A stretch of 64,000 nucleotides of DNA. It comes from Methylolobus aquaticus (GTDB lineage Bacteria > Pseudomonadota > Gammaproteobacteria > Methylococcales > Methylococcaceae). How positions within the stretch are numbered: position 1 is the stretch's first letter; each line of letters opens with the position of its first letter. This document shows, in pieces, positions 1-64,000 of the stretch. The stretch covers positions 124,001-188,000 of the forward strand of contig SEYW01000001.1 in the NCBI GenBank assembly GCA_004168015.1, read 5' to 3'. The notes under the pieces were generated by a model, which saw nothing but the letters and a program-made list of their open reading frames with translations, had not been told where the DNA came from and made no database searches. Made by a program: the position numbers and the translations under genes.

Positions 1-113
1 TCGTCCCCGCCCTGTGTCAGATCTGTCGCCAAAGCCTGGAGACAGCATGCCATCGCAAGGAAACCCAGGGACCAGCGGCGGAGCCGTGTCGCCGCGAGGA
101 ACAAGCGGATCAC
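1..113 (-). CDS. rseB: RseB/MucB-like sigma-E regulator, N-terminal fragment (cut by window edge)
   Basis: A GTG start at 113 lies 5 bases after the rseA stop and opens a frame that runs off the window edge. About 37 codons are visible. They give a basic N-terminus, a hydrophobic stretch and an ALA-type cleavage site, which together look like a secretion signal. RseB is the periplasmic partner that protects RseA from cleavage, and it normally follows rseA directly. The name rests on position and signal peptide only, because no RseB domain sequence is inside the window. Confidence 0.6.
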   Translation of the reverse strand, partial: MIRLFLAATRLRRWSLGFLAMACCLQALATDLTQGGD

Positions 114-118
114 GCTAA

Positions 119-613
119 CTACCGGCCTGCTCTGTCGCTACTGACCACACGCAAATAGGGCATCAGGCCACCATTGGCCGCGAGGTAGGCCGTTTCGTTG
201 TGTGTCACCAGATAGTCATGCAACTGGGCTGTCGAGGCGGGGTCCGTGGAGGCCACAGTCATCGGGTTCGCTTCCCGCTCCTGCAGTACCGAACCGCCCA
301 CAAATACGGCCAAACCGGCCAGTGTGGCCGCTAGCGCAAGCGTAATCGCCTGATCACTCACGCGCTTCCGCCAGTCGGGGACCACAATCGCAGGTTCGTC
401 TTCTATCGCCGAGTGCACGCGCGATACGAAGTCCGCATCAGCAATCACAGGTTTTCGCGAGCGCAACACTTCTTTCGCGAGAAGGAAGCGGGAAAATTTT
501 GCGGCATCTTCCGCGCTCGATTCCAGCCCTTTCATGAGCTTCATTGCCGCCGCCACATCCATCTGATCATCGACCAGCAGCGACAGTTTTTCGGGCATGT
601 CATCTCTCTTCAT
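119..613 (-). CDS. rseA: RseA/MucA-type anti-sigma-E factor
   Basis: This is an inner-membrane anti-sigma factor of 164 residues that would hold RpoE inactive until envelope stress triggers its proteolysis. The N-terminus (PEKLSLLVDDQMD, residues 7-19) matches the family pattern of a cytoplasmic sigma-binding domain. One hydrophobic segment at about residues 88-110 separates it from a short periplasmic tail. I chose ATG 613 because an AGGGTGA ribosome site overlaps the rpoE stop 5 bases upstream. ATG 598 (MPEK) is the alternative and matches the usual family start more closely. It is the second gene of rpoE-rseA-rseB. Confidence 0.85.
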   Translation of the reverse strand: MKRDDMPEKLSLLVDDQMDVAAAMKLMKGLESSAEDAAKFSRFLLAKEVLRSRKPVIADADFVSRVHSAIEDEPAIVVPDWRKRVSDQAITLALAATLAGLAVFVGGSVLQEREANPMTVASTDPASTAQLHDYLVTHNETAYLAANGGLMPYLRVVSSDRAGR

Positions 614-618
614 TGCAA

Positions 619-1191
619 TCACCCTAATACAGTTTGCATTTTTTTGTCGATGGCTTCGCGAGCTCGAAAAATACGCGACCTGACCGTTCCAACGGGACAC
701 TCCATGACAGATGCGATCTCTTCGTAGCTAAGCCCATCGAACTCACGCAGGGTTATGGCAACTCTGAGTTCTTCCGGAAGTTCGTCAAGCGCCGATTGTA
801 TCACGGAAGCCAACTCGTTACTCAGGGCCAAGCCCTCGGGCGTCTCCAGATCCTTTAGACGCGAGGCGCTCTCGAATTGTTCCGCCGCATCGATGTCGAT
901 TTCGTCGTCTGTAGGACGGCGAGCTCGCATTGCCAAGTGATTCTTTGCGGTATTGATCGCGATCCGGTAGAGCCAGGTGTAGAACGCGCTTTCACCACGA
1001 AAACTCGGTAGGGCACGGTAGGCTTTGATGAAAGATTCTTGGGCGACGTCAAGCGCTTCGTCGGCATCCTTGACGTAGCGATTGATCAGTTGCGTGATCT
1101 TATATTGGTACTTCCTGACCAGACTGTCGAAAGCCTTCTTGTCACCCTTCTGTACGCGTCGGACCAGTTCTTCATCCAGGAGTTCGTTCAT
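619..1191 (-). CDS. rpoE: ECF RNA polymerase sigma factor RpoE (sigma-E/AlgU)
   Basis: This extracytoplasmic-function sigma factor directs the envelope-stress regulon. The product is 190 residues, essentially the E. coli length. Region 2 is seen in the stretch containing DEALDVAQESFIKAYRAL and TWLYRIAINTAKNHL. Region 4 is the C-terminal LPEELRVAITLREFDGLSYE followed by the helix-turn-helix GTVRSRIFRAREAI. The frame is open further upstream, but the family start MNELLDEELVRRVQKGD fixes the ATG at 1191. It is followed after 5 bases by rseA, and nadB is divergent, an arrangement common in gammaproteobacteria. Confidence 0.96.
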   Translation of the reverse strand: MNELLDEELVRRVQKGDKKAFDSLVRKYQYKITQLINRYVKDADEALDVAQESFIKAYRALPSFRGESAFYTWLYRIAINTAKNHLAMRARRPTDDEIDIDAAEQFESASRLKDLETPEGLALSNELASVIQSALDELPEELRVAITLREFDGLSYEEIASVMECPVGTVRSRIFRAREAIDKKMQTVLG

Positions 1192-1341
1192 GCTTTGTTC
1201 TTTACAATGTCGGTATCCGACCCGACCACGGGGAGGGGCTGTTACTGCTCCGGTCGCCGTGCGAGCCGGCCGCCACCTCGCGCCAGGAACGCGTTCTTCG
1301 ACGGACGCTCCCGGAATGCGGATGAAGTCTGATTTGCGCCG

Positions 1342-1370
1342 ATTATGGATTGTCGCCCCGAAGCGTTCAA
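1342..1370 (-). promoter_or_regulatory. Candidate sigma70 promoter for rpoE
   Basis: On the minus strand TTGAAC (1370-1365) and CATAAT (1347-1342) are separated by exactly 17 bases. They point at rpoE and leave a leader of about 145 bases. I found no GAACTT/TCTGA-type sigma-E promoter between here and rpoE, so autoregulation is not evident from sequence. Confidence 0.5.
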
Positions 1371-1440
1371 TCCCGCTGGCTTTTTCGGTAGCATCGTAAT
1401 CACTCTGTAACTGATCGATACTCCTGCAACGACAAGCGCG

Positions 1441-3060
1441 ATGTCTCCTTCCTTCGATGTCCTGATCATCGGCAGCGGCGCCTCCGGTCTCAGCCTGGCG
1501 CTGCGGCTGGCCGACCACTGCCGGGTCGCCGTCGTGTCGAAAGTCGCCCTCAGCGAGGGGAGCACGATCTATGCCCAGGGCGGCATCTCAGCCGTGCTCG
1601 ACGCCCGCGATTCCGTCGAGTCTCACATTCAGGACACGCTCGTCGCGGGTGCCGGACTGTGTGATCCCGAGATCGTCCGCTTGGTCGTCGAGCGCGGAAA
1701 GACATCGATCGATTGGCTGCGGCAGCGGGGGGTACCCTTTACCGAGGTGGAAAACGATCAGGGCACGTCGGAACTGCACCTGACGCGCGAGGGCGGCCAT
1801 ACCCATCGGCGCGTCGTGCATGCCGCGGACGCCACGGGCAGGGCTGTAGAAACGTCCCTGGAGCGCCACGCTCGGGCACATCCGAATATTGAGTTGTTCG
1901 AACATCACAACACCATCGACCTGATCACAACCCGCAAGCTCGGCGACGCGTCCGACCAGCGGGTCGTCGGCGCCTATGTACTGGACACGCGGCGGCAACG
2001 CGTCCTGACCTTCCGAGCCCGACTGGTTGCTCTGGCCACCGGCGGCGCAAGCAAGGTGTACCTCTACACGAGCAACCCGGACGTCTGCACGGGCGATGGC
2101 ATCGCGATGGCATGGCGTGCCGGCGCGCGCGTGATGAACATGGAGTTCATCCAGTTCCACCCGACCTGCCTGTTCCATCCCGAGTCTCGTTCTTTCCTAA
2201 TCAGCGAGGCCGTCCGCGGCGAGGGCGGACGCCTGCTGCTGCCCGACGGGTCACCTTTCCTGAGCCGTTTCGACCCGCGGGCGGAACTGGCGCCGCGCGA
2301 CATCGTCGCCCGCGCGATCGACTACGAGATGAAACGGCTGGGGATAGACTGCGTCTACCTGGACATCACTCATAAGCCGGCTGATTTCGTGCGGAGTCAC
2401 TTCCCGACGATTTATGCGCATTGCCTGAGCTTGAATATCGACATCACACGCTCTCCCATCCCGGTCGTTCCGGCAGCGCACTACACCTGCGGCGGAATCG
2501 CTACAGACCGGGATGCCCGCACGGACATTCCGGGCTTGTACGCCATCGGGGAAGTGGCCTGCACGGGACTTCACGGCGCAAACCGCATGGCCAGTAATTC
2601 GCTTTTGGAATGTCTCGTGTTCGCCGAGCAGGCAGCCCATCACATGCTTGCGGCCCTGCCGGCCACGCAGCCTCCCGCGGAACTGCCAACGTGGGACGAA
2701 TCGCGTGTCACGGATTCAGATGAAGAAGTCGTCGTGGCACACAACTGGGACGAGGTGCGGCGATTCATGTGGGACTATGTGGGCATCGTCCGAACCAACA
2801 AGCGCCTGGAGCGGGCGCTGCGGCGGGTGGAACTGCTGAAACAGGAGATCTCCGACTACTACGGACACTTCCGCGTGACGAGCGATCTGCTCGAGTTACG
2901 GAATCTTGTGATCGTCGCCGAACTGATCATTCGATCTGCTTTGGCGCGGCACGAAAGCCGCGGGCTGCACTTCACGCTCGACCATCCCAAACCGGACGAC
3001 ACCCGCGCTCCGCTGAATACCGTGCTGGCGCCGGCAGACTTCGCCGGGCGCGAGGGGTGA
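1441..3060 (+). CDS. nadB: L-aspartate oxidase NadB
   Basis: This FAD-dependent cytoplasmic enzyme oxidises L-aspartate to iminoaspartate, the first step of de novo NAD synthesis, which quinolinate synthase then uses. The 539 residues match the family length of about 540. The FAD-binding GSGASG lies at residues 11-16. Family blocks follow in order: [51 protein letters not shown] and [15 protein letters not shown], with a C-terminal helical domain that distinguishes NadB and fumarate reductase-type flavoproteins. It stands alone here, with no nadA or nadC beside it, and is divergent from rpoE. Confidence 0.97.
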
Positions 3061-3136
3061 CATCCAGGCGACGCATCCTCGCCTGCCCGGAGAAGCCCCC
3101 GACACCGACACAGCCCGCGAAAGGCCAGTACCGTAG

Positions 3137-3823
3137 CTAAAACGCCCGGGGAAACAGTTGTTGCAGGGCAGCCATGACCCTGACGTCGGCCAACGCGCTC
3201 GCCAGCGCGTAGCCAGCGAGCATCAGGAACATCACTCCACTGATGCGATGCAGCAAGCGCAACGGGATCCGCTGCAAGACCGTACGCCCCGCGTAGATCC
3301 CAAGCGCAGAGGTGAAGCCAAGCCCCAGCGTCGCACCCGTCCAGACCGGCAATGGCGCCGCACCGACACTGAGCCCGGCCGTCGCCAGCTGCGTCTTGTC
3401 GCCGAACTCGGCCAGCACGAGCATCAGGAACGTGGTCGCAAACACACCGTGACCCCGCATTTCGCGGAACTCGTCGGCCACTTCGTCCTCACGCGACAGC
3501 AGGGCAATGACCCCGAAGACAGCGAACAGCGCCGCCACGCCGAACAGCAGCAAGGGCCGCGGGATCCACTCCGCGATCGCAGCCCCGAACACGACCGCCA
3601 TCAGGTTCAGCAGCGCGAATGCCGCAAGGGCACCGAGCATCACCGGCAAGCCCCGGTGGCGTGCCGACAACATCATGCACACGAGTTGGCTCTTGTCGCC
3701 GATTTCCGCGGCCGCAATCACCAGGAAAGTCGTGCCGAACACGGTGAGCCAGCGCCACACCTCTGCATCGAAAACTTGATCGTGCAGCCAGCTATGGAGT
3801 TCCGTGGACAGGGGGCACGCCAT
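3137..3823 (-). CDS. GDT1/TMEM165 (UPF0016) family cation transporter, probably Mn(II)
   Basis: An inner-membrane protein of 228 residues with about six hydrophobic segments in two repeats. Each repeat carries the family signature E-x-G-D-K-[ST]: AEIGDKSQ near residue 40 and AEFGDKTQ near residue 138. Bacterial members of this family export manganese, so Mn homeostasis is the likely role by analogy. It starts 11 bases after the ZIP gene and is almost certainly cotranscribed with it. I found no yybP-ykoY manganese riboswitch upstream of the pair. ATG 3823 is the only good start. Confidence 0.88.
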   Translation of the reverse strand: MACPLSTELHSWLHDQVFDAEVWRWLTVFGTTFLVIAAAEIGDKSQLVCMMLSARHRGLPVMLGALAAFALLNLMAVVFGAAIAEWIPRPLLLFGVAALFAVFGVIALLSREDEVADEFREMRGHGVFATTFLMLVLAEFGDKTQLATAGLSVGAAPLPVWTGATLGLGFTSALGIYAGRTVLQRIPLRLLHRISGVMFLMLAGYALASALADVRVMAALQQLFPRAF

Positions 3824-3834
3824 CGCCGACGCAA

Positions 3835-4758
3835 TCAGCCCAGCAGGTTGTCCAGAACCATCATCACGACAAAGCCGAAGACAAAGGCGAAGGTCGCGGA
3901 TCGCGCCTTACCCTTCGATTGCGTTTCGGGGATGATGTCATCGGCAATCACGAACAGCATCGCGCCCGCCGCGAAAGCCATTCCTATAGGCAACAGAGGA
4001 AAGAAGAAAGACACGGCAGCTACCCCGAGCAACCCCCCGAGCGGCTCAACCAGTCCGGTCAAGGTGGCGATGAAGACGGCCTGACCCCGTGGATAACCGA
4101 GACCAACCAGTGGCAGTGCGACGGCCAGCCCTTCGACGATGTTCTGCAGTCCGATCGCGATCGCGATGACGAGACCGTTGTGCCAGTCGCCGCCACCGAA
4201 GCTGACGCCGACGGCCATGCCCTCCGGAAAATTATGCAGCGTGATGGCGGCGATGAACAGCCAGACCTTACGCAACGAGGTGATCAGGTCGCCACGATCC
4301 GCGAGAAAGCGTTCATAGGGCAGAAAGCGATCCGCGAGCTCCAGAAACCCCGCTCCCGTCAACAAGCCTCCGGAAACGATGAAAATCCCCTTCCCCGGCC
4401 AGATCTGGTTGCCGTACTCGATCCCGGGCACCAGCAGGGAGAAAGCGGTCGCCGCGAGCATGACACCGGCCGCGAAGCCCAGCATGATGTACAGCAGGCG
4501 CTGCGAGACCTGGCGGAAGAACAACGCCGGCAATGCGCCCAGACCCGTCGCGAGGCCTGCCAAGATACTGGCCAGTGCGCCGATCGCGACGACGGGGCTG
4601 ACAAAAAAATAGACGATGGCGAGAGAGGCGGTCAGCACGGTCGCCAATGCGGCCACGACCGCGAGGCGCTGCGCCAGCAACGGTTGGGCACGGAACCTTC
4701 GGTACGCGGTGCAGGCACCGAGTCGTTGCACGACCGCCGCCTTGATAGTGTTCAGCAT
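3835..4758 (-). CDS. ZIP-family divalent metal transporter (GufA/ZupT-like)
   Basis: A 307-residue membrane protein with about eight hydrophobic segments. The ZIP metal site is visible as HNFPEGMAVG in the fourth core helix and NIVEGLAVALP in the fifth, where many family members have HNIPEG, so one canonical metal ligand (His) is replaced by Gln/Asn context. ZIP proteins move zinc or other divalent metals into the cytoplasm. The long N-terminal segment before the ZIP domain fits the GufA subgroup. Downstream and cotranscribed is a GDT1-type exporter, so the pair could balance entry and exit of one metal. Substrate cannot be read from sequence. Confidence 0.88.
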   Translation of the reverse strand: MLNTIKAAVVQRLGACTAYRRFRAQPLLAQRLAVVAALATVLTASLAIVYFFVSPVVAIGALASILAGLATGLGALPALFFRQVSQRLLYIMLGFAAGVMLAATAFSLLVPGIEYGNQIWPGKGIFIVSGGLLTGAGFLELADRFLPYERFLADRGDLITSLRKVWLFIAAITLHNFPEGMAVGVSFGGGDWHNGLVIAIAIGLQNIVEGLAVALPLVGLGYPRGQAVFIATLTGLVEPLGGLLGVAAVSFFFPLLPIGMAFAAGAMLFVIADDIIPETQSKGKARSATFAFVFGFVVMMVLDNLLG

Positions 4759-4860
4759 GAAGGCTTACTCGAATTCAGGACAGATCGTTGGGCGCATTGC
4801 GCGATCCGGGCGACAGCACACTGCCCTCAACATACACTGGCATCGCACAACGGACGCGAC

Positions 4861-4889
4861 ATCCTAGCGATCCACCGTCAGCGCGGCAA
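4861..4889 (-). promoter_or_regulatory. Candidate promoter for the ZIP-GDT1 operon
   Basis: On the minus strand TTGCCG (4889-4884) and TAGGAT (4866-4861) are 17 bases apart, about 100 bases before the ZIP start codon. The hexamers are moderate matches to consensus. The rest of the 4759-5004 divergent gap holds nothing else I recognise. Confidence 0.35.
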
Positions 4890-5004
4890 GGTTGACTCGA
4901 TAGAATGGCCCTACGCCGCGTCCGGACCGCCACGAGGGTGAGCAAGCGGCAGGGGAAAAGCGCCTGCGGTGTGGTACCATTCGATCTTAGAACCTGCCCC
5001 ACCG

Positions 5005-5760
5005 ATGCACATTCTGCTAAGCAACGACGACGGTTACGCTGCCCCGGGTCTGATTGCGCTCGCGGAGGCTTTGCGTCCGCTGGTGGACCTCACCGTCGTG
5101 GCGCCCGAACGCAATCGCAGCGGCGCCAGTAATTCGTTGACCCTCGAGCGACCACTGCGCGTCGCCGCTGCACCCAACGGGTTCATCAAGGTCGACGGCA
5201 CCCCGACCGACTGCGTACATCTCGCGATTACCGGCCTGCTGGAACGGGAACCCGACATGGTGTTCGCCGGTATCAACCATGGCGCGAATCTTGGCGACGA
5301 CGTGATCTACTCCGGCACCGTCGCCGCTGCGACCGAAGGGCGCTTTCTCGGTCTGCCGGCCGTCGCCATTTCGCTCGGTTCGTCGAATCCGACGCACTTC
5401 GACACAGCGGCCCGGGTTGCGGTGAACCTTCTGGAACGCGTCCTGAAGGATCCACTACCGCCGGACACGATTCTGAACGTCAACGTCCCCGATATTCCTT
5501 ACGCGGAACTACGAGGATTCCAGGCGACGCGTCTCGGCCAGCGTCACAAGGCTGAGCCCGTGATCAGGTCACTGGACCCTCGTGGCCGAGAAATCTACTG
5601 GGTTGGATCCGCAGGCCCCGAACAGGACGCGGGACCGGGCACCGACTTCTTTGCGGTGCGCAGTCATTACGTGTCCGTTACGCCCTTGCAGATCGACCTG
5701 ACCCGCTATGAGCGCGTCCCTCTGATCTCGGAGTGGCTGTTGGCGGGGAACAGCTCTTGA
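5005..5760 (+). CDS. surE: 5'/3'-nucleotidase SurE (survival protein)
   Basis: This metal-dependent phosphatase acts on nucleoside monophosphates. The 251 residues are normal for the family. Metal-site residues are visible in [12 protein letters not shown] at the N-terminus (Asp8, Asp9), in [12 protein letters not shown], and in [18 protein letters not shown]-like sequence near residue 95. ATG 5005 is chosen because the family always begins [10 protein letters not shown]. It is followed by pcm, the usual partner. The common continuation nlpD-rpoS is not present downstream, where a DedA gene and an acyltransferase lie instead. Confidence 0.96.
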
Positions 5761-5783
5761 ATCTGCGGCTGGAGGGTAGCGGG

Positions 5784-6416
5784 ATGACGTCGCGCCGGAC
5801 GCGCGAGCGGATGATTCGGCGCCTTGAGGACCAGGGCATCAAGAGCCGCGTCGTCCTCGACACGCTGCTCGCCACACCGCGGCACATCTTCGTGGAAGAC
5901 GCTTTTGCTAGCCGAGCGTATGACGATACGGCGTTGCCGATCGGTTTCAATCAGACGATTTCCCAGCCCTACACCATTGCCCGAATGACCGAGTTGCTGC
6001 TGGAGCGGCGCACACCCGAGAAGGTGCTGGAGGTCGGTACCGGCTCTGGCTACCAGACGGCCGTGCTCGCCCAGTTGGTCAAACGGGTCTATTCGGTGGA
6101 ACGCATTTACCCCTTGCAGCAACGCGCCCGGCGCTGTCTCCAGGACATGGGACTGCGCAACGTGCGCCTCAGGCACAGCGACGGCGCCTGGGGCTGGGAT
6201 GATTACTCGCCGTTCGACGGTGTGCTCGTCACCGCCGCGCCCACCGAAGTGCCTCAAGCCTTGCTCGATCAACTCGGCCGGGGTGCCGTGATGATCGTCC
6301 CGCTCGGAGCGGGGCGAGAGCAGATGCTGCACCGCATTACCAGAACGGAAACCGGATTTGAGATGGAGGCGATCGAACCCGTGACCTTCGTGCCGCTCGT
6401 CCCGGGTACCGTCTAA
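5784..6416 (+). CDS. pcm: Protein-L-isoaspartate O-methyltransferase Pcm
   Basis: This SAM-dependent enzyme repairs isoaspartyl residues in aged proteins. The SAM-binding motif VLEVGTGSGYQTAVLA is near residue 82, preceded by the family signature GFNQTISQPYTIARMTELL. It has 210 residues, like E. coli Pcm. ATG 5784 has a GGAGGG ribosome site 7 bases upstream. A TTG overlapping the surE stop and a GTG at 5733 are less likely starts. It lies 23 bases downstream of surE and is surely cotranscribed. Confidence 0.95.
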   Translation: MTSRRTRERMIRRLEDQGIKSRVVLDTLLATPRHIFVEDAFASRAYDDTALPIGFNQTISQPYTIARMTELLLERRTPEKVLEVGTGSGYQTAVLAQLVKRVYSVERIYPLQQRARRCLQDMGLRNVRLRHSDGAWGWDDYSPFDGVLVTAAPTEVPQALLDQLGRGAVMIVPLGAGREQMLHRITRTETGFEMEAIEPVTFVPLVPGTV

Positions 6417-6447
6417 GTCTGTTCCAACCACCAAGGATGCTCCGACT

Positions 6448-7086
6448 GTGCTGCATGAACTGATCAACTGGCTCGTCACCACCATCGGCTCCATGGGCTA
6501 CTGGGGGATCTTCCTCCTCATGGCCATGGAAAGCTCGGTGATTCCCATACCCAGCGAAATCGTCATGCCGCCAGCGGGTTACCTGGTACAGCAAGGCCAG
6601 ATGAACATGACGCTGGTGATTCTCAGCGGAACGCTCGGCAGCCTGGTAGGCGCATACGCCAACTACTTCGCTGCGCGTTATCTGGGGCGACGCCTGCTGC
6701 TCCGCTACGGCCGATACGTGATGATCACCGAAGAGCACTTCGCCAAGGTCGAACGCTTTTTTCGCGACCACGGGGAGATTTCGACTTTTGTCGGACGCCT
6801 GCTCCCGGTCGCGCGGCATCTGATCTCGCTGCCCGCCGGCCTGGCACGGATGGATCACTGGAAGTTCACCCTATATACGCTGGCCGGCGCCGCGCTGTGG
6901 GTTTCCGTACTCACCTGGATCGGCTATTTCATCGGAGCCAACCAGGATCTGATAGAACGCTACTCGAAAAATGCGGTTATCGACATCCTCGTGTTCAGCG
7001 CCGTCCTGGTCGCGGTCTATGTGATGTTGCACCGGAGGAAGCTCGCGCGCGCTGCTCGCCAGACCACGGCCGGGGACGCAGATTAG
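6448..7086 (+). CDS. DedA-family membrane protein
   Basis: An inner-membrane protein of 212 residues in the DedA/SNARE-associated family, whose members are linked to undecaprenyl-phosphate recycling and membrane homeostasis. The acidic re-entrant motif ESSVIPIPSEIVMPPAG (about residues 28-44) and the basic motif FVGRLLPVARHLISLPAG (about 112-129) are both present, followed by two further hydrophobic segments. The start is GTG 6448 with an AAGGA site upstream. It is 31 bases after pcm and probably in the same operon. Exact substrate is unknown. Confidence 0.9.
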   Translation: MLHELINWLVTTIGSMGYWGIFLLMAMESSVIPIPSEIVMPPAGYLVQQGQMNMTLVILSGTLGSLVGAYANYFAARYLGRRLLLRYGRYVMITEEHFAKVERFFRDHGEISTFVGRLLPVARHLISLPAGLARMDHWKFTLYTLAGAALWVSVLTWIGYFIGANQDLIERYSKNAVIDILVFSAVLVAVYVMLHRRKLARAARQTTAGDAD

Positions 7087-7189
7087 GATTCCGTAGCGGC
7101 CCTTTGCCGCCCGGGTTGGAGGTCTTACGAGCCGGCATCGCCTGCGCCCCGTCCACCGTGATCCGCAGCCAAACCAGGGAGTACTCGCC

Positions 7190-9868
7190 ATGAGCCGACA
7201 TTACCTGGAACCCCTGTTCGCGCCACGATCGATCGCGGTCTTCGGCGCCAGCGAGCGTGCCGACGCCGTCGGCACCCGTCTCTACGCCAATCTCCTGGAT
7301 GGGGGGTTCGGCGGCCCCATCTTCGCCATCAACCCGAGATACACCGAGGTCAGGGGTATGCCCTGCACACCCTCGATCGAGGCGCTGGGACAAGATGTGG
7401 ATCTGGCAGTCATCGCGACCCCAGCCTCTACGGTGGTCCCGATCCTGCGCGCCTGCGGGGAACGCCACGTCCGCGCCGCCGTCGTCCTGTCTGCGGGCTT
7501 CGGCGAGCGCGACGCCGCGGGCAAGCGCCTGGAGCTGACAGTCGCCGAGGAATGTCGACGCGCGGGAATTCGGCTGCTCGGCCCGAACTGCGTCGGGTTC
7601 ATCCGCCCGAGCGCTCGGCTCAACGCGACCTTCAGCAATAACGTCGCCGAACCCGGCTCCATCGCATTGATATCCCAATCCGGCGCAATCTGTACCGCCA
7701 TTCTCGATTGGGCCGGCGCGCACGGCATCGGCTTTTCTCTAATCGTTTCGATCGGCGACGCGGCCGACGTCGGTTTTGGGGAGGTGCTGGATTACCTGAC
7801 GCTGGATCCCAAAACCCGCAGCATCCTAATGTACGTCGAAGGCGTCACGAACGCCCGCCCCTTCCTCAGCGGCCTGCGCGCCGCAGCGCGCCTCAAGCCG
7901 GTCATCGTGATCAAGTCGGGGCGTCATGCCGAGGGATCTCGCGCTGCCATGACTCACACGGGAGCACTGGTCGGTGCGGACGACGTCTTCGCGGCCGCGC
8001 TCGAGCGCGCCGGTGTCGTCCGCGCCGCCACGATAGAGCAGTTGTTTGCAGCAGCCCAGTTGCTGTCGTCGCCGCCGCGGATTCGCGGCGACCGATTGGC
8101 CATCGTTACCAATGCGGGCGGACCGGGGGTCATGGCTACCGACTGGGCCATCGACAAGGGACTCGAACTCGCCGCGCTCGGTCCCGACGCGCTAAACACT
8201 CTGAACCAGCAACTGCCCGAAAACTGGTCTCGGTCCAACCCGGTAGACATCCTCGGCGATGCGTCACCGGAACGGTATCGCACAGCGGTTGAGACCTGCG
8301 CCCTGGATCCCGCTGTCGACGGACTCCTTGTGATGCTGACACCGCAGGCCATGTCGCAGCCAGCCGAGGCCGCGGAGGCGGTGATCGCGGCCGCAGGCCG
8401 CACGGACAAGCCGCTCCTCGCCTGCTGGCTCGGCGAGCGCCAGGTTCAGGCGGGCCGGGCGCTCTTCCGGGCCGCACGGATTCCGGACTTCGTCAATCCC
8501 GAGACGGCAATCGAGGCCTTCGGCTACCTGGTCGAGTACCGACGGAACCAGCGCCTTCTGATGCAGGTGCCCGGGCCGCTAGCCGAGTTAGAACGACCCG
8601 ATCTCGCCGGTGCCCAACTGATCATTGATGGCGCACTCGCGTCGCGGCAGGGGCTGCTGACCCCACTCGAGACACGAGCGGTCCTGGGCGCCTTTCATAT
8701 CCCAACGGGCGCGGCGATCGACGCACGGTCGCCTAACGAGGCGCTGGCGGCTGCCGAATGCCTGGGCTTTCCCGTCGCGCTGAAGATCCGGTCCCCCGAC
8801 ATTGTGCATAAATCCGACGTCGATGGCGTCCGGCTGAATATCGACAGCGCCGCATCGATCCGCCACGCTTACTCCGACATGCTGGCACGCGTGCAGGAGT
8901 TGCGTCCGGAGGCCACACTGCTCGGCGTCACCGTCGAGAGAATGTACCAGCGGACGAGCGGGCGGGAACTCTTCGTCGGCGTCGTCCAGGACCCGGTATT
9001 CGGTCCGGTCATCAGCTTCGGAGCGGGAGGCACTGCAATCGAGGTCCTTCGGGACCGGGCCATTGCGCTACCGCCGCTCAACGAGGATCTCGCTCGGAAT
9101 CTGATCGCCAAAACCCGAATTTCTCGGCTGTTGGGCCAGTTCCGTAACCTTCCGCCAATCAATCTGGACGCTCTGATCCATTTGCTGCTTCGGATTTCCG
9201 AGATGGTTTGCGAACTGCCGCAGATCGAGGAACTGGACATCAATCCACTGGTCGCCGATGAGGATGGCGTTCGCGCGCTGGACACACGCATCATGGTGCG
9301 CCCGCCCATTGCCGGTCGACGTCACTTCGACCACATGGCGATTCATCCGTATCCGAGTAACTGGATCAGCCGCTTCCAGTTGCCGGAGGGGCAGGACATC
9401 ACGATCCGGCCGATCCGGCCGGAAGACGCCGCGATCGAGCGCGCCTTCGTACGAAAACTGTCCCCGGAGGCACGCTACCTCCGCTTCAACCAAGCCCTGC
9501 GGGAGTTGAGTCAGGAGTTGCTGGTGAGGTTCACTCAACTCGATTACCACCGGGAACTCGCTCTGATCGCAACCACCCCCGTCGCGGGCGAGGAAACCGA
9601 AATCGCAGTCGCCCGTTTTTTTCCAAATCCGGACGCGCGCAGCGCCGAATTCGCCGTGGTCATCGCCGACGACTGGCAACGGCATGGTCTGGGCACGCGA
9701 CTGATGAATCAGTTGATCGCAGCGAGTCGCGAAAAAGGCTTCGAAACACTGGAGGGCGAAGTGCTAGCCCGCAACACGGCGATGTTGCGCTTCACGGAGA
9801 AGCTTGGCTTCCGGGCGAACGAAAAAGAGGATGATCCGGATGTACTCCGTGTCACACTGGTGCTGTGA
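7190..9868 (+). CDS. Pat/YfiQ-type protein lysine acyltransferase (NDP-forming acyl-CoA synthetase-like plus GNAT)
   Basis: This 892-residue protein has the full architecture of bacterial lysine acetyltransferases that silence acetyl-CoA synthetase. Residues 1 to about 460 are CoA-binding and succinyl-CoA-ligase-like (FGASERADAVG, LGPNCVGFI, HTGALVGADDVF). Residues about 490-700 form an ATP-grasp-like region (GFPVALKIRSPDIVHKSDV). The last 170 residues are a GNAT domain with the acetyl-CoA loop DDWQRHGLGTRL. In characterised Pat the synthetase half has lost catalysis and senses acetyl-CoA. Whether that is so here needs a check of the catalytic His. The next gene overlaps its stop by GTGA. Confidence 0.85.
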   Translation: MSRHYLEPLFAPRSIAVFGASERADAVGTRLYANLLDGGFGGPIFAINPRYTEVRGMPCTPSIEALGQDVDLAVIATPASTVVPILRACGERHVRAAVVLSAGFGERDAAGKRLELTVAEECRRAGIRLLGPNCVGFIRPSARLNATFSNNVAEPGSIALISQSGAICTAILDWAGAHGIGFSLIVSIGDAADVGFGEVLDYLTLDPKTRSILMYVEGVTNARPFLSGLRAAARLKPVIVIKSGRHAEGSRAAMTHTGALVGADDVFAAALERAGVVRAATIEQLFAAAQLLSSPPRIRGDRLAIVTNAGGPGVMATDWAIDKGLELAALGPDALNTLNQQLPENWSRSNPVDILGDASPERYRTAVETCALDPAVDGLLVMLTPQAMSQPAEAAEAVIAAAGRTDKPLLACWLGERQVQAGRALFRAARIPDFVNPETAIEAFGYLVEYRRNQRLLMQVPGPLAELERPDLAGAQLIIDGALASRQGLLTPLETRAVLGAFHIPTGAAIDARSPNEALAAAECLGFPVALKIRSPDIVHKSDVDGVRLNIDSAASIRHAYSDMLARVQELRPEATLLGVTVERMYQRTSGRELFVGVVQDPVFGPVISFGAGGTAIEVLRDRAIALPPLNEDLARNLIAKTRISRLLGQFRNLPPINLDALIHLLLRISEMVCELPQIEELDINPLVADEDGVRALDTRIMVRPPIAGRRHFDHMAIHPYPSNWISRFQLPEGQDITIRPIRPEDAAIERAFVRKLSPEARYLRFNQALRELSQELLVRFTQLDYHRELALIATTPVAGEETEIAVARFFPNPDARSAEFAVVIADDWQRHGLGTRLMNQLIAASREKGFETLEGEVLARNTAMLRFTEKLGFRANEKEDDPDVLRVTLVL

Positions 9869-10368
9869 GCCAGCAATACCACCCGCGCATGGCTGAGCGA
9901 CCCGCACAGCCAACGAAGCGCCGCCGGCGCGGGCGCGAACTTGGCCAAATCGTTTCGCAAACACCGGGTCTGGCCGACTTCGTCGCACGCTGCCAGATTC
10001 ACGCTGCAATCGAACAGGCCGTTCGCTCGTCAATACCCGAGCGTCTTGCGAAGCACTGCGTGCATTGTGTCTCACACCACGACCATCTGGTCGTGTTCGC
10101 TGACGCGGCGATCCATGCCACTGCGCTGCGTTTCGCGCTGGCGCCCGCGCTCCCGACGCTGAACCACCGGTTCGAGTCGCGTTGGCGACATGTACAGATC
10201 CGCGTTTTTCCGGCCTGGCAAATCGACCGGAGGCTCCGCGACCTTGCCCTTCCGACCCGCGCGATCGCCGAGCAAGTCGAAACGGCGGCCAGATACTCTC
10301 CAAGCGACGAGATTCAGGCCGCGCTGGCGCGTTTGGCGGAGACGCTCCGCGACCCGGAGCGCCGCTAG
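9865..10368 (+). CDS. DciA-like DUF721 protein (probable replicative helicase loader)
   Basis: A 167-residue protein with a basic N-terminus (KRRRRGRELG) and a compact KH-like DUF721 domain. DciA proteins load the DnaB helicase in bacteria lacking DnaC, and in gammaproteobacteria the gene often sits beside lpxC, as here. The start is GTG 9865, overlapping the upstream TGA; ATG 9889 is an alternative. The sequence is divergent in the middle, so the family call rests on length, basic N-terminus, general pattern and neighbourhood. It ends convergent with lpxC. Confidence 0.65.
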   Translation: MSQQYHPRMAERPAQPTKRRRRGRELGQIVSQTPGLADFVARCQIHAAIEQAVRSSIPERLAKHCVHCVSHHDHLVVFADAAIHATALRFALAPALPTLNHRFESRWRHVQIRVFPAWQIDRRLRDLALPTRAIAEQVETAARYSPSDEIQAALARLAETLRDPERR

Positions 10369-10377
10369 CGCCGACTC

Positions 10378-10403
10378 CCCGCAGCGCTACCTAGCGCTGC
10401 GGG
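10378..10403. terminator. Perfect inverted repeat between convergent dciA-like gene and lpxC
   Basis: CCCGCAGCGCTA (10378-10389) is the exact reverse complement of TAGCGCTGCGGG (10392-10403), separated by CC. It sits 10 bases after the plus-strand gene and about 57 bases after lpxC. There is no T-run on either side, so it could be a transcription-blocking hairpin rather than a canonical intrinsic terminator. Confidence 0.5.
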
Positions 10404-10459
10404 AAGGAAGAGAACGAGGGTTGCGAGCGAATCGCCGCCCCCGTTCCGCAAGCATGGGA

Positions 10460-11374
10460 TCAGCGTGCGACCTGGGCCGGACGCATATAGGAAATCGGCA
10501 GCGCCTCGTCGTCACGGAACGTGATCATTTCCCAGGCATCCTTCCGGCGCAACAGTTCCATCAGGAGCTTGTTGTTCAGCGCATGCCCGGACTTGTAACC
10601 CACGAAGGCGCCGATCAGACTGTGGCCGAGCAGGTAAAGATCCCCGATGGCGTCGAGAATCTTATGCTTCACGAACTCGTCCGCATAGCGCAGGCCGTCT
10701 TCGTTCAGGATCCGATAGTTGTCCACGACAATGGCATTGTCCATGCTGCCGCCCAGGGCCAGTCGACGCTTGCGCAACGCCTCGATGTCGCGCATGAAGC
10801 CAAAAGTGCGTGCCCTTGCGACTTCTTTGACGAAGGACGTCGAGGAAAAATCGATGCTCGCCGTCTGGCTGTCGGTGTGAAAGGCAGGATGATCGAAGTC
10901 GATGGTGAAGGTCACCTTGAAACCGTCGTAGGGCTCGAACCGGGCATACTTCTCGCCATCCTGAACCATCAGGCGACGCTTGATGCGGATGAAGCGCTTC
11001 GGCGCTTCCTGCTCCTGAACGCCCGCTGACTGAATCAGAAACACGAACGGGCCCGCGCTCCCGTCCATGATCGGGACCTCCGACGCACTGACGTCCACGT
11101 AGGCGTTGTCGATGCCGAGCCCCGCAAACGCCGACAGCAGATGTTCGACGGTCGAGATGCGGACATCGCCTTGCATCAGCGTCGTCGACAAGGTCGTCTC
11201 ACCCACATTTTCGGGCCTAGCCTCGATGACCACGGGCTCGGGCAAATCGACCCGACTGAATCGGATACCGGTATTCGGTGCCGCGGGACGGAGGGTCAGA
11301 TAGACCTTTTCGCCCGTATGCAGGCCGACGCCAGTCGCCCGAATCATGTTCTTCAGCGTTCGTTGTCTGATCAT
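10460..11374 (-). CDS. lpxC: UDP-3-O-acyl-N-acetylglucosamine deacetylase LpxC
   Basis: This zinc enzyme catalyses the committed step of lipid A synthesis in the cytoplasm. It has 304 residues. The zinc and catalytic motifs are [20 protein letters not shown] near residue 78, [14 protein letters not shown] near 237, and [17 protein letters not shown] 11374 is preceded by a GAGGAGAG ribosome site; the longer open frame upstream is not conserved. It is the last gene of the dcw cluster, 148 bases after ftsZ, the usual gammaproteobacterial position. Confidence 0.97.
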
Positions 11375-11522
11375 CTGACTCTCCTCATTGTGACGGGAAC
11401 GTCTGCCCCCACCGATGTCGAACGGCGTGCCGCGCCGCGGCAGAACGGCACGTCGAATACGCCGGTGTCTCTCTTGCAATCCTTGGGTCGGGCACGGATT
11501 GCCGCGTAGCAAGCGGCGGGCA

Positions 11523-12668
11523 TCAGTCCGCTTGGCGCCGCAGGAACGCGGGGATATCCAGGTAATCCATGTCCATCTCCTTCGCCGTCTCCGCACGCGG
11601 CTCATGCTTCGGTTGGCGCCGGTGGACAGCCGGTCGCTGCAACTGCTCGTAGTCGATCTCCCCGGTGTTTTTCTGCACCAGTTTCAGAGCGGTCTCTCCC
11701 GAGGCGTGTGAACCGGTCAGGCCTGTGGCGACCACCGTCACGCGCACTTCATCGACCAGGTCGGGGTCAATCACGGTACCGATCACGACGACGGCGTCGT
11801 CGGATGCGAACTCCTTGACCTTGTTGCCGACTTCGTCGAACTCGCCGATGGCCAGATCCAGACCACCGGTAATATTGACGAGAATGCCGCGCGCCCCCTG
11901 CAGGCTCGTATCTTCGAGCAGCGGGCTCGCGATCGCGCGCTCTGCCGCCTCGCGTGCCCGGTTCTCACCATTGGCGACACCCGTCCCCATCATCGCCATG
12001 CCCATCTCGGCCATGACGGTCCGAACGTCGGCAAAGTCGACATTGATGAGACCGGGGCGGGTGATCAGGTCGGCGATACCCTTGACGGCCCCGAGCAACA
12101 CGTCGTTCGCGGCTGCGAACGCCTGCATCAGGCTGACATCCTTGCCCAGGACCGGTAGCAGTTTGTCATTCGGAATCGTGATCAGTGAGTCGACGAACTG
12201 GCTCAGTTCCTCAACGCCCTTGTCCGCGATCTGCCGCCGTTTGCGTCCCTCGAACATAAACGGCTTGGTGACAACCGCGACCGTCAGGATACCGGCTTCC
12301 TTGGCGATCTCCGCGATCACTGGCGCAGCCCCCGTACCGGTACCACCACCCATTCCGGCGGTGATGAAAACCATGTCCGCGCCGTCGAGTACTTCCTGGA
12401 TCCGTTCGCGGTCATCGAGTGCCGCCTGGCGGCCGATGTCCGGATTGGCGCCGGCGCCCAGCCCCTTGGTGAGAGCGCTACCCAACTGGATTACGGAGCG
12501 CGCATTGATGCTCTTGAGCGCTTGGGCGTCCGTGTTCGCGCACAGGAACTCCACGCCCTCGATGTGGTTGGTGACCATGTGGTTGACGGCATTGCCACCG
12601 CCGCCACCGATACCAACCACCTTGATCACGGCATTCTGACTGTATGAATCCACGAGCTCGAATTTCAT
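11523..12668 (-). CDS. ftsZ: Cell division protein FtsZ
   Basis: This tubulin-like GTPase forms the Z ring. It has 381 residues. The GTP-binding glycine-rich loop [13 protein letters not shown] is near residue 19, the tubulin signature [13 protein letters not shown] is near 107, and the T7 region [11 protein letters not shown] is intact. The C-terminal peptide [14 protein letters not shown] is the site that binds FtsA and ZipA, both encoded in this window. ATG 12668 is preferred over an in-frame TTG two codons earlier. It is 30 bases after ftsA. Confidence 0.98.
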
Positions 12669-12698
12669 GCTCAATCCCTCACGTTCGGTTTGATATGC

Positions 12699-13934
12699 CT
12701 AAAAACTCCCACTGAACCAGTTCCGCATCCTGGTCCATACGCCCTTGAACCCCGGCCCCGCCACGAATTGCCGGTCTCCCCCGCTCTGATGCTGGCGAGC
12801 GAACAGCAACAATCCGGCACCGGTTGCATAGATTGGGTTGCGCACGACATCGGTCAGACCCGTGACATGCTGCGGCACCCCGACCCGCACCGGCACATGG
12901 AATATTTCTTCCGCGAGTTCGGTCAGACCTTCGACGCGCGCACTGCCGCCCGTAATCACCAAGCCCGCCGCGATCAGGTCTTCAAACCCGCTGCGCCGCA
13001 ACTCCCCCTGCACCAACAGCAGAAGTTCCTCGTAGCGTGGTTCCACGATTTCGGCCAGATTCAGGCGCGAGATCTTGCGCGCCGGACGGTCCCCAATACT
13101 CGGCACCTCGATCGTATCTTCGAGTTTGGCCAGCTGAGTCAGCGCGCAACCGTGGCGAAGCTTGATGTCCTCGGCAAACTGCGTGGGCGTGCGCAGGGCC
13201 ACGGCGATGTCGTTGGTGACCTGGTCCCCGGCGATCGGTATGACGGCCGTGTGTCGGATGGCGCCATCCGTGAACACGGCGATGTCGGTGGTGCCGCCGC
13301 CGATGTCGACGAGACACACACCGAGATCCTTCTCGTCCTCGCTGAGCACCGCGGTACACGAGGCCAACTGATCGAGAATGATGTCCTCGACCTCCAGGCC
13401 GCAACGCCGTATGCATTTCACGATGTTCTGGGCGGCGCTGACCGCGCCGGTGACGATGTGCACGCGGGCTTCCAGGCGGATGCCGGACATGCCGATCGGC
13501 TCGCGGATGCCCTCCTGGCGGTCGATGACGAATTCCTGCGGCAGGATGTGCAGAATTTTCTGGTCGGCCGGAATGGCCACCGCGCGCGCCGAATCGATCA
13601 CACGGTCCACGTCGGCTTGCGTGACTTCCTTGTCGCGGATGGCCACGATGCCATGCGAATTCATGCTCGTGATATGGCTTCCGGCGATGCCGGCATAGAC
13701 CGAATTGATTCGGCAACCTGCCATCAACTCGGCCTCCTCGACCGCCCGCTGAATCGAGAGCACGGTCGTTTCCAGATTCACGACGACACCTTTCTTGATG
13801 CCCCGCGACGGATGCGTGCCGATGCCAACCACCTCGATATCGTGATCGCCGTTCAGTTCGCCGACGATACAGGCGACCTTGGACGTTCCGATATCCAGGC
13901 CGACGATCAAGTTTCTGTCTGCTTTTCTTACCAT
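12699..13934 (-). CDS. ftsA: Cell division protein FtsA
   Basis: An actin-like ATPase of 411 residues that tethers FtsZ to the membrane. The phosphate loops NLIVGLDIGTSKVACIVGE (near residue 8) and CLVDIGGGTTDIAVF (near 203) and the adenosine motif AAGLVITGGSARVEGL are present. The C-terminal FKGVWTRMRNWFSGSF is the amphipathic membrane-targeting helix. Its ATG overlaps the end of ftsQ by 7 bases, which implies translational coupling. Confidence 0.98.
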   Translation of the reverse strand: MVRKADRNLIVGLDIGTSKVACIVGELNGDHDIEVVGIGTHPSRGIKKGVVVNLETTVLSIQRAVEEAELMAGCRINSVYAGIAGSHITSMNSHGIVAIRDKEVTQADVDRVIDSARAVAIPADQKILHILPQEFVIDRQEGIREPIGMSGIRLEARVHIVTGAVSAAQNIVKCIRRCGLEVEDIILDQLASCTAVLSEDEKDLGVCLVDIGGGTTDIAVFTDGAIRHTAVIPIAGDQVTNDIAVALRTPTQFAEDIKLRHGCALTQLAKLEDTIEVPSIGDRPARKISRLNLAEIVEPRYEELLLLVQGELRRSGFEDLIAAGLVITGGSARVEGLTELAEEIFHVPVRVGVPQHVTGLTDVVRNPIYATGAGLLLFARQHQSGGDRQFVAGPGFKGVWTRMRNWFSGSF

Positions 13935-14794
13935 TGAAGCGCCGCGAGATGTGAGTTTGGACGTTGCATGAACGGCTGGAGAGAGGCACCCGTACCCCCA
14001 GCCGCGCCGTTTTCATCAGGCGCCGGGTCCGGTTCGGTTGCCAGACCCCAGACCACGGCAAAACCGTTGCGGTAGCGCAGGTCGACTCGCTTTACCAGGG
14101 CGCCGCGCCGGCGCTGTAGGCTCGGCAACCACCGCCGCAGGCGCTCAAAGCTGGCTACCGGGTCCTGGCGCCCGATGACGATTTCCTGGCCGTCGGAAAG
14201 CGTCGCGGTCCAGCTCTGTCGGGCGGTCAATTGCAGCCTGCCGACGCGGACGTTGTCGCCCTGGATCATCGCATTCAGCTTGCTAAACACCGCGAAGACT
14301 TCGCGTTCCTGCCCTTCGGGCCCGGATAGGACGGGCAATGCATCGAATCCTCCGCGGCTCGCCGGCGTAAAGCGGACACCACGGTCGTTCAGGAGGCTCC
14401 CCTGATTCCAGCGCGCGGCAGGACGATGCTCGCTGACGTTAACGATCAGCGTATCCGGCCATTGCCGCACCACGCGGAGGTCTTCCACCCAGGGGAACGA
14501 GCGGCCAACCGACTCGATTGCCGACAGGTCGACGTCAAAAAAACCAACCTGCGCCAGGGGTGAGATGGCCGAACTGAGCTCGCTCTCGTCGAGTTGGAGA
14601 ATCTTGCCTTCGATTCGAACGTAGCGGATCGGATAGGCATGGCGCAAGCTCTGATCCCAATAGGCCCACGCGCCGCAACCGATGACGCCCAGCAGCCCGA
14701 GACTGACCAACGGCGGCAGCCAGTGTGCCATGCGCGACGAACGCAGGCTCTGTTGCGGCGCTCTGCCCCGCGTCACTGCGGTTCTGGGTCTCAT
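13928..14794 (-). CDS. ftsQ: Cell division protein FtsQ
   Basis: A bitopic divisome protein of 288 residues that links early and late division proteins. A basic cytoplasmic N-terminus is followed by one membrane helix (about residues 27-46) and the POTRA region IRYVRIEGKILQLDESELSS with PWVEDLRVVRQWPDTLIVNV. The C-terminal half follows the FtsQ pattern. It begins one base after the ddl stop and runs into ftsA. Confidence 0.95.
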   Translation of the reverse strand: MRPRTAVTRGRAPQQSLRSSRMAHWLPPLVSLGLLGVIGCGAWAYWDQSLRHAYPIRYVRIEGKILQLDESELSSAISPLAQVGFFDVDLSAIESVGRSFPWVEDLRVVRQWPDTLIVNVSEHRPAARWNQGSLLNDRGVRFTPASRGGFDALPVLSGPEGQEREVFAVFSKLNAMIQGDNVRVGRLQLTARQSWTATLSDGQEIVIGRQDPVASFERLRRWLPSLQRRRGALVKRVDLRYRNGFAVVWGLATEPDPAPDENGAAGGTGASLQPFMQRPNSHLAALQW

Positions 14795-14795
14795 A

Positions 14796-15722
14796 TCAAC
14801 AGCTGGTTTCCAGAATCCGCCAGACGAGTTCGTCGAACGGGATTCCTGCCGCCTTTGCGGCCATGGGCACCAAGCTGTGGTCAGTCATGCCAGGGACCGT
14901 GTTGACCTCGATCAGCCAGGGCTGACCATTGCCGTCGACCAGCAGGTCTACGCGCCCCCAACCCTCGACGCCGACGGCCCGACATGCCTTCAAAGCCAAC
15001 TGCTGAAAACGACGCTCAGTCGCCTCGTCGAGCCCGCTGGGGCAGTGGTAGCGCGTCGTATCAGCCCGGTATTTCGCGTCGAAGTCATAGAACGCGTTGG
15101 GCGTCTCCAAACGAATCAGCGGCAGGGGCTCGTCATCCAGGATCGCGGCCGTATATTCCCTGCCCTCGACCCACTGCTCGGCGAAGACGCGGCAATTAAA
15201 GGCCGATGCGGCCTGCCAGGCGGCCTGCAGCTCGTCGAGCGTCTCCGCACGACTCATGCCGATGCTGGAACCCTCGGCGGACGGCTTGACGATCACCGGG
15301 AAGCCAATGGTCTCGGCACAGCGCTGCAAATCGGACTCGCCGTCCAGCGCGCACCATGCCGGGGTCGGGATGAACGCTCCCATCCAGCACAACTTGGTCC
15401 GGAGCTTATCCATGGCCAGGGCCGATGCGAGCACCCCGCTGCCGGTGTACGGCAGGCATAAGGACTCCAATGTACCTTGCAGCACACCGTCTTCCCCGCC
15501 CCGTCCGTGAATGATATTGAAGACACGGTCAAAGCCTTGATCAAGCACGCTGGCAACGAGATTCCCCCGAACATCGACTCCGGTCGCCCGGATCCCTCGC
15601 TGTTGCAGGGCGGCCAACACCGCTTGTCCGCTCCTCAAGGATACCTCGCGCTCGGCGGCCGTACCGCCCATCAGCACGGCGACGTGCCCGAACTCCTCAG
15701 CCTGCCGCACCCGATACTTCAC
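14796..15722 (-). CDS. ddl: D-alanine--D-alanine ligase Ddl (DdlB type)
   Basis: This ATP-grasp enzyme joins two D-alanines for the peptidoglycan stem. It has 308 residues. Typical blocks are VAVLMGGTAAEREVSLRSG at the N-terminus, IIHGRGGEDGVLQG, FPVIVKPSAEGSSIGMS, and the metal site WLIEVNTVPGMTDHSLVP at the C-terminus. It overlaps the murB stop by 4 bases. Its natural partner MurF is not encoded at its usual site in this cluster. Confidence 0.97.
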   Translation of the reverse strand: MKYRVRQAEEFGHVAVLMGGTAAEREVSLRSGQAVLAALQQRGIRATGVDVRGNLVASVLDQGFDRVFNIIHGRGGEDGVLQGTLESLCLPYTGSGVLASALAMDKLRTKLCWMGAFIPTPAWCALDGESDLQRCAETIGFPVIVKPSAEGSSIGMSRAETLDELQAAWQAASAFNCRVFAEQWVEGREYTAAILDDEPLPLIRLETPNAFYDFDAKYRADTTRYHCPSGLDEATERRFQQLALKACRAVGVEGWGRVDLLVDGNGQPWLIEVNTVPGMTDHSLVPMAAKAAGIPFDELVWRILETSC

Positions 15723-16666
15723 TTGCTACGCCCTCCCGTCGCCGCCAGCCTCTCCCCGACGATCCGCACTTCCGGATGCAGGGTCACGCCGCATAACTGG
15801 TTAACTTCAGATTGAACGTGCAAGATCAACCGCTCGATATCCTCTGCCGTGGCATTCCCCAGATTCACGAGAAAATTTGCGTGCTTGGTCGAGACCTGAG
15901 CACCGCCGACCTGGAAACCCTTAAGTCCGCAGGCTTCGATTAGTCGGCCGGCGTGATCGCCGGGAGGATTGCGAAAGGTGGAGCCGCAGCTAGGCAGATT
16001 CGTGGGCTGTGTACCGGCACGCCGCGCGAGCAATTCCCGAATCTTGCTGCGCGATGCCGAGGCATTGCCCGGCTGCAGGCGTAACTCGGCGCCGATGAAC
16101 CATTCATCCACAGGAAGCCCGACCACCGAGCGATAGCCCACCGTGAACTCGGCCGCCGCGCGCCACCGGCAGACGCCTGTGCGATCCATGGTCTGCACGC
16201 GTTCGACCAGTTCCCACGTCTCGCCACCGAAAGCACCGGCGTTCATGGCCAATGCGCCGCCCACGGTGCCGGGGATGCCGGCGAGGAACTCACCGCCGCC
16301 CCACGCGGCATCGGCGCAGAAGCGCGCCACGTGCGCACAGGGGACGCCGCTCTGGACGAAGACGCGCAGGCCATCGCGACGTTCAATCGACTTCAAGCGA
16401 TTTTTCGTACAAATCACGACACCCCGGATACCCCCATCTCGAACCAGGAGGTTGCTTCCGAGACCCAGCCAAAAGACAGACTCCGTCGGCGCGAGTGTCT
16501 GCAGGTAAAGGCTGAGATCGGACGCATCGGCGGGCAGATACAGCCGATCGGCTGGTCCGCCAACGCGCCACGAGGTGAAGTCGGCCAACGGCGCATTGAA
16601 AGCCTCGGTACCGGCTGGGCCAGCCCGGCCGGCCGGGTGCTCCATGCGGAAACTAGCGGTCGCCAT
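15719..16666 (-). CDS. murB: UDP-N-acetylenolpyruvoylglucosamine reductase MurB
   Basis: This FAD enzyme reduces the enolpyruvyl group to make UDP-MurNAc. It has 315 residues. FAD and substrate motifs are [55 protein letters not shown], and [20 protein letters not shown] with the catalytic Ser/Glu region. ATG 16666 lies inside the end of murC (14-base overlap) behind a GAGAGG site. The upstream extension to 16711 is not family-like. Confidence 0.96.
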
Positions 16667-18098
16667 GCCACCTCTCCGCAAGCGCTTTCGGCAGCGCAGC
16701 CGCGGCCGCACCGATATTTCCAGCGCCCAGCGTCAGGACGACGTCACCCGGTTCGATCAGGGGGGCCAGGACTTCCGCCAACTCGTCCAACTCTTCGACG
16801 AAAATCGGGTCGATCCGCCCTCTGACACGGATGGCGCGGCTCAACGAGCGCCCGTCGGCACCCGCGATCGCCGGCTCGCCGGCGGCGTAGACGTCAAGCA
16901 GGACCAGAAGGTCAGGTTTCGAGAGCACCCGGACGAAGTCTTCGAAGAGATCGCGGGTACGGGTATAGCGATGAGGTTGGAAGACCATCAGCAGCCGGCG
17001 GTCTGGCCATGCTTCGCGCGCGGCGTCAAGGGTTGCCGCCACTTCGCGCGGATGATGGCCATAGTCGTCGACGAATGTCACGCTCCGTTCGCCCCGCGAG
17101 ACTTCGGCGTTGATCTGAAAACGGCGGCCGATACCGCGGAAATTGCGTAAGGCCCGCAGAATAAGGTCGTCCGGCACCTCCAGTTCGGACGCGACCGCAA
17201 TGGCGGCCAGCGAATTCTGAACATTGTGCCGCCCGGGCAGATTGAGCGTGACGTCGAGGCGCCCCGTCCGCCCCTCGCGCACGAGTTCGAAATGACTCGC
17301 CAACCCGAGCTGGCGGATATTCTCGGCACGCACGTCTGCCCCCTCGGAGATGCCATAGGATCTCACGGGCTTGCTGATGCGGGGCAACGCTGCCTGAACG
17401 CCGGGATCATCACGGCACAGCACCGCGAGGCCATAGAACGGCAATTGATGTATGAATTCGATGAAAGTGTCCTGGAGCTTGCCGAGGTCCCCACCGTAGG
17501 TCTCCATGTGGTCCTGATCGATGTTCGTGACAACAGCGATCATCGGCTGTAGGTGCAGGAAGGACGCATCGCTTTCGTCAGCCTCTGCGACCAAATACTG
17601 TCCTGCCCCCAACTGAGCGTTGGTGCCTGCGCTATTCAGCTTCCCGCCGATAACGAATGTCGGATCCAGCCCTGCCTCGGCCAATATACTGGCCGTAAGG
17701 CTGGTCGTCGTGGTCTTGCCATGCGTGCCAGCGACGGCGATCCCATAGCGAAACCGCATTAGCTCGGCCAGCATCTCCGCCCGCGAAATCACCGGGATAC
17801 GTTGCTCACGCGCAGCAACAACCTCGACGTTCGCCGACGCCACGGCGGTGGATGTTACCACGACCTGGGCGCCTTGGACATTCGCGACGGCGTGGCCTAT
17901 CGCAATTTCTGCCCCCAAATGGCGCAGATGCACGGTGGCAGGACCTTCCTTCAGATCGGACCCCGACACCTGGTATCCGAGGCCCAGCAGCACCTCGGCA
18001 ATCCCGCTCATGCCGGCACCGCCAATACCGACGAAATGGATACGGCGAATCCGACGCATGGGCGAACCGCTCAGCGGGGCCTCGAAACTGGTCATCAT
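16653..18098 (-). CDS. murC: UDP-N-acetylmuramate--L-alanine ligase MurC
   Basis: A 481-residue Mur ligase that adds L-Ala to UDP-MurNAc. The N-terminal nucleotide fold has [18 protein letters not shown] (about residues 19-36). The ATP loop is [13 protein letters not shown] near residue 123, and further family blocks are [25 protein letters not shown] and [15 protein letters not shown]. The start ATGATG overlaps the murG stop. Confidence 0.97.
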
Positions 18099-19162
18099 CG
18101 TGCCTCCTTCAGAGCGATATCAGCTACCCGTTGCGCCGCCTGCGGCTTGGCGAGATTGCTTGCCTGGCGGCCCATTGCCACCAAGGTCTCGGGATCGGCG
18201 GCCAGTTCACGAATAAGCGCAGCCAGGCCGGCGGCGGTTAAGTCGTTCTGAGGGACACAGCGACCGGCGCCTCCTTTCTCGAAAAACCGAGCATTGGCGG
18301 TCTGATGATCATCGATCGCGTACGGATAGGGCACCAGGATCGCCGGTAAGCCGACGACTGCCAGTTCGCTGACGGTCATGGCACCGGACCGGCAGACTGC
18401 CAGATCGGCCCAGCGATAGGCACTGGCCATATCGTCAATGAAGGCAACGACTTCCGAAGCCACCCCCAGACGACGGTACAAGGCAGCCGTCTGATCGCGC
18501 ATCGCTGTACCGGTCTGATGCCGGATCTCGCAAGGGAGGTTTAGCTGGGCCAAGGCCTCCGGGACGATCTCATTCAGGGCTTGTGCGCCGAGGCTTCCGC
18601 CAAAAACGAAGATGCGGAGCGGAGCATCAGGCAGTCGGGATGCGCGTTGCGCGGCAATCTCGAGCAGGGCCCGCCGCACCGGGTTCCCGGTGCACTCCGC
18701 TTGCCGCTCCTTCGGAAAACTGCCGGGAAAGGCTTCCAACACCCTGCGGGCGCTTTTCGCAAGCCAGCGGTTGGTGGTTCCGGGGATGCAGTTCTGTTCA
18801 TGTATCACGAGCGGGACGCCCAACAAACGGCTCATTAGCCCGCCCGGGCCCGAGACGAACCCGCCGAATCCCAGCACCACTTGCGGCCGATGGCGTCGAA
18901 GGATGCCGATGGCCTGCAGACAGGACTTGAGCAACAGAAACGGGCCGGTGACGCGTTCGCGCCAATTCTTACCGCGAAGACCTGCGACACTCAGTGTCTC
19001 CAATGTGAACCCAGCGGACGGCACGACACGCGACTCCAGGCCTCGTTGCGTCCCCATCCAGACCAGCTCGCACCCGCGGCTGCGCAATTCCTCCGCGACG
19101 GCGAGCGCCGGGTAGACATGTCCGCCGGTACCACCGGCCATGATGACTACGCGCGCGCCCAT
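18095..19162 (-). CDS. murG: UDP-GlcNAc:lipid I glycosyltransferase MurG
   Basis: A peripheral membrane GT28-family enzyme of 355 residues that converts lipid I to lipid II. The membrane-facing glycine loop [16 protein letters not shown] is at residues 8-23. [15 protein letters not shown] and the donor-site [13 protein letters not shown] follow, then [22 protein letters not shown] near residue 265. ATG 19162 is 16 bases inside the end of ftsW. A much longer open frame upstream is out of register with known MurG proteins and overlaps ftsW. Confidence 0.97.
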
Positions 19163-20349
19163 GTCGTCCGGATCCGGGGTCCGCCGAGTCGCCGCTCGAC
19201 GGCTTCTGAGCGCACGCGCAGCAATAACGCCAGCGCCGCGCAGGTCACGATCATGCTGCCACCACCGTAGCTCATAAGGGGCAGGGTCAGGCCCTTGGTC
19301 GGCAGCATACCCATGTTGACGCCCATGTTGATGAAAGCCTGCAGGCCGAACCAGATCCCGATGCCATACGCAAGATACGCACCGAAGCGCAAACCCTGCT
19401 GCTCGGCCAACCGACCAATGGCGAAGGCCCGCCACACGACGACGGCGAACAGCAGGATAACGGCGCAGGCGCCCAGGAGACCCAACTCCTCGCCGATTAC
19501 GGAAAACAGGAAATCCGTGTGGGCCTCCGGCAGATAAAAGAGCTTCTGAACACTCGATCCCAGTCCCACGCCTGTCCATTCCCCACGGCCGAAGGCGATT
19601 AGTGCCTGAGTCAACTGGAATCCGGTGTTCAGCGGATCCGCCCACGGGTCCAGAAAGCTCAACACGCGCTTCAGGCGATATTCTGCCGTGACGACGAGAG
19701 CGACCGCTGAAACCACCATCAGGCCGGCCAAAACCCCGAAAGGCCAAAGACGCGCACCCCCGATGAACAGCATGCCCAGCGCCGTTGCCATGATCACCGC
19801 GGAGGCTCCGAAATCGGGCTCCATCAACAGCAACCCGCAGGCGATCGCCAACAAACCGAGGGGGTACACCATCCCGAGCACGGACGAGCGGACGACGTCC
19901 AGATGTCGCGTCAGATAACTGGCAACATAGATGACCGCGATGAGTTTGAAGATCTCGGAAACCTGGATCCGGACGCCGAACAGGTTAAGCCAGCGGATAG
20001 CACCATTGACGCGGGTGCCCAGCCCCGGAATCAGCACGATCAGCAATAACAGAATGCCGAAACCAAATAGAACGAATGAGGATTTCTGCCAAGTATCCAG
20101 TTTAACCGTGGCGACCGTCACTGCCAGGAGAAAGCCGGCAAGGATATGGGCCAACTGATGCTTGGGAAAAAAGAAGCTGTCGTCCGCGAATTTATCGCCC
20201 AGATGGAGCGAAGCCGACGACACCATGATGAACCCAAGAATCAGCAAGCCACTCGCCGCGAGCAAGAGTAAGGTATCGACGTAAAAACGATTCTGTCCCC
20301 AGGCCAGGACCACCCCCTGGCTGCGTTGTGCTACAACCGCATGCTTCAT
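19147..20349 (-). CDS. ftsW: Peptidoglycan glycosyltransferase FtsW (SEDS family)
   Basis: A 400-residue polytopic protein with about ten hydrophobic segments. It polymerises lipid II at the septum together with FtsI, which is also encoded here. SEDS signatures are FKLIAVIYVASYL, LLMEPDFGASAVI, GFQLTQALIAFGRGEWTGVG, PEAHTDFLFSVIGEELG and the C-terminal LPLMSYGGGSMIV. It overlaps murD by 4 bases. Confidence 0.97.
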   Translation of the reverse strand: MKHAVVAQRSQGVVLAWGQNRFYVDTLLLLAASGLLILGFIMVSSASLHLGDKFADDSFFFPKHQLAHILAGFLLAVTVATVKLDTWQKSSFVLFGFGILLLLIVLIPGLGTRVNGAIRWLNLFGVRIQVSEIFKLIAVIYVASYLTRHLDVVRSSVLGMVYPLGLLAIACGLLLMEPDFGASAVIMATALGMLFIGGARLWPFGVLAGLMVVSAVALVVTAEYRLKRVLSFLDPWADPLNTGFQLTQALIAFGRGEWTGVGLGSSVQKLFYLPEAHTDFLFSVIGEELGLLGACAVILLFAVVVWRAFAIGRLAEQQGLRFGAYLAYGIGIWFGLQAFINMGVNMGMLPTKGLTLPLMSYGGGSMIVTCAALALLLRVRSEAVERRLGGPRIRTTWARA

Positions 20350-21710
20350 GTCGGCAAACTCCGAACGGCTTCCACGAATACCTGACCCCGGTGCTGATAA
20401 TCGCGATACTGATCAAGGCTGGCACAGGCCGGGGCGAGCAAGACGGTATCTCCATCCTGAGCCAGAGCCGCAGCGGCGCCTACTGCCTCATGCATCGTGT
20501 TCACTCGGGAGACCGGCACCACGTCACCCAGGGCGGATTGCAGCAGCGCCGCATCCTTGCCCATCAACACCGCGGCCCGAAGGTGTCGGGCCGCAGCGTC
20601 CCGCAGTATGCTGAAATCCGCGCCCTTGCCATCACCGCCCGCAATCAGCACGGCCTTTCCGGTCAGGCCCGAAAGCGCCGCCAGGCAGGCCCCGACGTTG
20701 GTCGCCTTCGAGTCGTTCACGTAAGTCACCCCATGCCGCTCGGCAACCCACTGCATCCGGTGTTCCAATCCCGGGAAAACTCTCAGCGCATCGGCCATCG
20801 CCTGTTCCGAAAGGCCGGCAGCCGTCCCCAGGGCTAGCGCCGCGAGCGCATTGCTCAGATTGTGCTGCCCGCGAATCCGAACCTCGCCCGCCGGCATCAG
20901 GAACTGCTCACCCCGGGTCAGCCACACCTCTCCCTCGCGCTCCTGGAGACGGAAATCAGCAGCGCCGTTCAAGCCGAACCAGACGACCCGACGCCCCGGC
21001 TGCGCCATTCCGGCTACGATGGGATCATCCTGGGTCAGCACCATGACACCGTTTCCATTGAAGATCCGCGCTTTGGCCGCCGCGTAGCCCTCCAGATCCG
21101 CGTAGCGATCCATATGGTCGGGAGTGACGTTCAGCACGGTTGCGGCGAGCGGCTCCAGCAGCGACGAGCGTTCCAGCTGAAAGCTCGACAACTCCAACAC
21201 ATAGAGTTCGGCTTCGTCGTCCAGCAGATCGAGCATGGGCTCGCCCAGGTTCCCGCCGACCCGGACTCGGCGTTGGTCGCGCTCTGCCATCAGCCCGAGT
21301 AGCGCCGTCACGGTGCTCTTGCCGTTTGAGCCGGTAATGCCGACCACCGGCGCGTTCGCGCAGCAGGCAAACAAATCCACATCACCCAGCACTCGCGCCC
21401 CCCTGGCAGCCGCCGCCGCGATGGGAGGAATATCCAACGCCACGCCGGGGTTCACGATCAGATGCGTCGCGGCGGCGAAGGCCGCTGGGGCGAAATCACC
21501 AAGGAAAACCCCGACATCGGGGAATGCTTCCCGCAACGCATTCAGGCCCGGGGGGTCGGAACGGCTGTCGACCACAGCGAAGCGGATACCTTTCCCGGCC
21601 AGGAAACGGGCGACCGACAAACCGGTCTTGCCGAGACCGACGATCAGCGCCCGCGAATCGGGGCTTAGCCCGGCGGCAGCCAGACGGGAATCGGTCAGGT
21701 TACGGGTCAA
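20346..21710 (-). CDS. murD: UDP-N-acetylmuramoylalanine--D-glutamate ligase MurD
   Basis: A 454-residue Mur ligase that adds D-Glu. ALIVGLGKTGLSVARFL forms the N-terminal UDP-binding motif, VGITGSNGKSTVTALLG is the ATP loop near residue 122, and YVLELSSFQLE and YVNDSKATNVGA are typical of MurD. The start is TTG 21710, with AAGGGAG about 7 bases upstream; no ATG fits. Confidence 0.97.
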   Translation of the reverse strand: MTRNLTDSRLAAAGLSPDSRALIVGLGKTGLSVARFLAGKGIRFAVVDSRSDPPGLNALREAFPDVGVFLGDFAPAAFAAATHLIVNPGVALDIPPIAAAAARGARVLGDVDLFACCANAPVVGITGSNGKSTVTALLGLMAERDQRRVRVGGNLGEPMLDLLDDEAELYVLELSSFQLERSSLLEPLAATVLNVTPDHMDRYADLEGYAAAKARIFNGNGVMVLTQDDPIVAGMAQPGRRVVWFGLNGAADFRLQEREGEVWLTRGEQFLMPAGEVRIRGQHNLSNALAALALGTAAGLSEQAMADALRVFPGLEHRMQWVAERHGVTYVNDSKATNVGACLAALSGLTGKAVLIAGGDGKGADFSILRDAAARHLRAAVLMGKDAALLQSALGDVVPVSRVNTMHEAVGAAAALAQDGDTVLLAPACASLDQYRDYQHRGQVFVEAVRSLPT

Positions 21711-21726
21711 GGCGAACTCCCTTTGC

Positions 21727-22809
21727 TCAGCGCAGCTTCAAGGTCGCCAGACCGGCGAGCACCAGAATGACGGTGACGATCCAGAAACGAACGATCACGC
21801 GCGGCTCCGGCCAGCCCTTGAGCTCGAAATGATGATGCAGCGGCGCCATGCGGAAGATGCGCTTTCCGGTCATCTTGAACGATGCGACCTGCAATACGAC
21901 CGAGACCGTTTCCATCACGAAGACGCCGCCCATGATCATCAGCACGACTTCCTGGCGTACGAGGACAGCCAGGGCACCGAGCGCCGCGCCGAGAGCCAGC
22001 GCGCCCACGTCGCCCATGAAAACCTGAGCAGGATAGGCATTGAACCACAGAAACCCGAGACCCGCGCCGACCAGTGAGCCGCAGAATACAACCAGATCGC
22101 CCGCCTTCGGTACGAAAGGGATACCCAGATATTCGGCAAAGCTCGCGTGCCCCGACGCGTAGGCGAAGATGCCGAGGGCCCCTCCGACCATCACGGTTGG
22201 CATAATCGCAAGACCATCGAGGCCATCGGTCAAATTCACGGCATTGCTAGTGCCTACGATGACGAAATAGGTCAGCAAGACGTACCCGGGACCGAGATCG
22301 ATCACGACGTTCTTGAAGAACGGCACGATATATTGTGTTTCGGCTGGCGTCGACGCCGAATAATAAAGGAACAAGGCGGCTGCCAGCCCGAACACCGACT
22401 GCCAGAAATACTTCTCACGAGCCAGCAACCCTTTGCTGTTTCGCAGTACCAGCTTACGGTAGTCATCGACGAAACCGACGATGCCAAAGGCAAGCGTGAC
22501 CGAGAGCACGGTCCAGATGTAACGATTGGTCAGGTCTCCCCAGAGCAGCGTGCTGGCGGCGATCGAAACCAGGATCAATGCCCCGCCCATGGTCGGCGTG
22601 CCGGCCTTCGAGAAATGGCTCTGCGGCCCGTCCTCACGAATGCTTTGCCCGATCTTGTAACGGCTCAGCCGCCGAATCATCGCCGGCCCGACCAGAAACG
22701 AGATCAACAAAGCCGTGAGTACCCCGAGGATCCCGCGGAAGGTCAGGTAGTTGAAAACACGGAAAATGTCAAAATAGTTTTCGAGCCAGCGGGTGAGGGT
22801 CAGAAGCAT
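21727..22809 (-). CDS. mraY: Phospho-MurNAc-pentapeptide translocase MraY
   Basis: This polytopic enzyme makes lipid I from UDP-MurNAc-pentapeptide and undecaprenyl phosphate. It has 360 residues, the E. coli length. Family motifs are [31 protein letters not shown] (catalytic Asp pair), [29 protein letters not shown] and [18 protein letters not shown] 22809 has a GGAGCTCACC leader. Its substrate is the MurF product, yet murF is missing from the expected place immediately upstream. Confidence 0.97.
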
Positions 22810-23020
22810 GGTGAGCTCCAGCGGCAAATACCCGCGGCAAAACGACTCGATGACCCAGGTCCCCGAGGCGGGCGAGAACCCGGATGTCGCGGTAAGTCAG
22901 GTTGTATTTCGTCTTTGTAAAGCATGAAACCTCGATTGGTACCGACGATCGCGCCCTCATGTCGTGCACCCGTATTCAAGTCGCTTCGCCGTCGCCGCGC
23001 CGGCTTGCACCACACACTAT
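22810..23020. other. murE-mraY gap where murF would normally lie
   Basis: These 211 bases separate the murE stop from the mraY start. In nearly all gammaproteobacterial dcw clusters a murF gene of about 1.35 kb is here. I read all frames and saw no MurF motif (no GxNGKT loop, no ligase blocks), only short random frames, so there is no recognisable remnant. I see no clear promoter or terminator either. Confidence 0.8.
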
Positions 23021-24517
23021 TCACTGCAGTAACTCGCGCGCTACCACGCGGTCATCGAAGGGTGTTTTGGTCCCGCCGACGTCCTGCACGACCTCATGGC
23101 CTTTTCCGGCGATCAAAACCACGTCGCCCGCAGCGGCCGCCTCCATTGCGATCTGCATGGCCTGGCGCCGATCACGCTGAACCCGGACGTCGTTTCCAAC
23201 GCACCCTGCCAGGATGTCGGCGACAATGGCGTCACCGTCCTCGTGGCGGGGATTATCGTCGGTAATCACGACATGGTCTGCGAGTTCTCCGGCGATGCGC
23301 CCCATTAACGGTCGCTTTCCCCGATCGCGTTCACCACCACACCCGAAGACGACCCAGAGATCGCGGGCGCAGCCGCGACGGAGGCTCAGCAGAACACGTT
23401 CGAGCGCATCCGGCGTGTGGGCATAGTCGACAACGATGTTGGCACCGGCGGCGCTGCGAAAATGTTCCATGCGACCGGGAACCGGTCGCACGTTCCCGAG
23501 ACGCTCCACGGAGTCGGTAAGCCCGAAGCCCAAGCCGAGCATTACCGCAAGAACACCAAGAATGTTCTCGGCGTTATAGTGTCCGAACAGAGGCACGACG
23601 AACTCGGCATCGCAACCGGCATATTCGACCGAGAGGCGCAGGCCGTCGTCGCGCTGTTCGATTCGCCGCGCCACCACGCCGGTGGGCTCAGCCGTCTTGC
23701 TCCCCACCACACTGAAGGGAATCCCGACCACCCCTGAGGGCAGGCGCTCGCCAACGTGCCGGGTTACCGGGTCATCCGCGTTGAAGGCGACGGTCTCCAG
23801 ACCGGCAAAATCCAGCAATCGCATTTTCGCGGCAATATAGGCCTCGTGCGTGCCGTGGTAATCGAGATGGTCCCGCGTGATGTTGGTAAACAGGGCAGCC
23901 TTCGCCAAGACCCCGTTGAGCCGACCCTGCACCAACCCGTGCGACGAGGCCTCCAGTGCCACGGCCCGCACCTCTCGTGACCTGAGTTCCGCGAGAATCG
24001 CGTGGATACCGATAGCGTCCGGGGTTGTCTGGTCGGTGGGCATCAGACGACCAGGAACTCCCCAACCCAGCGTGCCGATCACGGCCGCAGGATCACCATT
24101 GGTCAGCGCATTGGCCAGAAAATGGGTGCATGAGGTCTTTCCATTCGTGCCAGTCACGGCAATGACGTCCAGGTGCGATGAGGGATGTCCAAAAAAACGG
24201 TCGGCTATGAAGCCGACCTTTTGGAGGAGTCCTTCGGCGGGAACGCAGTCCACATCTCGCAGCGCCCCGGCGTAAGCCTCACCGCCCCCCGCCGGATCAT
24301 ACAGGATGGCGCGAGCCCCTCGCCGAACCGCTTCGGCGCTGAACTGCATCCCATGTTGCTGATGGCCCGCCACTGCGACGAAAAGGTCCCCCGGACGAAC
24401 CGCGCGACTATCGAGGCACAGCCCACTTACTTCCGCCGCACCGCCAACACCCGCCGAAACGAGACCACCGAGCAATTCGCTCAACGGAATAGACTGCCCG
24501 CCCTTTCCAAGAGCCAT
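23021..24517 (-). CDS. murE: UDP-MurNAc-tripeptide synthetase MurE (meso-DAP type)
   Basis: A 498-residue Mur ligase that adds the third stem residue. The ATP loop is VIAVTGTNGKTSCTHFLA near residue 118, followed by GTLGWG, TTPDAIGIHAILAEL, ALEASSHGL and VVDYAHTPDALERVL. The DNPRHE motif selects meso-diaminopimelate rather than lysine. The size is normal and the C-terminus ends in MurE sequence, so this is not a MurE-MurF fusion. It starts 4 bases after ftsI. Confidence 0.97.
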   Translation of the reverse strand: MALGKGGQSIPLSELLGGLVSAGVGGAAEVSGLCLDSRAVRPGDLFVAVAGHQQHGMQFSAEAVRRGARAILYDPAGGGEAYAGALRDVDCVPAEGLLQKVGFIADRFFGHPSSHLDVIAVTGTNGKTSCTHFLANALTNGDPAAVIGTLGWGVPGRLMPTDQTTPDAIGIHAILAELRSREVRAVALEASSHGLVQGRLNGVLAKAALFTNITRDHLDYHGTHEAYIAAKMRLLDFAGLETVAFNADDPVTRHVGERLPSGVVGIPFSVVGSKTAEPTGVVARRIEQRDDGLRLSVEYAGCDAEFVVPLFGHYNAENILGVLAVMLGLGFGLTDSVERLGNVRPVPGRMEHFRSAAGANIVVDYAHTPDALERVLLSLRRGCARDLWVVFGCGGERDRGKRPLMGRIAGELADHVVITDDNPRHEDGDAIVADILAGCVGNDVRVQRDRRQAMQIAMEAAAAGDVVLIAGKGHEVVQDVGGTKTPFDDRVVARELLQ

Positions 24518-24521
24518 CGAC

Positions 24522-26246
24522 TCAGTCCCCCTGGGCCGTCAGCAAGGGAAAGCTTGTCGGCTCGTCAGGGACGACGTTCAACAGCCGCAAGGCTCCTTCC
24601 ATGACGCTCGAAAAAACCGGCGCCGCCACGGTGCCGCCGTAATACTCACCGGCCGAGGGCTCGTCGACCATGACCACCATGACCAGACGGGGGTCACTGG
24701 CCGGTGCCAGCCCGGCAAAAACCGCCGAATGTGCAGCCGACGCATAGCCCCGTCGCCCCATCGCCTTCTTGACGGTGCCGGTCTTGCCTGCGACGCGGAA
24801 CCCAGGAACGGCGGCGCGCAGCGCAGTCCCCTCCCGCGTGACGACCTGCTCCAACATGGTGCGAACCGAAACCGCCGTCTTCGCCGACATCACCTGGTAG
24901 CTTTTCGACGCCTCGCGCTGAGCGACGAGGTTCACGGAGGGAACGCGCCCCTCGTTGGCGAAGGCGAGGTACGCACGCCCCAAATGGAGCACCGAGGTGG
25001 AAAGCCCGTAACCGAAGGACAGCGTGGCCTGTTCGAAATGGTTCCAACCTCGGTGATGCGGCAACCGCCCCTGTGCCTCTCCGGGGAATCCCGTGTGGAG
25101 AGGCTGGCCGAAACCGAGATTATTGTAGAAGGCGTAAAACTTCGCGGAAGGAATAGAAAGTGCGATGCGACTCACGCCAACGTTGCTGGACTTTTGCAGA
25201 ATGCGGGTCACGTTCATGACCCCATAATTGTGCATGTCCTTGACAACATTGGTGCCGACACGCAGGGAACCCGGATTGGTGTTAATCACCGACTCGGGCC
25301 TAAACAGGCCGAGCTCGAGTCCACAAGCGACGGCGAATGGCTTCATGGTGGAGCCTGGCTCGAACAGATCCGTGATCGCACGATTACGGAAGAGATTTCC
25401 TTTCAAACCCTGCCGGCTGTTCGGATTGAAAGAGGGCTGATTGACCATCGCGAGAATGTCGCCATTGCGCGCGTCCAGTAGCACCAGGCTCCCCGACTTC
25501 GCGCGGTTTTTCTGCACGGCCGCCTTTAGTTCCCGGTAAGCAAGGTACTGGAGCCGCTGATCGATCGTCAGCCGGACATCCTTGCCTGCTACCGGTTCAG
25601 TGACCTCGTCGAGATCCTCGATAATACGTCGACGGCCGTCGCGGATGATTTTCCGACCGCCCTCAACACCTCTCAGGGAGCGGTCATAAGCCAGCTCAAT
25701 CCCCTCTTGGCCACGGTCATCAATATCGTTGAAACCGACGACATGAGCGGCAACTTCGCCACTCGGATAATAGCGCTGATACTCCCTGTCGGCATATACG
25801 CCGGCGACCCCGAGAGCCAAAACGCGATCCGCCAGCTCCGGGCTTGTGCGCCGCCGCAGAAAGGCAAAGGTACCCTCGTCCTGCCCCGTGACATGCGCTC
25901 GCACTCCCGTCACGGGCAAGCGCAGGATGCCGGCAATCAGCCGCAACTGCTCCTCGGTCGGATTGAACTCCCGAGGATTGACCCATACCGACTTCACGGG
26001 AGAACTGATAGCGAGCAATTCGCCATTGCGGTCGAGAATGCGCCCGCGATGCGCGGGAATCGGCATGACGCCCACATGGCGTCGATCGCCCTCGTTCTGC
26101 AGAAATTGCCGGTTCAGCACCTGGAGGTAAGAAGCACGCACCATAAGCACGAGTAAACCTGCCAGTATCAGGAACAGCAGAACTTGCCACCGCACCGCGT
26201 ATTCATCACCGTCGAGGCGCTTCGAGGAAGTAGGGTAAATCATCAT
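24522..26246 (-). CDS. ftsI: Septal peptidoglycan transpeptidase FtsI (PBP3)
   Basis: A class B penicillin-binding protein of 574 residues with one N-terminal membrane anchor (about residues 19-40). The pedestal region has RGRILDRNGELLAISSP. Active-site motifs are complete: GSTMKPF (nucleophile Ser), SSNVG and AGKTGTVKK. It cross-links septal wall in complex with FtsW, FtsQ and FtsL, all in this cluster. ATG 26246 or ATG 26243 can start it; it lies 14 bases after ftsL. Confidence 0.96.
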   Translation of the reverse strand: MMIYPTSSKRLDGDEYAVRWQVLLFLILAGLLVLMVRASYLQVLNRQFLQNEGDRRHVGVMPIPAHRGRILDRNGELLAISSPVKSVWVNPREFNPTEEQLRLIAGILRLPVTGVRAHVTGQDEGTFAFLRRRTSPELADRVLALGVAGVYADREYQRYYPSGEVAAHVVGFNDIDDRGQEGIELAYDRSLRGVEGGRKIIRDGRRRIIEDLDEVTEPVAGKDVRLTIDQRLQYLAYRELKAAVQKNRAKSGSLVLLDARNGDILAMVNQPSFNPNSRQGLKGNLFRNRAITDLFEPGSTMKPFAVACGLELGLFRPESVINTNPGSLRVGTNVVKDMHNYGVMNVTRILQKSSNVGVSRIALSIPSAKFYAFYNNLGFGQPLHTGFPGEAQGRLPHHRGWNHFEQATLSFGYGLSTSVLHLGRAYLAFANEGRVPSVNLVAQREASKSYQVMSAKTAVSVRTMLEQVVTREGTALRAAVPGFRVAGKTGTVKKAMGRRGYASAAHSAVFAGLAPASDPRLVMVVMVDEPSAGEYYGGTVAAPVFSSVMEGALRLLNVVPDEPTSFPLLTAQGD

Positions 26247-26260
26247 GATCGTAACCCGCG

Positions 26261-26524
26261 CTATTGTCCGACGTGAAGGTAAATGATCGATTCCCGGGAC
26301 GGCAGGATCATGCCGAGCCGTGTATGGGCCAGCTTCTCGATACGGCTGTGCTCGGCCCAAGTATTCTGTTCAAGCTGCAACTGACCCAATTCGACATCGT
26401 AGGCCTCAAGCGACTGTTCCAGCCGCTGAACCTCGGTAAACAACATCCGCGATCGGTACTTCGCGTAGATGACCCCCAACGCTGAGGCCACCAGCACGGC
26501 AATCAAGATGGCGACCACTTTCAC
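26261..26524 (-). CDS. ftsL: Cell division protein FtsL
   Basis: A small bitopic divisome protein of 87 residues. After the GTG start comes a hydrophobic helix (KVVAILIAVLVASALGVIYA) and a coiled-coil leucine-zipper-like stretch (EVQRLEQSLEAYDVELGQLQ), then the FtsL-typical IEKLAHTRLGMILP. The GTG at 26524 overlaps the rsmH stop as GTGA. A longer frame upstream is inside rsmH and is not conserved. Confidence 0.93.
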   Translation of the reverse strand: MKVVAILIAVLVASALGVIYAKYRSRMLFTEVQRLEQSLEAYDVELGQLQLEQNTWAEHSRIEKLAHTRLGMILPSRESIIYLHVGQ

Positions 26525-27477
26525 GACGGCAGCCTCTCGGCAATGCGCAGCACCGCACTGCGCGCGCGCGGGTTGGCGGCGATTTCGCCGGCCCCGGCCC
26601 GAATCGCGCGCCCCACGCGCCGCAGCCGCGGCGCCTGCCAACCCGTCATTGCGGGCCAACCCAACGCGGCGTCATCGGCGTGCCCGCCTCGGCTCTCGTC
26701 ACGCAGAAAACGTTTGACGATACGGTCCTCCAATGAGTGGAACGCGATGACGACCAAACGCCCGCCGGTCACGAGCACGTCCACCGCCTGTTCGAGTACC
26801 GCCTGAATGTCGTTCAGTTCCTGGTTGATATGGATACGAATCGCCTGGAAAGTACGCGTTGCGGGATGTTGACCTTTCTCCCGTCGCGGCATCGCGGCCG
26901 CGACCAGGGAAGCAAGCTGCGCCGTGCTCACCAGCGCACCTCGCGCGCGGCGTTCCACAATGGCGCGCGCAATCCGGCGAGCATAGCGTTCCTCTCCATA
27001 TTCCTTTATCACCCGGCAAAGTTCCGCTTCACTGACCACGGCCAACCACTCTTCAGCCGTCATCCCCTGGCTCTGGTCCATACGCATGTCGAGGGGCCCA
27101 TCCCGCATGAAGCTGAAGCCCCGGCCGCCGTCGTCCAGCTGGGGCGACGAGACGCCCAAATCCAACAAGATGCCCGTTACACGCCCTGCCCAACCGGCCG
27201 AAGATGCAAGCGCGCCGACTTCGCTGAACCGCGCATGCGCGATGCGGAACCGACGATCCTGAAGCAATCCCAACGCGCTGGCCGAACCCACAGCTTCGGC
27301 ATCGCGGTCCAGCGCCAGCAGCCGACCGGACTCGCCAAGGCGGTCAAGCACGGCCGCGCTGTGCCCGCCGCGCCCGAAGGTGCCGTCGATGTAAAGGCCG
27401 TCGGACTGGATCGCCAGACCTTCGATACACTCTTCCAGCAAGACCGGGGCGTGGCGGAACTGATGTCCGGCTGCCAT
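26521..27477 (-). CDS. rsmH: 16S rRNA (cytosine(1402)-N4)-methyltransferase RsmH (MraW)
   Basis: A SAM-dependent rRNA methyltransferase of 318 residues acting on C1402 in the ribosomal P site. Motifs are HAPVLLEECIEGL, YIDGTFGRGGHSAAVL (SAM loop), GILLDLGVSSPQLDD, RGFSFMRDGPLDMRMD and VIAFHSLEDRIVKRF. ATG 27477 shares one base with the mraZ stop (TGATG). Confidence 0.97.
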   Translation of the reverse strand: MAAGHQFRHAPVLLEECIEGLAIQSDGLYIDGTFGRGGHSAAVLDRLGESGRLLALDRDAEAVGSASALGLLQDRRFRIAHARFSEVGALASSAGWAGRVTGILLDLGVSSPQLDDGGRGFSFMRDGPLDMRMDQSQGMTAEEWLAVVSEAELCRVIKEYGEERYARRIARAIVERRARGALVSTAQLASLVAAAMPRREKGQHPATRTFQAIRIHINQELNDIQAVLEQAVDVLVTGGRLVVIAFHSLEDRIVKRFLRDESRGGHADDAALGWPAMTGWQAPRLRRVGRAIRAGAGEIAANPRARSAVLRIAERLPS

Positions 27478-27935
27478 CAAAAGGTGAGGGATCCAAGCTC
27501 GGGAGACAGCTCCCGCAAGTCATCGAGGCTGACCACCCCATGCCATTGTTCGCGGTTCTGATGCCAAGACTCTTCGTCCCAGATCTCGAACACGTTGCCC
27601 TGCCCAACCAGCGCAACCCGCTTGGATATACCGGCAAAACTTCGGAGCAGTTCAGGCACCAGGAACCGACCTTGTCCATCGAGTTCGCATTCCGCCGCGT
27701 GCCCGATCAGCAGCCGTTTCACGCGCTGCACGCGGGCATCCATCATCGGCAGCTTCATCAGCTTGCGTTCGACGTCTTCAAAGGTCGGCAAAGGCAGCAA
27801 CAGCAGGCATCGGTCGAAGCCAATCGTCAGGATCATCTGCCCGTCACATGACTCCGCCAATTCGGCACGGTAGCGGGTCGGAATTGCCATCCGCCCCTTC
27901 TCGTCCAAATTGATGGCGTTGATGCCCCGAAACAA
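27477..27935 (-). CDS. mraZ: Transcriptional regulator MraZ
   Basis: This DNA-binding protein represses the dcw promoter by binding repeated TGGGN boxes. It has 152 residues, the same as E. coli MraZ. Two AbrB-like swaps are seen: FRGINAINLDEKGRMAIPTR at the N-terminus and ECELDGQGRFLVPELLRSF near residue 80. I chose TTG 27935 because it gives the conserved start and has AAGG 8 bases upstream within a G8 tract. An ATG at 27974 would start inside the operator. Confidence 0.93.
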   Translation of the reverse strand: MFRGINAINLDEKGRMAIPTRYRAELAESCDGQMILTIGFDRCLLLLPLPTFEDVERKLMKLPMMDARVQRVKRLLIGHAAECELDGQGRFLVPELLRSFAGISKRVALVGQGNVFEIWDEESWHQNREQWHGVVSLDDLRELSPELGSLTF

Positions 27936-27948
27936 AGCCCCCCCCTTA

Positions 27949-27983
27949 CACCACTGTTCCCCATTTCTCCCCACTTTTCCCCA
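27949..27983 (-). promoter_or_regulatory. Four tandem MraZ boxes (operator)
   Basis: On the minus strand TGGGG occurs at 27983-27979, 27973-27969 and 27963-27959, then TGGTG at 27953-27949. All are spaced by exactly 5 bases, a 10-base period that puts them on one face of the helix. This is the known MraZ target layout, here lying from about the predicted transcription start into the 5' leader, 14 bases before the mraZ start. Confidence 0.9.
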
Positions 27984-27991
27984 CGCGCACG

Positions 27992-28020
27992 ACTATAGAA
28001 ACCTGCCTGATGCAAGTCAA
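27992..28020 (-). promoter_or_regulatory. sigma70 promoter of the dcw cluster (Pmra)
   Basis: On the minus strand TTGACT (28020-28015) and TATAGT (27997-27992) are separated by exactly 17 bases. Both hexamers match consensus at 5 of 6 positions. The predicted start near 27985 places the MraZ boxes right at the beginning of the transcript. Confidence 0.85.
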
Positions 28021-28593
28021 GGAGAAGTTTCGACAAGGTTCTATGATGGGGACTGTGATCAGACACGCAGGCGGGTTCCATCCGGCGACCGAAGTAGGCG
28101 ACGCAAAAATAACATCTTTTATTTCAGAGCCTTAAGCAGGCGATCGAACGCCACCCGCCTGGCCGCAGCGCAATGCGGCTGATTCATCCGAGGTCTCGAG
28201 TGGGTTAATCGCGGGCGATTCGCCGGGCGCGGGTGGTGCCTGCCCAGATACCCCAATGGAAAAGTTCGTTTCGGCCGCGTCGGACATAGCCCACAACTGG
28301 TTGCTTTCCAGGAGGTCCTCCGAATACCGGCGACTTCTTTAAGCGTCACTATAAAATGTGGTCGTGGATATCGTCAAGCACAAGATACTGTATAGATTAC
28401 GATTGATGCACATAGTCGGATGGTGTCGGGACAGTGCCGCCATCAGGGACTAACCTGGTGCGGATACCGGGATTTCGGGTTTTTCCCGATGAGTTGGGTT
28501 GGTCGGGTCTCGAGAATGCGCCGAGAGCTCAGACGCAGTGGGATGTGAAGCACGGAGTGCAGCCCGACGCAGCGCGCGGACTAGGCATGGGGC
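28021..28593. other. Non-coding region between the dcw promoter and ligA
   Basis: No convincing gene is present. It is locally less GC-rich around 28335-28420. A minus-strand promoter-like element lies at 28348-28377. A 51-codon minus-strand frame at 28132-28287 (ATG start, no good ribosome site) is the best coding candidate, but its product looks low in complexity and I do not recognise it. I looked for RNase P RNA, which sits here in pseudomonads, and for 6S RNA and tRNAs, and found no signature. Confidence 0.6.
28348..28377 (-). promoter_or_regulatory. Second promoter-like element, no known gene downstream
   Basis: On the minus strand TTGACG (28377-28372) and TATAGT (28353-28348) are 18 bases apart. 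Transcription would start near 28341 and run about 360 bases to the mraZ promoter. It could drive a small RNA or give a long leader to mraZ. Confidence 0.45.
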
Positions 28594-31345
<2,752 letters not shown>

Positions 31346-31354
31346 CCTATTGCC

Positions 31355-34300
31355 TCATGCGTTCGCCAGTTCGACCGCCGCTTCGATATCCACGGCAACG
31401 ATGCGCGATACGCCGGGTTCCCGCATCGTGATTCCGGCCAGATAGTCGGCAATTTCCATGGTGACCTTGTTATGCGTGATAAACAAAAATTGTACCCTCT
31501 CCGACATTTCCTTGACCAACGCCGAAAAGCGGCCGACGTTCGCATCGTCCAGCGGCGCATCGACCTCGTCCAGCAAACAAAACGGTGCCGGGTTCAACTC
31601 GAAGATTGCGAACACCAAAGCAACCGCCGTCAGAGCCTTCTCGCCCCCGGACAGCAGGTGGATGGAGCTGTTGCGCTTGCCGGGCGGACGCGCGATCACA
31701 CTGACGCCCGCTTCGAGCAGGTCGCGCTCGTTGAGTTCCAGATAGGCGTTGCCACCGCCGAACAGCTTCGGGAACATGACCTGAAATCCCGAATTGATCC
31801 GTTCGAAAGTCCCCTTAAACAGCGCGCGGCACTCTCGGTCGATTTTCTCGATGGCCTGCATCAGGATCTCCAGCGACTCGTTAAGGTCGGCACGCTGCTG
31901 CTCGAGGAGATCGAGGCGCGCCTTCTGGTCAGCAAACTCTTCTACGGCGAGCAGATTCACCGGGCCGAGCTTCTCGATATCCTGAGCGAGCCGGCTGATG
32001 GCCTGCTGCAGTTCCGCTTCCGTGCCCGTTGCGGCGGTCAGCCCGCCCTCCCCCGCGTCCGGACTCTCTTCCACAGTGAGCCCCAATTCCGTCAGTTGCT
32101 CTTGCAAGCCGTTCTCGCGCACCTGGTGTCCCTCGAGCTCGATCCGGGTCCGTTCGAGGCGTTCCTTGATCCGCTCGATCTCCCGCTCATGTCGGAGACG
32201 CTCTTCCGCCGCCTCGCGTGCCGCCTTGTCGATATCGCCCAACCGGCCACGATGGTCGGCCAGCAGGCCTTCGAGCCGTTCCCGTTCGCCCCTGAGCTCA
32301 GCGAGTCGTTCCTTCTCCGCCTCGACCAGCGGCTGATCTTCGAAGCGTTCCCGCAGATCCTTCAGCCGCAGGTCCGCATCAGTCGCGTGGGCTTCCGCAC
32401 GCTCCAGGTGACTCGCGGTCAATCGCTCATTCGAGCGCAGGGATTCATCACGGCTCTCCAGGCGACGGAGCTCATCCTGGGCCAACTGCCAAATACGCTC
32501 CGCTTCGGCCCACGCCTCTTCGGCGTCTGCGAGCAGTTCCCGACACGCCGTGACCTCCGCCGTCTGCGCATCGATGGCGGCCCCGGTCTCGCGGAGCTCC
32601 TGGCCCGCTTCGGCCCGCTGCTCCGCCAGATCCACCCGCAGCGCTTCCGCTTCCTCCAGTTCGCGCGTGACCGCGGCGAGACGCTTGAGCGCCTGCTGCT
32701 GGCGTGCGTTCAGTTGATGTTCCGCATTGCGCAGTTCGAGCGCACTACGTTCGAGTCGACGTCGTTCCTGTTCGTGTCGTAGCCGCTCTTCCTCGGCCGC
32801 TGACAGCTCACGCTCCAGTGTTGCAATCTTGGCGGCGAGCTCGCCTTCGTCGGCCAGCAAGCCCTGCAGCGCATCCTTGGCCTGACGCACCTCCCGCTCA
32901 CGCCGGATGACGCCGCTTCTCGCATCCTCGGCCTTCTGTAACCTGACCCAACCGCGCCCGAGCCGCTCGCCCTTTTGAGTGACGACCGACTCGTGGTCCT
33001 CGAGCCAGGCGCCGGCCGCCACAGCCGCGGACAGATCGGGGGCGCAAAACACACCGGAGAGCAGCGCTTCGAGCCGCCACGGAGCAGCCACCTGATCCAG
33101 CAACCGCGGCAGCGCCTTGTCCTGGGGAGAGGAACGCGGCACAACATCACAGGTCTCGAAAAAAGCCAGAGATTCCTGCGGCGGGCTTGCCACCAGCGCA
33201 TTCAGAAAGGGTTGCATGCTGTCGATGCACAGGGCTTCGAGGTGCTGCCCCAACACTTCCTCCACCGCGGCCTCCCAGCCGAGACCGACATCCAGGCGTT
33301 CGGCCAGCCGCGGCGCCTGGTCCAGCGAGAGCTGTGCCAGCCAAGCCTGGACGGCCGCACGGTCTTTACCCATGGCGTGCTGCTGCAAGAGCTCCAGGGA
33401 GCTGAGGCGCCCCTGCGCCGTATGGATTTCGGCCCGCACCGAGTTCAGACCGAGCCGCTGCTCTTCCAGCCGCGTCCGACCCTCCTTCAAGGCTCCCGTC
33501 AATTCCTCGACCCGCGCGGCATGCTCCGCGACCAGCGCCTCTTCTTCGGCGATGGTCTGGCGCAGCGACTCAAGTTCATCGCCGCCGAGCCCTGCCTCCA
33601 GGTCCCGGCGTTCGTCGGCCAGCCGCTGCCAGCGAACGTCGGTCTGACGCTGCTGCTCTCCGAGTTGGCGATCGCGCGCGCGAATGATCTCGGTGCGGCT
33701 CGCTGCCTGGGCCAGTCGGGACTGCACGGCCTCGAGTTGGATCCGGGCCGCGCGTACCCCCTGGCCAGCGGCTTCCTTCCGGGCGGTCGCTGCTTGTGCC
33801 GTCGACCGCGACGCATCGAGAATTCCGGCGAGTTCGACAAGCTCCCGGCGAACCTCGGCGAGCTGCGCCCGGTCGTGCTGAAGTTCCGCGCCGGCCCGCT
33901 GCGTCTCCGCTTCCAGACGCTGAAGGTCCTTAACGGTTTCCTCCCGCGACTTCTCTGACCGGCGAATCAGGTCCTCGAGGCGGCCGATATCGGCACCGAC
34001 CTCGTAGAAGCTAGCCTGGACTTCCTGCATCTCGGACTGCCGACGCTCCCGCGCCAACTGCCACTCGGCCGCCTTCTCGCCGCTTTCCCGGCCCGCCGAC
34101 ACGGCCTCCCGTAGAGCGTCACCCAACCGCTCCAGCTCGGTATGCAAATGGGCCATGGCGGCGCGTGAGGCCTGCCAACGCAGTCGCAGCAGGCTGATCC
34201 TCGACTGGCGCTCCTCATCGCGCAGGGCCAGGTAGCGTTCTGCCTTCTTGACCTGCCGCTGCAGGCTCTCGACCTGTTTCGTCAACTCCCCGCGCAGATC

Positions 34301-34885
34301 ATCGACACGCTCCAGATTCTCCCGGGTATGGCGCATCCGGATCTCGGTCTCGTGGCGTCGTTCCTTGTAGCGGGATATGCCGGCCGCTTCCTCGACGATC
34401 CCCCGGAGTTCGTCCGGCTTGGCTTCGATCAAGCGGGAGATTGTTCCCTGCTCGATGATCGCGTAACTGCGTGCGCCCAAACCGGTGCCGAGAAACAGGT
34501 CGGTGATGTCCTTGCGGCGACAGCGCGAACCGTTGAGCAGATAGGTGGATTGTCCATCACGGCCAACCTGCCGCTTGATTGCGATTTTCTGGTAGCCTGC
34601 GTATTCTGCCGTCGCGCGACCGTCGGTATTGTCGAACAACAGTTCCACGGACGCGACGCCGACCGGTTTGCGCGTGCTGGACCCGTTGAAGACGACGTCC
34701 GCCATCGTGTCGCCCCGCAGATGCTTGGCCGAGCTCTCGCCCATGACCCATCGCACGGCGTCGATGATGTTCGACTTCCCACAACCGTTGGGACCTACCA
34801 CCCCCACCAGGTTACCGGGCAAGGGCAGTGTGGTCGGATCCACGAATGACTTGAATCCGGCCAGCTTGATTTTTTCAAGCCGCAT
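31355..34885 (-). CDS. smc: Chromosome segregation protein SMC
   Basis: A 1176-residue ATPase for chromosome condensation. The Walker A loop GPNGCGKSNIIDAVRWVMGE is near residue 32. Two long coiled-coil arms rich in Glu/Arg/Leu/Ala flank a hinge near residues 510-640. The C-terminus has the signature LSGGEKALTAVALVFAIF and the Walker B CLLDEVDAPLDDANV. ATG 34885 gives the conserved MRLEKIKLAGFKSF start. Partner genes scpA/scpB are not in the window. Presence of SMC implies that MukBEF is not the condensin here. Confidence 0.97.
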   Translation of the reverse strand: MRLEKIKLAGFKSFVDPTTLPLPGNLVGVVGPNGCGKSNIIDAVRWVMGESSAKHLRGDTMADVVFNGSSTRKPVGVASVELLFDNTDGRATAEYAGYQKIAIKRQVGRDGQSTYLLNGSRCRRKDITDLFLGTGLGARSYAIIEQGTISRLIEAKPDELRGIVEEAAGISRYKERRHETEIRMRHTRENLERVDDLRGELTKQVESLQRQVKKAERYLALRDEERQSRISLLRLRWQASRAAMAHLHTELERLGDALREAVSAGRESGEKAAEWQLARERRQSEMQEVQASFYEVGADIGRLEDLIRRSEKSREETVKDLQRLEAETQRAGAELQHDRAQLAEVRRELVELAGILDASRSTAQAATARKEAAGQGVRAARIQLEAVQSRLAQAASRTEIIRARDRQLGEQQRQTDVRWQRLADERRDLEAGLGGDELESLRQTIAEEEALVAEHAARVEELTGALKEGRTRLEEQRLGLNSVRAEIHTAQGRLSSLELLQQHAMGKDRAAVQAWLAQLSLDQAPRLAERLDVGLGWEAAVEEVLGQHLEALCIDSMQPFLNALVASPPQESLAFFETCDVVPRSSPQDKALPRLLDQVAAPWRLEALLSGVFCAPDLSAAVAAGAWLEDHESVVTQKGERLGRGWVRLQKAEDARSGVIRREREVRQAKDALQGLLADEGELAAKIATLERELSAAEEERLRHEQERRRLERSALELRNAEHQLNARQQQALKRLAAVTRELEEAEALRVDLAEQRAEAGQELRETGAAIDAQTAEVTACRELLADAEEAWAEAERIWQLAQDELRRLESRDESLRSNERLTASHLERAEAHATDADLRLKDLRERFEDQPLVEAEKERLAELRGERERLEGLLADHRGRLGDIDKAAREAAEERLRHEREIERIKERLERTRIELEGHQVRENGLQEQLTELGLTVEESPDAGEGGLTAATGTEAELQQAISRLAQDIEKLGPVNLLAVEEFADQKARLDLLEQQRADLNESLEILMQAIEKIDRECRALFKGTFERINSGFQVMFPKLFGGGNAYLELNERDLLEAGVSVIARPPGKRNSSIHLLSGGEKALTAVALVFAIFELNPAPFCLLDEVDAPLDDANVGRFSALVKEMSERVQFLFITHNKVTMEIADYLAGITMREPGVSRIVAVDIEAAVELANA

Positions 34886-35051
34886 CGCGCCAAGCCTCTG
34901 CGGAATTTGGACCACCCGGGCCTTGCCCGCGACACGGGAACATGGCGCCCATACAACGACTCAAACCCGGGTATTCACGGCGTCTGTCTTCGAGCACGGG
35001 ACCAGCCGACAGGCAGCGCACATCTGAATCATCTACCCAACCAAAACACCC

Positions 35052-35420
35052 ATGATCGAAACTTTTGAAAACCCCCGGACCGACCGCGACTACACGATCC
35101 GCATCGAAATCCCGGAGTTCACCTGCCTCTGCCCCAAGACCGGCCAGCCGGATTTCGCGACGATCGTGCTCGAATACGTACCCGACGGACTCTGCATCGA
35201 ATTGAAAGCACTCAAACTCTATATCTGGAGTTTTCGGGATCAGGGGGCGTTTCACGAAGCGGTCACCAACCGCATACTGACCGAACTCTGCGGATGTTGC
35301 CGGCCACGCTTCATGCGCATCACGGCTCGCTTCAATGTGCGAGGCGGTATCTATACGACCGTGGTTGCCGAGCATCGAGCCGGAGGCTGGACTCCAAGCC
35401 CACCGGTCCAACTTCCATAG
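35052..35420 (+). CDS. queF: NADPH-dependent 7-cyano-7-deazaguanine reductase QueF (type I)
   Basis: A 122-residue enzyme that reduces preQ0 to preQ1 for queuosine in tRNA. The active-site segment [14 protein letters not shown] carries the nucleophile Cys27 and Asp34. The family motif reads [15 protein letters not shown], followed by HEAVTNRI. The short unimodular form is the YkvM type rather than the E. coli double-domain type. I see no preQ1 riboswitch and no obvious ribosome site before ATG 35052. It is divergent from smc and isolated. Confidence 0.94.
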
Positions 35421-35503
35421 ACCGCAACGACCTCCCCGCGCGCCGCTCACAGAGCGCGCCGCCGCTGGGTAACGACAGAGTTTCCGGCCTATCTCAAGAC
35501 GTG

Positions 35504-36109
35504 TCACGAACTTGACGGCCCCTCGATGCAGGCCCGGACGGGGGCGAACGTTCGCCTGTGGACTGCGCAAGGCCCAATCGCAAGCAAGCGCTGCCTGTGT
35601 GCCTGGGTCGGATAGCCCTTGTGCTGGAGAAATCCGTAGTGTGGATAGAGCGCGTCCAGCAACACCATTTCCCGATCCCGAGCGACTTTCGCCAGGATCG
35701 ATGCCGCCATGATCGTGGGGATGGTGCCGTCCCCGCCGACGACTGCGCGGCCGTTGCAGCCCAACGGCGGAAAGCGGTTGCCATCGACGAGAACCTCATC
35801 GGGCACCACAGTCAGGGACCGATAGGCACGTTCCATCGCGAGCATCGACGCCTCTAGCACGTTGACCCGATCAACTTCGCCTGCTTCGGCACGACCGATG
35901 GCCCATGCCACTGCACGGTCCTTGATCAGACCTTCCATCACTTCACGGCGCATCGGCGGCAAGCGCTTCGAGTCGTCCAGACCTTCGATCGCGCCCGTTG
36001 CGGGATCCCATAGCACAGCCGCGGCGATCACAGGACCAGCGAGAGCGCCCCGCCCCGCCTCATCGATTCCCGCAATGAGTGGCCCAGATGAAACGGAACG
36101 AACGACCAT
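35504..36109 (-). CDS. rnhB: Ribonuclease HII RnhB
   Basis: A 201-residue endonuclease that removes ribonucleotides from DNA. Catalytic acidic residues lie in LIAGIDEAGRGALAGPV (Asp and Glu) and VLVDGNRFPPLG (Asp), with the GIPTI/ASILAKVARDREM block downstream. It starts 20 bases after lpxA. In most relatives lpxB lies between lpxA and rnhB, but there is no room for it here. Confidence 0.95.
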   Translation of the reverse strand: MVVRSVSSGPLIAGIDEAGRGALAGPVIAAAVLWDPATGAIEGLDDSKRLPPMRREVMEGLIKDRAVAWAIGRAEAGEVDRVNVLEASMLAMERAYRSLTVVPDEVLVDGNRFPPLGCNGRAVVGGDGTIPTIMAASILAKVARDREMVLLDALYPHYGFLQHKGYPTQAHRQRLLAIGPCAVHRRTFAPVRACIEGPSSS

Positions 36110-36129
36110 AGGGACCCGACGCGCGCGAA

Positions 36130-36900
36130 TCAGCGCATGATGCTGCGGCCGGTGGTCTTCAGGAAGTCCACCAGAGGCACGATCTCCGGATGCTCGACGG
36201 TAACTTCGTCCAGTAGCTTGATGGCCTCATCCAGCTTGAAACCGGCCTTGTAGATGATTTTGTAAGCCTTTTTGATCTGGCGCAGGGCTTCCGAACCGAA
36301 ACCATTGCGCTCCAGTCCGACCGAGTTGATCCCGTAGGGCTTCGTCGGCCGCCCGCCGACCATGACATAGGGAGGGATATCGCGCGAGATGACGCTCCCC
36401 ATCGCAGAAAAACTGTACTGCCCGATCCGGCAGAATTGATGCACCAGGCTGAAACCGCCCAGAATCGCGAAGTCATCGACCTCCACGTGCCCGGCCAAGG
36501 AAGCCGCGTTCGCCATGATGATGCGGTTACCCACCACGCAATCGTGGGCGACATGGGTGTAGGCCATGAAGAGATTGTCGCTACCGATCCGCGTAATGCC
36601 CCGATCCTGAGCCGTGCCGCGATGGATCGTGGCGAACTCCCGAACCACATTGCGATCGCCGATTTCCAGCGTGGTCGACTCGCCGCCGTATTTCTTGTCC
36701 TGCGGGTCTTCGCCGACGGACGCGAACTGGAAGATGCGATTGTCGCAACCGATGCGCGTAGGACCACGGATCACGACATGCGGCCCGACCTCCGTGCCGG
36801 AACCGATCGAAACCTCCGGGCCGATGATCGAAAAGGGGCCGATAGACACACCGTCCGCGATCTGCGCCGACGGATCGACGATGGCGGAGGGATGAATCAA
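36130..36900 (-). CDS. lpxA: UDP-N-acetylglucosamine acyltransferase LpxA
   Basis: The first enzyme of lipid A synthesis, a left-handed beta-helix trimer. It has 256 residues with hexapeptide repeats throughout ([20 protein letters not shown] onward), the catalytic-His region [13 protein letters not shown], and the C-terminal helical domain. TTG 36900 overlaps the fabZ TGA (TTGA) and matches the family start; GTG 36924 is an upstream alternative. Confidence 0.95.
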
Positions 36901-37337
36901 GTCTCCTGCTCCGCGGCCGCGCACATGATCTCCGCACTGGCGACCAATTCACCTTCGACCTCGGCACGGCACGAGAAAGCCCAGATATTCCGCTTGTGCC
37001 GCAGATAGGTTGCCTCCAGCGTCAAGCGATCGCCGGGCACGACCGGGCGCTTGAAACGAACCTTGTCGAGACCCACCAAGTAGTACGTCTTGCCCTTGCC
37101 CAGCACGCTCGGTGCAGTCTCCGCGGCCAGTAAACCCGTGGTTTGCGCCAGCGCCTCAATGATCAGCACACCCGGCATGATCGGCTGCTCGGGAAAATGT
37201 CCTGTGAAGAACGGCTCGTTGTAGGTAACGTTCTTGTACCCGACGAGACGAACGCCCGGTTCGCAGGAGACCACGCGATCGATCAGCAAAAAAGGGTAGC
37301 GATGCGGGAGGTACTCCTTTATCTGTTGAATATCCAA
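36897..37337 (-). CDS. fabZ: (3R)-hydroxyacyl-ACP dehydratase FabZ
   Basis: A 146-residue hot-dog-fold dehydratase of fatty-acid elongation. The catalytic His is in [12 protein letters not shown] (residues 10-21) and the catalytic Glu in [15 protein letters not shown]. The start is TTG 37337 with AGGAA about 6 bases upstream. It normally follows lpxD, but here it follows skp directly after 63 bases with nothing coding between. Confidence 0.96.
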
Positions 37338-37400
37338 TGAGAATTCCTGCAGTTAAAAGCCTATAGGGAGCGCATGGAGCAACTAGCTTCCCGACGCGGG

Positions 37401-37907
37401 TTAGCGCTTGAAACTCGCCTGCAGTTTCTGCTCAATCTTATTGGTGATATCGATGCTTTCCTTCGCAAAAACGACACCGTCTGTCAGCAGCAGATCATAG
37501 TTCTCTTCCTTTGCCAGGGACTGAATCGCCTCGAAGATGGACTTCTGCAATTTGCCGAGTTCCTCGTTGCGGCGGAGGTTGAAGTCCTCCCTGAACTCAT
37601 CTTGTACGCGCTTGGCATCACGCTTGCGGTTCATCAGGTCGCGCTCCAGTTTTTGCCGCTCGGCTTCGTTCATGACAGCCTCGTCCTTAGCCAGCTTTTC
37701 CTCCAACGCCTTGATTGTTTTCTGCTCGCTGACCAATTTGGAGTCCCGTGGCTTGAATTCCCGCTCGAGGTCCTTCTTGGCGGCCTCGGCCTGGGGCGCC
37801 TTTTCCAGCAGCCGCGCCACGTTGACGAAGCCGATCTTGAGGTCGGCTGCAAAGGAAGGGCTCGCGAACACGAACACCACGAAAACGCTCAGCAATCTTC
37901 TACGCAT
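37401..37907 (-). CDS. skp: Periplasmic chaperone Skp/OmpH
   Basis: This periplasmic holdase escorts unfolded outer-membrane proteins to BamA, encoded upstream. It has 168 residues with a signal peptide (RRRLLSVFVVFVFASPSFA) and the Skp start DLKIGFVNVARLLEKAPQAE. A long charged coiled-coil (about residues 45-120) forms the tentacles. ATG 37907 is chosen because it gives the signal peptide. The 191 bases before it hold no gene. Confidence 0.93.
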   Translation of the reverse strand: MRRRLLSVFVVFVFASPSFAADLKIGFVNVARLLEKAPQAEAAKKDLEREFKPRDSKLVSEQKTIKALEEKLAKDEAVMNEAERQKLERDLMNRKRDAKRVQDEFREDFNLRRNEELGKLQKSIFEAIQSLAKEENYDLLLTDGVVFAKESIDITNKIEQKLQASFKR

Positions 37908-38098
37908 GATTAAAGGTCCCATACCTACTTTATTGAATCCTGAAGCTCCGCTAGACTCCCGCAAAAAAATCGGGAAGCATAGACTCCTGAAGCAGTGGTT
38001 TCGACTTGGACGCCGCTCCGCCAAGTGCGCTGACAGCTCGGCAATCTCCGGATTATACAAGAACTCCCCGAACGGGAGCGACTGTACAGGTCCCTCAC

Positions 38099-40378
38099 TC
38101 AGAATCCGGAGCCGAAATTGAATTGGAAGTTTTGGATGCGGTCGCCCTGCTTGGAATTGAGTGGTTGGCCCAGACTGACCATGATCGCACCGAACGGCGA
38201 TAGCCAACGGGCGGACAACCCCGCGGAAACGCGGATTTCGTTGAAGTCATATCCCCCATCAAATACGTTACCGGCATCGACGAAGGCGCCGAGACGCAGG
38301 TTCTTGCTTTCCTTGATCAAGGGCACCGGGAACAGCAATTCGGCCGAACCGATCAACTTACTGGAACCACCGATCGGACGGTTGTTCGAGTCGCGTGGAC
38401 CCAGAGTGTTCTGCAAGAACCCTCGAACCGAGTTCGGACCACCGGCGAAGTAGTTTTCGAAGAACGGCAGTTGGCTCGTATTGCCATAGCCGCCGCCATA
38501 GGCGATTTCCCCACCGAGCAACAGCGTGAGGTCCTGCGCGAGCGGAAAATAGTGCCGCGACCGCAGACTCGCCTTGTAGTAGTCCAGGTCGGAGAAGGGC
38601 ATGGCGCCGAGCACCTGCAGCGTGTGTGAACCGCCCTGTGTCGCAAAAATCGCACGATTCAGGGTGTCGTGGGTGTAACCCAGAGCCACCGTGTACTCGT
38701 TGAACGCGTTACCGTTTTCGGAGATGAAATCCAAAATCTGCGTAGGCGTCTGGTTGGTCGTCTTTAGGTTCGTATACTCGTAATCGAGGTTGGTGCGGAG
38801 GCTGTCGAATTCGGTAAAGGGCACGCCGACGTTGACACCGACGGCGCCAACGTCAGTCAGGTACTGCGCCAGATTTGCCTGCGCGAAGTTGGTTTCCCGA
38901 TAGGATGCGTCGAATCCGCCGCTAATGCCGTCCAGGGTCAGATACGGGTCGAGATAGCCGAACTGGTAAATGGTGTTGACCTGGCTGTTGTTGAAGGTCA
39001 GATTGACCCGCTTGCCCGTACCGAAGACGTTGTCCTGGGTCACCGCGGCATTGACGATGATGCCTTGCACCTGCGAGAACCCGACACCGGCGGTGATATT
39101 CCCCGACGACTTCTCGACGACGCTGTAGTTCACGTCGATCTGGTCCGCGGTGCCGGGAACGGCCGGCGTCTCGACATTGACCTCCTGGAAGTACCCCAAA
39201 CGCTCCAGGCGCATTTTCGACCGCTCGATCTTCGTGGATGATGCCCAAGCCGCTTCCATCTGCCGCATCTCCCGCCGCAGCACTTCGTCACGTGTCTTGG
39301 TATTTCCCTGGAAGTTGATGCGGCGGACGTAAACCTGTTTGCCGGGATCGACGAAGAACGTGATATTGACCGACTTCTTCTCTTCGTTGATGTCCGGCAC
39401 CATATTGACGTTGGCGAAGATGAACCCTTCTTCGCCCAGGCGATCCGAGATGCCCTTCGATGTTTCGGTCGCCAGCTTGCGGGAAAAAGTGTCTTCCGGT
39501 CCGATCTGCACCAGCGGCATGATCTGGTCCGGCGGTACGATCATTTTGCCGGTCAGCTTCACCTCATTGACCTTGTAGACGTCACCTTCCCGAACGTTGA
39601 CCGTGACGTAGATCTCCTTCTTGTTGGGCGTAATCGAAACCTGTGTGGATTCGATCTCGAACTTGATGTAGCCGCGATCCAGGTAATACGAGCGCAGTCG
39701 CTCCAGATCTGCTGACAGTTTCTGCTTCGAATATTGGTCGTCCTTGGTGTACCAGGACAACCAGTTGCTCGTACTGAGCTCGAACTCGTCGATCAAATCC
39801 TCGTCTTCGAAGGCGGCATTGCCTACGACATTGATCTGTTTGATCTTCGCTACCTTACCCTCGGAGATCTTGATCGTGACAGCGACCCGGTTCCGATCGA
39901 GATCGGCAACTTCCGAGTCGATTTGCAGACCATATTTCCCGCGGCTGTAGTACTGCCGCCGCAGTTCCTGTTCTACCTTGTCCAGAATCTGCCGATCGAA
40001 GACCTTGCCTTCGGAAAGGCCGATCCCTTTCAGCGCCTTCAACAACTCTTCCGAACTAAGATCCTTGTTGCCCTCGAGGGTGATGCTGGCGATGGCAGGA
40101 CGCTCCTCGACCAGAACCACCAGTTGACTGCCATCGTGTTCCAGACGCACGTCCTTGAAGAACCCGGTCTTGAACAGCGCCTTGATCGATTCGGTCGACT
40201 GTTTCTGGTCGAAAACGTCGCCCACCTTGACCGGCAGGTAGTTCAGTACCGTGCCCTCGGACACCCGCTCGAGCCCTTCGACGCGAATCGAGTCGATCAC
40301 AAACGAATCAAAGGCCCAGACCGTCGTTGAGGTGACCGCCAATAACAGCAACGCGGCCGCCAGTCGCAAACGCTTCAT
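38099..40378 (-). CDS. bamA: Outer membrane protein assembly factor BamA
   Basis: The essential Omp85 insertase of the outer membrane. It has 759 residues: a signal peptide (residues 1-22), five POTRA domains (about 23-420; the first begins [19 protein letters not shown]), and a C-terminal 16-strand barrel. The lid motif [14 protein letters not shown] is near residue 644, and the last residue is Phe ([10 protein letters not shown]), the usual outer-membrane signal. The usual upstream rseP gene is replaced by phoU, 161 bases away. Confidence 0.97.
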
Positions 40379-40539
40379 AGGGTGGAATCAGAGACTGCCG
40401 GGGGGAGGACAACAAAGCGGAAAACGATAACCGCTTCGGCACTGCAGACCCGTATTGTATTGATCGGTGCACAAAAGCGCCACTGGGCACGAGTCGGGCG
40501 CCGATTCGAAGCCGCCGCTGCAGCGTCGAGCAGGGACAC

Positions 40540-41280
40540 CTAGTCCCGGCGTCCGCGGCCCAACAAATCCTGCTGCACCTGCTCCAGGCTGATATGCCGG
40601 ATGTTCTTTCCCTTGACGTAGTAAATGACGTATTCACAGATATTGCAGGCGCGGTCGCCAATGCGCTCGAGTGAGCGCGACGACCACATGATGGCCAGAC
40701 ACACCGGAATCAGACGCGGGTCCTCCATCATGTAGGTGATCTGCTGCCGCATGATGTTTTCGTAAACGCTGTCGACCTGCCTGTCCTGCTGCGCCACCTG
40801 AAGCGCCGAATCGACGTCCATGCGCGCGAACGCGTCCAGCGCCTGGCGGATCAGAGCGCGCACCAGTCGCGCCAACTGTTCGACCTCGGTCAACTGGTTG
40901 CGCTTCGGATAATGCGAGGCCAGGTCGATCCCGTGCCGGGCAATCCGTTTGGCTTCGTCACCGATGCGTTCCAGATCGGTAATGGTCTTGATGACCGCAA
41001 CCACCAGCCGCAGGTCCCGAGCGGTCGGTTGTCGCAGCGCAAGAATCTGCGTGCACTCCTCGTCGATCGACACCTCCAGCGAGTTGACCTTGTAATCGTC
41101 CGCAATCACTCGCTCGGCCAGAGGAACGTTGCCTTCCATCAAGGATTGCACCGCACTCGCGATTTGTTCCTCGACGAGCCCGCCGAGACTCAGCACCCGG
41201 CTACGGATGTCGAACAGTTCGTGGTCATACTGTTTTGAGATGTGGCCGTGGGTATTTTCAGGATCCGAGATGGTCGTCAT
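40540..41280 (-). CDS. phoU: Phosphate signalling regulator PhoU
   Basis: A 246-residue protein with two three-helix PhoU domains (ERIGDEAKRIARHG near residue 92 and LERIGDRACNICEYVIY near 206), each with the metal-binding E/D pattern. PhoU represses the Pho regulon and tunes Pst transport. There are no pst genes here. It lies 174 bases downstream of prsR on the same strand and near ppx/ppk, giving a loose phosphate cluster. ATG 41280 is the conserved start. Confidence 0.93.
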   Translation of the reverse strand: MTTISDPENTHGHISKQYDHELFDIRSRVLSLGGLVEEQIASAVQSLMEGNVPLAERVIADDYKVNSLEVSIDEECTQILALRQPTARDLRLVVAVIKTITDLERIGDEAKRIARHGIDLASHYPKRNQLTEVEQLARLVRALIRQALDAFARMDVDSALQVAQQDRQVDSVYENIMRQQITYMMEDPRLIPVCLAIMWSSRSLERIGDRACNICEYVIYYVKGKNIRHISLEQVQQDLLGRGRRD

Positions 41281-41454
41281 GTTGGCCTGCTGAAATGGGG
41301 CTTCACCGGCAAGGAGGCCGCTGTTGCTGGTTGCTGTTCGTGACTGCGAACGCATCGTGACCGCTGGGGGCAACGTCACCGACTGCGCATTATCGGGCCT
41401 TCGCACGGCGGCGACCACCCCACGTTGACCCGGAGCGTCATCGACCGCAACGCG

Positions 41455-42801
41455 TCAGACCTTTAGATTGAATCGGTTCAGCAACGCGTACAGCGTCGGA
41501 CGAGTGATTTCAAGCAGTTCCGCAGCCTTCGAAACGTTCTCACCCGCCTCGGTAAGCGCCGCGCAGAGGGCTTTGCGCTCCGCCGCTTCACGCGCCTCAC
41601 GCAAGGGAGTGACGCGAGGCCTGGTCTCGCCTTCCGACAATTCGAGATCCTTGGGCTCGATCAGTGGCCCCGCCCCCATGACCACCGCCCGCTTGACCTT
41701 GTGCTGGACTTCGCGGACGTTTCCCGGCCAGTGGTAGGCCTCGAGCGCGGCCAGCGCGCTGTCGGAAAAGCCCAGGAGGTTGCGACTGAACTGCTTGTTG
41801 AAGGTTTCGAGAAAGGCGTTTGCGAGCACGACCGCATCCCCGGTTCGTTCGCGCAGCGGCGGGATATTGATGATCATCTCATTCAGACGAAAGAACAAAT
41901 CCTCGCGGAACAGGCTCTGCTCGATCAGTCGGGTAAGATTCTGGTGCGTCGCGGCGATGACCCGCACATCGACCTTGATTTCCTGCCGGCCGCCAACCCG
42001 TTCCAGGACCCGGTCCTGCAGCACGCGCAGGAGCTTGGGCTGTAGCGATAAAGGGATGTCGCCAATCTCATCGAGAAAGAACGTGCCGCCATTCGCAAGT
42101 TCGAACTTGCCCTTGGTCTGCTGCGCGGCGCCGGTGTAGGCGCCGCGCTCATAACCGAAGAGTTCGCTTTCGAGCAGCGTCTCCGGGATCGCGGCCGCAT
42201 TCACCGCGATAAAGGGCTTGTTCGCCCGGGGACTCAGCCGATGCAGCGCCCGGGCCAGTACTTCTTTGCCGGTACCGCTCTCGCCGAGCAGCAGCACCGT
42301 CATGTCGGTCGGTGCCAGGCGCTCGACCATCCTGCACATCTCGTGCATCTCGGGACTCGCGGCAACAATCCCCTCCAGTGGATTCGTGATGTGCAGGCGG
42401 GACAACTTCCGGTTCTCCTCCTCGAGCGCACGCAACCTGAAGGCACGCTCGACCACGAAAGCCAGAATCTCCGGATCGATGGGCTTCTGGTAGAAATCGT
42501 AAGCACCCAAACCGATCGAACGGGCCGGATTGACCTTATCGTCGTTGCCCGTGATCACGATGACTTTGGTATGCGGCGCAGCGGACAGGATCTCCTGCAG
42601 CGTCGCGAAGCCTTCGGAAACACCGCCTGGATCCGGAGGAAGACCGAGATCGAGGGTCACGACGTCAGGCTCATGCTTCCGAACGGCAGCCAACGCCGAT
42701 TCCCGGTCGTCGGCAACACAAACCTTGTAATCGGTAAAACTCCACCGTAACTGGCTCTGCAGACCGGGATCATCCTCAACAATCAGCAATGTCTGATCCA
42801 T
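41455..42801 (-). CDS. prsR: PrsR-type response regulator (PEP-CTERM system sigma54 activator)
   Basis: A 448-residue NtrC-family regulator. The receiver domain has acidic residues EDD (9-11) and phospho-acceptor Asp51. The AAA+ domain has Walker A GESGTGKE and ESELFGYERGAYTGA, so the sigma54-contact loop reads GAYTGA instead of GAFTGA. The C-terminus is a Fis-type helix-turn-helix (ENVSKAAELLEITRPTLYAL). It resembles the regulators tied to exosortase/PEP-CTERM systems. ATG 42801 shares one base with the prsK stop; GTG 42804 is possible. Confidence 0.88.
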   Translation of the reverse strand: MDQTLLIVEDDPGLQSQLRWSFTDYKVCVADDRESALAAVRKHEPDVVTLDLGLPPDPGGVSEGFATLQEILSAAPHTKVIVITGNDDKVNPARSIGLGAYDFYQKPIDPEILAFVVERAFRLRALEEENRKLSRLHITNPLEGIVAASPEMHEMCRMVERLAPTDMTVLLLGESGTGKEVLARALHRLSPRANKPFIAVNAAAIPETLLESELFGYERGAYTGAAQQTKGKFELANGGTFFLDEIGDIPLSLQPKLLRVLQDRVLERVGGRQEIKVDVRVIAATHQNLTRLIEQSLFREDLFFRLNEMIINIPPLRERTGDAVVLANAFLETFNKQFSRNLLGFSDSALAALEAYHWPGNVREVQHKVKRAVVMGAGPLIEPKDLELSEGETRPRVTPLREAREAAERKALCAALTEAGENVSKAAELLEITRPTLYALLNRFNLKV

Positions 42802-44906
42802 CACGCCAGTGCCTCCACACGCTGTTCCTGCCGATTTTCGGCGTTCTGTCTGGGGATCACGATGCGAAACGTCGTGCCCTTCCCCAGTTCGCTGGTAACC
42901 ACCATTTCGCCCCCGATTGAACGCACATACTCGCGCGACTCGTAAGCGCCGATGCCCATGCCGGTCAGACCCTTGGTCGTATCGAAGGGCCGAAACAGGC
43001 GGGTCCGGATGAACTCTGCGCTCATGCCCGGTCCGTTGTCTTCTATTTCTATAGCGACGCTCTCCGGTGCCGGATGCATCACGCGCAACTGTACGCGACC
43101 GTGTTTGCCAGCAGCATCCTGTGCATTGTGTACGATGTGTTCGAAGGCGGAAAACAGGCGATCGCGATTCGCCGTTACCACAACCCCTTCCGCACCGTCC
43201 TGGAATAGCGGCGCCGGCACCTGCGAAGCACGCGCGGTCGTCACCTCAGCGAGGAGTCGTCCGACATCGACAGCTTCCGATACAACACTTGGACCCGCGT
43301 TACGCAACTGGTTCATCAAACGATTCATGCGTTCCACGACGTGGTCCAGGGTCTTGAAGGCGTCGCGCACGAAGGCCGGGTTATCGTGATGGCGCTCGGC
43401 ATTCCGCAACACCAGCGTCAACTGCGCTATCAGATTCTTCAGGTCATGGATCACAAACGCCGACAGGCGATTGAAGCCTTCGAACTGGCGCGCCTCAGTC
43501 AACTGCCGGCCGGCATCATCCAGTGCCAGGTAGCTGGCCGCCACGGTGCTGGCCGTCTTCAGCAAATCAAGCACTTCCCAGTCCCATTTGATCGGTGCCC
43601 GCGGCTTCGACAGCAGCAGCACGCCGTACAACCGCCCTTCGTCACGGAACATCGGCAACAGCAGCCAGGCGTTGCTTTCCGGTTTCAGCCACACAGGCGG
43701 CTGCAGCCCGTCATAGGCTTCGGGCATGGACTCCATCTCCGCCAGATTCACGATCCATTCGCGCTCCACCATGTATGCTACCACCGGATCGTTGCTCTCC
43801 AGGCGCGCGACGTCCACTTGAGGTGCGCCATAGCTTGCCCGCCAGGCCAATGCCCCGGCCGAGTCCCGCCACCACAGCACGCCGTTCTGGCTTTCAACCA
43901 GGCGCCCGATGGCGTAGATGACCCGCTCCTCGAGGCTCAAGCCCGAAGCGGCATCGGCCAGCGTACGGGTCAAAGTAAGCCACTCCTCGCGATAGTCGTA
44001 GGCGTAGTTGAAGAAATTCTTGGTCAGGTAGACCCTGACACGCGCCCGCGCCTGTGCGGAAAAGAGCAGCAACACCAACGCCAGCGAGGCGGCCGCGACG
44101 AACACGATCTGTATGACCGGCCCCCACTCGCCGCCGAACACACGGATGTAGTAACCGACAGTGCCCATAGAGAGCAGATAGATGCCGGTCCCCAGGAGCG
44201 TTGCCGAGTGGAAGACGATGCGCCGGGAGATGTACAGATCCAGATTCCATTCCGGATTCTTCGCTGCCGAGGTGGCGATCAGGGGAACGATGATGCCGGC
44301 AAGGGCCCCCCGCGCCGCCCAGAGGTCGGGATTGATGCGATCGAACAGCAGCGCGTCGGTGTAGAGATAGAAGTCGTAGGCGAACATTCCCCCCAGCGCG
44401 AGACAGATCAGCTTGATCCGCCACCGCAGGTCCGGCCGGGTGTTACGGTACACCTGCTCGACCAGCGCCAGCCCCAGAATGGACAGTGCGACCAGACCGA
44501 ACTCCTGCCAGGACTTGCTGAAAAATTGCGGAAAACTTGATTGCAGATAGGGAGTAAGCCACGCGTAGAGCCCCATGCTCAGCACGGCCACCTGCACACT
44601 GGCGCGAACCGCGCCGATACCACGCTGCCTCGGTGGGTACGCAACGCCTTCATGCTGGCCCAGCAGCTTTCCGAAGAAAGCCAGCCAGACGTAATCGCGC
44701 AGGAGTTCGATGGTCCAGATCAGCGCGGCAGGCAGGACACCGAACGCCTCCTGTAGCGCCAGCAAAAGACACCAGACAGTCGTGACCGTTGAAGACAGGA
44801 TCAGCCAGCGACCCCGCAGGCTCTGCGGTCGGCGGAGCGTCAGCAGGACTGCCAGAAACAATTGGGCCAGCGCGCCTGAAAGGTAGCTGAGCGTACCGAC
44901 GGCCAT
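42801..44906 (-). CDS. prsK: PrsK-type membrane histidine kinase (PEP-CTERM system)
   Basis: A 701-residue sensor kinase. The first 270 residues hold about eight hydrophobic segments. A GAF-like domain follows (about 310-460), then the H-box FVIHDLKNLIAQL and ATPase boxes EDNGPGMS and GMGIGAYESREYVRSIGGEM. It pairs with PrsR, and the two are known from exosortase-bearing species where they control PEP-CTERM protein genes. No exosortase or PEP-CTERM protein is in this window. ATG 44906 overlaps the stop of a tiny leader frame. Confidence 0.87.
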   Translation of the reverse strand: MAVGTLSYLSGALAQLFLAVLLTLRRPQSLRGRWLILSSTVTTVWCLLLALQEAFGVLPAALIWTIELLRDYVWLAFFGKLLGQHEGVAYPPRQRGIGAVRASVQVAVLSMGLYAWLTPYLQSSFPQFFSKSWQEFGLVALSILGLALVEQVYRNTRPDLRWRIKLICLALGGMFAYDFYLYTDALLFDRINPDLWAARGALAGIIVPLIATSAAKNPEWNLDLYISRRIVFHSATLLGTGIYLLSMGTVGYYIRVFGGEWGPVIQIVFVAAASLALVLLLFSAQARARVRVYLTKNFFNYAYDYREEWLTLTRTLADAASGLSLEERVIYAIGRLVESQNGVLWWRDSAGALAWRASYGAPQVDVARLESNDPVVAYMVEREWIVNLAEMESMPEAYDGLQPPVWLKPESNAWLLLPMFRDEGRLYGVLLLSKPRAPIKWDWEVLDLLKTASTVAASYLALDDAGRQLTEARQFEGFNRLSAFVIHDLKNLIAQLTLVLRNAERHHDNPAFVRDAFKTLDHVVERMNRLMNQLRNAGPSVVSEAVDVGRLLAEVTTARASQVPAPLFQDGAEGVVVTANRDRLFSAFEHIVHNAQDAAGKHGRVQLRVMHPAPESVAIEIEDNGPGMSAEFIRTRLFRPFDTTKGLTGMGIGAYESREYVRSIGGEMVVTSELGKGTTFRIVIPRQNAENRQEQRVEALA

Positions 44907-44938
44907 CACGGCCAACGCGCTGAATCGATGAACACCAT
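44906..44938 (-). CDS. Ten-codon leader ORF translationally coupled to prsK (candidate)
   Basis: ATG 44938 has a strong AGGAG ribosome site (44946-44942) 3 bases upstream. It encodes ten residues (MVFIDSARWP) and stops at TGA 44908-44906, whose last base is the first base of the prsK ATG. The prsK start itself has no good ribosome site, so initiation at prsK may depend on this leader. Its peptide need not have a function. Confidence 0.4.
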   Translation of the reverse strand: MVFIDSARWP

Positions 44939-45199
44939 GTTCTCCTGGGAGGGGATCGTCCTTTTGACCGAACAATAGTTGCGCGTCATCGAAGGTCCGT
45001 CAAGGTTTTACGTAGTGCATGACCCACACGCGGCCACAGCTCGCCCGAGCCTCTCGTCGATCTCAGCCGGCGAGACAAGCCCCACCCGGCGAATACGTGC
45101 ATGTTAAGATCGAGACGCGCAAGCCGGCGAATCGGAAACGACCGCCAGACGGGCGCGACCCCCGGCCCAATGGGGTCACAACAAGAGGGACTGCGGCGG

Positions 45200-45985
45200 A
45201 TGTTTGTTCTCGATCGCTATCGTGTCCTGGCGGCGTGTTGCGGAGCCCTGCTGACGAGTTTGGGTACCGGTTGTCGACTCGCCCAGGAACATGCCGGGCC
45301 CGGCTTGCGGGGCGGTGTCGAGCTGAAAGGCGAAACGCTGAGCACCCGTCCGCCGCAGCAGGTACCGCGTCAGGTCTACGTCGCAGACTTTGCTCTCGAC
45401 TCAGGCGACTTCCAGGGTGATCAGGGCGTCCGAGGCATGCTTCCGGAACGTGCCCAGCACAGTCTGCTGGGACAAGTGGGAGAACGCCTGCCGCATCACT
45501 TTGCGACTACCGACCCCGCTGCGCGAGCCCGGGAGATCGTCGACGCGATGGCCACCTCACTGGTGAACAGCCTGCGTGATAAGGGCTTCCCATCCCAGCG
45601 TTACCAAGGATCGGACAGCGCGCTACCGAACGACGGCTGGCTGTTGCAGGGTGTGTTCACCGAGGTTGGCGAAGGAAATCGCTTCAAGCGCGCCATCATC
45701 GGTTTTGGCCAGGGCGCTTCGACGATGGAGGTTCAGGTGGGCATCAGCGATCTTGCCGGCGCCCATCCGCGCGAACCGTTCATGGTGTTCGGCACCGTGA
45801 AGGATCCGAGCAAAATGCCGGGGGCCGCAGTGACAATGAACCCCTACGTCGCGGCCGCGAAATTCATGATGGAAAAGGATGCCACGGGTAAGGACGTGCA
45901 GAAGACCGCCGACCAGATCGTCAGCGAAATGTTGAAGTACGAGGACAAGATCCGGCAGGAGGCGCAGAACCGCAAGGCGCGCTGA
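45200..45985 (+). CDS. DUF4410-like secreted protein or lipoprotein
   Basis: A 261-residue exported protein. The N-terminus has a hydrophobic signal ending in LLTSLGTGC, which could be a lipobox with a weak -3 residue. The mature part (PRQVYVADFALDSGDF, then EIVDAMATSLVNSLRDKGFP and LLQGVFTEVGEGNRFKRAIIGFGQGA) follows the pattern of DUF4410 proteins, whose role is not established. ATG 45200 gives the signal. It is divergent from prsK; a small conserved gene follows. Confidence 0.6.
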   Translation: MFVLDRYRVLAACCGALLTSLGTGCRLAQEHAGPGLRGGVELKGETLSTRPPQQVPRQVYVADFALDSGDFQGDQGVRGMLPERAQHSLLGQVGERLPHHFATTDPAARAREIVDAMATSLVNSLRDKGFPSQRYQGSDSALPNDGWLLQGVFTEVGEGNRFKRAIIGFGQGASTMEVQVGISDLAGAHPREPFMVFGTVKDPSKMPGAAVTMNPYVAAAKFMMEKDATGKDVQKTADQIVSEMLKYEDKIRQEAQNRKAR

Positions 45986-46029
45986 CCGACGAGCGTCACC
46001 GCTTCCACTGGCAGGAGAGCAGCTACCGC

Positions 46030-46302
46030 ATGACCCTATTGACCATCGAATCCCGCGACGCCCGCACCTTCCAGGTCACAGTTCAGGGACCCAACCCAAC
46101 GACCCACACTGTCGCGGTGGACCCCGACTACGCGAGCCGCCTCACCGGCGGACGCCTCTCCTCCACAGAGCTCGTCCGCCGTTCGTTCGAATTCCTGCTC
46201 GAACGCGAACCCAACACCAGCATCCTGCGGAGCTTCGAACTGCCCGTCATCGCCCGCTACTTCCCGGAATACGAGACGACGATTCGATCGGGGCTGGCCT
46301 GA
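46030..46302 (+). CDS. Small conserved protein of unknown function
   Basis: A 90-residue acidic protein without signal or membrane segment. The middle (AVDPDYASRLTGG, LVRRSFEFLLEREPNTSILRS) and the end (FELPVIARYFPEYETTIR) look like a small widely occurring family that I have seen but cannot name. It has a GGAG site 12 bases before ATG 46030. It lies 44 bases after the DUF4410 gene and is probably cotranscribed with it. Confidence 0.7.
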   Translation: MTLLTIESRDARTFQVTVQGPNPTTHTVAVDPDYASRLTGGRLSSTELVRRSFEFLLEREPNTSILRSFELPVIARYFPEYETTIRSGLA

Positions 46303-46334
46303 CCGTCACCCCTTTTGGTGATCGCAGCGCGCGA

Positions 46335-47123
46335 CTAACTCTTGATACCCGTGCCCCGGCGCAACAGCACGTAGGCCCAGGTCAGCAGCAGGACAATCAG
46401 GCCGCCGATCAAGGCGAAGGCGACGTCCAAACGCACGTCCGACACCCCGACGAAACCATAGCGGAAGGCATTGACCATGTAGAGGATGGGATTCCCCATC
46501 GAGACGGTCCGCCACCAGGACGGCAGCAGTTCGATCGAATAGAACACGCCGCCCAGATACACCAGCGGCGTCAGCACGAAGTTGGGCACGATGGAGATGT
46601 CGTCGAAACTGTTCGCATAGACGGCATTGATGAACCCCGCCAGCGCGAACAGCGCCGCTGTCAGCGTGCCCATCGCGAGCAGCACGCCAGCATGGGCGAC
46701 CTGGAGTTGCGTAAAAAACCCGGCCGTGGCTACGACGACAGCGCCGACGACGAGCCCCCGAACCACGCCCCCGCCCACATACCCCGCCAGCACCGCCCAT
46801 TCGGAGACCGGCGCCGTAATCAACTCCTCGATGTGCCGCTGGAACTTGGTCGAGTAGAACGAGGACACGACATTGCTGTACGCGTTGGTGATGACGGACA
46901 TCAGTGCAATTCCCGGCACGATGTAGTCCAGGTAGGCGATGCCGTGGATCGGGCCGATGCGCCGCCCCATCAGCGCACCGAAAATCAGCAGGTACAGCGC
47001 ATTGGTCACCGCGGCAGGCAGTATGGTCTGCGGCCAGATCCGAAAGAAGCGGCTGATTTCCTTGAACAGAATCGTCTGCAGCGCAATCCATTGGCCTGTA
47101 CCGGACCACCCGCGTTTCCTCAT
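46335..47123 (-). CDS. ABC-2 type transporter permease (YadH-like)
   Basis: A 262-residue membrane protein with six hydrophobic segments and the ABC-2 signature near GGVFYSIELLPSWWRTVS and NPILYMVNAFRYGFVG. It pairs with the ATPase immediately upstream (4-base ATGA overlap). The pair resembles E. coli YadGH, exporters of unknown substrate. Confidence 0.9.
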   Translation of the reverse strand: MRKRGWSGTGQWIALQTILFKEISRFFRIWPQTILPAAVTNALYLLIFGALMGRRIGPIHGIAYLDYIVPGIALMSVITNAYSNVVSSFYSTKFQRHIEELITAPVSEWAVLAGYVGGGVVRGLVVGAVVVATAGFFTQLQVAHAGVLLAMGTLTAALFALAGFINAVYANSFDDISIVPNFVLTPLVYLGGVFYSIELLPSWWRTVSMGNPILYMVNAFRYGFVGVSDVRLDVAFALIGGLIVLLLTWAYVLLRRGTGIKS

Positions 47124-48061
47124 GCGGCTGCGCCTGTCCCATCGCGATCTCCCGATTCCGCGATCAAGCGCATGAAATACTGCTCCAGACGACTCGACCC
47201 ATTCCGGATGCCCTGGACTTCGATGCCCTGAGCCGCCAGTCGCGTAAACAAGCCATGCACGCCGCCCTCGGGCGGGACTTCTGCGATCAAGGTATACGCA
47301 TCCTCCCGCTCCACCGCGTAGTCTTCGATAATCGGCACTTGGCTGATCGGATGCTTGAGTTCAAGGGTATATCGCTGCGTCTGAACTTCAGCGAGCAGTT
47401 CCTGCATCCGGCGGTTCACGACGATCCGGCCGTGGTCGATGATCGCGATGTGCCGACACAGATTCTCCGCTTCTTCCAGGTAGTGCGTCGTCAGAATGAC
47501 GGTCGTACCCCGCCGATTGACCGAACGCAGAAACTCCCACATCGAATGGCGGATCTCGATATCCACCCCCGCCGTGGGCTCGTCCAGGATCAGCAGCCGC
47601 GGATCGTGCACCAGCGCCCGAGCGATCATCAAACGGCGTTTCATGCCGCCCGACAGTTGCCGCGACACCACGTTGCGCTTGTCCCACAGGTCGACCTGAC
47701 GCAGGCAGCGCTCGGCCCGGACGAACGCTTCCCGGCGAGGGATTCCGTAGTAACCCGCCTGATTGATGACGATATTCGCGACCTTCTCGAACTGGTTGAA
47801 ATTTACCTCCTGCGGCACGAGTCCGATACAGCGCTTGGCGGCTTCACGGTCCCGATCAAGATCGAATCCGCAGACCTCGACGCGACCGCTGGTTTTGTTG
47901 ACCAGCGAACTGACGATGCTGATCAGGGTCGACTTGCCGGCGCCATTGGGACCGAGCAGCGCGAAAAATTCGCCTTCCGGAATTTCCAGATCGACGCCTT
48001 TCAGGGCTTCCAGACGGTTGCCGTAGGTCTTGCGCAGATCCCGCAGTAGCAGTGCTGACAT
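47120..48061 (-). CDS. ABC transporter ATP-binding protein (YadG-like)
   Basis: A 313-residue ATPase. Walker A is LLGPNGAGKSTLI (near residue 35), the signature is RQLSGGMKRRLMIARAL, and Walker B is LLILDEPTAGVD with the His switch in TTHYLEEAE. It has a C-terminal extension of about 80 residues as in the CcmA/YadG group. ATG 48061 is the family start. It is divergent from ppx across 124 bases. Confidence 0.92.
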   Translation of the reverse strand: MSALLLRDLRKTYGNRLEALKGVDLEIPEGEFFALLGPNGAGKSTLISIVSSLVNKTSGRVEVCGFDLDRDREAAKRCIGLVPQEVNFNQFEKVANIVINQAGYYGIPRREAFVRAERCLRQVDLWDKRNVVSRQLSGGMKRRLMIARALVHDPRLLILDEPTAGVDIEIRHSMWEFLRSVNRRGTTVILTTHYLEEAENLCRHIAIIDHGRIVVNRRMQELLAEVQTQRYTLELKHPISQVPIIEDYAVEREDAYTLIAEVPPEGGVHGLFTRLAAQGIEVQGIRNGSSRLEQYFMRLIAESGDRDGTGAAA

Positions 48062-48185
48062 CGGGTATTTTCGACGGGCATTGTTTAAAATGGCGGGCAT
48101 CAGCCGCCCGCAGCACAAAGCTTGCGCATTTTATCAGACCGACGACGCGGCCTTCCGTCACGTCGCACCGATTCCGAGGCTCCGC

Positions 48186-49685
48186 GTGACCGTAACTCCC
48201 CAATCCGATTTGCTCGCCGCCGTCGACCTGGGATCGAACAGTTTCCATCTGCTCGTGGCCAGCCACCGCAACGGGAACCTCACCGTCGTCGACCGGCTCG
48301 TCGAAATGGTTCGTCTCGGAGCAGGGCTGGACGCACAAAACAACCTGACGCCCGAAGCGCAGATCCGGGCTCTCGAATGCCTGGAGCGTTTCGGGCAACG
48401 GCTACGCAACCTCCCACCCTGCAGCGTCCGCGCCGTTGGCACCAATACCTTCCGCATGGCCCAGAACGCACAGCCCTTCCTGCACCGGGCCGAGCATGCC
48501 CTGGGCCATCAGATCGAGATCGTGTCCGGCATCGAGGAGGCCCGTCTGATCTACCAGGGCGTCGCCCGGAGTCTGGCGCCCGACGGTACCCGGCGGTTGG
48601 TCATGGACATCGGCGGCGGCAGCACGGAGTTCATCATCGGCGTCGACCAGGAACCCTTGCACAAGGAGAGTTTCCGGATGGGCTGCGTGTCGATGAGTCT
48701 CCGTCACTTTCCCGGCGGAAAGATTTCCGCCAAGCGCTTCAAGCGGGCCGTGATCGCCGCACAACGCGAACTGGAGCCCATCGAATTGGCCTTCCGCCGC
48801 GGCCAGTGGTCGGAAGCCGTCGGGGCCTCCGGCAGCCTGCGCGCAATCCAAAAGATCATCCTGGCTGCCGGCTGGAGCAAGGAAGGCATCAGCAGCGTCG
48901 GTCTGGAGCGGCTGGCCGAGGGCATGATCGCCGCGGGCGACGTCACGAAACTGCAGTTTCCGGAGCTGAACCCCGAACGCGCGCCGGTGCTGCCGGGCGG
49001 CGTGGTGATCGTCTACGCGGCGTTCAAGATCCTCGGCATTGAACTGATGAAAGTCGCCGATGGGGCCCTGCGCGAGGGTCTGCTGTACGATCTCGTGGGG
49101 CGGTTACATCACACCGACATCCGCTCCACGACGGTCAGCACGCTGGCGACGCGCTACCACGTCGACCGCGAGCATGCCGAACGCGTGCGGCAAACTGCCA
49201 GGGAGTTCGCGCGCCAGGCCTTGGGGAAGGAAGCGGTGGATCTGGCAACGGTGGAGCAATGGTTGGGCTGGGCCGCGGAGTTGCATGAGATCGGCTTCGA
49301 CATCGCCCATAGCGCCTATCACAAGCATGGCGCGTACATCGTCGAGAATGCGGACCTGCCCGGCTTCTCGCAACAGGAGCAGAAGCTGCTCGCGACGCTG
49401 GTCCGCGCTCACCGCCGCAAGTTCCCGGTCAAGCTGTTCCGGGAACTGGCTCACCCGTGGGACGAAGTCGCTCCACGCATTGCTATTGCCCTGCGGCTTG
49501 GGGTCTTGTTGAATCGCAGCCGGCACCCGGCCCCACTGCCCGCCGTCGAACTGCAACTCCACGACGTTCAGGTTACGCTCCGCTTCCCGGACGGCTGGCT
49601 GGCCGATCACCCTCTGACCATGGCCGACCTGGAACAGGAAGCCGAGGTCCTGCAGGTGGCGGGACTCGCCCTCCGCTTCGCGTAG
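48186..49685 (+). CDS. ppx: Exopolyphosphatase Ppx (Ppx/GppA family)
   Basis: A 499-residue enzyme that degrades polyphosphate from the ends. The N-terminal ASKHA motif is LLAAVDLGSNSFHLLVA, and the second phosphate loop is VMDIGGGSTEFIIG near residue 140. A C-terminal HD-like helical domain (about residues 310-499) gives the long Ppx form. GTG 48186 fits the family start; the frame is open further upstream but not conserved. It converges on ppk, leaving a 21-base gap. Confidence 0.93.
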   Translation: MTVTPQSDLLAAVDLGSNSFHLLVASHRNGNLTVVDRLVEMVRLGAGLDAQNNLTPEAQIRALECLERFGQRLRNLPPCSVRAVGTNTFRMAQNAQPFLHRAEHALGHQIEIVSGIEEARLIYQGVARSLAPDGTRRLVMDIGGGSTEFIIGVDQEPLHKESFRMGCVSMSLRHFPGGKISAKRFKRAVIAAQRELEPIELAFRRGQWSEAVGASGSLRAIQKIILAAGWSKEGISSVGLERLAEGMIAAGDVTKLQFPELNPERAPVLPGGVVIVYAAFKILGIELMKVADGALREGLLYDLVGRLHHTDIRSTTVSTLATRYHVDREHAERVRQTAREFARQALGKEAVDLATVEQWLGWAAELHEIGFDIAHSAYHKHGAYIVENADLPGFSQQEQKLLATLVRAHRRKFPVKLFRELAHPWDEVAPRIAIALRLGVLLNRSRHPAPLPAVELQLHDVQVTLRFPDGWLADHPLTMADLEQEAEVLQVAGLALRFA

Positions 49686-49706
49686 GCCCTGCCGCGGCGC
49701 AGCCGT

Positions 49707-52034
49707 TCAGACTGCACGTCGGAACTGCTCGAGCAAGTAGGACTGCGCCTCGACACCACCGGTCGCGTTGGGCTCGGCACGGCGATAGTGACCATCGGAT
49801 TGCTGTATCCAGGCCTGGCTGTCGTCGCGCAGGTACAGATCCAGCTCGGCCCGAATGCGGTCGGCCAGCTTCCTGTTTTCGATCGGAAAGCAGGTCTCGA
49901 CACGGCGGAACATGTTCCGCGACATGCAATCCGCGCTGGAGCAGAACAGTTCCGGCTCCCCATCGTTCTCGAAACTGTACACGCGGCTGTGCTCGAGAAA
50001 GCGGCCCACGATCGACCGGACTTCGATCGTCTCCGAGAGTCCCGGCACGCCCGGCCGCAGACAGCAGATTCCGCGGACGATCAGCCTGATCTCCACCCCC
50101 GCCATCGAGGCGCGATACAGCGTTTGAATCAGCACCGGCTCGACCACCGAATTCACCTTGATGACGATGCGCGCCCGCTTGCCCTTGCGCGCGTGCTCGA
50201 TCTCCCGCTCGATCTTTTTGATCAGCGTTTTATGTAGCGTGAACGGCGCCTGCAGCAGTTTGTTCAGGCGCCCCACCTTGCCGAGACTGGTCAGTTGTAC
50301 GAACACGCGGCGCACATCTTCGCCGAGATCCTTGTCGGCCGTCAGCAGGCTGTAGTCGGTATAAAGGCGCGCCGTCTTCGGATGGTAGTTCCCGGTGCCC
50401 AGGTGGGTGTAGTAGCGCAGGTGCTTGCCCTCGCGACGCAGCACCAGCAGCATCTTCGCATGGGTCTTGTAGCCGACGATTCCGTAGACCACCTGCACCC
50501 CGGCCTCCTGGAGTCGGGTTGCCAGCGAGATGTTCGCCTTCTCGTCGAAGCGCGCCCTAAGCTCGACCACGACCGTGACTTCCTTGCCGGCACGCGCGGC
50601 CTTCTCCAGGGCTTCGACCACGGGTGAATTGGAGCCGGTCCGGTACAGGGTCTGCTTGACCGCAACCACCTGGGGGTCCTCGGCAGCCTGCCGGACCAGT
50701 TCGATGACCGGATTGAACGACTCGTAGGGATGGTGCAGGAGGATGTCGTGCTTGCGTATCGCCTCGAACAGCGACTTGGGATCGTTCAGCTGCGGCGGAC
50801 AGCCGGCCGTAAACGGTGGAAATTTCAGCTCGGGCCGGTCGATCAGATCGCAGACCTCGCGCGAACGGCTCAGATTGACAGGTCCATCGACCCGGTACAG
50901 GCGGTCCTTGGTCAATCCGAACTGACCGAGCAGGAAGTCGACCAGATCATCCGGACAATTTGCGGCCACTTCGAGGCGGACCTCATCCCCATAGTTCCGA
51001 CTGGCCAGTTCCCCCTCGACCGCCCGCAGCAGATCGTGGATTTCTTCCTCATCCAGAAACAGATCACTGTTGCGCGTGACGCGGAACTGATAGCAGCCGC
51101 GCACCTTCATCCCGTGGAAGAGATCGTCGATGAACGCGTGGATGATCGACGATAGAAACACGAAATCGTGCGGCCCGCTCTCGGTTTCGACCTGCGGCAG
51201 CTGAATGATCCGTGGCAAGGCGCGCGGTGCCTGCAGAATGGCCAGATCCAGATCCCGGCCAAACGCATCCTTGCCGGACAACGAGATGATGAAATTCAAC
51301 GCCTTGTTGAGGATGCGCGGAAAGGGATGCGTGGGATCGAGACCGATCGGGCTGAGAATCGGCAGTAATTCATCCGTGAAGTAGCGCCTTAGCCATGCCT
51401 GCTGTGATTCATTCCAGTCGGAGCGGCGGATGAAACGGATGTTCTCGATGGCCAGGGCGGGCAGCAAGGCTTCGTTAAAGACGCGGTACTGCTCCGCGAC
51501 CAGCGCGTGCGCGCGACTGCTGATTTCCGCGAGGACTTCGGTCGGCGTGAGCCCGTCGGCCTCGGTCTGCAGCGAGGCCAGTTCGGACCTCTGGATCAAG
51601 CCGGCGGCTCGAACCTCGAAGAACTCGTCGAGATTCGAGCAGGAGATGCACAGGAAGTTGAGCCGCTCCAGCAAGGGAGTCCGCGAATCCTTGGACTGTT
51701 CGAGCACGCGGCGATTGAACTCGAGCAGACTCAGTTCCCGATTGATGTACCACTGCGAATCGTCGAGTGCGCGGGCGAGTGTCTCGCCGGACGCGGGCGT
51801 ACTCTGGCCGGGACTGGCCGGCACCACTTGCGCCAAATCCGCCACCGCGTCGCCCTCCCCGACCAAATGTTTAGCTGCGCGAATCATGCGCTGAGCTTTT
51901 TGCCGGCTGAAACCCGGGATGAGAATCAACCGTTCGACGGCGACATTCGCCAATTCTTCGACCGAAAAGATGCCATGCTCGGCCAGGCATGCCCGCGTCG
52001 ACTTGCTGATGCCCTTCACGTCGCTGATGATCAA
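49707..52034 (-). CDS. ppk: Polyphosphate kinase PPK1 with N-terminal helix-hairpin-helix-like extension
   Basis: This kinase makes inorganic polyphosphate from ATP. Residues from about 94 on are standard PPK1: WYINRELSLLEFNRRVLEQ, then the phosphorylated His in VGYKTHAKMLLVL and HLGTGNYHPKTARLYTDYS. Before it is a 93-residue extension absent from E. coli PPK. Residues 1-60 (VKGISKSTRACLAEHGIFSVEELA, split here by eye, and IPGFSRQKAQRMI) resemble tandem helix-hairpin-helix units. Residues 61-90 are an Ala/Ser/Pro linker. The start is TTG 52034 with GGAGG 9 bases upstream, so the extension is probably translated. Confidence 0.92.
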   Translation of the reverse strand: MIISDVKGISKSTRACLAEHGIFSVEELANVAVERLILIPGFSRQKAQRMIRAAKHLVGEGDAVADLAQVVPASPGQSTPASGETLARALDDSQWYINRELSLLEFNRRVLEQSKDSRTPLLERLNFLCISCSNLDEFFEVRAAGLIQRSELASLQTEADGLTPTEVLAEISSRAHALVAEQYRVFNEALLPALAIENIRFIRRSDWNESQQAWLRRYFTDELLPILSPIGLDPTHPFPRILNKALNFIISLSGKDAFGRDLDLAILQAPRALPRIIQLPQVETESGPHDFVFLSSIIHAFIDDLFHGMKVRGCYQFRVTRNSDLFLDEEEIHDLLRAVEGELASRNYGDEVRLEVAANCPDDLVDFLLGQFGLTKDRLYRVDGPVNLSRSREVCDLIDRPELKFPPFTAGCPPQLNDPKSLFEAIRKHDILLHHPYESFNPVIELVRQAAEDPQVVAVKQTLYRTGSNSPVVEALEKAARAGKEVTVVVELRARFDEKANISLATRLQEAGVQVVYGIVGYKTHAKMLLVLRREGKHLRYYTHLGTGNYHPKTARLYTDYSLLTADKDLGEDVRRVFVQLTSLGKVGRLNKLLQAPFTLHKTLIKKIEREIEHARKGKRARIVIKVNSVVEPVLIQTLYRASMAGVEIRLIVRGICCLRPGVPGLSETIEVRSIVGRFLEHSRVYSFENDGEPELFCSSADCMSRNMFRRVETCFPIENRKLADRIRAELDLYLRDDSQAWIQQSDGHYRRAEPNATGGVEAQSYLLEQFRRAV

Positions 52035-52179
52035 ACCGGATCCTCCAAAAAGCAGTCCATCCGCATTGCCTCCGGCGGAAGCAGCGAAAACGGTCGGGCG
52101 ATTGCGGCGAAGTCACCCTGACCGCTCACCGGCATGCGCCGGAAGCCACCATTCTAATTTCCGAAGCGGAGTATCGACC

Positions 52180-52641
52180 TCAATTCTGCTCAAAAATGCT
52201 CAGGTAATCGCCGTAGCCTTCCGCGGCCATGTCCTCCTTAGGGACGAAACGCAAGGCAGCCGAGTTCATGCAATAACGTTTTCCGGTGGGTTCCGGGCCA
52301 TCGTCGAAGACGTGCCCCAGGTGCGAATCGGCATGTCGGCTGCGGACTTCGGTCCGTGTCATCAGGAATGAACGGTCCGAGCGCTCGACCAGATTGGCCG
52401 GTTCCAGCGGCTGGGTGAAACTCGGCCACCCCGTACCCGAGTCGAACTTGTCCAACGAACTGAATAAGGGTTCGCCGGATACGACATCGACGTAGATGCC
52501 CTCGCGGTGATTGTCCCATAGCGGGTTCTGGAAGGCGCGTTCCGTGCTATCGCGTTGCGTCACGGCGAACTGCTCGCTGCTCAGCCGCTGACGCAACTCG
52601 TCTTCACCGGGTTTTTTGTAGCTTGACGGGTCCCAGGCCAT
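52180..52641 (-). CDS. msrB: Peptide methionine-R-sulfoxide reductase MsrB
   Basis: A 153-residue enzyme that repairs methionine-R-sulfoxide. Family blocks are [28 protein letters not shown] and the catalytic [13 protein letters not shown]. The two CxxC zinc pairs of the common form are missing: VVSGEPLF replaces a C-x-x-C pair, and HADSHLGH lacks the second. It is therefore the non-zinc type. It is divergent from the btuB riboswitch. Confidence 0.95.
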
Positions 52642-52904
52642 TAGCGGTCCTCCTTCATTCAGTTTGTTCCAGATCTGGTGGTTCTTGTTCGTTGCCTGGT
52701 CGCCCGGTCATGAAACCCGATCCGGGGGCGGACTACCGTCCTCATGGCAACCGATCCGAGGACGGTCAATATACGCAACTTCACGCGCTTGCGGCACTGG
52801 GGCGCAACCCGCATCGCTGCTCGCGAGTTGGATGTGCGACCGCCGCGCTACAGGCCCACTCGATTCAGCGGGCTCCCTGGGTTTGGGATAAAATATGGCC
52901 TCCT

Positions 52905-53080
52905 TGCTGGTGCCTGAGAACCGTTCGGTTCGAGGGTTAAACGGGAAGCCGGTGCAAGACCGGCGCTGCCCCCGCAACGGTAAATGAGTCAAGGCGGATC
53001 TCGACAAAGCCACTGTGCCATCGGCATGGGAAGGCGATCCGCCGGACGCTGTCGCTCATGAGCCCGGAGACCGGCCGCAA
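52905..53080 (+). promoter_or_regulatory. Cobalamin riboswitch
   Basis: The conserved parts occur in order: GGTGCC (52909-52914) at the start, GGGAAGCCGGTGCAAGACC-type P3/P4 segment (52943 on), CTGCCCCCGCAACGGTAA (52966-52983), GCCACTG (53009-53015), TGGGAAGGC and the closing B12 box AGCCCGGAGACCGGCC (53061-53076). It lies about 145 bases before btuB and should switch the gene off when adenosylcobalamin is plentiful. A TAAAAT at 52889-52894 may be the -10 element. Confidence 0.95.
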
Positions 53081-53131
53081 GGCACATTCCATCGTCGCGG
53101 AGGGCGTCGACAGGGACCGCCGCGACGTGCC
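53081..53131 (+). terminator. Hairpin after the cobalamin riboswitch (possible expression platform)
   Basis: CGTCGCGG (53093-53100) pairs perfectly with CCGCGACG (53120-53127), and outer GCAC/GTGC bases can extend the stem. A T-rich stretch follows at 53141-53152, about 13 bases away. This could be a terminator-like stem, although the gap to the T-run is longer than usual. Confidence 0.4.
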
Positions 53132-53222
53132 TGTTGCGCGCTTTTCCCTTTTGCCTCGCGATGCATGGCCCACGAAGCCGCCGTACGGGTGGTACGGCCG
53201 AGCCCCGCAGAGGCAGTAACGC

Positions 53223-55220
53223 ATGCACATCCCCCTCATCCGCCTGACTGCGACCGCAGTTTTGGGCACAGCCATTCACGCGCACGCCGCCGGTCAGGAG
53301 CCGGTAGCTCGCCAACTCGACGAAGTGGTCGTCACCGCGGCCCGCACCCAGACACCGGTGAACCAGATCGGCAGCAACGTGACCGTGGTCACCGCCGAAC
53401 AGATCGCGGAACGACAGTATGTCGACGTCGCCGACGTGCTGCGCTACGTCGCCGGGCTCGACGTCATTCGCAATGGCGGAGTCGGCCAGACCACGTCGGT
53501 GTTCATGCGTGGCGCGGACGCTCGCTTCTCGCTGGTCCTGATCGATGGCATCGAGGCCAACGACCCGGCCAATCCGGGCGGGCAATTCGACTTCGCGAAC
53601 CTGATGGTCGACCAGATCGACCGCATCGAAGTCGTACGCGGCGGGGAGAGTGCGATTTACGGCTCCGACGCGATCGGCGGCGTCATCAACATCATCACGA
53701 AGAAGGGAGAAGGGAAACCGCAAGCCCAGCTCTCGGCGCAGGGTGGCACTTACGATGAATTCAAGGTCGGTGGCGACAGCAGCGGCAGCCTGGGCCCCGT
53801 GAACTACCAGTTCAGCGCGAGCCGCTTTGAGAACCGCGGCTTCTCGGCCGCGGCGCGTGACCTCGGCAACGGGGAACGCGACGGCTATCGGAACACCACC
53901 GTGACGGCCGGGCTGAACGGCAAGCCGCTCGACGACCTGGACCTCGACTGGACGCTGCACTACAACCAAGGTCATACGAAACTCGACAACTGCGGTGGAC
54001 GCGGCTGCGACGATCCCAACAACCGCAGCACGACCAGTCAGCTATTCACGCGCGGCCAGGGCAAGCTGTCGCTGTTCGATGGCCGCTGGCAGCAAACCCT
54101 GGGCGTCACACTGAGTTCGACCGACCGTCAGCTGCTCAACCCATATGACCCGCTGAATCCGTTCGTGTTCGGCAGCAACTTCGACGGACAGAAGGTCAAG
54201 GTGAGCTGGCTGAACGATGTCGCCCTGACGGACAAGCAGGTGCTAACTTTCGGGGGCGAGGACGAACAGGATGCGATCACCAGCGACTCCACCTTTCTCC
54301 AAGGCAGCACGACGTCTGCCGAAGGCCCTTTGGACAAGAGCATGAACACGGGCGGCGTATTCCTGCAGCACCGCGCCCGTATCCAGGACAACTGGTTCAG
54401 CACGGCGGGCATCCGCTACGACGACAACAACATCAGCGGCAGCAAGGTGACCTGGCGGACCAGCCAGTCGATCGCCGTCGACCGGATCGGACTCCGCATC
54501 AAGGGGAACTACGGCACCGGCTTCAAGGTGCCGACGCTGTACCAGTTGTTTGCACCGCCGACGGTGTTCACGGTCCAGGGGCAGGAGCCGATCGTGTTCC
54601 CGGCGCTGGGCAATCCCAACCTGACACCGGAACGCAGCCGCAACTGGGACATCGGGCTGGAGCAGACATTGTGGCAAGACCGAGCGCTCGTCGGCGCCTC
54701 CTACTTTCACAACGATTACTACAACCTGATCGAGGTACTGGATTTCAGCGAGGGCTACGTGAATGTCGGGCGGGCCAAAGCGGATGGCGCCGAGGTCTTC
54801 CTGCAACTGGATCCCTGGGACAGGCTAAGCCTGCGCGGGCAGTACACCTATATGGACACCGAGCAGCTACCGGATGCCGCCAATCCCCAGGACGAACTGT
54901 ACGGGGGCCAGTCGCTGCTGCGCCGGCCGCGCAACAAAGGGACGTTCGAAGCGATCGTGCGCCCGACGGAGGCATCGACGGTCAACCTGAACGTGGTCGC
55001 GGTTGGACGCAAGGACGATATCGACTTCGCCGTCTTTCCGGCCCAACGCGTCACGGTTCCGGGGTACGTCATCTTCAATGCGACCGCGCGCTACTCCGTT
55101 AACGAGCACGTCGAGCTGTTCGCTCGCGCGATCAATCTGCTGAACAAAACATATCAGGAAGTCTACGGCTACGGCACAGCCGGAGTTTCGGGGTTTGCCG
55201 GCTTCAACCTGCGCTTCTAG
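53223..55220 (+). CDS. btuB: TonB-dependent vitamin B12 outer-membrane receptor BtuB
   Basis: A 665-residue outer-membrane receptor. It has a signal peptide (to about residue 22), a TonB box in LDEVVVTAART, and a plug domain (IERIEVV-like VDQIDRIEVVRGGESAIYGS, split by eye, and AIGGVINIITK). A beta-barrel follows and ends in Phe (GFAGFNLRF). The riboswitch upstream makes cobalamin the likely substrate. It converges on a BtuM-like membrane gene, consistent with a B12 uptake locus lacking btuCD and btuF. Confidence 0.93.
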   Translation: MHIPLIRLTATAVLGTAIHAHAAGQEPVARQLDEVVVTAARTQTPVNQIGSNVTVVTAEQIAERQYVDVADVLRYVAGLDVIRNGGVGQTTSVFMRGADARFSLVLIDGIEANDPANPGGQFDFANLMVDQIDRIEVVRGGESAIYGSDAIGGVINIITKKGEGKPQAQLSAQGGTYDEFKVGGDSSGSLGPVNYQFSASRFENRGFSAAARDLGNGERDGYRNTTVTAGLNGKPLDDLDLDWTLHYNQGHTKLDNCGGRGCDDPNNRSTTSQLFTRGQGKLSLFDGRWQQTLGVTLSSTDRQLLNPYDPLNPFVFGSNFDGQKVKVSWLNDVALTDKQVLTFGGEDEQDAITSDSTFLQGSTTSAEGPLDKSMNTGGVFLQHRARIQDNWFSTAGIRYDDNNISGSKVTWRTSQSIAVDRIGLRIKGNYGTGFKVPTLYQLFAPPTVFTVQGQEPIVFPALGNPNLTPERSRNWDIGLEQTLWQDRALVGASYFHNDYYNLIEVLDFSEGYVNVGRAKADGAEVFLQLDPWDRLSLRGQYTYMDTEQLPDAANPQDELYGGQSLLRRPRNKGTFEAIVRPTEASTVNLNVVAVGRKDDIDFAVFPAQRVTVPGYVIFNATARYSVNEHVELFARAINLLNKTYQEVYGYGTAGVSGFAGFNLRF

Positions 55221-55286
55221 CGGAAGGGCGAACGGAAAGATGGATCACACGGAAATCGGCTCCGGCAATCCGACGTGCCGGAATCA

Positions 55287-55316
55287 CGCCCCCAAGTGCT
55301 GCATGCCTTGGGGGCG
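55287..55316. terminator. Perfect inverted repeat between convergent btuB and the BtuM-like gene
   Basis: CGCCCCCAAG (55287-55296) is the exact reverse complement of CTTGGGGGCG (55307-55316), with a 10-base loop. It sits 66 bases after btuB and 32 after the opposing gene. No T-run follows on either side, so its role as terminator for both is likely but not canonical. Confidence 0.5.
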
Positions 55317-55348
55317 GCTGGGCGGTCGAAAGCGACGAGCGGAGAGGT

Positions 55349-55915
55349 TCAAGCGGGGGATGGCGACGCGCGTCGGCTCTGTGAAGACCAAAGTACCGCC
55401 AGCAGTACCGGTGCCAGATAAACCAAGGCATCGCCGGCGTAGGCAGGGAAATAGCGGCCCACCGTCTCGGCGTAGGCCCATCCGCCGAGCCCCGTTGCTG
55501 CTGCCGTCGCTGCGTAAAAGCCCGCGTTCGACACAATGAACGCCGCGCTTAGGCCGAGCAGGAGCCAAAGCATCGCATTGGCCAGCCACCGATACCCGAT
55601 CGGCCCGCACTTTCCAGCCAGCCGGCCAGCGCCCCATACCAGACCGTAAGCCGGCACCAGGAAAACATAGGCCGGTGTCAGGCAGGACCAGGGTGCCAAG
55701 CCCGCCTGGAACGCGACTCCGTCAGCCAGGAAGGCCACGAGCAGCAGCCAGCCGAACGACCGGGGCTGCGCCAGAACGAGGCCGCCGAGGAAGAAGGCAG
55801 CCAGAGTGGCATCCGGCAATTGGAAAGAAAAAATGCCCGGTATGCGCGTCAATGCGATGGCCAGTACCAGACTCAAGGCGAGTCGGTCATCGAGCCTACG
55901 ATTCGAAAGTGTCAT
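55349..55915 (-). CDS. Six-helix membrane protein, candidate BtuM-type solitary cobalamin transporter
   Basis: A 188-residue protein with six hydrophobic segments and short loops. BtuM proteins are solitary ECF S-components for vitamin B12 with a Cys near residue 80 that ligands the cobalt. Here Cys78 lies in PWSCLTPAY at the start of the fourth helix. It is next to riboswitch-controlled btuB, with no BtuCD in the window. The call is inferred from topology, Cys position and context. It has no riboswitch of its own. ATG 55915 (GGGGT site) is preferred over TTG 55930. Confidence 0.5.
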   Translation of the reverse strand: MTLSNRRLDDRLALSLVLAIALTRIPGIFSFQLPDATLAAFFLGGLVLAQPRSFGWLLLVAFLADGVAFQAGLAPWSCLTPAYVFLVPAYGLVWGAGRLAGKCGPIGYRWLANAMLWLLLGLSAAFIVSNAGFYAATAAATGLGGWAYAETVGRYFPAYAGDALVYLAPVLLAVLWSSQSRRASPSPA

Positions 55916-56028
55916 GGTTTTACCCCGCAATCTCTGTTGGCGTGATAGTCAAGCGGCCACGGCACCGCATGCGATGTTGCATCGTCCCGAGCGGCACGGT
56001 GACCCGCCCCGGTGCATCAAAGGTTTCT

Positions 56029-56037
56029 GATATGATA
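56029..56037 (+). promoter_or_regulatory. Extended -10 promoter for the DUF1820 gene
   Basis: TGATATGAT reads as TG, one base, then TATGAT. No good -35 lies 17 bases before it, which is allowed for extended -10 promoters. It is 59 bases before the start codon. Confidence 0.4.
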
Positions 56038-56096
56038 CGGGCCCTTAGACAAACCGCGCGTTGGTGCGCGGTGCCCGTTCCGCCATCCCCTCACGC

Positions 56097-56426
56097 ATGA
56101 GCGACAACTTACTTTATCGAGTCGTCTTCGTAAACCAGCAGCAGGTGTACGAACTCTATGCGAAGCGCGTCTACCAGGCGGAGCTGTTCGGATTCGTCGT
56201 GATCGAGGATTTTGTCTTCGGCGAAGCCAGCTCGATCGTCATCGACCCGGCGGAAGAGAAGCTCCGGAGCGAATTCGAAAACATCAAGCGGTCCTTTGTG
56301 CCCATGCACGAGATCATCCGCATCGACCAGGTCGAACGACGCGGAACCGCGAAGATCATCCCGCTGGATCGCGACACGGCGTCGGCGGGCAAGATCGCTA
56401 AATTCGCCTACCCCGACAAAGCCTGA
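56097..56426 (+). CDS. DUF1820 family protein
   Basis: A 109-residue soluble protein with the family pattern LYRVVFVNQQQVYELYAKRV, then LFGFVVIEDFVFGE and PMHEIIRIDQVERRGTAKI. Function is not known. The family is typical of gammaproteobacteria, supporting the taxonomic guess. It is convergent with sspB. Confidence 0.85.
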   Translation: MSDNLLYRVVFVNQQQVYELYAKRVYQAELFGFVVIEDFVFGEASSIVIDPAEEKLRSEFENIKRSFVPMHEIIRIDQVERRGTAKIIPLDRDTASAGKIAKFAYPDKA

Positions 56427-56448
56427 GGCCCGACCGACCGCGGCCGCG

Positions 56449-56838
56449 TCACTTAACAACGCGCAGCGCCGGTTTCCCCTTCTTAGGACTTGGCGCCTCC
56501 GGCTCGGGCGGGGGCGTTTCAGGGTCCTCATCGCTGTCGAAAACCATGCCTTTGCCGGTTTCCTTGGCATAGAGGGCCAGCACCGCAGGCAACGGCACGG
56601 CAACCTGTGTTGGCGTTCCCCCGAAGCGCGCGCTGAAGGCGATGGTGTCATTGCCCAGCGACAGCCCGACCACCGCTTGAGGATTCAAATTCAGAACGAT
56701 CCGACCATCCTGCACGTATTGCCGCGGCACGACGACATCCGAGCGGTTGGCGTCGACAAGCAAAAAGGGTGTCAACGCATTGTCGACGATCCAGTCGTAG
56801 ATCGCCCGAACCAGATACGGCTTAAGTGGCACCATCAT
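56449..56838 (-). CDS. sspB: ClpXP protease specificity-enhancing factor SspB
   Basis: A 129-residue adaptor that hands ssrA-tagged proteins to ClpXP. The substrate-binding domain (KPYLVRAIYDWIVDNALTP, then FSARFGGTPTQVAVPLPAVLALYAKETG) is intact. A Glu/Pro/Lys-rich linker leads to the short C-terminal ClpX-binding tail GKPALRVVK. It overlaps the sspA stop (ATGATG). Confidence 0.95.
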   Translation of the reverse strand: MMVPLKPYLVRAIYDWIVDNALTPFLLVDANRSDVVVPRQYVQDGRIVLNLNPQAVVGLSLGNDTIAFSARFGGTPTQVAVPLPAVLALYAKETGKGMVFDSDEDPETPPPEPEAPSPKKGKPALRVVK

Positions 56839-57485
56839 ATGGCCCTGGCCGCGGCGGCGAAGGTGACCAGTTCCCGCTCGTGCTCGCTGAGGCTGGCCTG
56901 AAAGGCTTCGCGCTCGAATACCCGGCGCGCATACCGGCGGATCGTGTCACAAGAGCTGGGCAAGTCGACCCCGAGAGCTCCGAGCCGCCACAATAAGGGC
57001 GCGAGCACGCAATCGACCAAGGAATAGTCCTCACTGAGGAAGTACGGTTTGGCACCGAATACCGGGCTGGCGGCGATCAGGCTTTCGCGCAACCGGCTGC
57101 GGCCGTGAGCCGCGCTCGGCCCGTCCCCGGCCTCGATCGGCTCCAAGTAAGGGTACCAGTCGCGCTCGATACGGTGTACCAGCATGCGCGATCGCGCGCG
57201 CCCGACCGGATCCGTCGGGACCAGCGGAGGGTGCGGAAACCGTTCGTCCAGGTACTCCATGATGATACGGGCGTCGTATAACACGAGATCCCGGTCGACG
57301 AGAGTCGGCATCGAGCCATAGGGATTGAGGTCGATCAGATCCTCGGGGGGGTGCGCAGGATCAATGAACTCAACGCCCGAGTCGATCGCTTTCTCGTTCA
57401 GCACGATACGGATCTGGTGACCGTGAGCGCACGAGGCGGCGCAGAAAAGTGTCATCGCGGCCTTGCGGCCAGCCGAACTAGCCAC
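56835..57485 (-). CDS. sspA: Stringent starvation protein A SspA
   Basis: A 216-residue glutathione-S-transferase-fold protein that binds RNA polymerase. Blocks shared with E. coli SspA are DLIDLNPYGSMPTLVDRDL, IIMEYLDERFPHPPLVP, GAKPYFLSEDYSLVDC and LAPLLWRLGALGVDLP. GTG 57485 gives an 11-residue lead before MTLF as in E. coli; ATG 57455 is the alternative. Confidence 0.94.
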   Translation of the reverse strand: MASSAGRKAAMTLFCAASCAHGHQIRIVLNEKAIDSGVEFIDPAHPPEDLIDLNPYGSMPTLVDRDLVLYDARIIMEYLDERFPHPPLVPTDPVGRARSRMLVHRIERDWYPYLEPIEAGDGPSAAHGRSRLRESLIAASPVFGAKPYFLSEDYSLVDCVLAPLLWRLGALGVDLPSSCDTIRRYARRVFEREAFQASLSEHERELVTFAAAARAI

Positions 57486-57644
57486 GCGTCACCCTGTCGA
57501 GCCGCGAACGACGGAGATGCGGCACGGTCCGCAGCGGCCTGTCGGTTCGTTCATGCCTGTATGGATTGCTGTGCCTGATGCCGTCTATGTGTTCGCGAGC
57601 GGGCCGGGCCGACGAGCGCTGGCCTACTCCCGTGACGGTCGCGC

Positions 57645-57653
57645 AGTATAACA
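57645..57653 (-). promoter_or_regulatory. Extended -10 promoter for sspAB
   Basis: On the minus strand TGTTATACT (57653-57645) reads TG, one base, TATACT, about 160 bases before sspA. The 57486-57701 gap holds nothing else recognisable. Confidence 0.4.
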
Positions 57654-57701
57654 CGCAACCCGGGTCTCCGGCTCAGGCAGGTCCCCACAAACCGCGCTGG
57701 T

Positions 57702-58793
57702 TCACTGGTCCAGCGCCGCGGCCAGAGCCGCCAGGAACCGATCGTTTTCATCCGGCTTGCCGACCGTCACGCGCAGACAACGGCGCAAGTGACCACTGCC
57801 GGCGGCGAAGGCCTTGACCAGAACACCCTGTGTCTTCAGCGACTCGAACACCTCGCGCGCATCCTGCGAGAGGAGTTCGAACAGGATGAAATTCGCATTG
57901 CTGGGAAAGGCTCGAACGGCAGAGAGTGCGGTCAAGGCCCGATAGAGCCGCTCGCGCTCTGCGAGAATTCGCTCGACCTGCGCGGCAAACACGTGCGGCT
58001 TGCTCAGCGCGAACTCGGCGCTGATCTGGGTCAGGATGTTGATGTTGTAGGGAAGACGGAGTTTGTCGAACTCCCGTATCCAGGCCGGCGCCCCAACCAG
58101 ATACCCCAGTCGCAGGCCCGCCAGCCCGAGTTTGGACAGGGTCCGCATGACCAGCAGTCCGTCGTGGGCACCTACCCTCGGCAAAAAACTGGTGCCGGCG
58201 AACGGCAGATAGGCTTCATCCACGACCACCAGCCCAGGTGCCAGTGCCAGCAGTTCCTCGATCTCTTCCGCGGCATAGAGATTCCCTGTTGGATTGTTCG
58301 GGTAGGCGAGAAAAATGACCGCAGGCGCATGCTGTGCCACGGCTTCGCGCATCGCCGGCATATCGAGGGAAAAGTCGTCTGGCCGCAGCGGCACGCCGAC
58401 GAATCTGAGGCCCAAGCCTTCGGCGAGTTGCCGGTACATCACGAAGGTCGGCTCCGGTGCCATGATGACCGCTTCCCGACCGGCTACCGCCATCAGGATC
58501 AACTGAATCAGCTCGTCCGAACCATTGCCGAGCAGGATATCGGCATCGGCCGGCACGTCGGCGGTGACCCGCAGCGCCTCGCGCACCGCGTCGGCCCCCG
58601 GATCGGGGTAACGATTCAGGGCCGCCTCGCGCAAGCAGCCCAGCCACTCGTCGATCATGGCCGGGGGCCAGGTATAGGGGTTTTCCATGGCGTCGAGTTT
58701 CACCATCCCGACGGCGGGAGGCACGTGATAGGCGGCGAGCCGCGCCAGTTCGGGGCGCAACACCCAGCGGAGCCGGTCGTCCAAAGCGCTCAT
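57702..58793 (-). CDS. hisC: Histidinol-phosphate aminotransferase HisC
   Basis: A PLP enzyme of 363 residues in histidine synthesis. It has [12 protein letters not shown] near the start, [33 protein letters not shown] and the PLP Lys in [14 protein letters not shown]. It overlaps hisD by 4 bases and ends the mla-murA-his string. Confidence 0.95.
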
Positions 58794-60103
58794 CCGTCCT
58801 TCGGGATCCGATACTCCGCGGAGCGCGCGTGTGCGGTCAGCCCTTCACCACGGGCCAGCCGCGAGGCGGTTCGCCCGAGACCGGCGGCACCGTCGGCCGA
58901 GCAGAAAATCAGACTCGAGCGCTTCTGGAAGTCGTACACCCCGAGCGGTGACGAAAAGCGCGCGGTACCGCCGGTCGGCAACACGTGATTCGGCCCGGCG
59001 CAATAATCGCCCAGAGCCTCGGCCGTGTACCGTCCCATGAAGATCGCACCCGCATTGCGGATCTTACGCACCAGGCTCCGCGGATCGGCAACGGACAGCT
59101 CCAAATGTTCCGGCGCAACTCGATTCGCGACGGCGGCCGCCTCATCCAGGTCGCGAACCAGGATCAGTGCCGCTCCCGACGACAAGGAGGCGGCAATCAC
59201 CGCCGAACGTTCCATGTCCGGCAGCAGTCGGCGAATGCTCGCTTCCACTGCATCGCGATGAGCCGCATCCGGGGTGATCAGGATGGCCTGCGCGTTCTCG
59301 TCATGCTCGGCCTGCGAGAAAAGATCCATCGCGATCCAGTCCGGATCGGTCAGGCCATCGCTGATGATCAGGATCTCGCTGGGCCCGGCGATCATGTCGA
59401 TCCCCACCTGGCCGAAGACAAGTTGCTTGGCCGTCGCCACATAGATGTTGCCCGGCCCGACGATCTTGTCGACCCGCGGCACCGTCTCGGTCCCGTAGGC
59501 GAGCGCGCCGACCGCCTGGGCGCCACCGATCCGGAAGACGCGGTCGACGCCGGCCAGATAAGCGGCGGCCAGCACCCAGGGATTCGTCTCGCCGCCGGGT
59601 GTGGGCACGACCATGATGATCTCCGGGACGCCGGCGACCTTGGCGGGTACGACGTTCATCAGCACCGATGAAGGGTATGCGGCCTTACCACCCGGTACGT
59701 AGACACCGACGCGGTCCAGCGGCGTGACCTGTTGCCCCAACACGGTGCCGTCGGGCTCCCGGTACTCCCACGATTCCATGGCCTGCCGCTCCGCATAGGC
59801 GCGGATGCGCGCCGCCGCTGTCTCCAGCGCCTCGGCACCCTCCGGGGACAACCCTTCCCAAGCCGCTTGCAACTGGCTTCGCGGAATCTCGAGCTCGGCT
59901 GCGGACGCCACGTCACACCGATCGAACTCGCGCGTGGTATCGATCAGGGCACTGTCGCCTTCCCGCCGTACGCGCGCCAGGATGGCCGTCACGCGCTCAT
60001 GTATCTCACGATCGGAGGTCTCGTCCCAGGCCAGGAGGTCGTCGAGCGCATGATCGAAGTCGGAGCTGCCGCTGTCCAGTCGCTTGATCGTGATGTTGAC
60101 CAT
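58790..60103 (-). CDS. hisD: Histidinol dehydrogenase HisD
   Basis: A zinc enzyme of 437 residues for the last two steps of histidine synthesis. Motifs include [57 protein letters not shown], the metal site [13 protein letters not shown], and the C-terminal [19 protein letters not shown]. It starts 3 bases after hisG. Confidence 0.97.
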
Positions 60104-60106
60104 CGC

Positions 60107-60748
60107 CTACTCCGAATGCATGCCCTGCCGCGCGACCGCCTGACCCAGCAGGTCGACGATCGCACAAACGGCCCGGTGTTTCATCTTCATGGCAGCCTTG
60201 TTGACCACGAGCCGGCTGCTGATCTCCATGATGAGCTCACGCGGTTCAAGACCATTCGCTCGCAGCGTGTTGCCGGTATCGACCAGATCGACGATGCAGT
60301 CGGCCAGCCCCACCAGGGGCGCAAGCTCCATGGAGCCATAGAGCTTGATGATATCCGCCTGTATGCCCCGTCGGGCGAAATAACCCTGCGCGGTACGGAC
60401 ATATTTGGTCGCTACGCGCAGACGCCGCCGACTCGCGACACCGCCGACCGGCGCCGCCGTCATCAAGCGGCAGCGGGCGATGTTCAGATCCAGCGGTTCA
60501 TACAGCCCTTCCGGGCCGTATTCCAGCAGCGCATCCTTGCCGGCGATGCCGAGATCGGCGGCACCGTATTCAACATAAGTCGGGACATCCGAGGCTCGGA
60601 CGATCAGCAGCTGGACATCCTCTCGGTTGGTCGGGATGATCAGTTTGCGGCTTTTGTCGGGGTCGACGGTCGGCACGACGCCGGCTGCCGCCAGCAGCGG
60701 CAGCGCCTCTTCGAAAATTCGCCCTTTGGAGACGGCCAGTGTCAGCAT
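60107..60748 (-). CDS. hisG: ATP phosphoribosyltransferase catalytic subunit HisG (short form)
   Basis: The first, regulated step of histidine synthesis. The 213 residues are the short form, which lacks the C-terminal regulatory domain and needs HisZ; hisZ is not in the window. Motifs are [33 protein letters not shown] and [23 protein letters not shown] 60748 is 4 bases after murA. Confidence 0.95.
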
Positions 60749-60752
60749 GGCG

Positions 60753-62024
<1,272 letters not shown>

Positions 62025-62045
62025 CTAGCAAAAGATTCACGATTT

Positions 62046-62423
62046 TCAACGGCCCTTCTCCTCGCGTGGCAGCATCGCATCGACGCCGGACACGACAGCC
62101 AGCGCCTCGACCTGCGCGGGCAGATTACGCAGACGCAAACGCACGTCACGCTGGCACGCCAGCCGCATCGCCTCGATCAGCAACGCCAGGCCGGCGCTGT
62201 CAGCCCGGGTAACTTCCCCCAAATCGAGCAACACGTCGCCGCGTTCGCCTTCGATGACGTCGCCGATAGCCTTGAGAGCGGCACGGGCGTTCAGAAAGCT
62301 CAGCGTTCCGGCAATGCGATAACAACCTTCGCCCATGCGTCGCACGGCAAAACGCACCTCGTCATCCGCCACTTGCGCGCGCCCGGGAGCGTCGCGACCC
62401 GAACGGAGCGGCGCGGCGTTCAT
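62046..62423 (-). CDS. mlaB: STAS-domain protein MlaB
   Basis: A 125-residue cytoplasmic subunit of the Mla phospholipid transporter that stabilises the MlaF ATPase. The STAS core is GTLSFLNARAALKAIGDV and LLDLGEVTRADSAGLALLIE, with the conserved Ser in ADSAGLALL. It overlaps mlaD directly by 4 bases, so mlaC, which normally intervenes, is absent. Confidence 0.87.
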   Translation of the reverse strand: MNAAPLRSGRDAPGRAQVADDEVRFAVRRMGEGCYRIAGTLSFLNARAALKAIGDVIEGERGDVLLDLGEVTRADSAGLALLIEAMRLACQRDVRLRLRNLPAQVEALAVVSGVDAMLPREEKGR

Positions 62424-62923
62424 TTCGATTCCGCGGCAGCCGATGCGTCGGCCTTCTTATCACCGCCCTCGGCCTTATTGAACAGGAACCGGCTGATCAA
62501 CTGCTCGAGCACCAGCGCCGACTGCGTCAGCTCGAGTTGGTCACCGTCCTTGAGGTACGTCTCCAGCGCTCCGGCCGTCAGGCCGATGAACTGCTCCCCG
62601 AGCAGACCGGCGGTCAGGATGCTGGCGCTGGTATCCTCCGGCAAGGTGTCATATTGCGGATCGATCCGCATCTCGACCACGGCATCGTAGGTCGCTTTGT
62701 CGAAGCGGATCGATTTTACCCGCCCGATCGTCACCCCAGCCATCGAAACCGGCGCGCGTACTTTCAGATTCCCGGTGTTCTCGAATCGGGCAAAGAGCGT
62801 ATATCCCTCGCGACTGGAGCTCAGCTCGCCAAGATTGCTGACCTTCATAGCCAGAAAGAACAGCGCGAGGAAACCAATCCCGACGAACAGTCCCACCCAA
62901 ATTTCCACGACCCGCGAATGCAT
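62420..62923 (-). CDS. mlaD: Phospholipid-binding MCE-domain protein MlaD
   Basis: An inner-membrane-anchored periplasmic protein of 167 residues. It has one N-terminal helix (VGLFVGIGFLALFFLAMKV), an MCE domain (YTLFARFENTGNLKVRAPVS, GVTIGRVKSI, TAGLLGEQFIGLTAG), and a short helical tail. It forms the hexameric ring of the MlaFEDB complex. ATG 62923 has a GAGGAGAG site. Confidence 0.94.
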   Translation of the reverse strand: MHSRVVEIWVGLFVGIGFLALFFLAMKVSNLGELSSSREGYTLFARFENTGNLKVRAPVSMAGVTIGRVKSIRFDKATYDAVVEMRIDPQYDTLPEDTSASILTAGLLGEQFIGLTAGALETYLKDGDQLELTQSALVLEQLISRFLFNKAEGGDKKADASAAAESK

Positions 62924-62926
62924 CAA

Positions 62927-63715
62927 TCACTCTCCTCTGAGCATCAGGGCGGTCAGTACGAAATCCGATCCCAGCACCGCAAAGGCCGAGTAGACGACCG
63001 AGCGCGTCGTCGCCCGACTGACGCCCTCAGCCGTGGGTACCGCATCGTAACCTTCAAATACCGCGATCCAGGTCACAATCAGGCCGAACACCAAACTCTT
63101 GATGATGCCGTTGATGATGTCTTCCTCAAAGTCGATCTTGGCCTGCATCTGGGCCCAGAAGGCGCCCTCATCCACACCCAGCAAACCGACGCCAACGAAA
63201 TAGCCACCGAGCACCCCCACCATGCTGAACAGCGCTGCCAGCAAAGGCATCGACAAAAGACCCGCAAAGAACCGGGGCGCCACCACCCGCTTGATCGGGT
63301 CGACCGCCATCATTTCCATGCCGGACAACTGCTCGGTGGCCTTCATTAGTCCGATTTCAGCGGTCAGAGCCGACCCGGCCCGACCCGAGAACAGCAAGGC
63401 GGTGACCACGGGGCCCAGTTCGCGCACCAGTGACGCGGCGACCAGTACGCCCAGGCTCTGCTCGGCGTCGAATTCGGACAGCACATTGTGCCCTTGCAGA
63501 GCGAGTACCATCCCGACGAACAGGCCGGAGATAGCGATCAGCAGCATGCTGAGCACGCCGACGACATACATCTCGCGCACCAGCAGTCGCAAGCGCAGCA
63601 GCAAGCCCGGCAGGCCCAACAGCACGTGCGCCAGGAAAATGTGAGCGCGGCCGATGCGCTGGACGCCGCCGAGCGCCCAGATGCCCCAGCCCTGCAGCAC
63701 GTCCAGGATCCTCAA
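62927..63715 (-). CDS. mlaE: Mla lipid transport permease MlaE
   Basis: A 262-residue integral membrane subunit with about five to six helices. Family blocks are SGLFVGMVLALQGHNVLSEF, LVRELGPVVTALLFSGRAGS, ALTAEIGLMKATEQLSGMEM and GYDAVPTAEGVSRATTRSVV. TTG 63715 overlaps the mlaF stop as TTGA. Confidence 0.95.
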   Translation of the reverse strand: MRILDVLQGWGIWALGGVQRIGRAHIFLAHVLLGLPGLLLRLRLLVREMYVVGVLSMLLIAISGLFVGMVLALQGHNVLSEFDAEQSLGVLVAASLVRELGPVVTALLFSGRAGSALTAEIGLMKATEQLSGMEMMAVDPIKRVVAPRFFAGLLSMPLLAALFSMVGVLGGYFVGVGLLGVDEGAFWAQMQAKIDFEEDIINGIIKSLVFGLIVTWIAVFEGYDAVPTAEGVSRATTRSVVYSAFAVLGSDFVLTALMLRGE

Positions 63716-64000
63716 TGGCGGGCTCCCGGCCGGCGCTTTACCGGTCCCATCAAGTCGCCCGCATAGTCGGCGTCCGACGGGTAGTGGAACGGAACCGGTC
63801 CGTCCGCGAGACCATGAACGAACTGGGCCACGAACTGCGAAGCGGAGCGATCCAATTCTTCCGGCGTGCCTTGTCCCACGATCTTGCCTTCCGAAATCAT
63901 ATAGATGTAGTCGGCTATCGAGAGCGTCTCGTGCACGTCATGGGAGACCAGCACGCTGGTCAGGCCAAGACTGTGATTCAGATCGCGGATCAGCTTGACC
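63712..64000 (-). CDS. mlaF: Mla ABC ATPase MlaF, C-terminal part (cut by window edge)
   Basis: About 95 C-terminal codons of an ABC ATPase are visible. They include the His-switch region TSVLVSHDVHETLSIADYIY and the typical MISEGKIVGQGTPEEL. The frame remains open to position 64000. Position before mlaE identifies it as MlaF. Confidence 0.92.
   Translation of the reverse strand, partial: VKLIRDLNHSLGLTSVLVSHDVHETLSIADYIYMISEGKIVGQGTPEELDRSASQFVAQFVHGLADGPVPFHYPSDADYAGDLMGPVKRRPGARH

Follow-up and report, generated by a model that had tools for sequence, protein, structure and literature searches.

Most likely recurrent replacement of the essential murF of pMMO methanotrophs by betaproteobacterial-type genes inserted outside the dcw cluster

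The window, the whole stretch of 64,000 nucleotides of Methylolobus aquaticus that was analysed, carries on its minus strand a dcw cluster in the canonical order mraZ, rsmH, ftsL, ftsI, murE, mraY, murD, ftsW, murG, murC, murB, ddl, ftsQ, ftsA, ftsZ, lpxC. MurF is absent from this order. Our family searches thus agree with the sequence-only reading of the same DNA, which had described a cluster complete from mraZ to lpxC, ddl included, except for murF. The best models for ftsI and ftsQ score under their curated cut-offs, so that these two names rest on gene order too. The features of the window are as follows.

10460-27974, minus strand: dcw cluster, mraZ to lpxC (profile searches and gene order)
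27477..27974, minus strand: mraZ (TIGR00242)
26521..27480, minus strand: rsmH, also mraW (TIGR00006)
26261..26659, minus strand: ftsL (TIGR02209)
24522..26360, minus strand: ftsI (best models penicillin-binding proteins/FtsI)
23021..24517, minus strand: murE (TIGR01085, 468.8 bits against a cut-off of 257.3)
22810..23020, minus strand: murE-mraY junction, the usual murF site, non-coding, 211 bases, no MurF frame
22831..22854, minus strand: probable scar of the 3' end of a deleted native murF, reading VIESFCRG (position-limited comparison with the dcw MurF of genome G004)
21727..22809, minus strand: mraY (TIGR00445, 447.3 bits against a cut-off of 192.05)
20346..21710, minus strand: murD (TIGR01087)
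19147..20349, minus strand: ftsW (TIGR02614)
18095..19747, minus strand: murG (TIGR01133; frame taken from the first start codon, MurG match at residues 199-544)
16653..18098, minus strand: murC (TIGR01082)
15719..16711, minus strand: murB (NF010480 / TIGR00179)
14796..15722, minus strand: ddl (NF002378)
13928..14794, minus strand: ftsQ (NF008043, 114 bits)
12699..13934, minus strand: ftsA (TIGR01174)
11523..12674, minus strand: ftsZ (TIGR00065)
10460..11605, minus strand: lpxC (TIGR00325; frame taken from the first start codon, LpxC match at residues 79-375)

Between the end of murE at 23021 and the ATG of mraY at 22809, the 211 bases are non-coding and hold no MurF, as the sequence-only reading had stated. 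A scan of 22700-23150 found no coding-strand promoter and no terminator; its one promoter-like match lies on the plus strand. We compared the junction in relatives, as that reading had proposed. The sister genome of the same genus g1 (G002) also has 211 bases at this place, and the junctions read in two further genera of the family, g9 and g10, are likewise without murF. The DNA identity between our genome and G002 is 93% for murE, 97% for mraY and 98% for murF, and 84% for the junction. Within the junction, it is 70% over the murE-side bases 1-74 and 92% over the 137 mraY-side bases 75-211.

Searches of the gap for a murF remnant at the DNA and protein levels, unrestricted in position, did no better than shuffles. 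In the last 75 bases ahead of mraY, ending 21 bases from its ATG, the minus strand reads VIESFCRG, seven of whose eight residues agree with VIEAFCRG, a stretch close to the C-terminal end of the MurF from the native-type dcw cluster of G004; there the counterpart lies about 14 bases ahead of mraY (extrapolated). In a position-limited, post hoc test designed after a short first match, the score was reached by none of 100 shuffles and none of 100 internal-segment controls, and by none of 200 shuffles in another run. Since the test was framed after the first match and the unrestricted search was negative, we regard VIESFCRG as what is probably left of the 3' end of the native murF. At the same position G002 reads VTESFRRG, which is not significant (11/100 shuffles reach the score). 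No clear remnant was seen in the g9 and g10 junctions, where the score was reached by 2/100 shuffles in G010 (borderline), 16/100 in G018, 19/100 in G023, 46/100 in G024 and 72/100 in G011.

The genome to which the window belongs (G000, genus g1; 42 contigs, 89.5% complete) was searched with the MurF model TIGR01143. Five matches were obtained, of which a single one exceeds the MurF cut-off and lies outside the dcw cluster.

G000:C15:99529-100905, plus strand: full-length murF (TIGR01143, 432.8 bits against a cut-off of 288.6, model positions 1-418 of 418)

The predicted protein has 459 residues and a GSNGKTT loop, corresponding to the GxNGKT ATP loop and invariant in 6/6 aligned rows. The sequence-only reading had advised a whole-genome search for just such a protein, of about 450 residues with this loop. 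It had also considered that another kind of Mur ligase might stand in for MurF; this idea fails, since the replacement is itself a MurF. The other four matches were considered as enzymes that could do the job of MurF and were rejected, all being under the cut-off. The nearest PDB chain is 8f5d, a MurE/MurF-type fusion. On the MurE/MurF fusion model NF008896, the C15 protein scores 508 bits against a cut-off of 1023 and matches the MurF half only, and is thus not a fusion. The native MurE of the window scores equally high on this model (504), so that NF008896 is not diagnostic of origin and was dropped as a marker.

The C15 murF is located downstream of a lysR-type regulator gene (opposite strand), dabB, dabA and a HAD-IIA hydrolase gene; dabB is named by its place, the gene itself being proton-antiporter-like. 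The same arrangement is found in G002, whose MurF is 99% identical and where a peptide deformylase gene then follows. At the g1 locus L035:3105-10906, lysR (opposite strand), a dabB-like gene, dabA (inorganic carbon transporter), a TIGR01459 HAD hydrolase gene and murF form one run. Behind our murF, near the end of C15 (L001:3421-4266), an open reading frame resembles, by eye, an IS5-type transposase, and the frame between murF and this transposase-like frame (L035:11054-11383) covers only the first 108 of the 284 residues of the deformylase-like protein of G002. The GC content at third codon positions is 0.83 for murF, 0.69-0.75 for the dcw genes and 0.83 for the neighbouring dabB; base composition thus does not single murF out.

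The displaced murF is not contamination. Indeed, murF and pmoA share one contig (C34) in G002, so the murF contig is not that of a stray betaproteobacterium, and in the single-contig genomes G010, G023, G314 and G315 murF is on that contig. For our own genome alone, a second murF may conceivably lie in the missing part of the assembly. This genome encodes pmoCAB, and its PmoB shares 84.5% identity with the PmoB of G023 (genus g9). The latter matches PDB 3rgb, which we take to be Methylococcus capsulatus Bath, over all 414 residues (932 bits; 11 differing residues counted, about 97% identity). Genus g9 is thus probably Methylococcus and the family probably Methylococcaceae, as judged from this protein.

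In order to describe the distribution of the two MurF types, we surveyed 38 genomes of the family with MurF matches at 1e-40. A betaproteobacterial-type match was found in 13 (G000, G002, six of g9 and five of g10) and a dcw-type match in 22, while three (G011, G001, G021) gave none. Genome G011 (g10) holds a betaproteobacterial-type murF fragment at a contig end, which brings the carriers to 14/38, all in g1, g9 and g10; G001 is 72% complete. None of the 38 genomes has both types at this threshold. No murE or mraY flanks the betaproteobacterial-type murF at any of the 13 loci; in two of them (G019, G323) a contig end interrupts murF, and two others (G316, G324) were read with shorter flanks. 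At the dcw-type loci checked (21 of the 22, G312 being left out), murE and mraY adjoin murF in 21/21. The neighbourhoods of the displaced gene differ among the three genera; in g10, it follows argS, a gene weakly like ftsN, gloA and a TsaC-like gene.

In the third genome that gave no match, G021 (genus g12), the dcw murE directly adjoins mraY and no canonical murF was seen. Its best match elsewhere (L050:8264-9865, minus strand; L051) is a 533-residue Mur-ligase-like protein that lacks the MurF N-terminal part and has, by eye, a hydrophobic N-terminal region; the gene adjoins a D-Ala-D-Ala ligase gene. Of the 121 genomes of the order that were searched, none of the 120 others matched this protein at 1e-45. 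It may conceivably be a third kind of replacement. As G021 gave no rpoB match at 1e-100 either, its murF may simply be unassembled.

In the wider class, 274 genomes were searched for MurF and MraY, and 120 were in both sets among the matches listed. The two genes lie within 3 kb of each other in 112 of these 120. The eight exceptions among the matches listed are G000, G010, G153 and G248 (both at contig ends), G191, G072, G113 and G157. In G191 and G113, mraY comes after murE with no murF in between; in G072 and G157, no murE was seen next to mraY. The MurF stretches of these last four genomes (L258-L265) do not contain the betaproteobacterial motif described below. Detachment of murF is therefore uncommon but not unique in the class, among the matches listed, and no displaced betaproteobacterial-type MurF was seen outside the family among the loci examined.

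To place the displaced MurFs, we built a careful tree of 65 sequences: 34 from Betaproteobacteria, the 13 displaced ones, 12 from dcw clusters of the family and order and 6 from the class. A split supported at 100/97 puts the 34 betaproteobacterial and 13 displaced MurFs together with two class genomes, against the 12 family and order MurFs with the other four. Forcing the displaced MurFs, a group defined by murF position, to join the family and order dcw MurFs lowers lnL by 197 and is rejected by the AU test (p 8.8e-43). As controls, quick trees of MurE and MraY were made for eight genomes of g1, g9 and g10, the reference genomes being largely those of the MurF tree: all eight group with the 12 family and order rows (support 100 and 98), and the 28 betaproteobacterial rows stand apart at 100. 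The MurF tree thus conflicts with the host, whereas MurE and MraY, the neighbours of the lost gene, follow the family.

The motif REHQEF gives the same picture. It is present in 13/13 displaced MurFs, in 0/14 family dcw MurFs and 0/14 order MurFs, and in 2/28 class MurFs, both in the betaproteobacterial part of the tree. It also occurs in 64 of the 80 best named relatives, which are nearly all Betaproteobacteria by title; both figures are biased, as the retrieval patterns included REHQEFM. Identity to our MurF is about 42-47% for the dcw MurFs of the family and about 50-54% for the displaced ones of g9 and g10. Two class genomes, G208 and G061, have MurFs 52-53% identical to ours, as close as many betaproteobacterial ones, yet they fall outside the betaproteobacterial part of the trees; the case therefore rests on trees and motif rather than on identity. 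The AU tests were made with the trees already known, so their p values are somewhat generous. Together, these data show that the displaced protein, as a predicted MurF, is of betaproteobacterial (Burkholderiales) type and nested within the Betaproteobacteria, and we infer a donor of this kind. Among the records used, L117, titled Alistipes senegalensis (Bacteroidota), carries murE, murF and mraY, and its betaproteobacterial MurF falls among the Oxalobacteraceae; it is most likely a mislabelled or contaminated MAG.

The number of events was estimated by comparing gene and host trees. In the MurF tree, the g1 sequences group with six betaproteobacterial ones (96/89); a single Burkholderiales MAG accompanies those of g9 and g10 (100/99). 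Host trees were calculated from a dcw concatenate and from RpoB (quick trees, SH-aLRT only); our own genome gave no rpoB match, and g1 was represented by G001 and G002 in the RpoB tree. In both host trees, g10 falls within a clade that also contains g15, g13, g2 and g7 and whose other members checked have a dcw murF. The RpoB tree joins g1 and g9 as sisters (support 95), a relation that the dcw concatenate does not resolve. The host trees thus part g10 from g1 and g9, which shows, at the level of sequence, at least two losses of the native murF and at least two separate imports of a foreign one within the family.

A single betaproteobacterial import, either into the common ancestor of the three genera or spread within the family and followed by divergence, is improbable. 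It would account for the broad type and motif shared by all three, for the sister position of g1 and g9 and for the grouping of g9 and g10 MurFs with one MAG. Against it, the AU test rejects one clade uniting all displaced MurFs (lnL 86 lower, p 7.5e-5) and likewise one clade of the three hosts (p 7e-4), both tested after the trees had been seen, and the murF neighbourhoods of the three genera are unlike. The MurF type common to g9 and g10, although the hosts are distant, suggests that the donors were related or that the gene passed from one genus to the other. A further proposal, on which we are doubtful, is that the native gene was lost three or four times (in g1, g9, g10 and perhaps G021) and re-supplied from Burkholderiales-like neighbours or between genera. 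This would suggest selection, either in favour of separating the final precursor step from the dcw operon or against the native MurF, the agent being for example a natural inhibitor or a phage protein.

That the native gene simply left the cluster through ordinary rearrangement is very unlikely. The sequence-only reading had envisaged that murF had moved, and was right as to position, a full-length murF being present on C15. It was wrong in substance in taking a murF elsewhere as simple relocation, for by tree and AU test this is a betaproteobacterial-type gene and not the native one. The four class genomes with a detached murF that lacks the motif show that other routes of detachment occur, but relocation is contradicted by the 197 lnL units cited above and by the motif, found in all 13 displaced MurFs and in none of the 28 family and order ones. 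Slightly less probable still is an old second murF in the family, with lineages losing one or the other copy. This hidden paralogy would likewise yield mutually exclusive copies, but no genome of the 38 showed both at 1e-40, and the displaced MurFs nest inside the Betaproteobacteria, not beside them. As for an assembly that dropped murF from the junction, the last option of the sequence-only reading, the 42 contigs and incomplete state of our genome might have favoured it, but the same junction in G002 excludes it for practical purposes, as do the murF-free junctions of g9 and g10, including those of the single-contig g9 genomes G010 and G023.

It is thus highly likely that a complete betaproteobacterial (Burkholderiales-type) murF was inserted elsewhere and that, at the same time or later, the cluster lost its native gammaproteobacterial murF by deletion. 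MurF is essential, and cells lacking it altogether should be inviable. From this we infer the order of events: import, coexistence of both copies, deletion. The complete foreign gene would have arrived first and inserted elsewhere in the chromosome, in our lineage downstream of the lysR-dabB-dabA-HAD run. During a transient two-copy period, the imported enzyme, presumably a working MurF, would have functioned with the native MurE and MraY: it would add D-Ala-D-Ala to the UDP-MurNAc-tripeptide made by MurE, and the pentapeptide would pass to MraY. The native murF, then dispensable, would have been deleted, leaving the mraY leader and perhaps a few 3' codons. If this is true, MurF tolerates exchange over a very large evolutionary distance with MurE and MraY remaining native, which offers a natural test of how closely Mur enzymes must match their partners. 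It also advises caution with murF as a marker of vertical descent in this group of methanotrophs.

The process by which foreign orthologues take the place of resident genes is already known. A literature search limited to open-licence PMC papers found no report of murF replacement in methanotrophs, and the excerpts of PMC4498754 and PMC8871954 report no such case. The term xenologous gene displacement is used in PMC2374987, whose excerpt states that essential genes with low duplicability and high connectivity are mostly inherited vertically; the murF case runs against this trend. As in such displacement, an orthologue gained by horizontal transfer takes the place of the resident gene: the resident orthologue is absent and the acquired one present (one MurF above the cut-off in a genome 89.5% complete, and no family genome with both). 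Unlike it, the replacement is here ectopic, not at the native locus, and repeated within one family.

Recurrent ectopic xenologous replacement of the essential murF in pMMO methanotrophs is most likely the best reading, and three known arrangements can be set beside it. The class genomes G191, G113, G072 and G157 resemble ours in having murF detached from mraY, but differ in their MurF stretches, which lack the betaproteobacterial motif. The native dcw murF of the family and order belongs to the same enzyme family, with presumably the same reaction, but falls in another clade, lacks REHQEF and lies between murE and mraY. Finally, the betaproteobacterial dcw MurF, for example that of Burkholderiales, is like ours in sequence family, in the NAQREHQEFM motif and in tree position, and the same ligase fold is expected; in contrast, our murF stands alone outside the dcw cluster, whereas in 80/80 named records murE and/or mraY adjoin murF.
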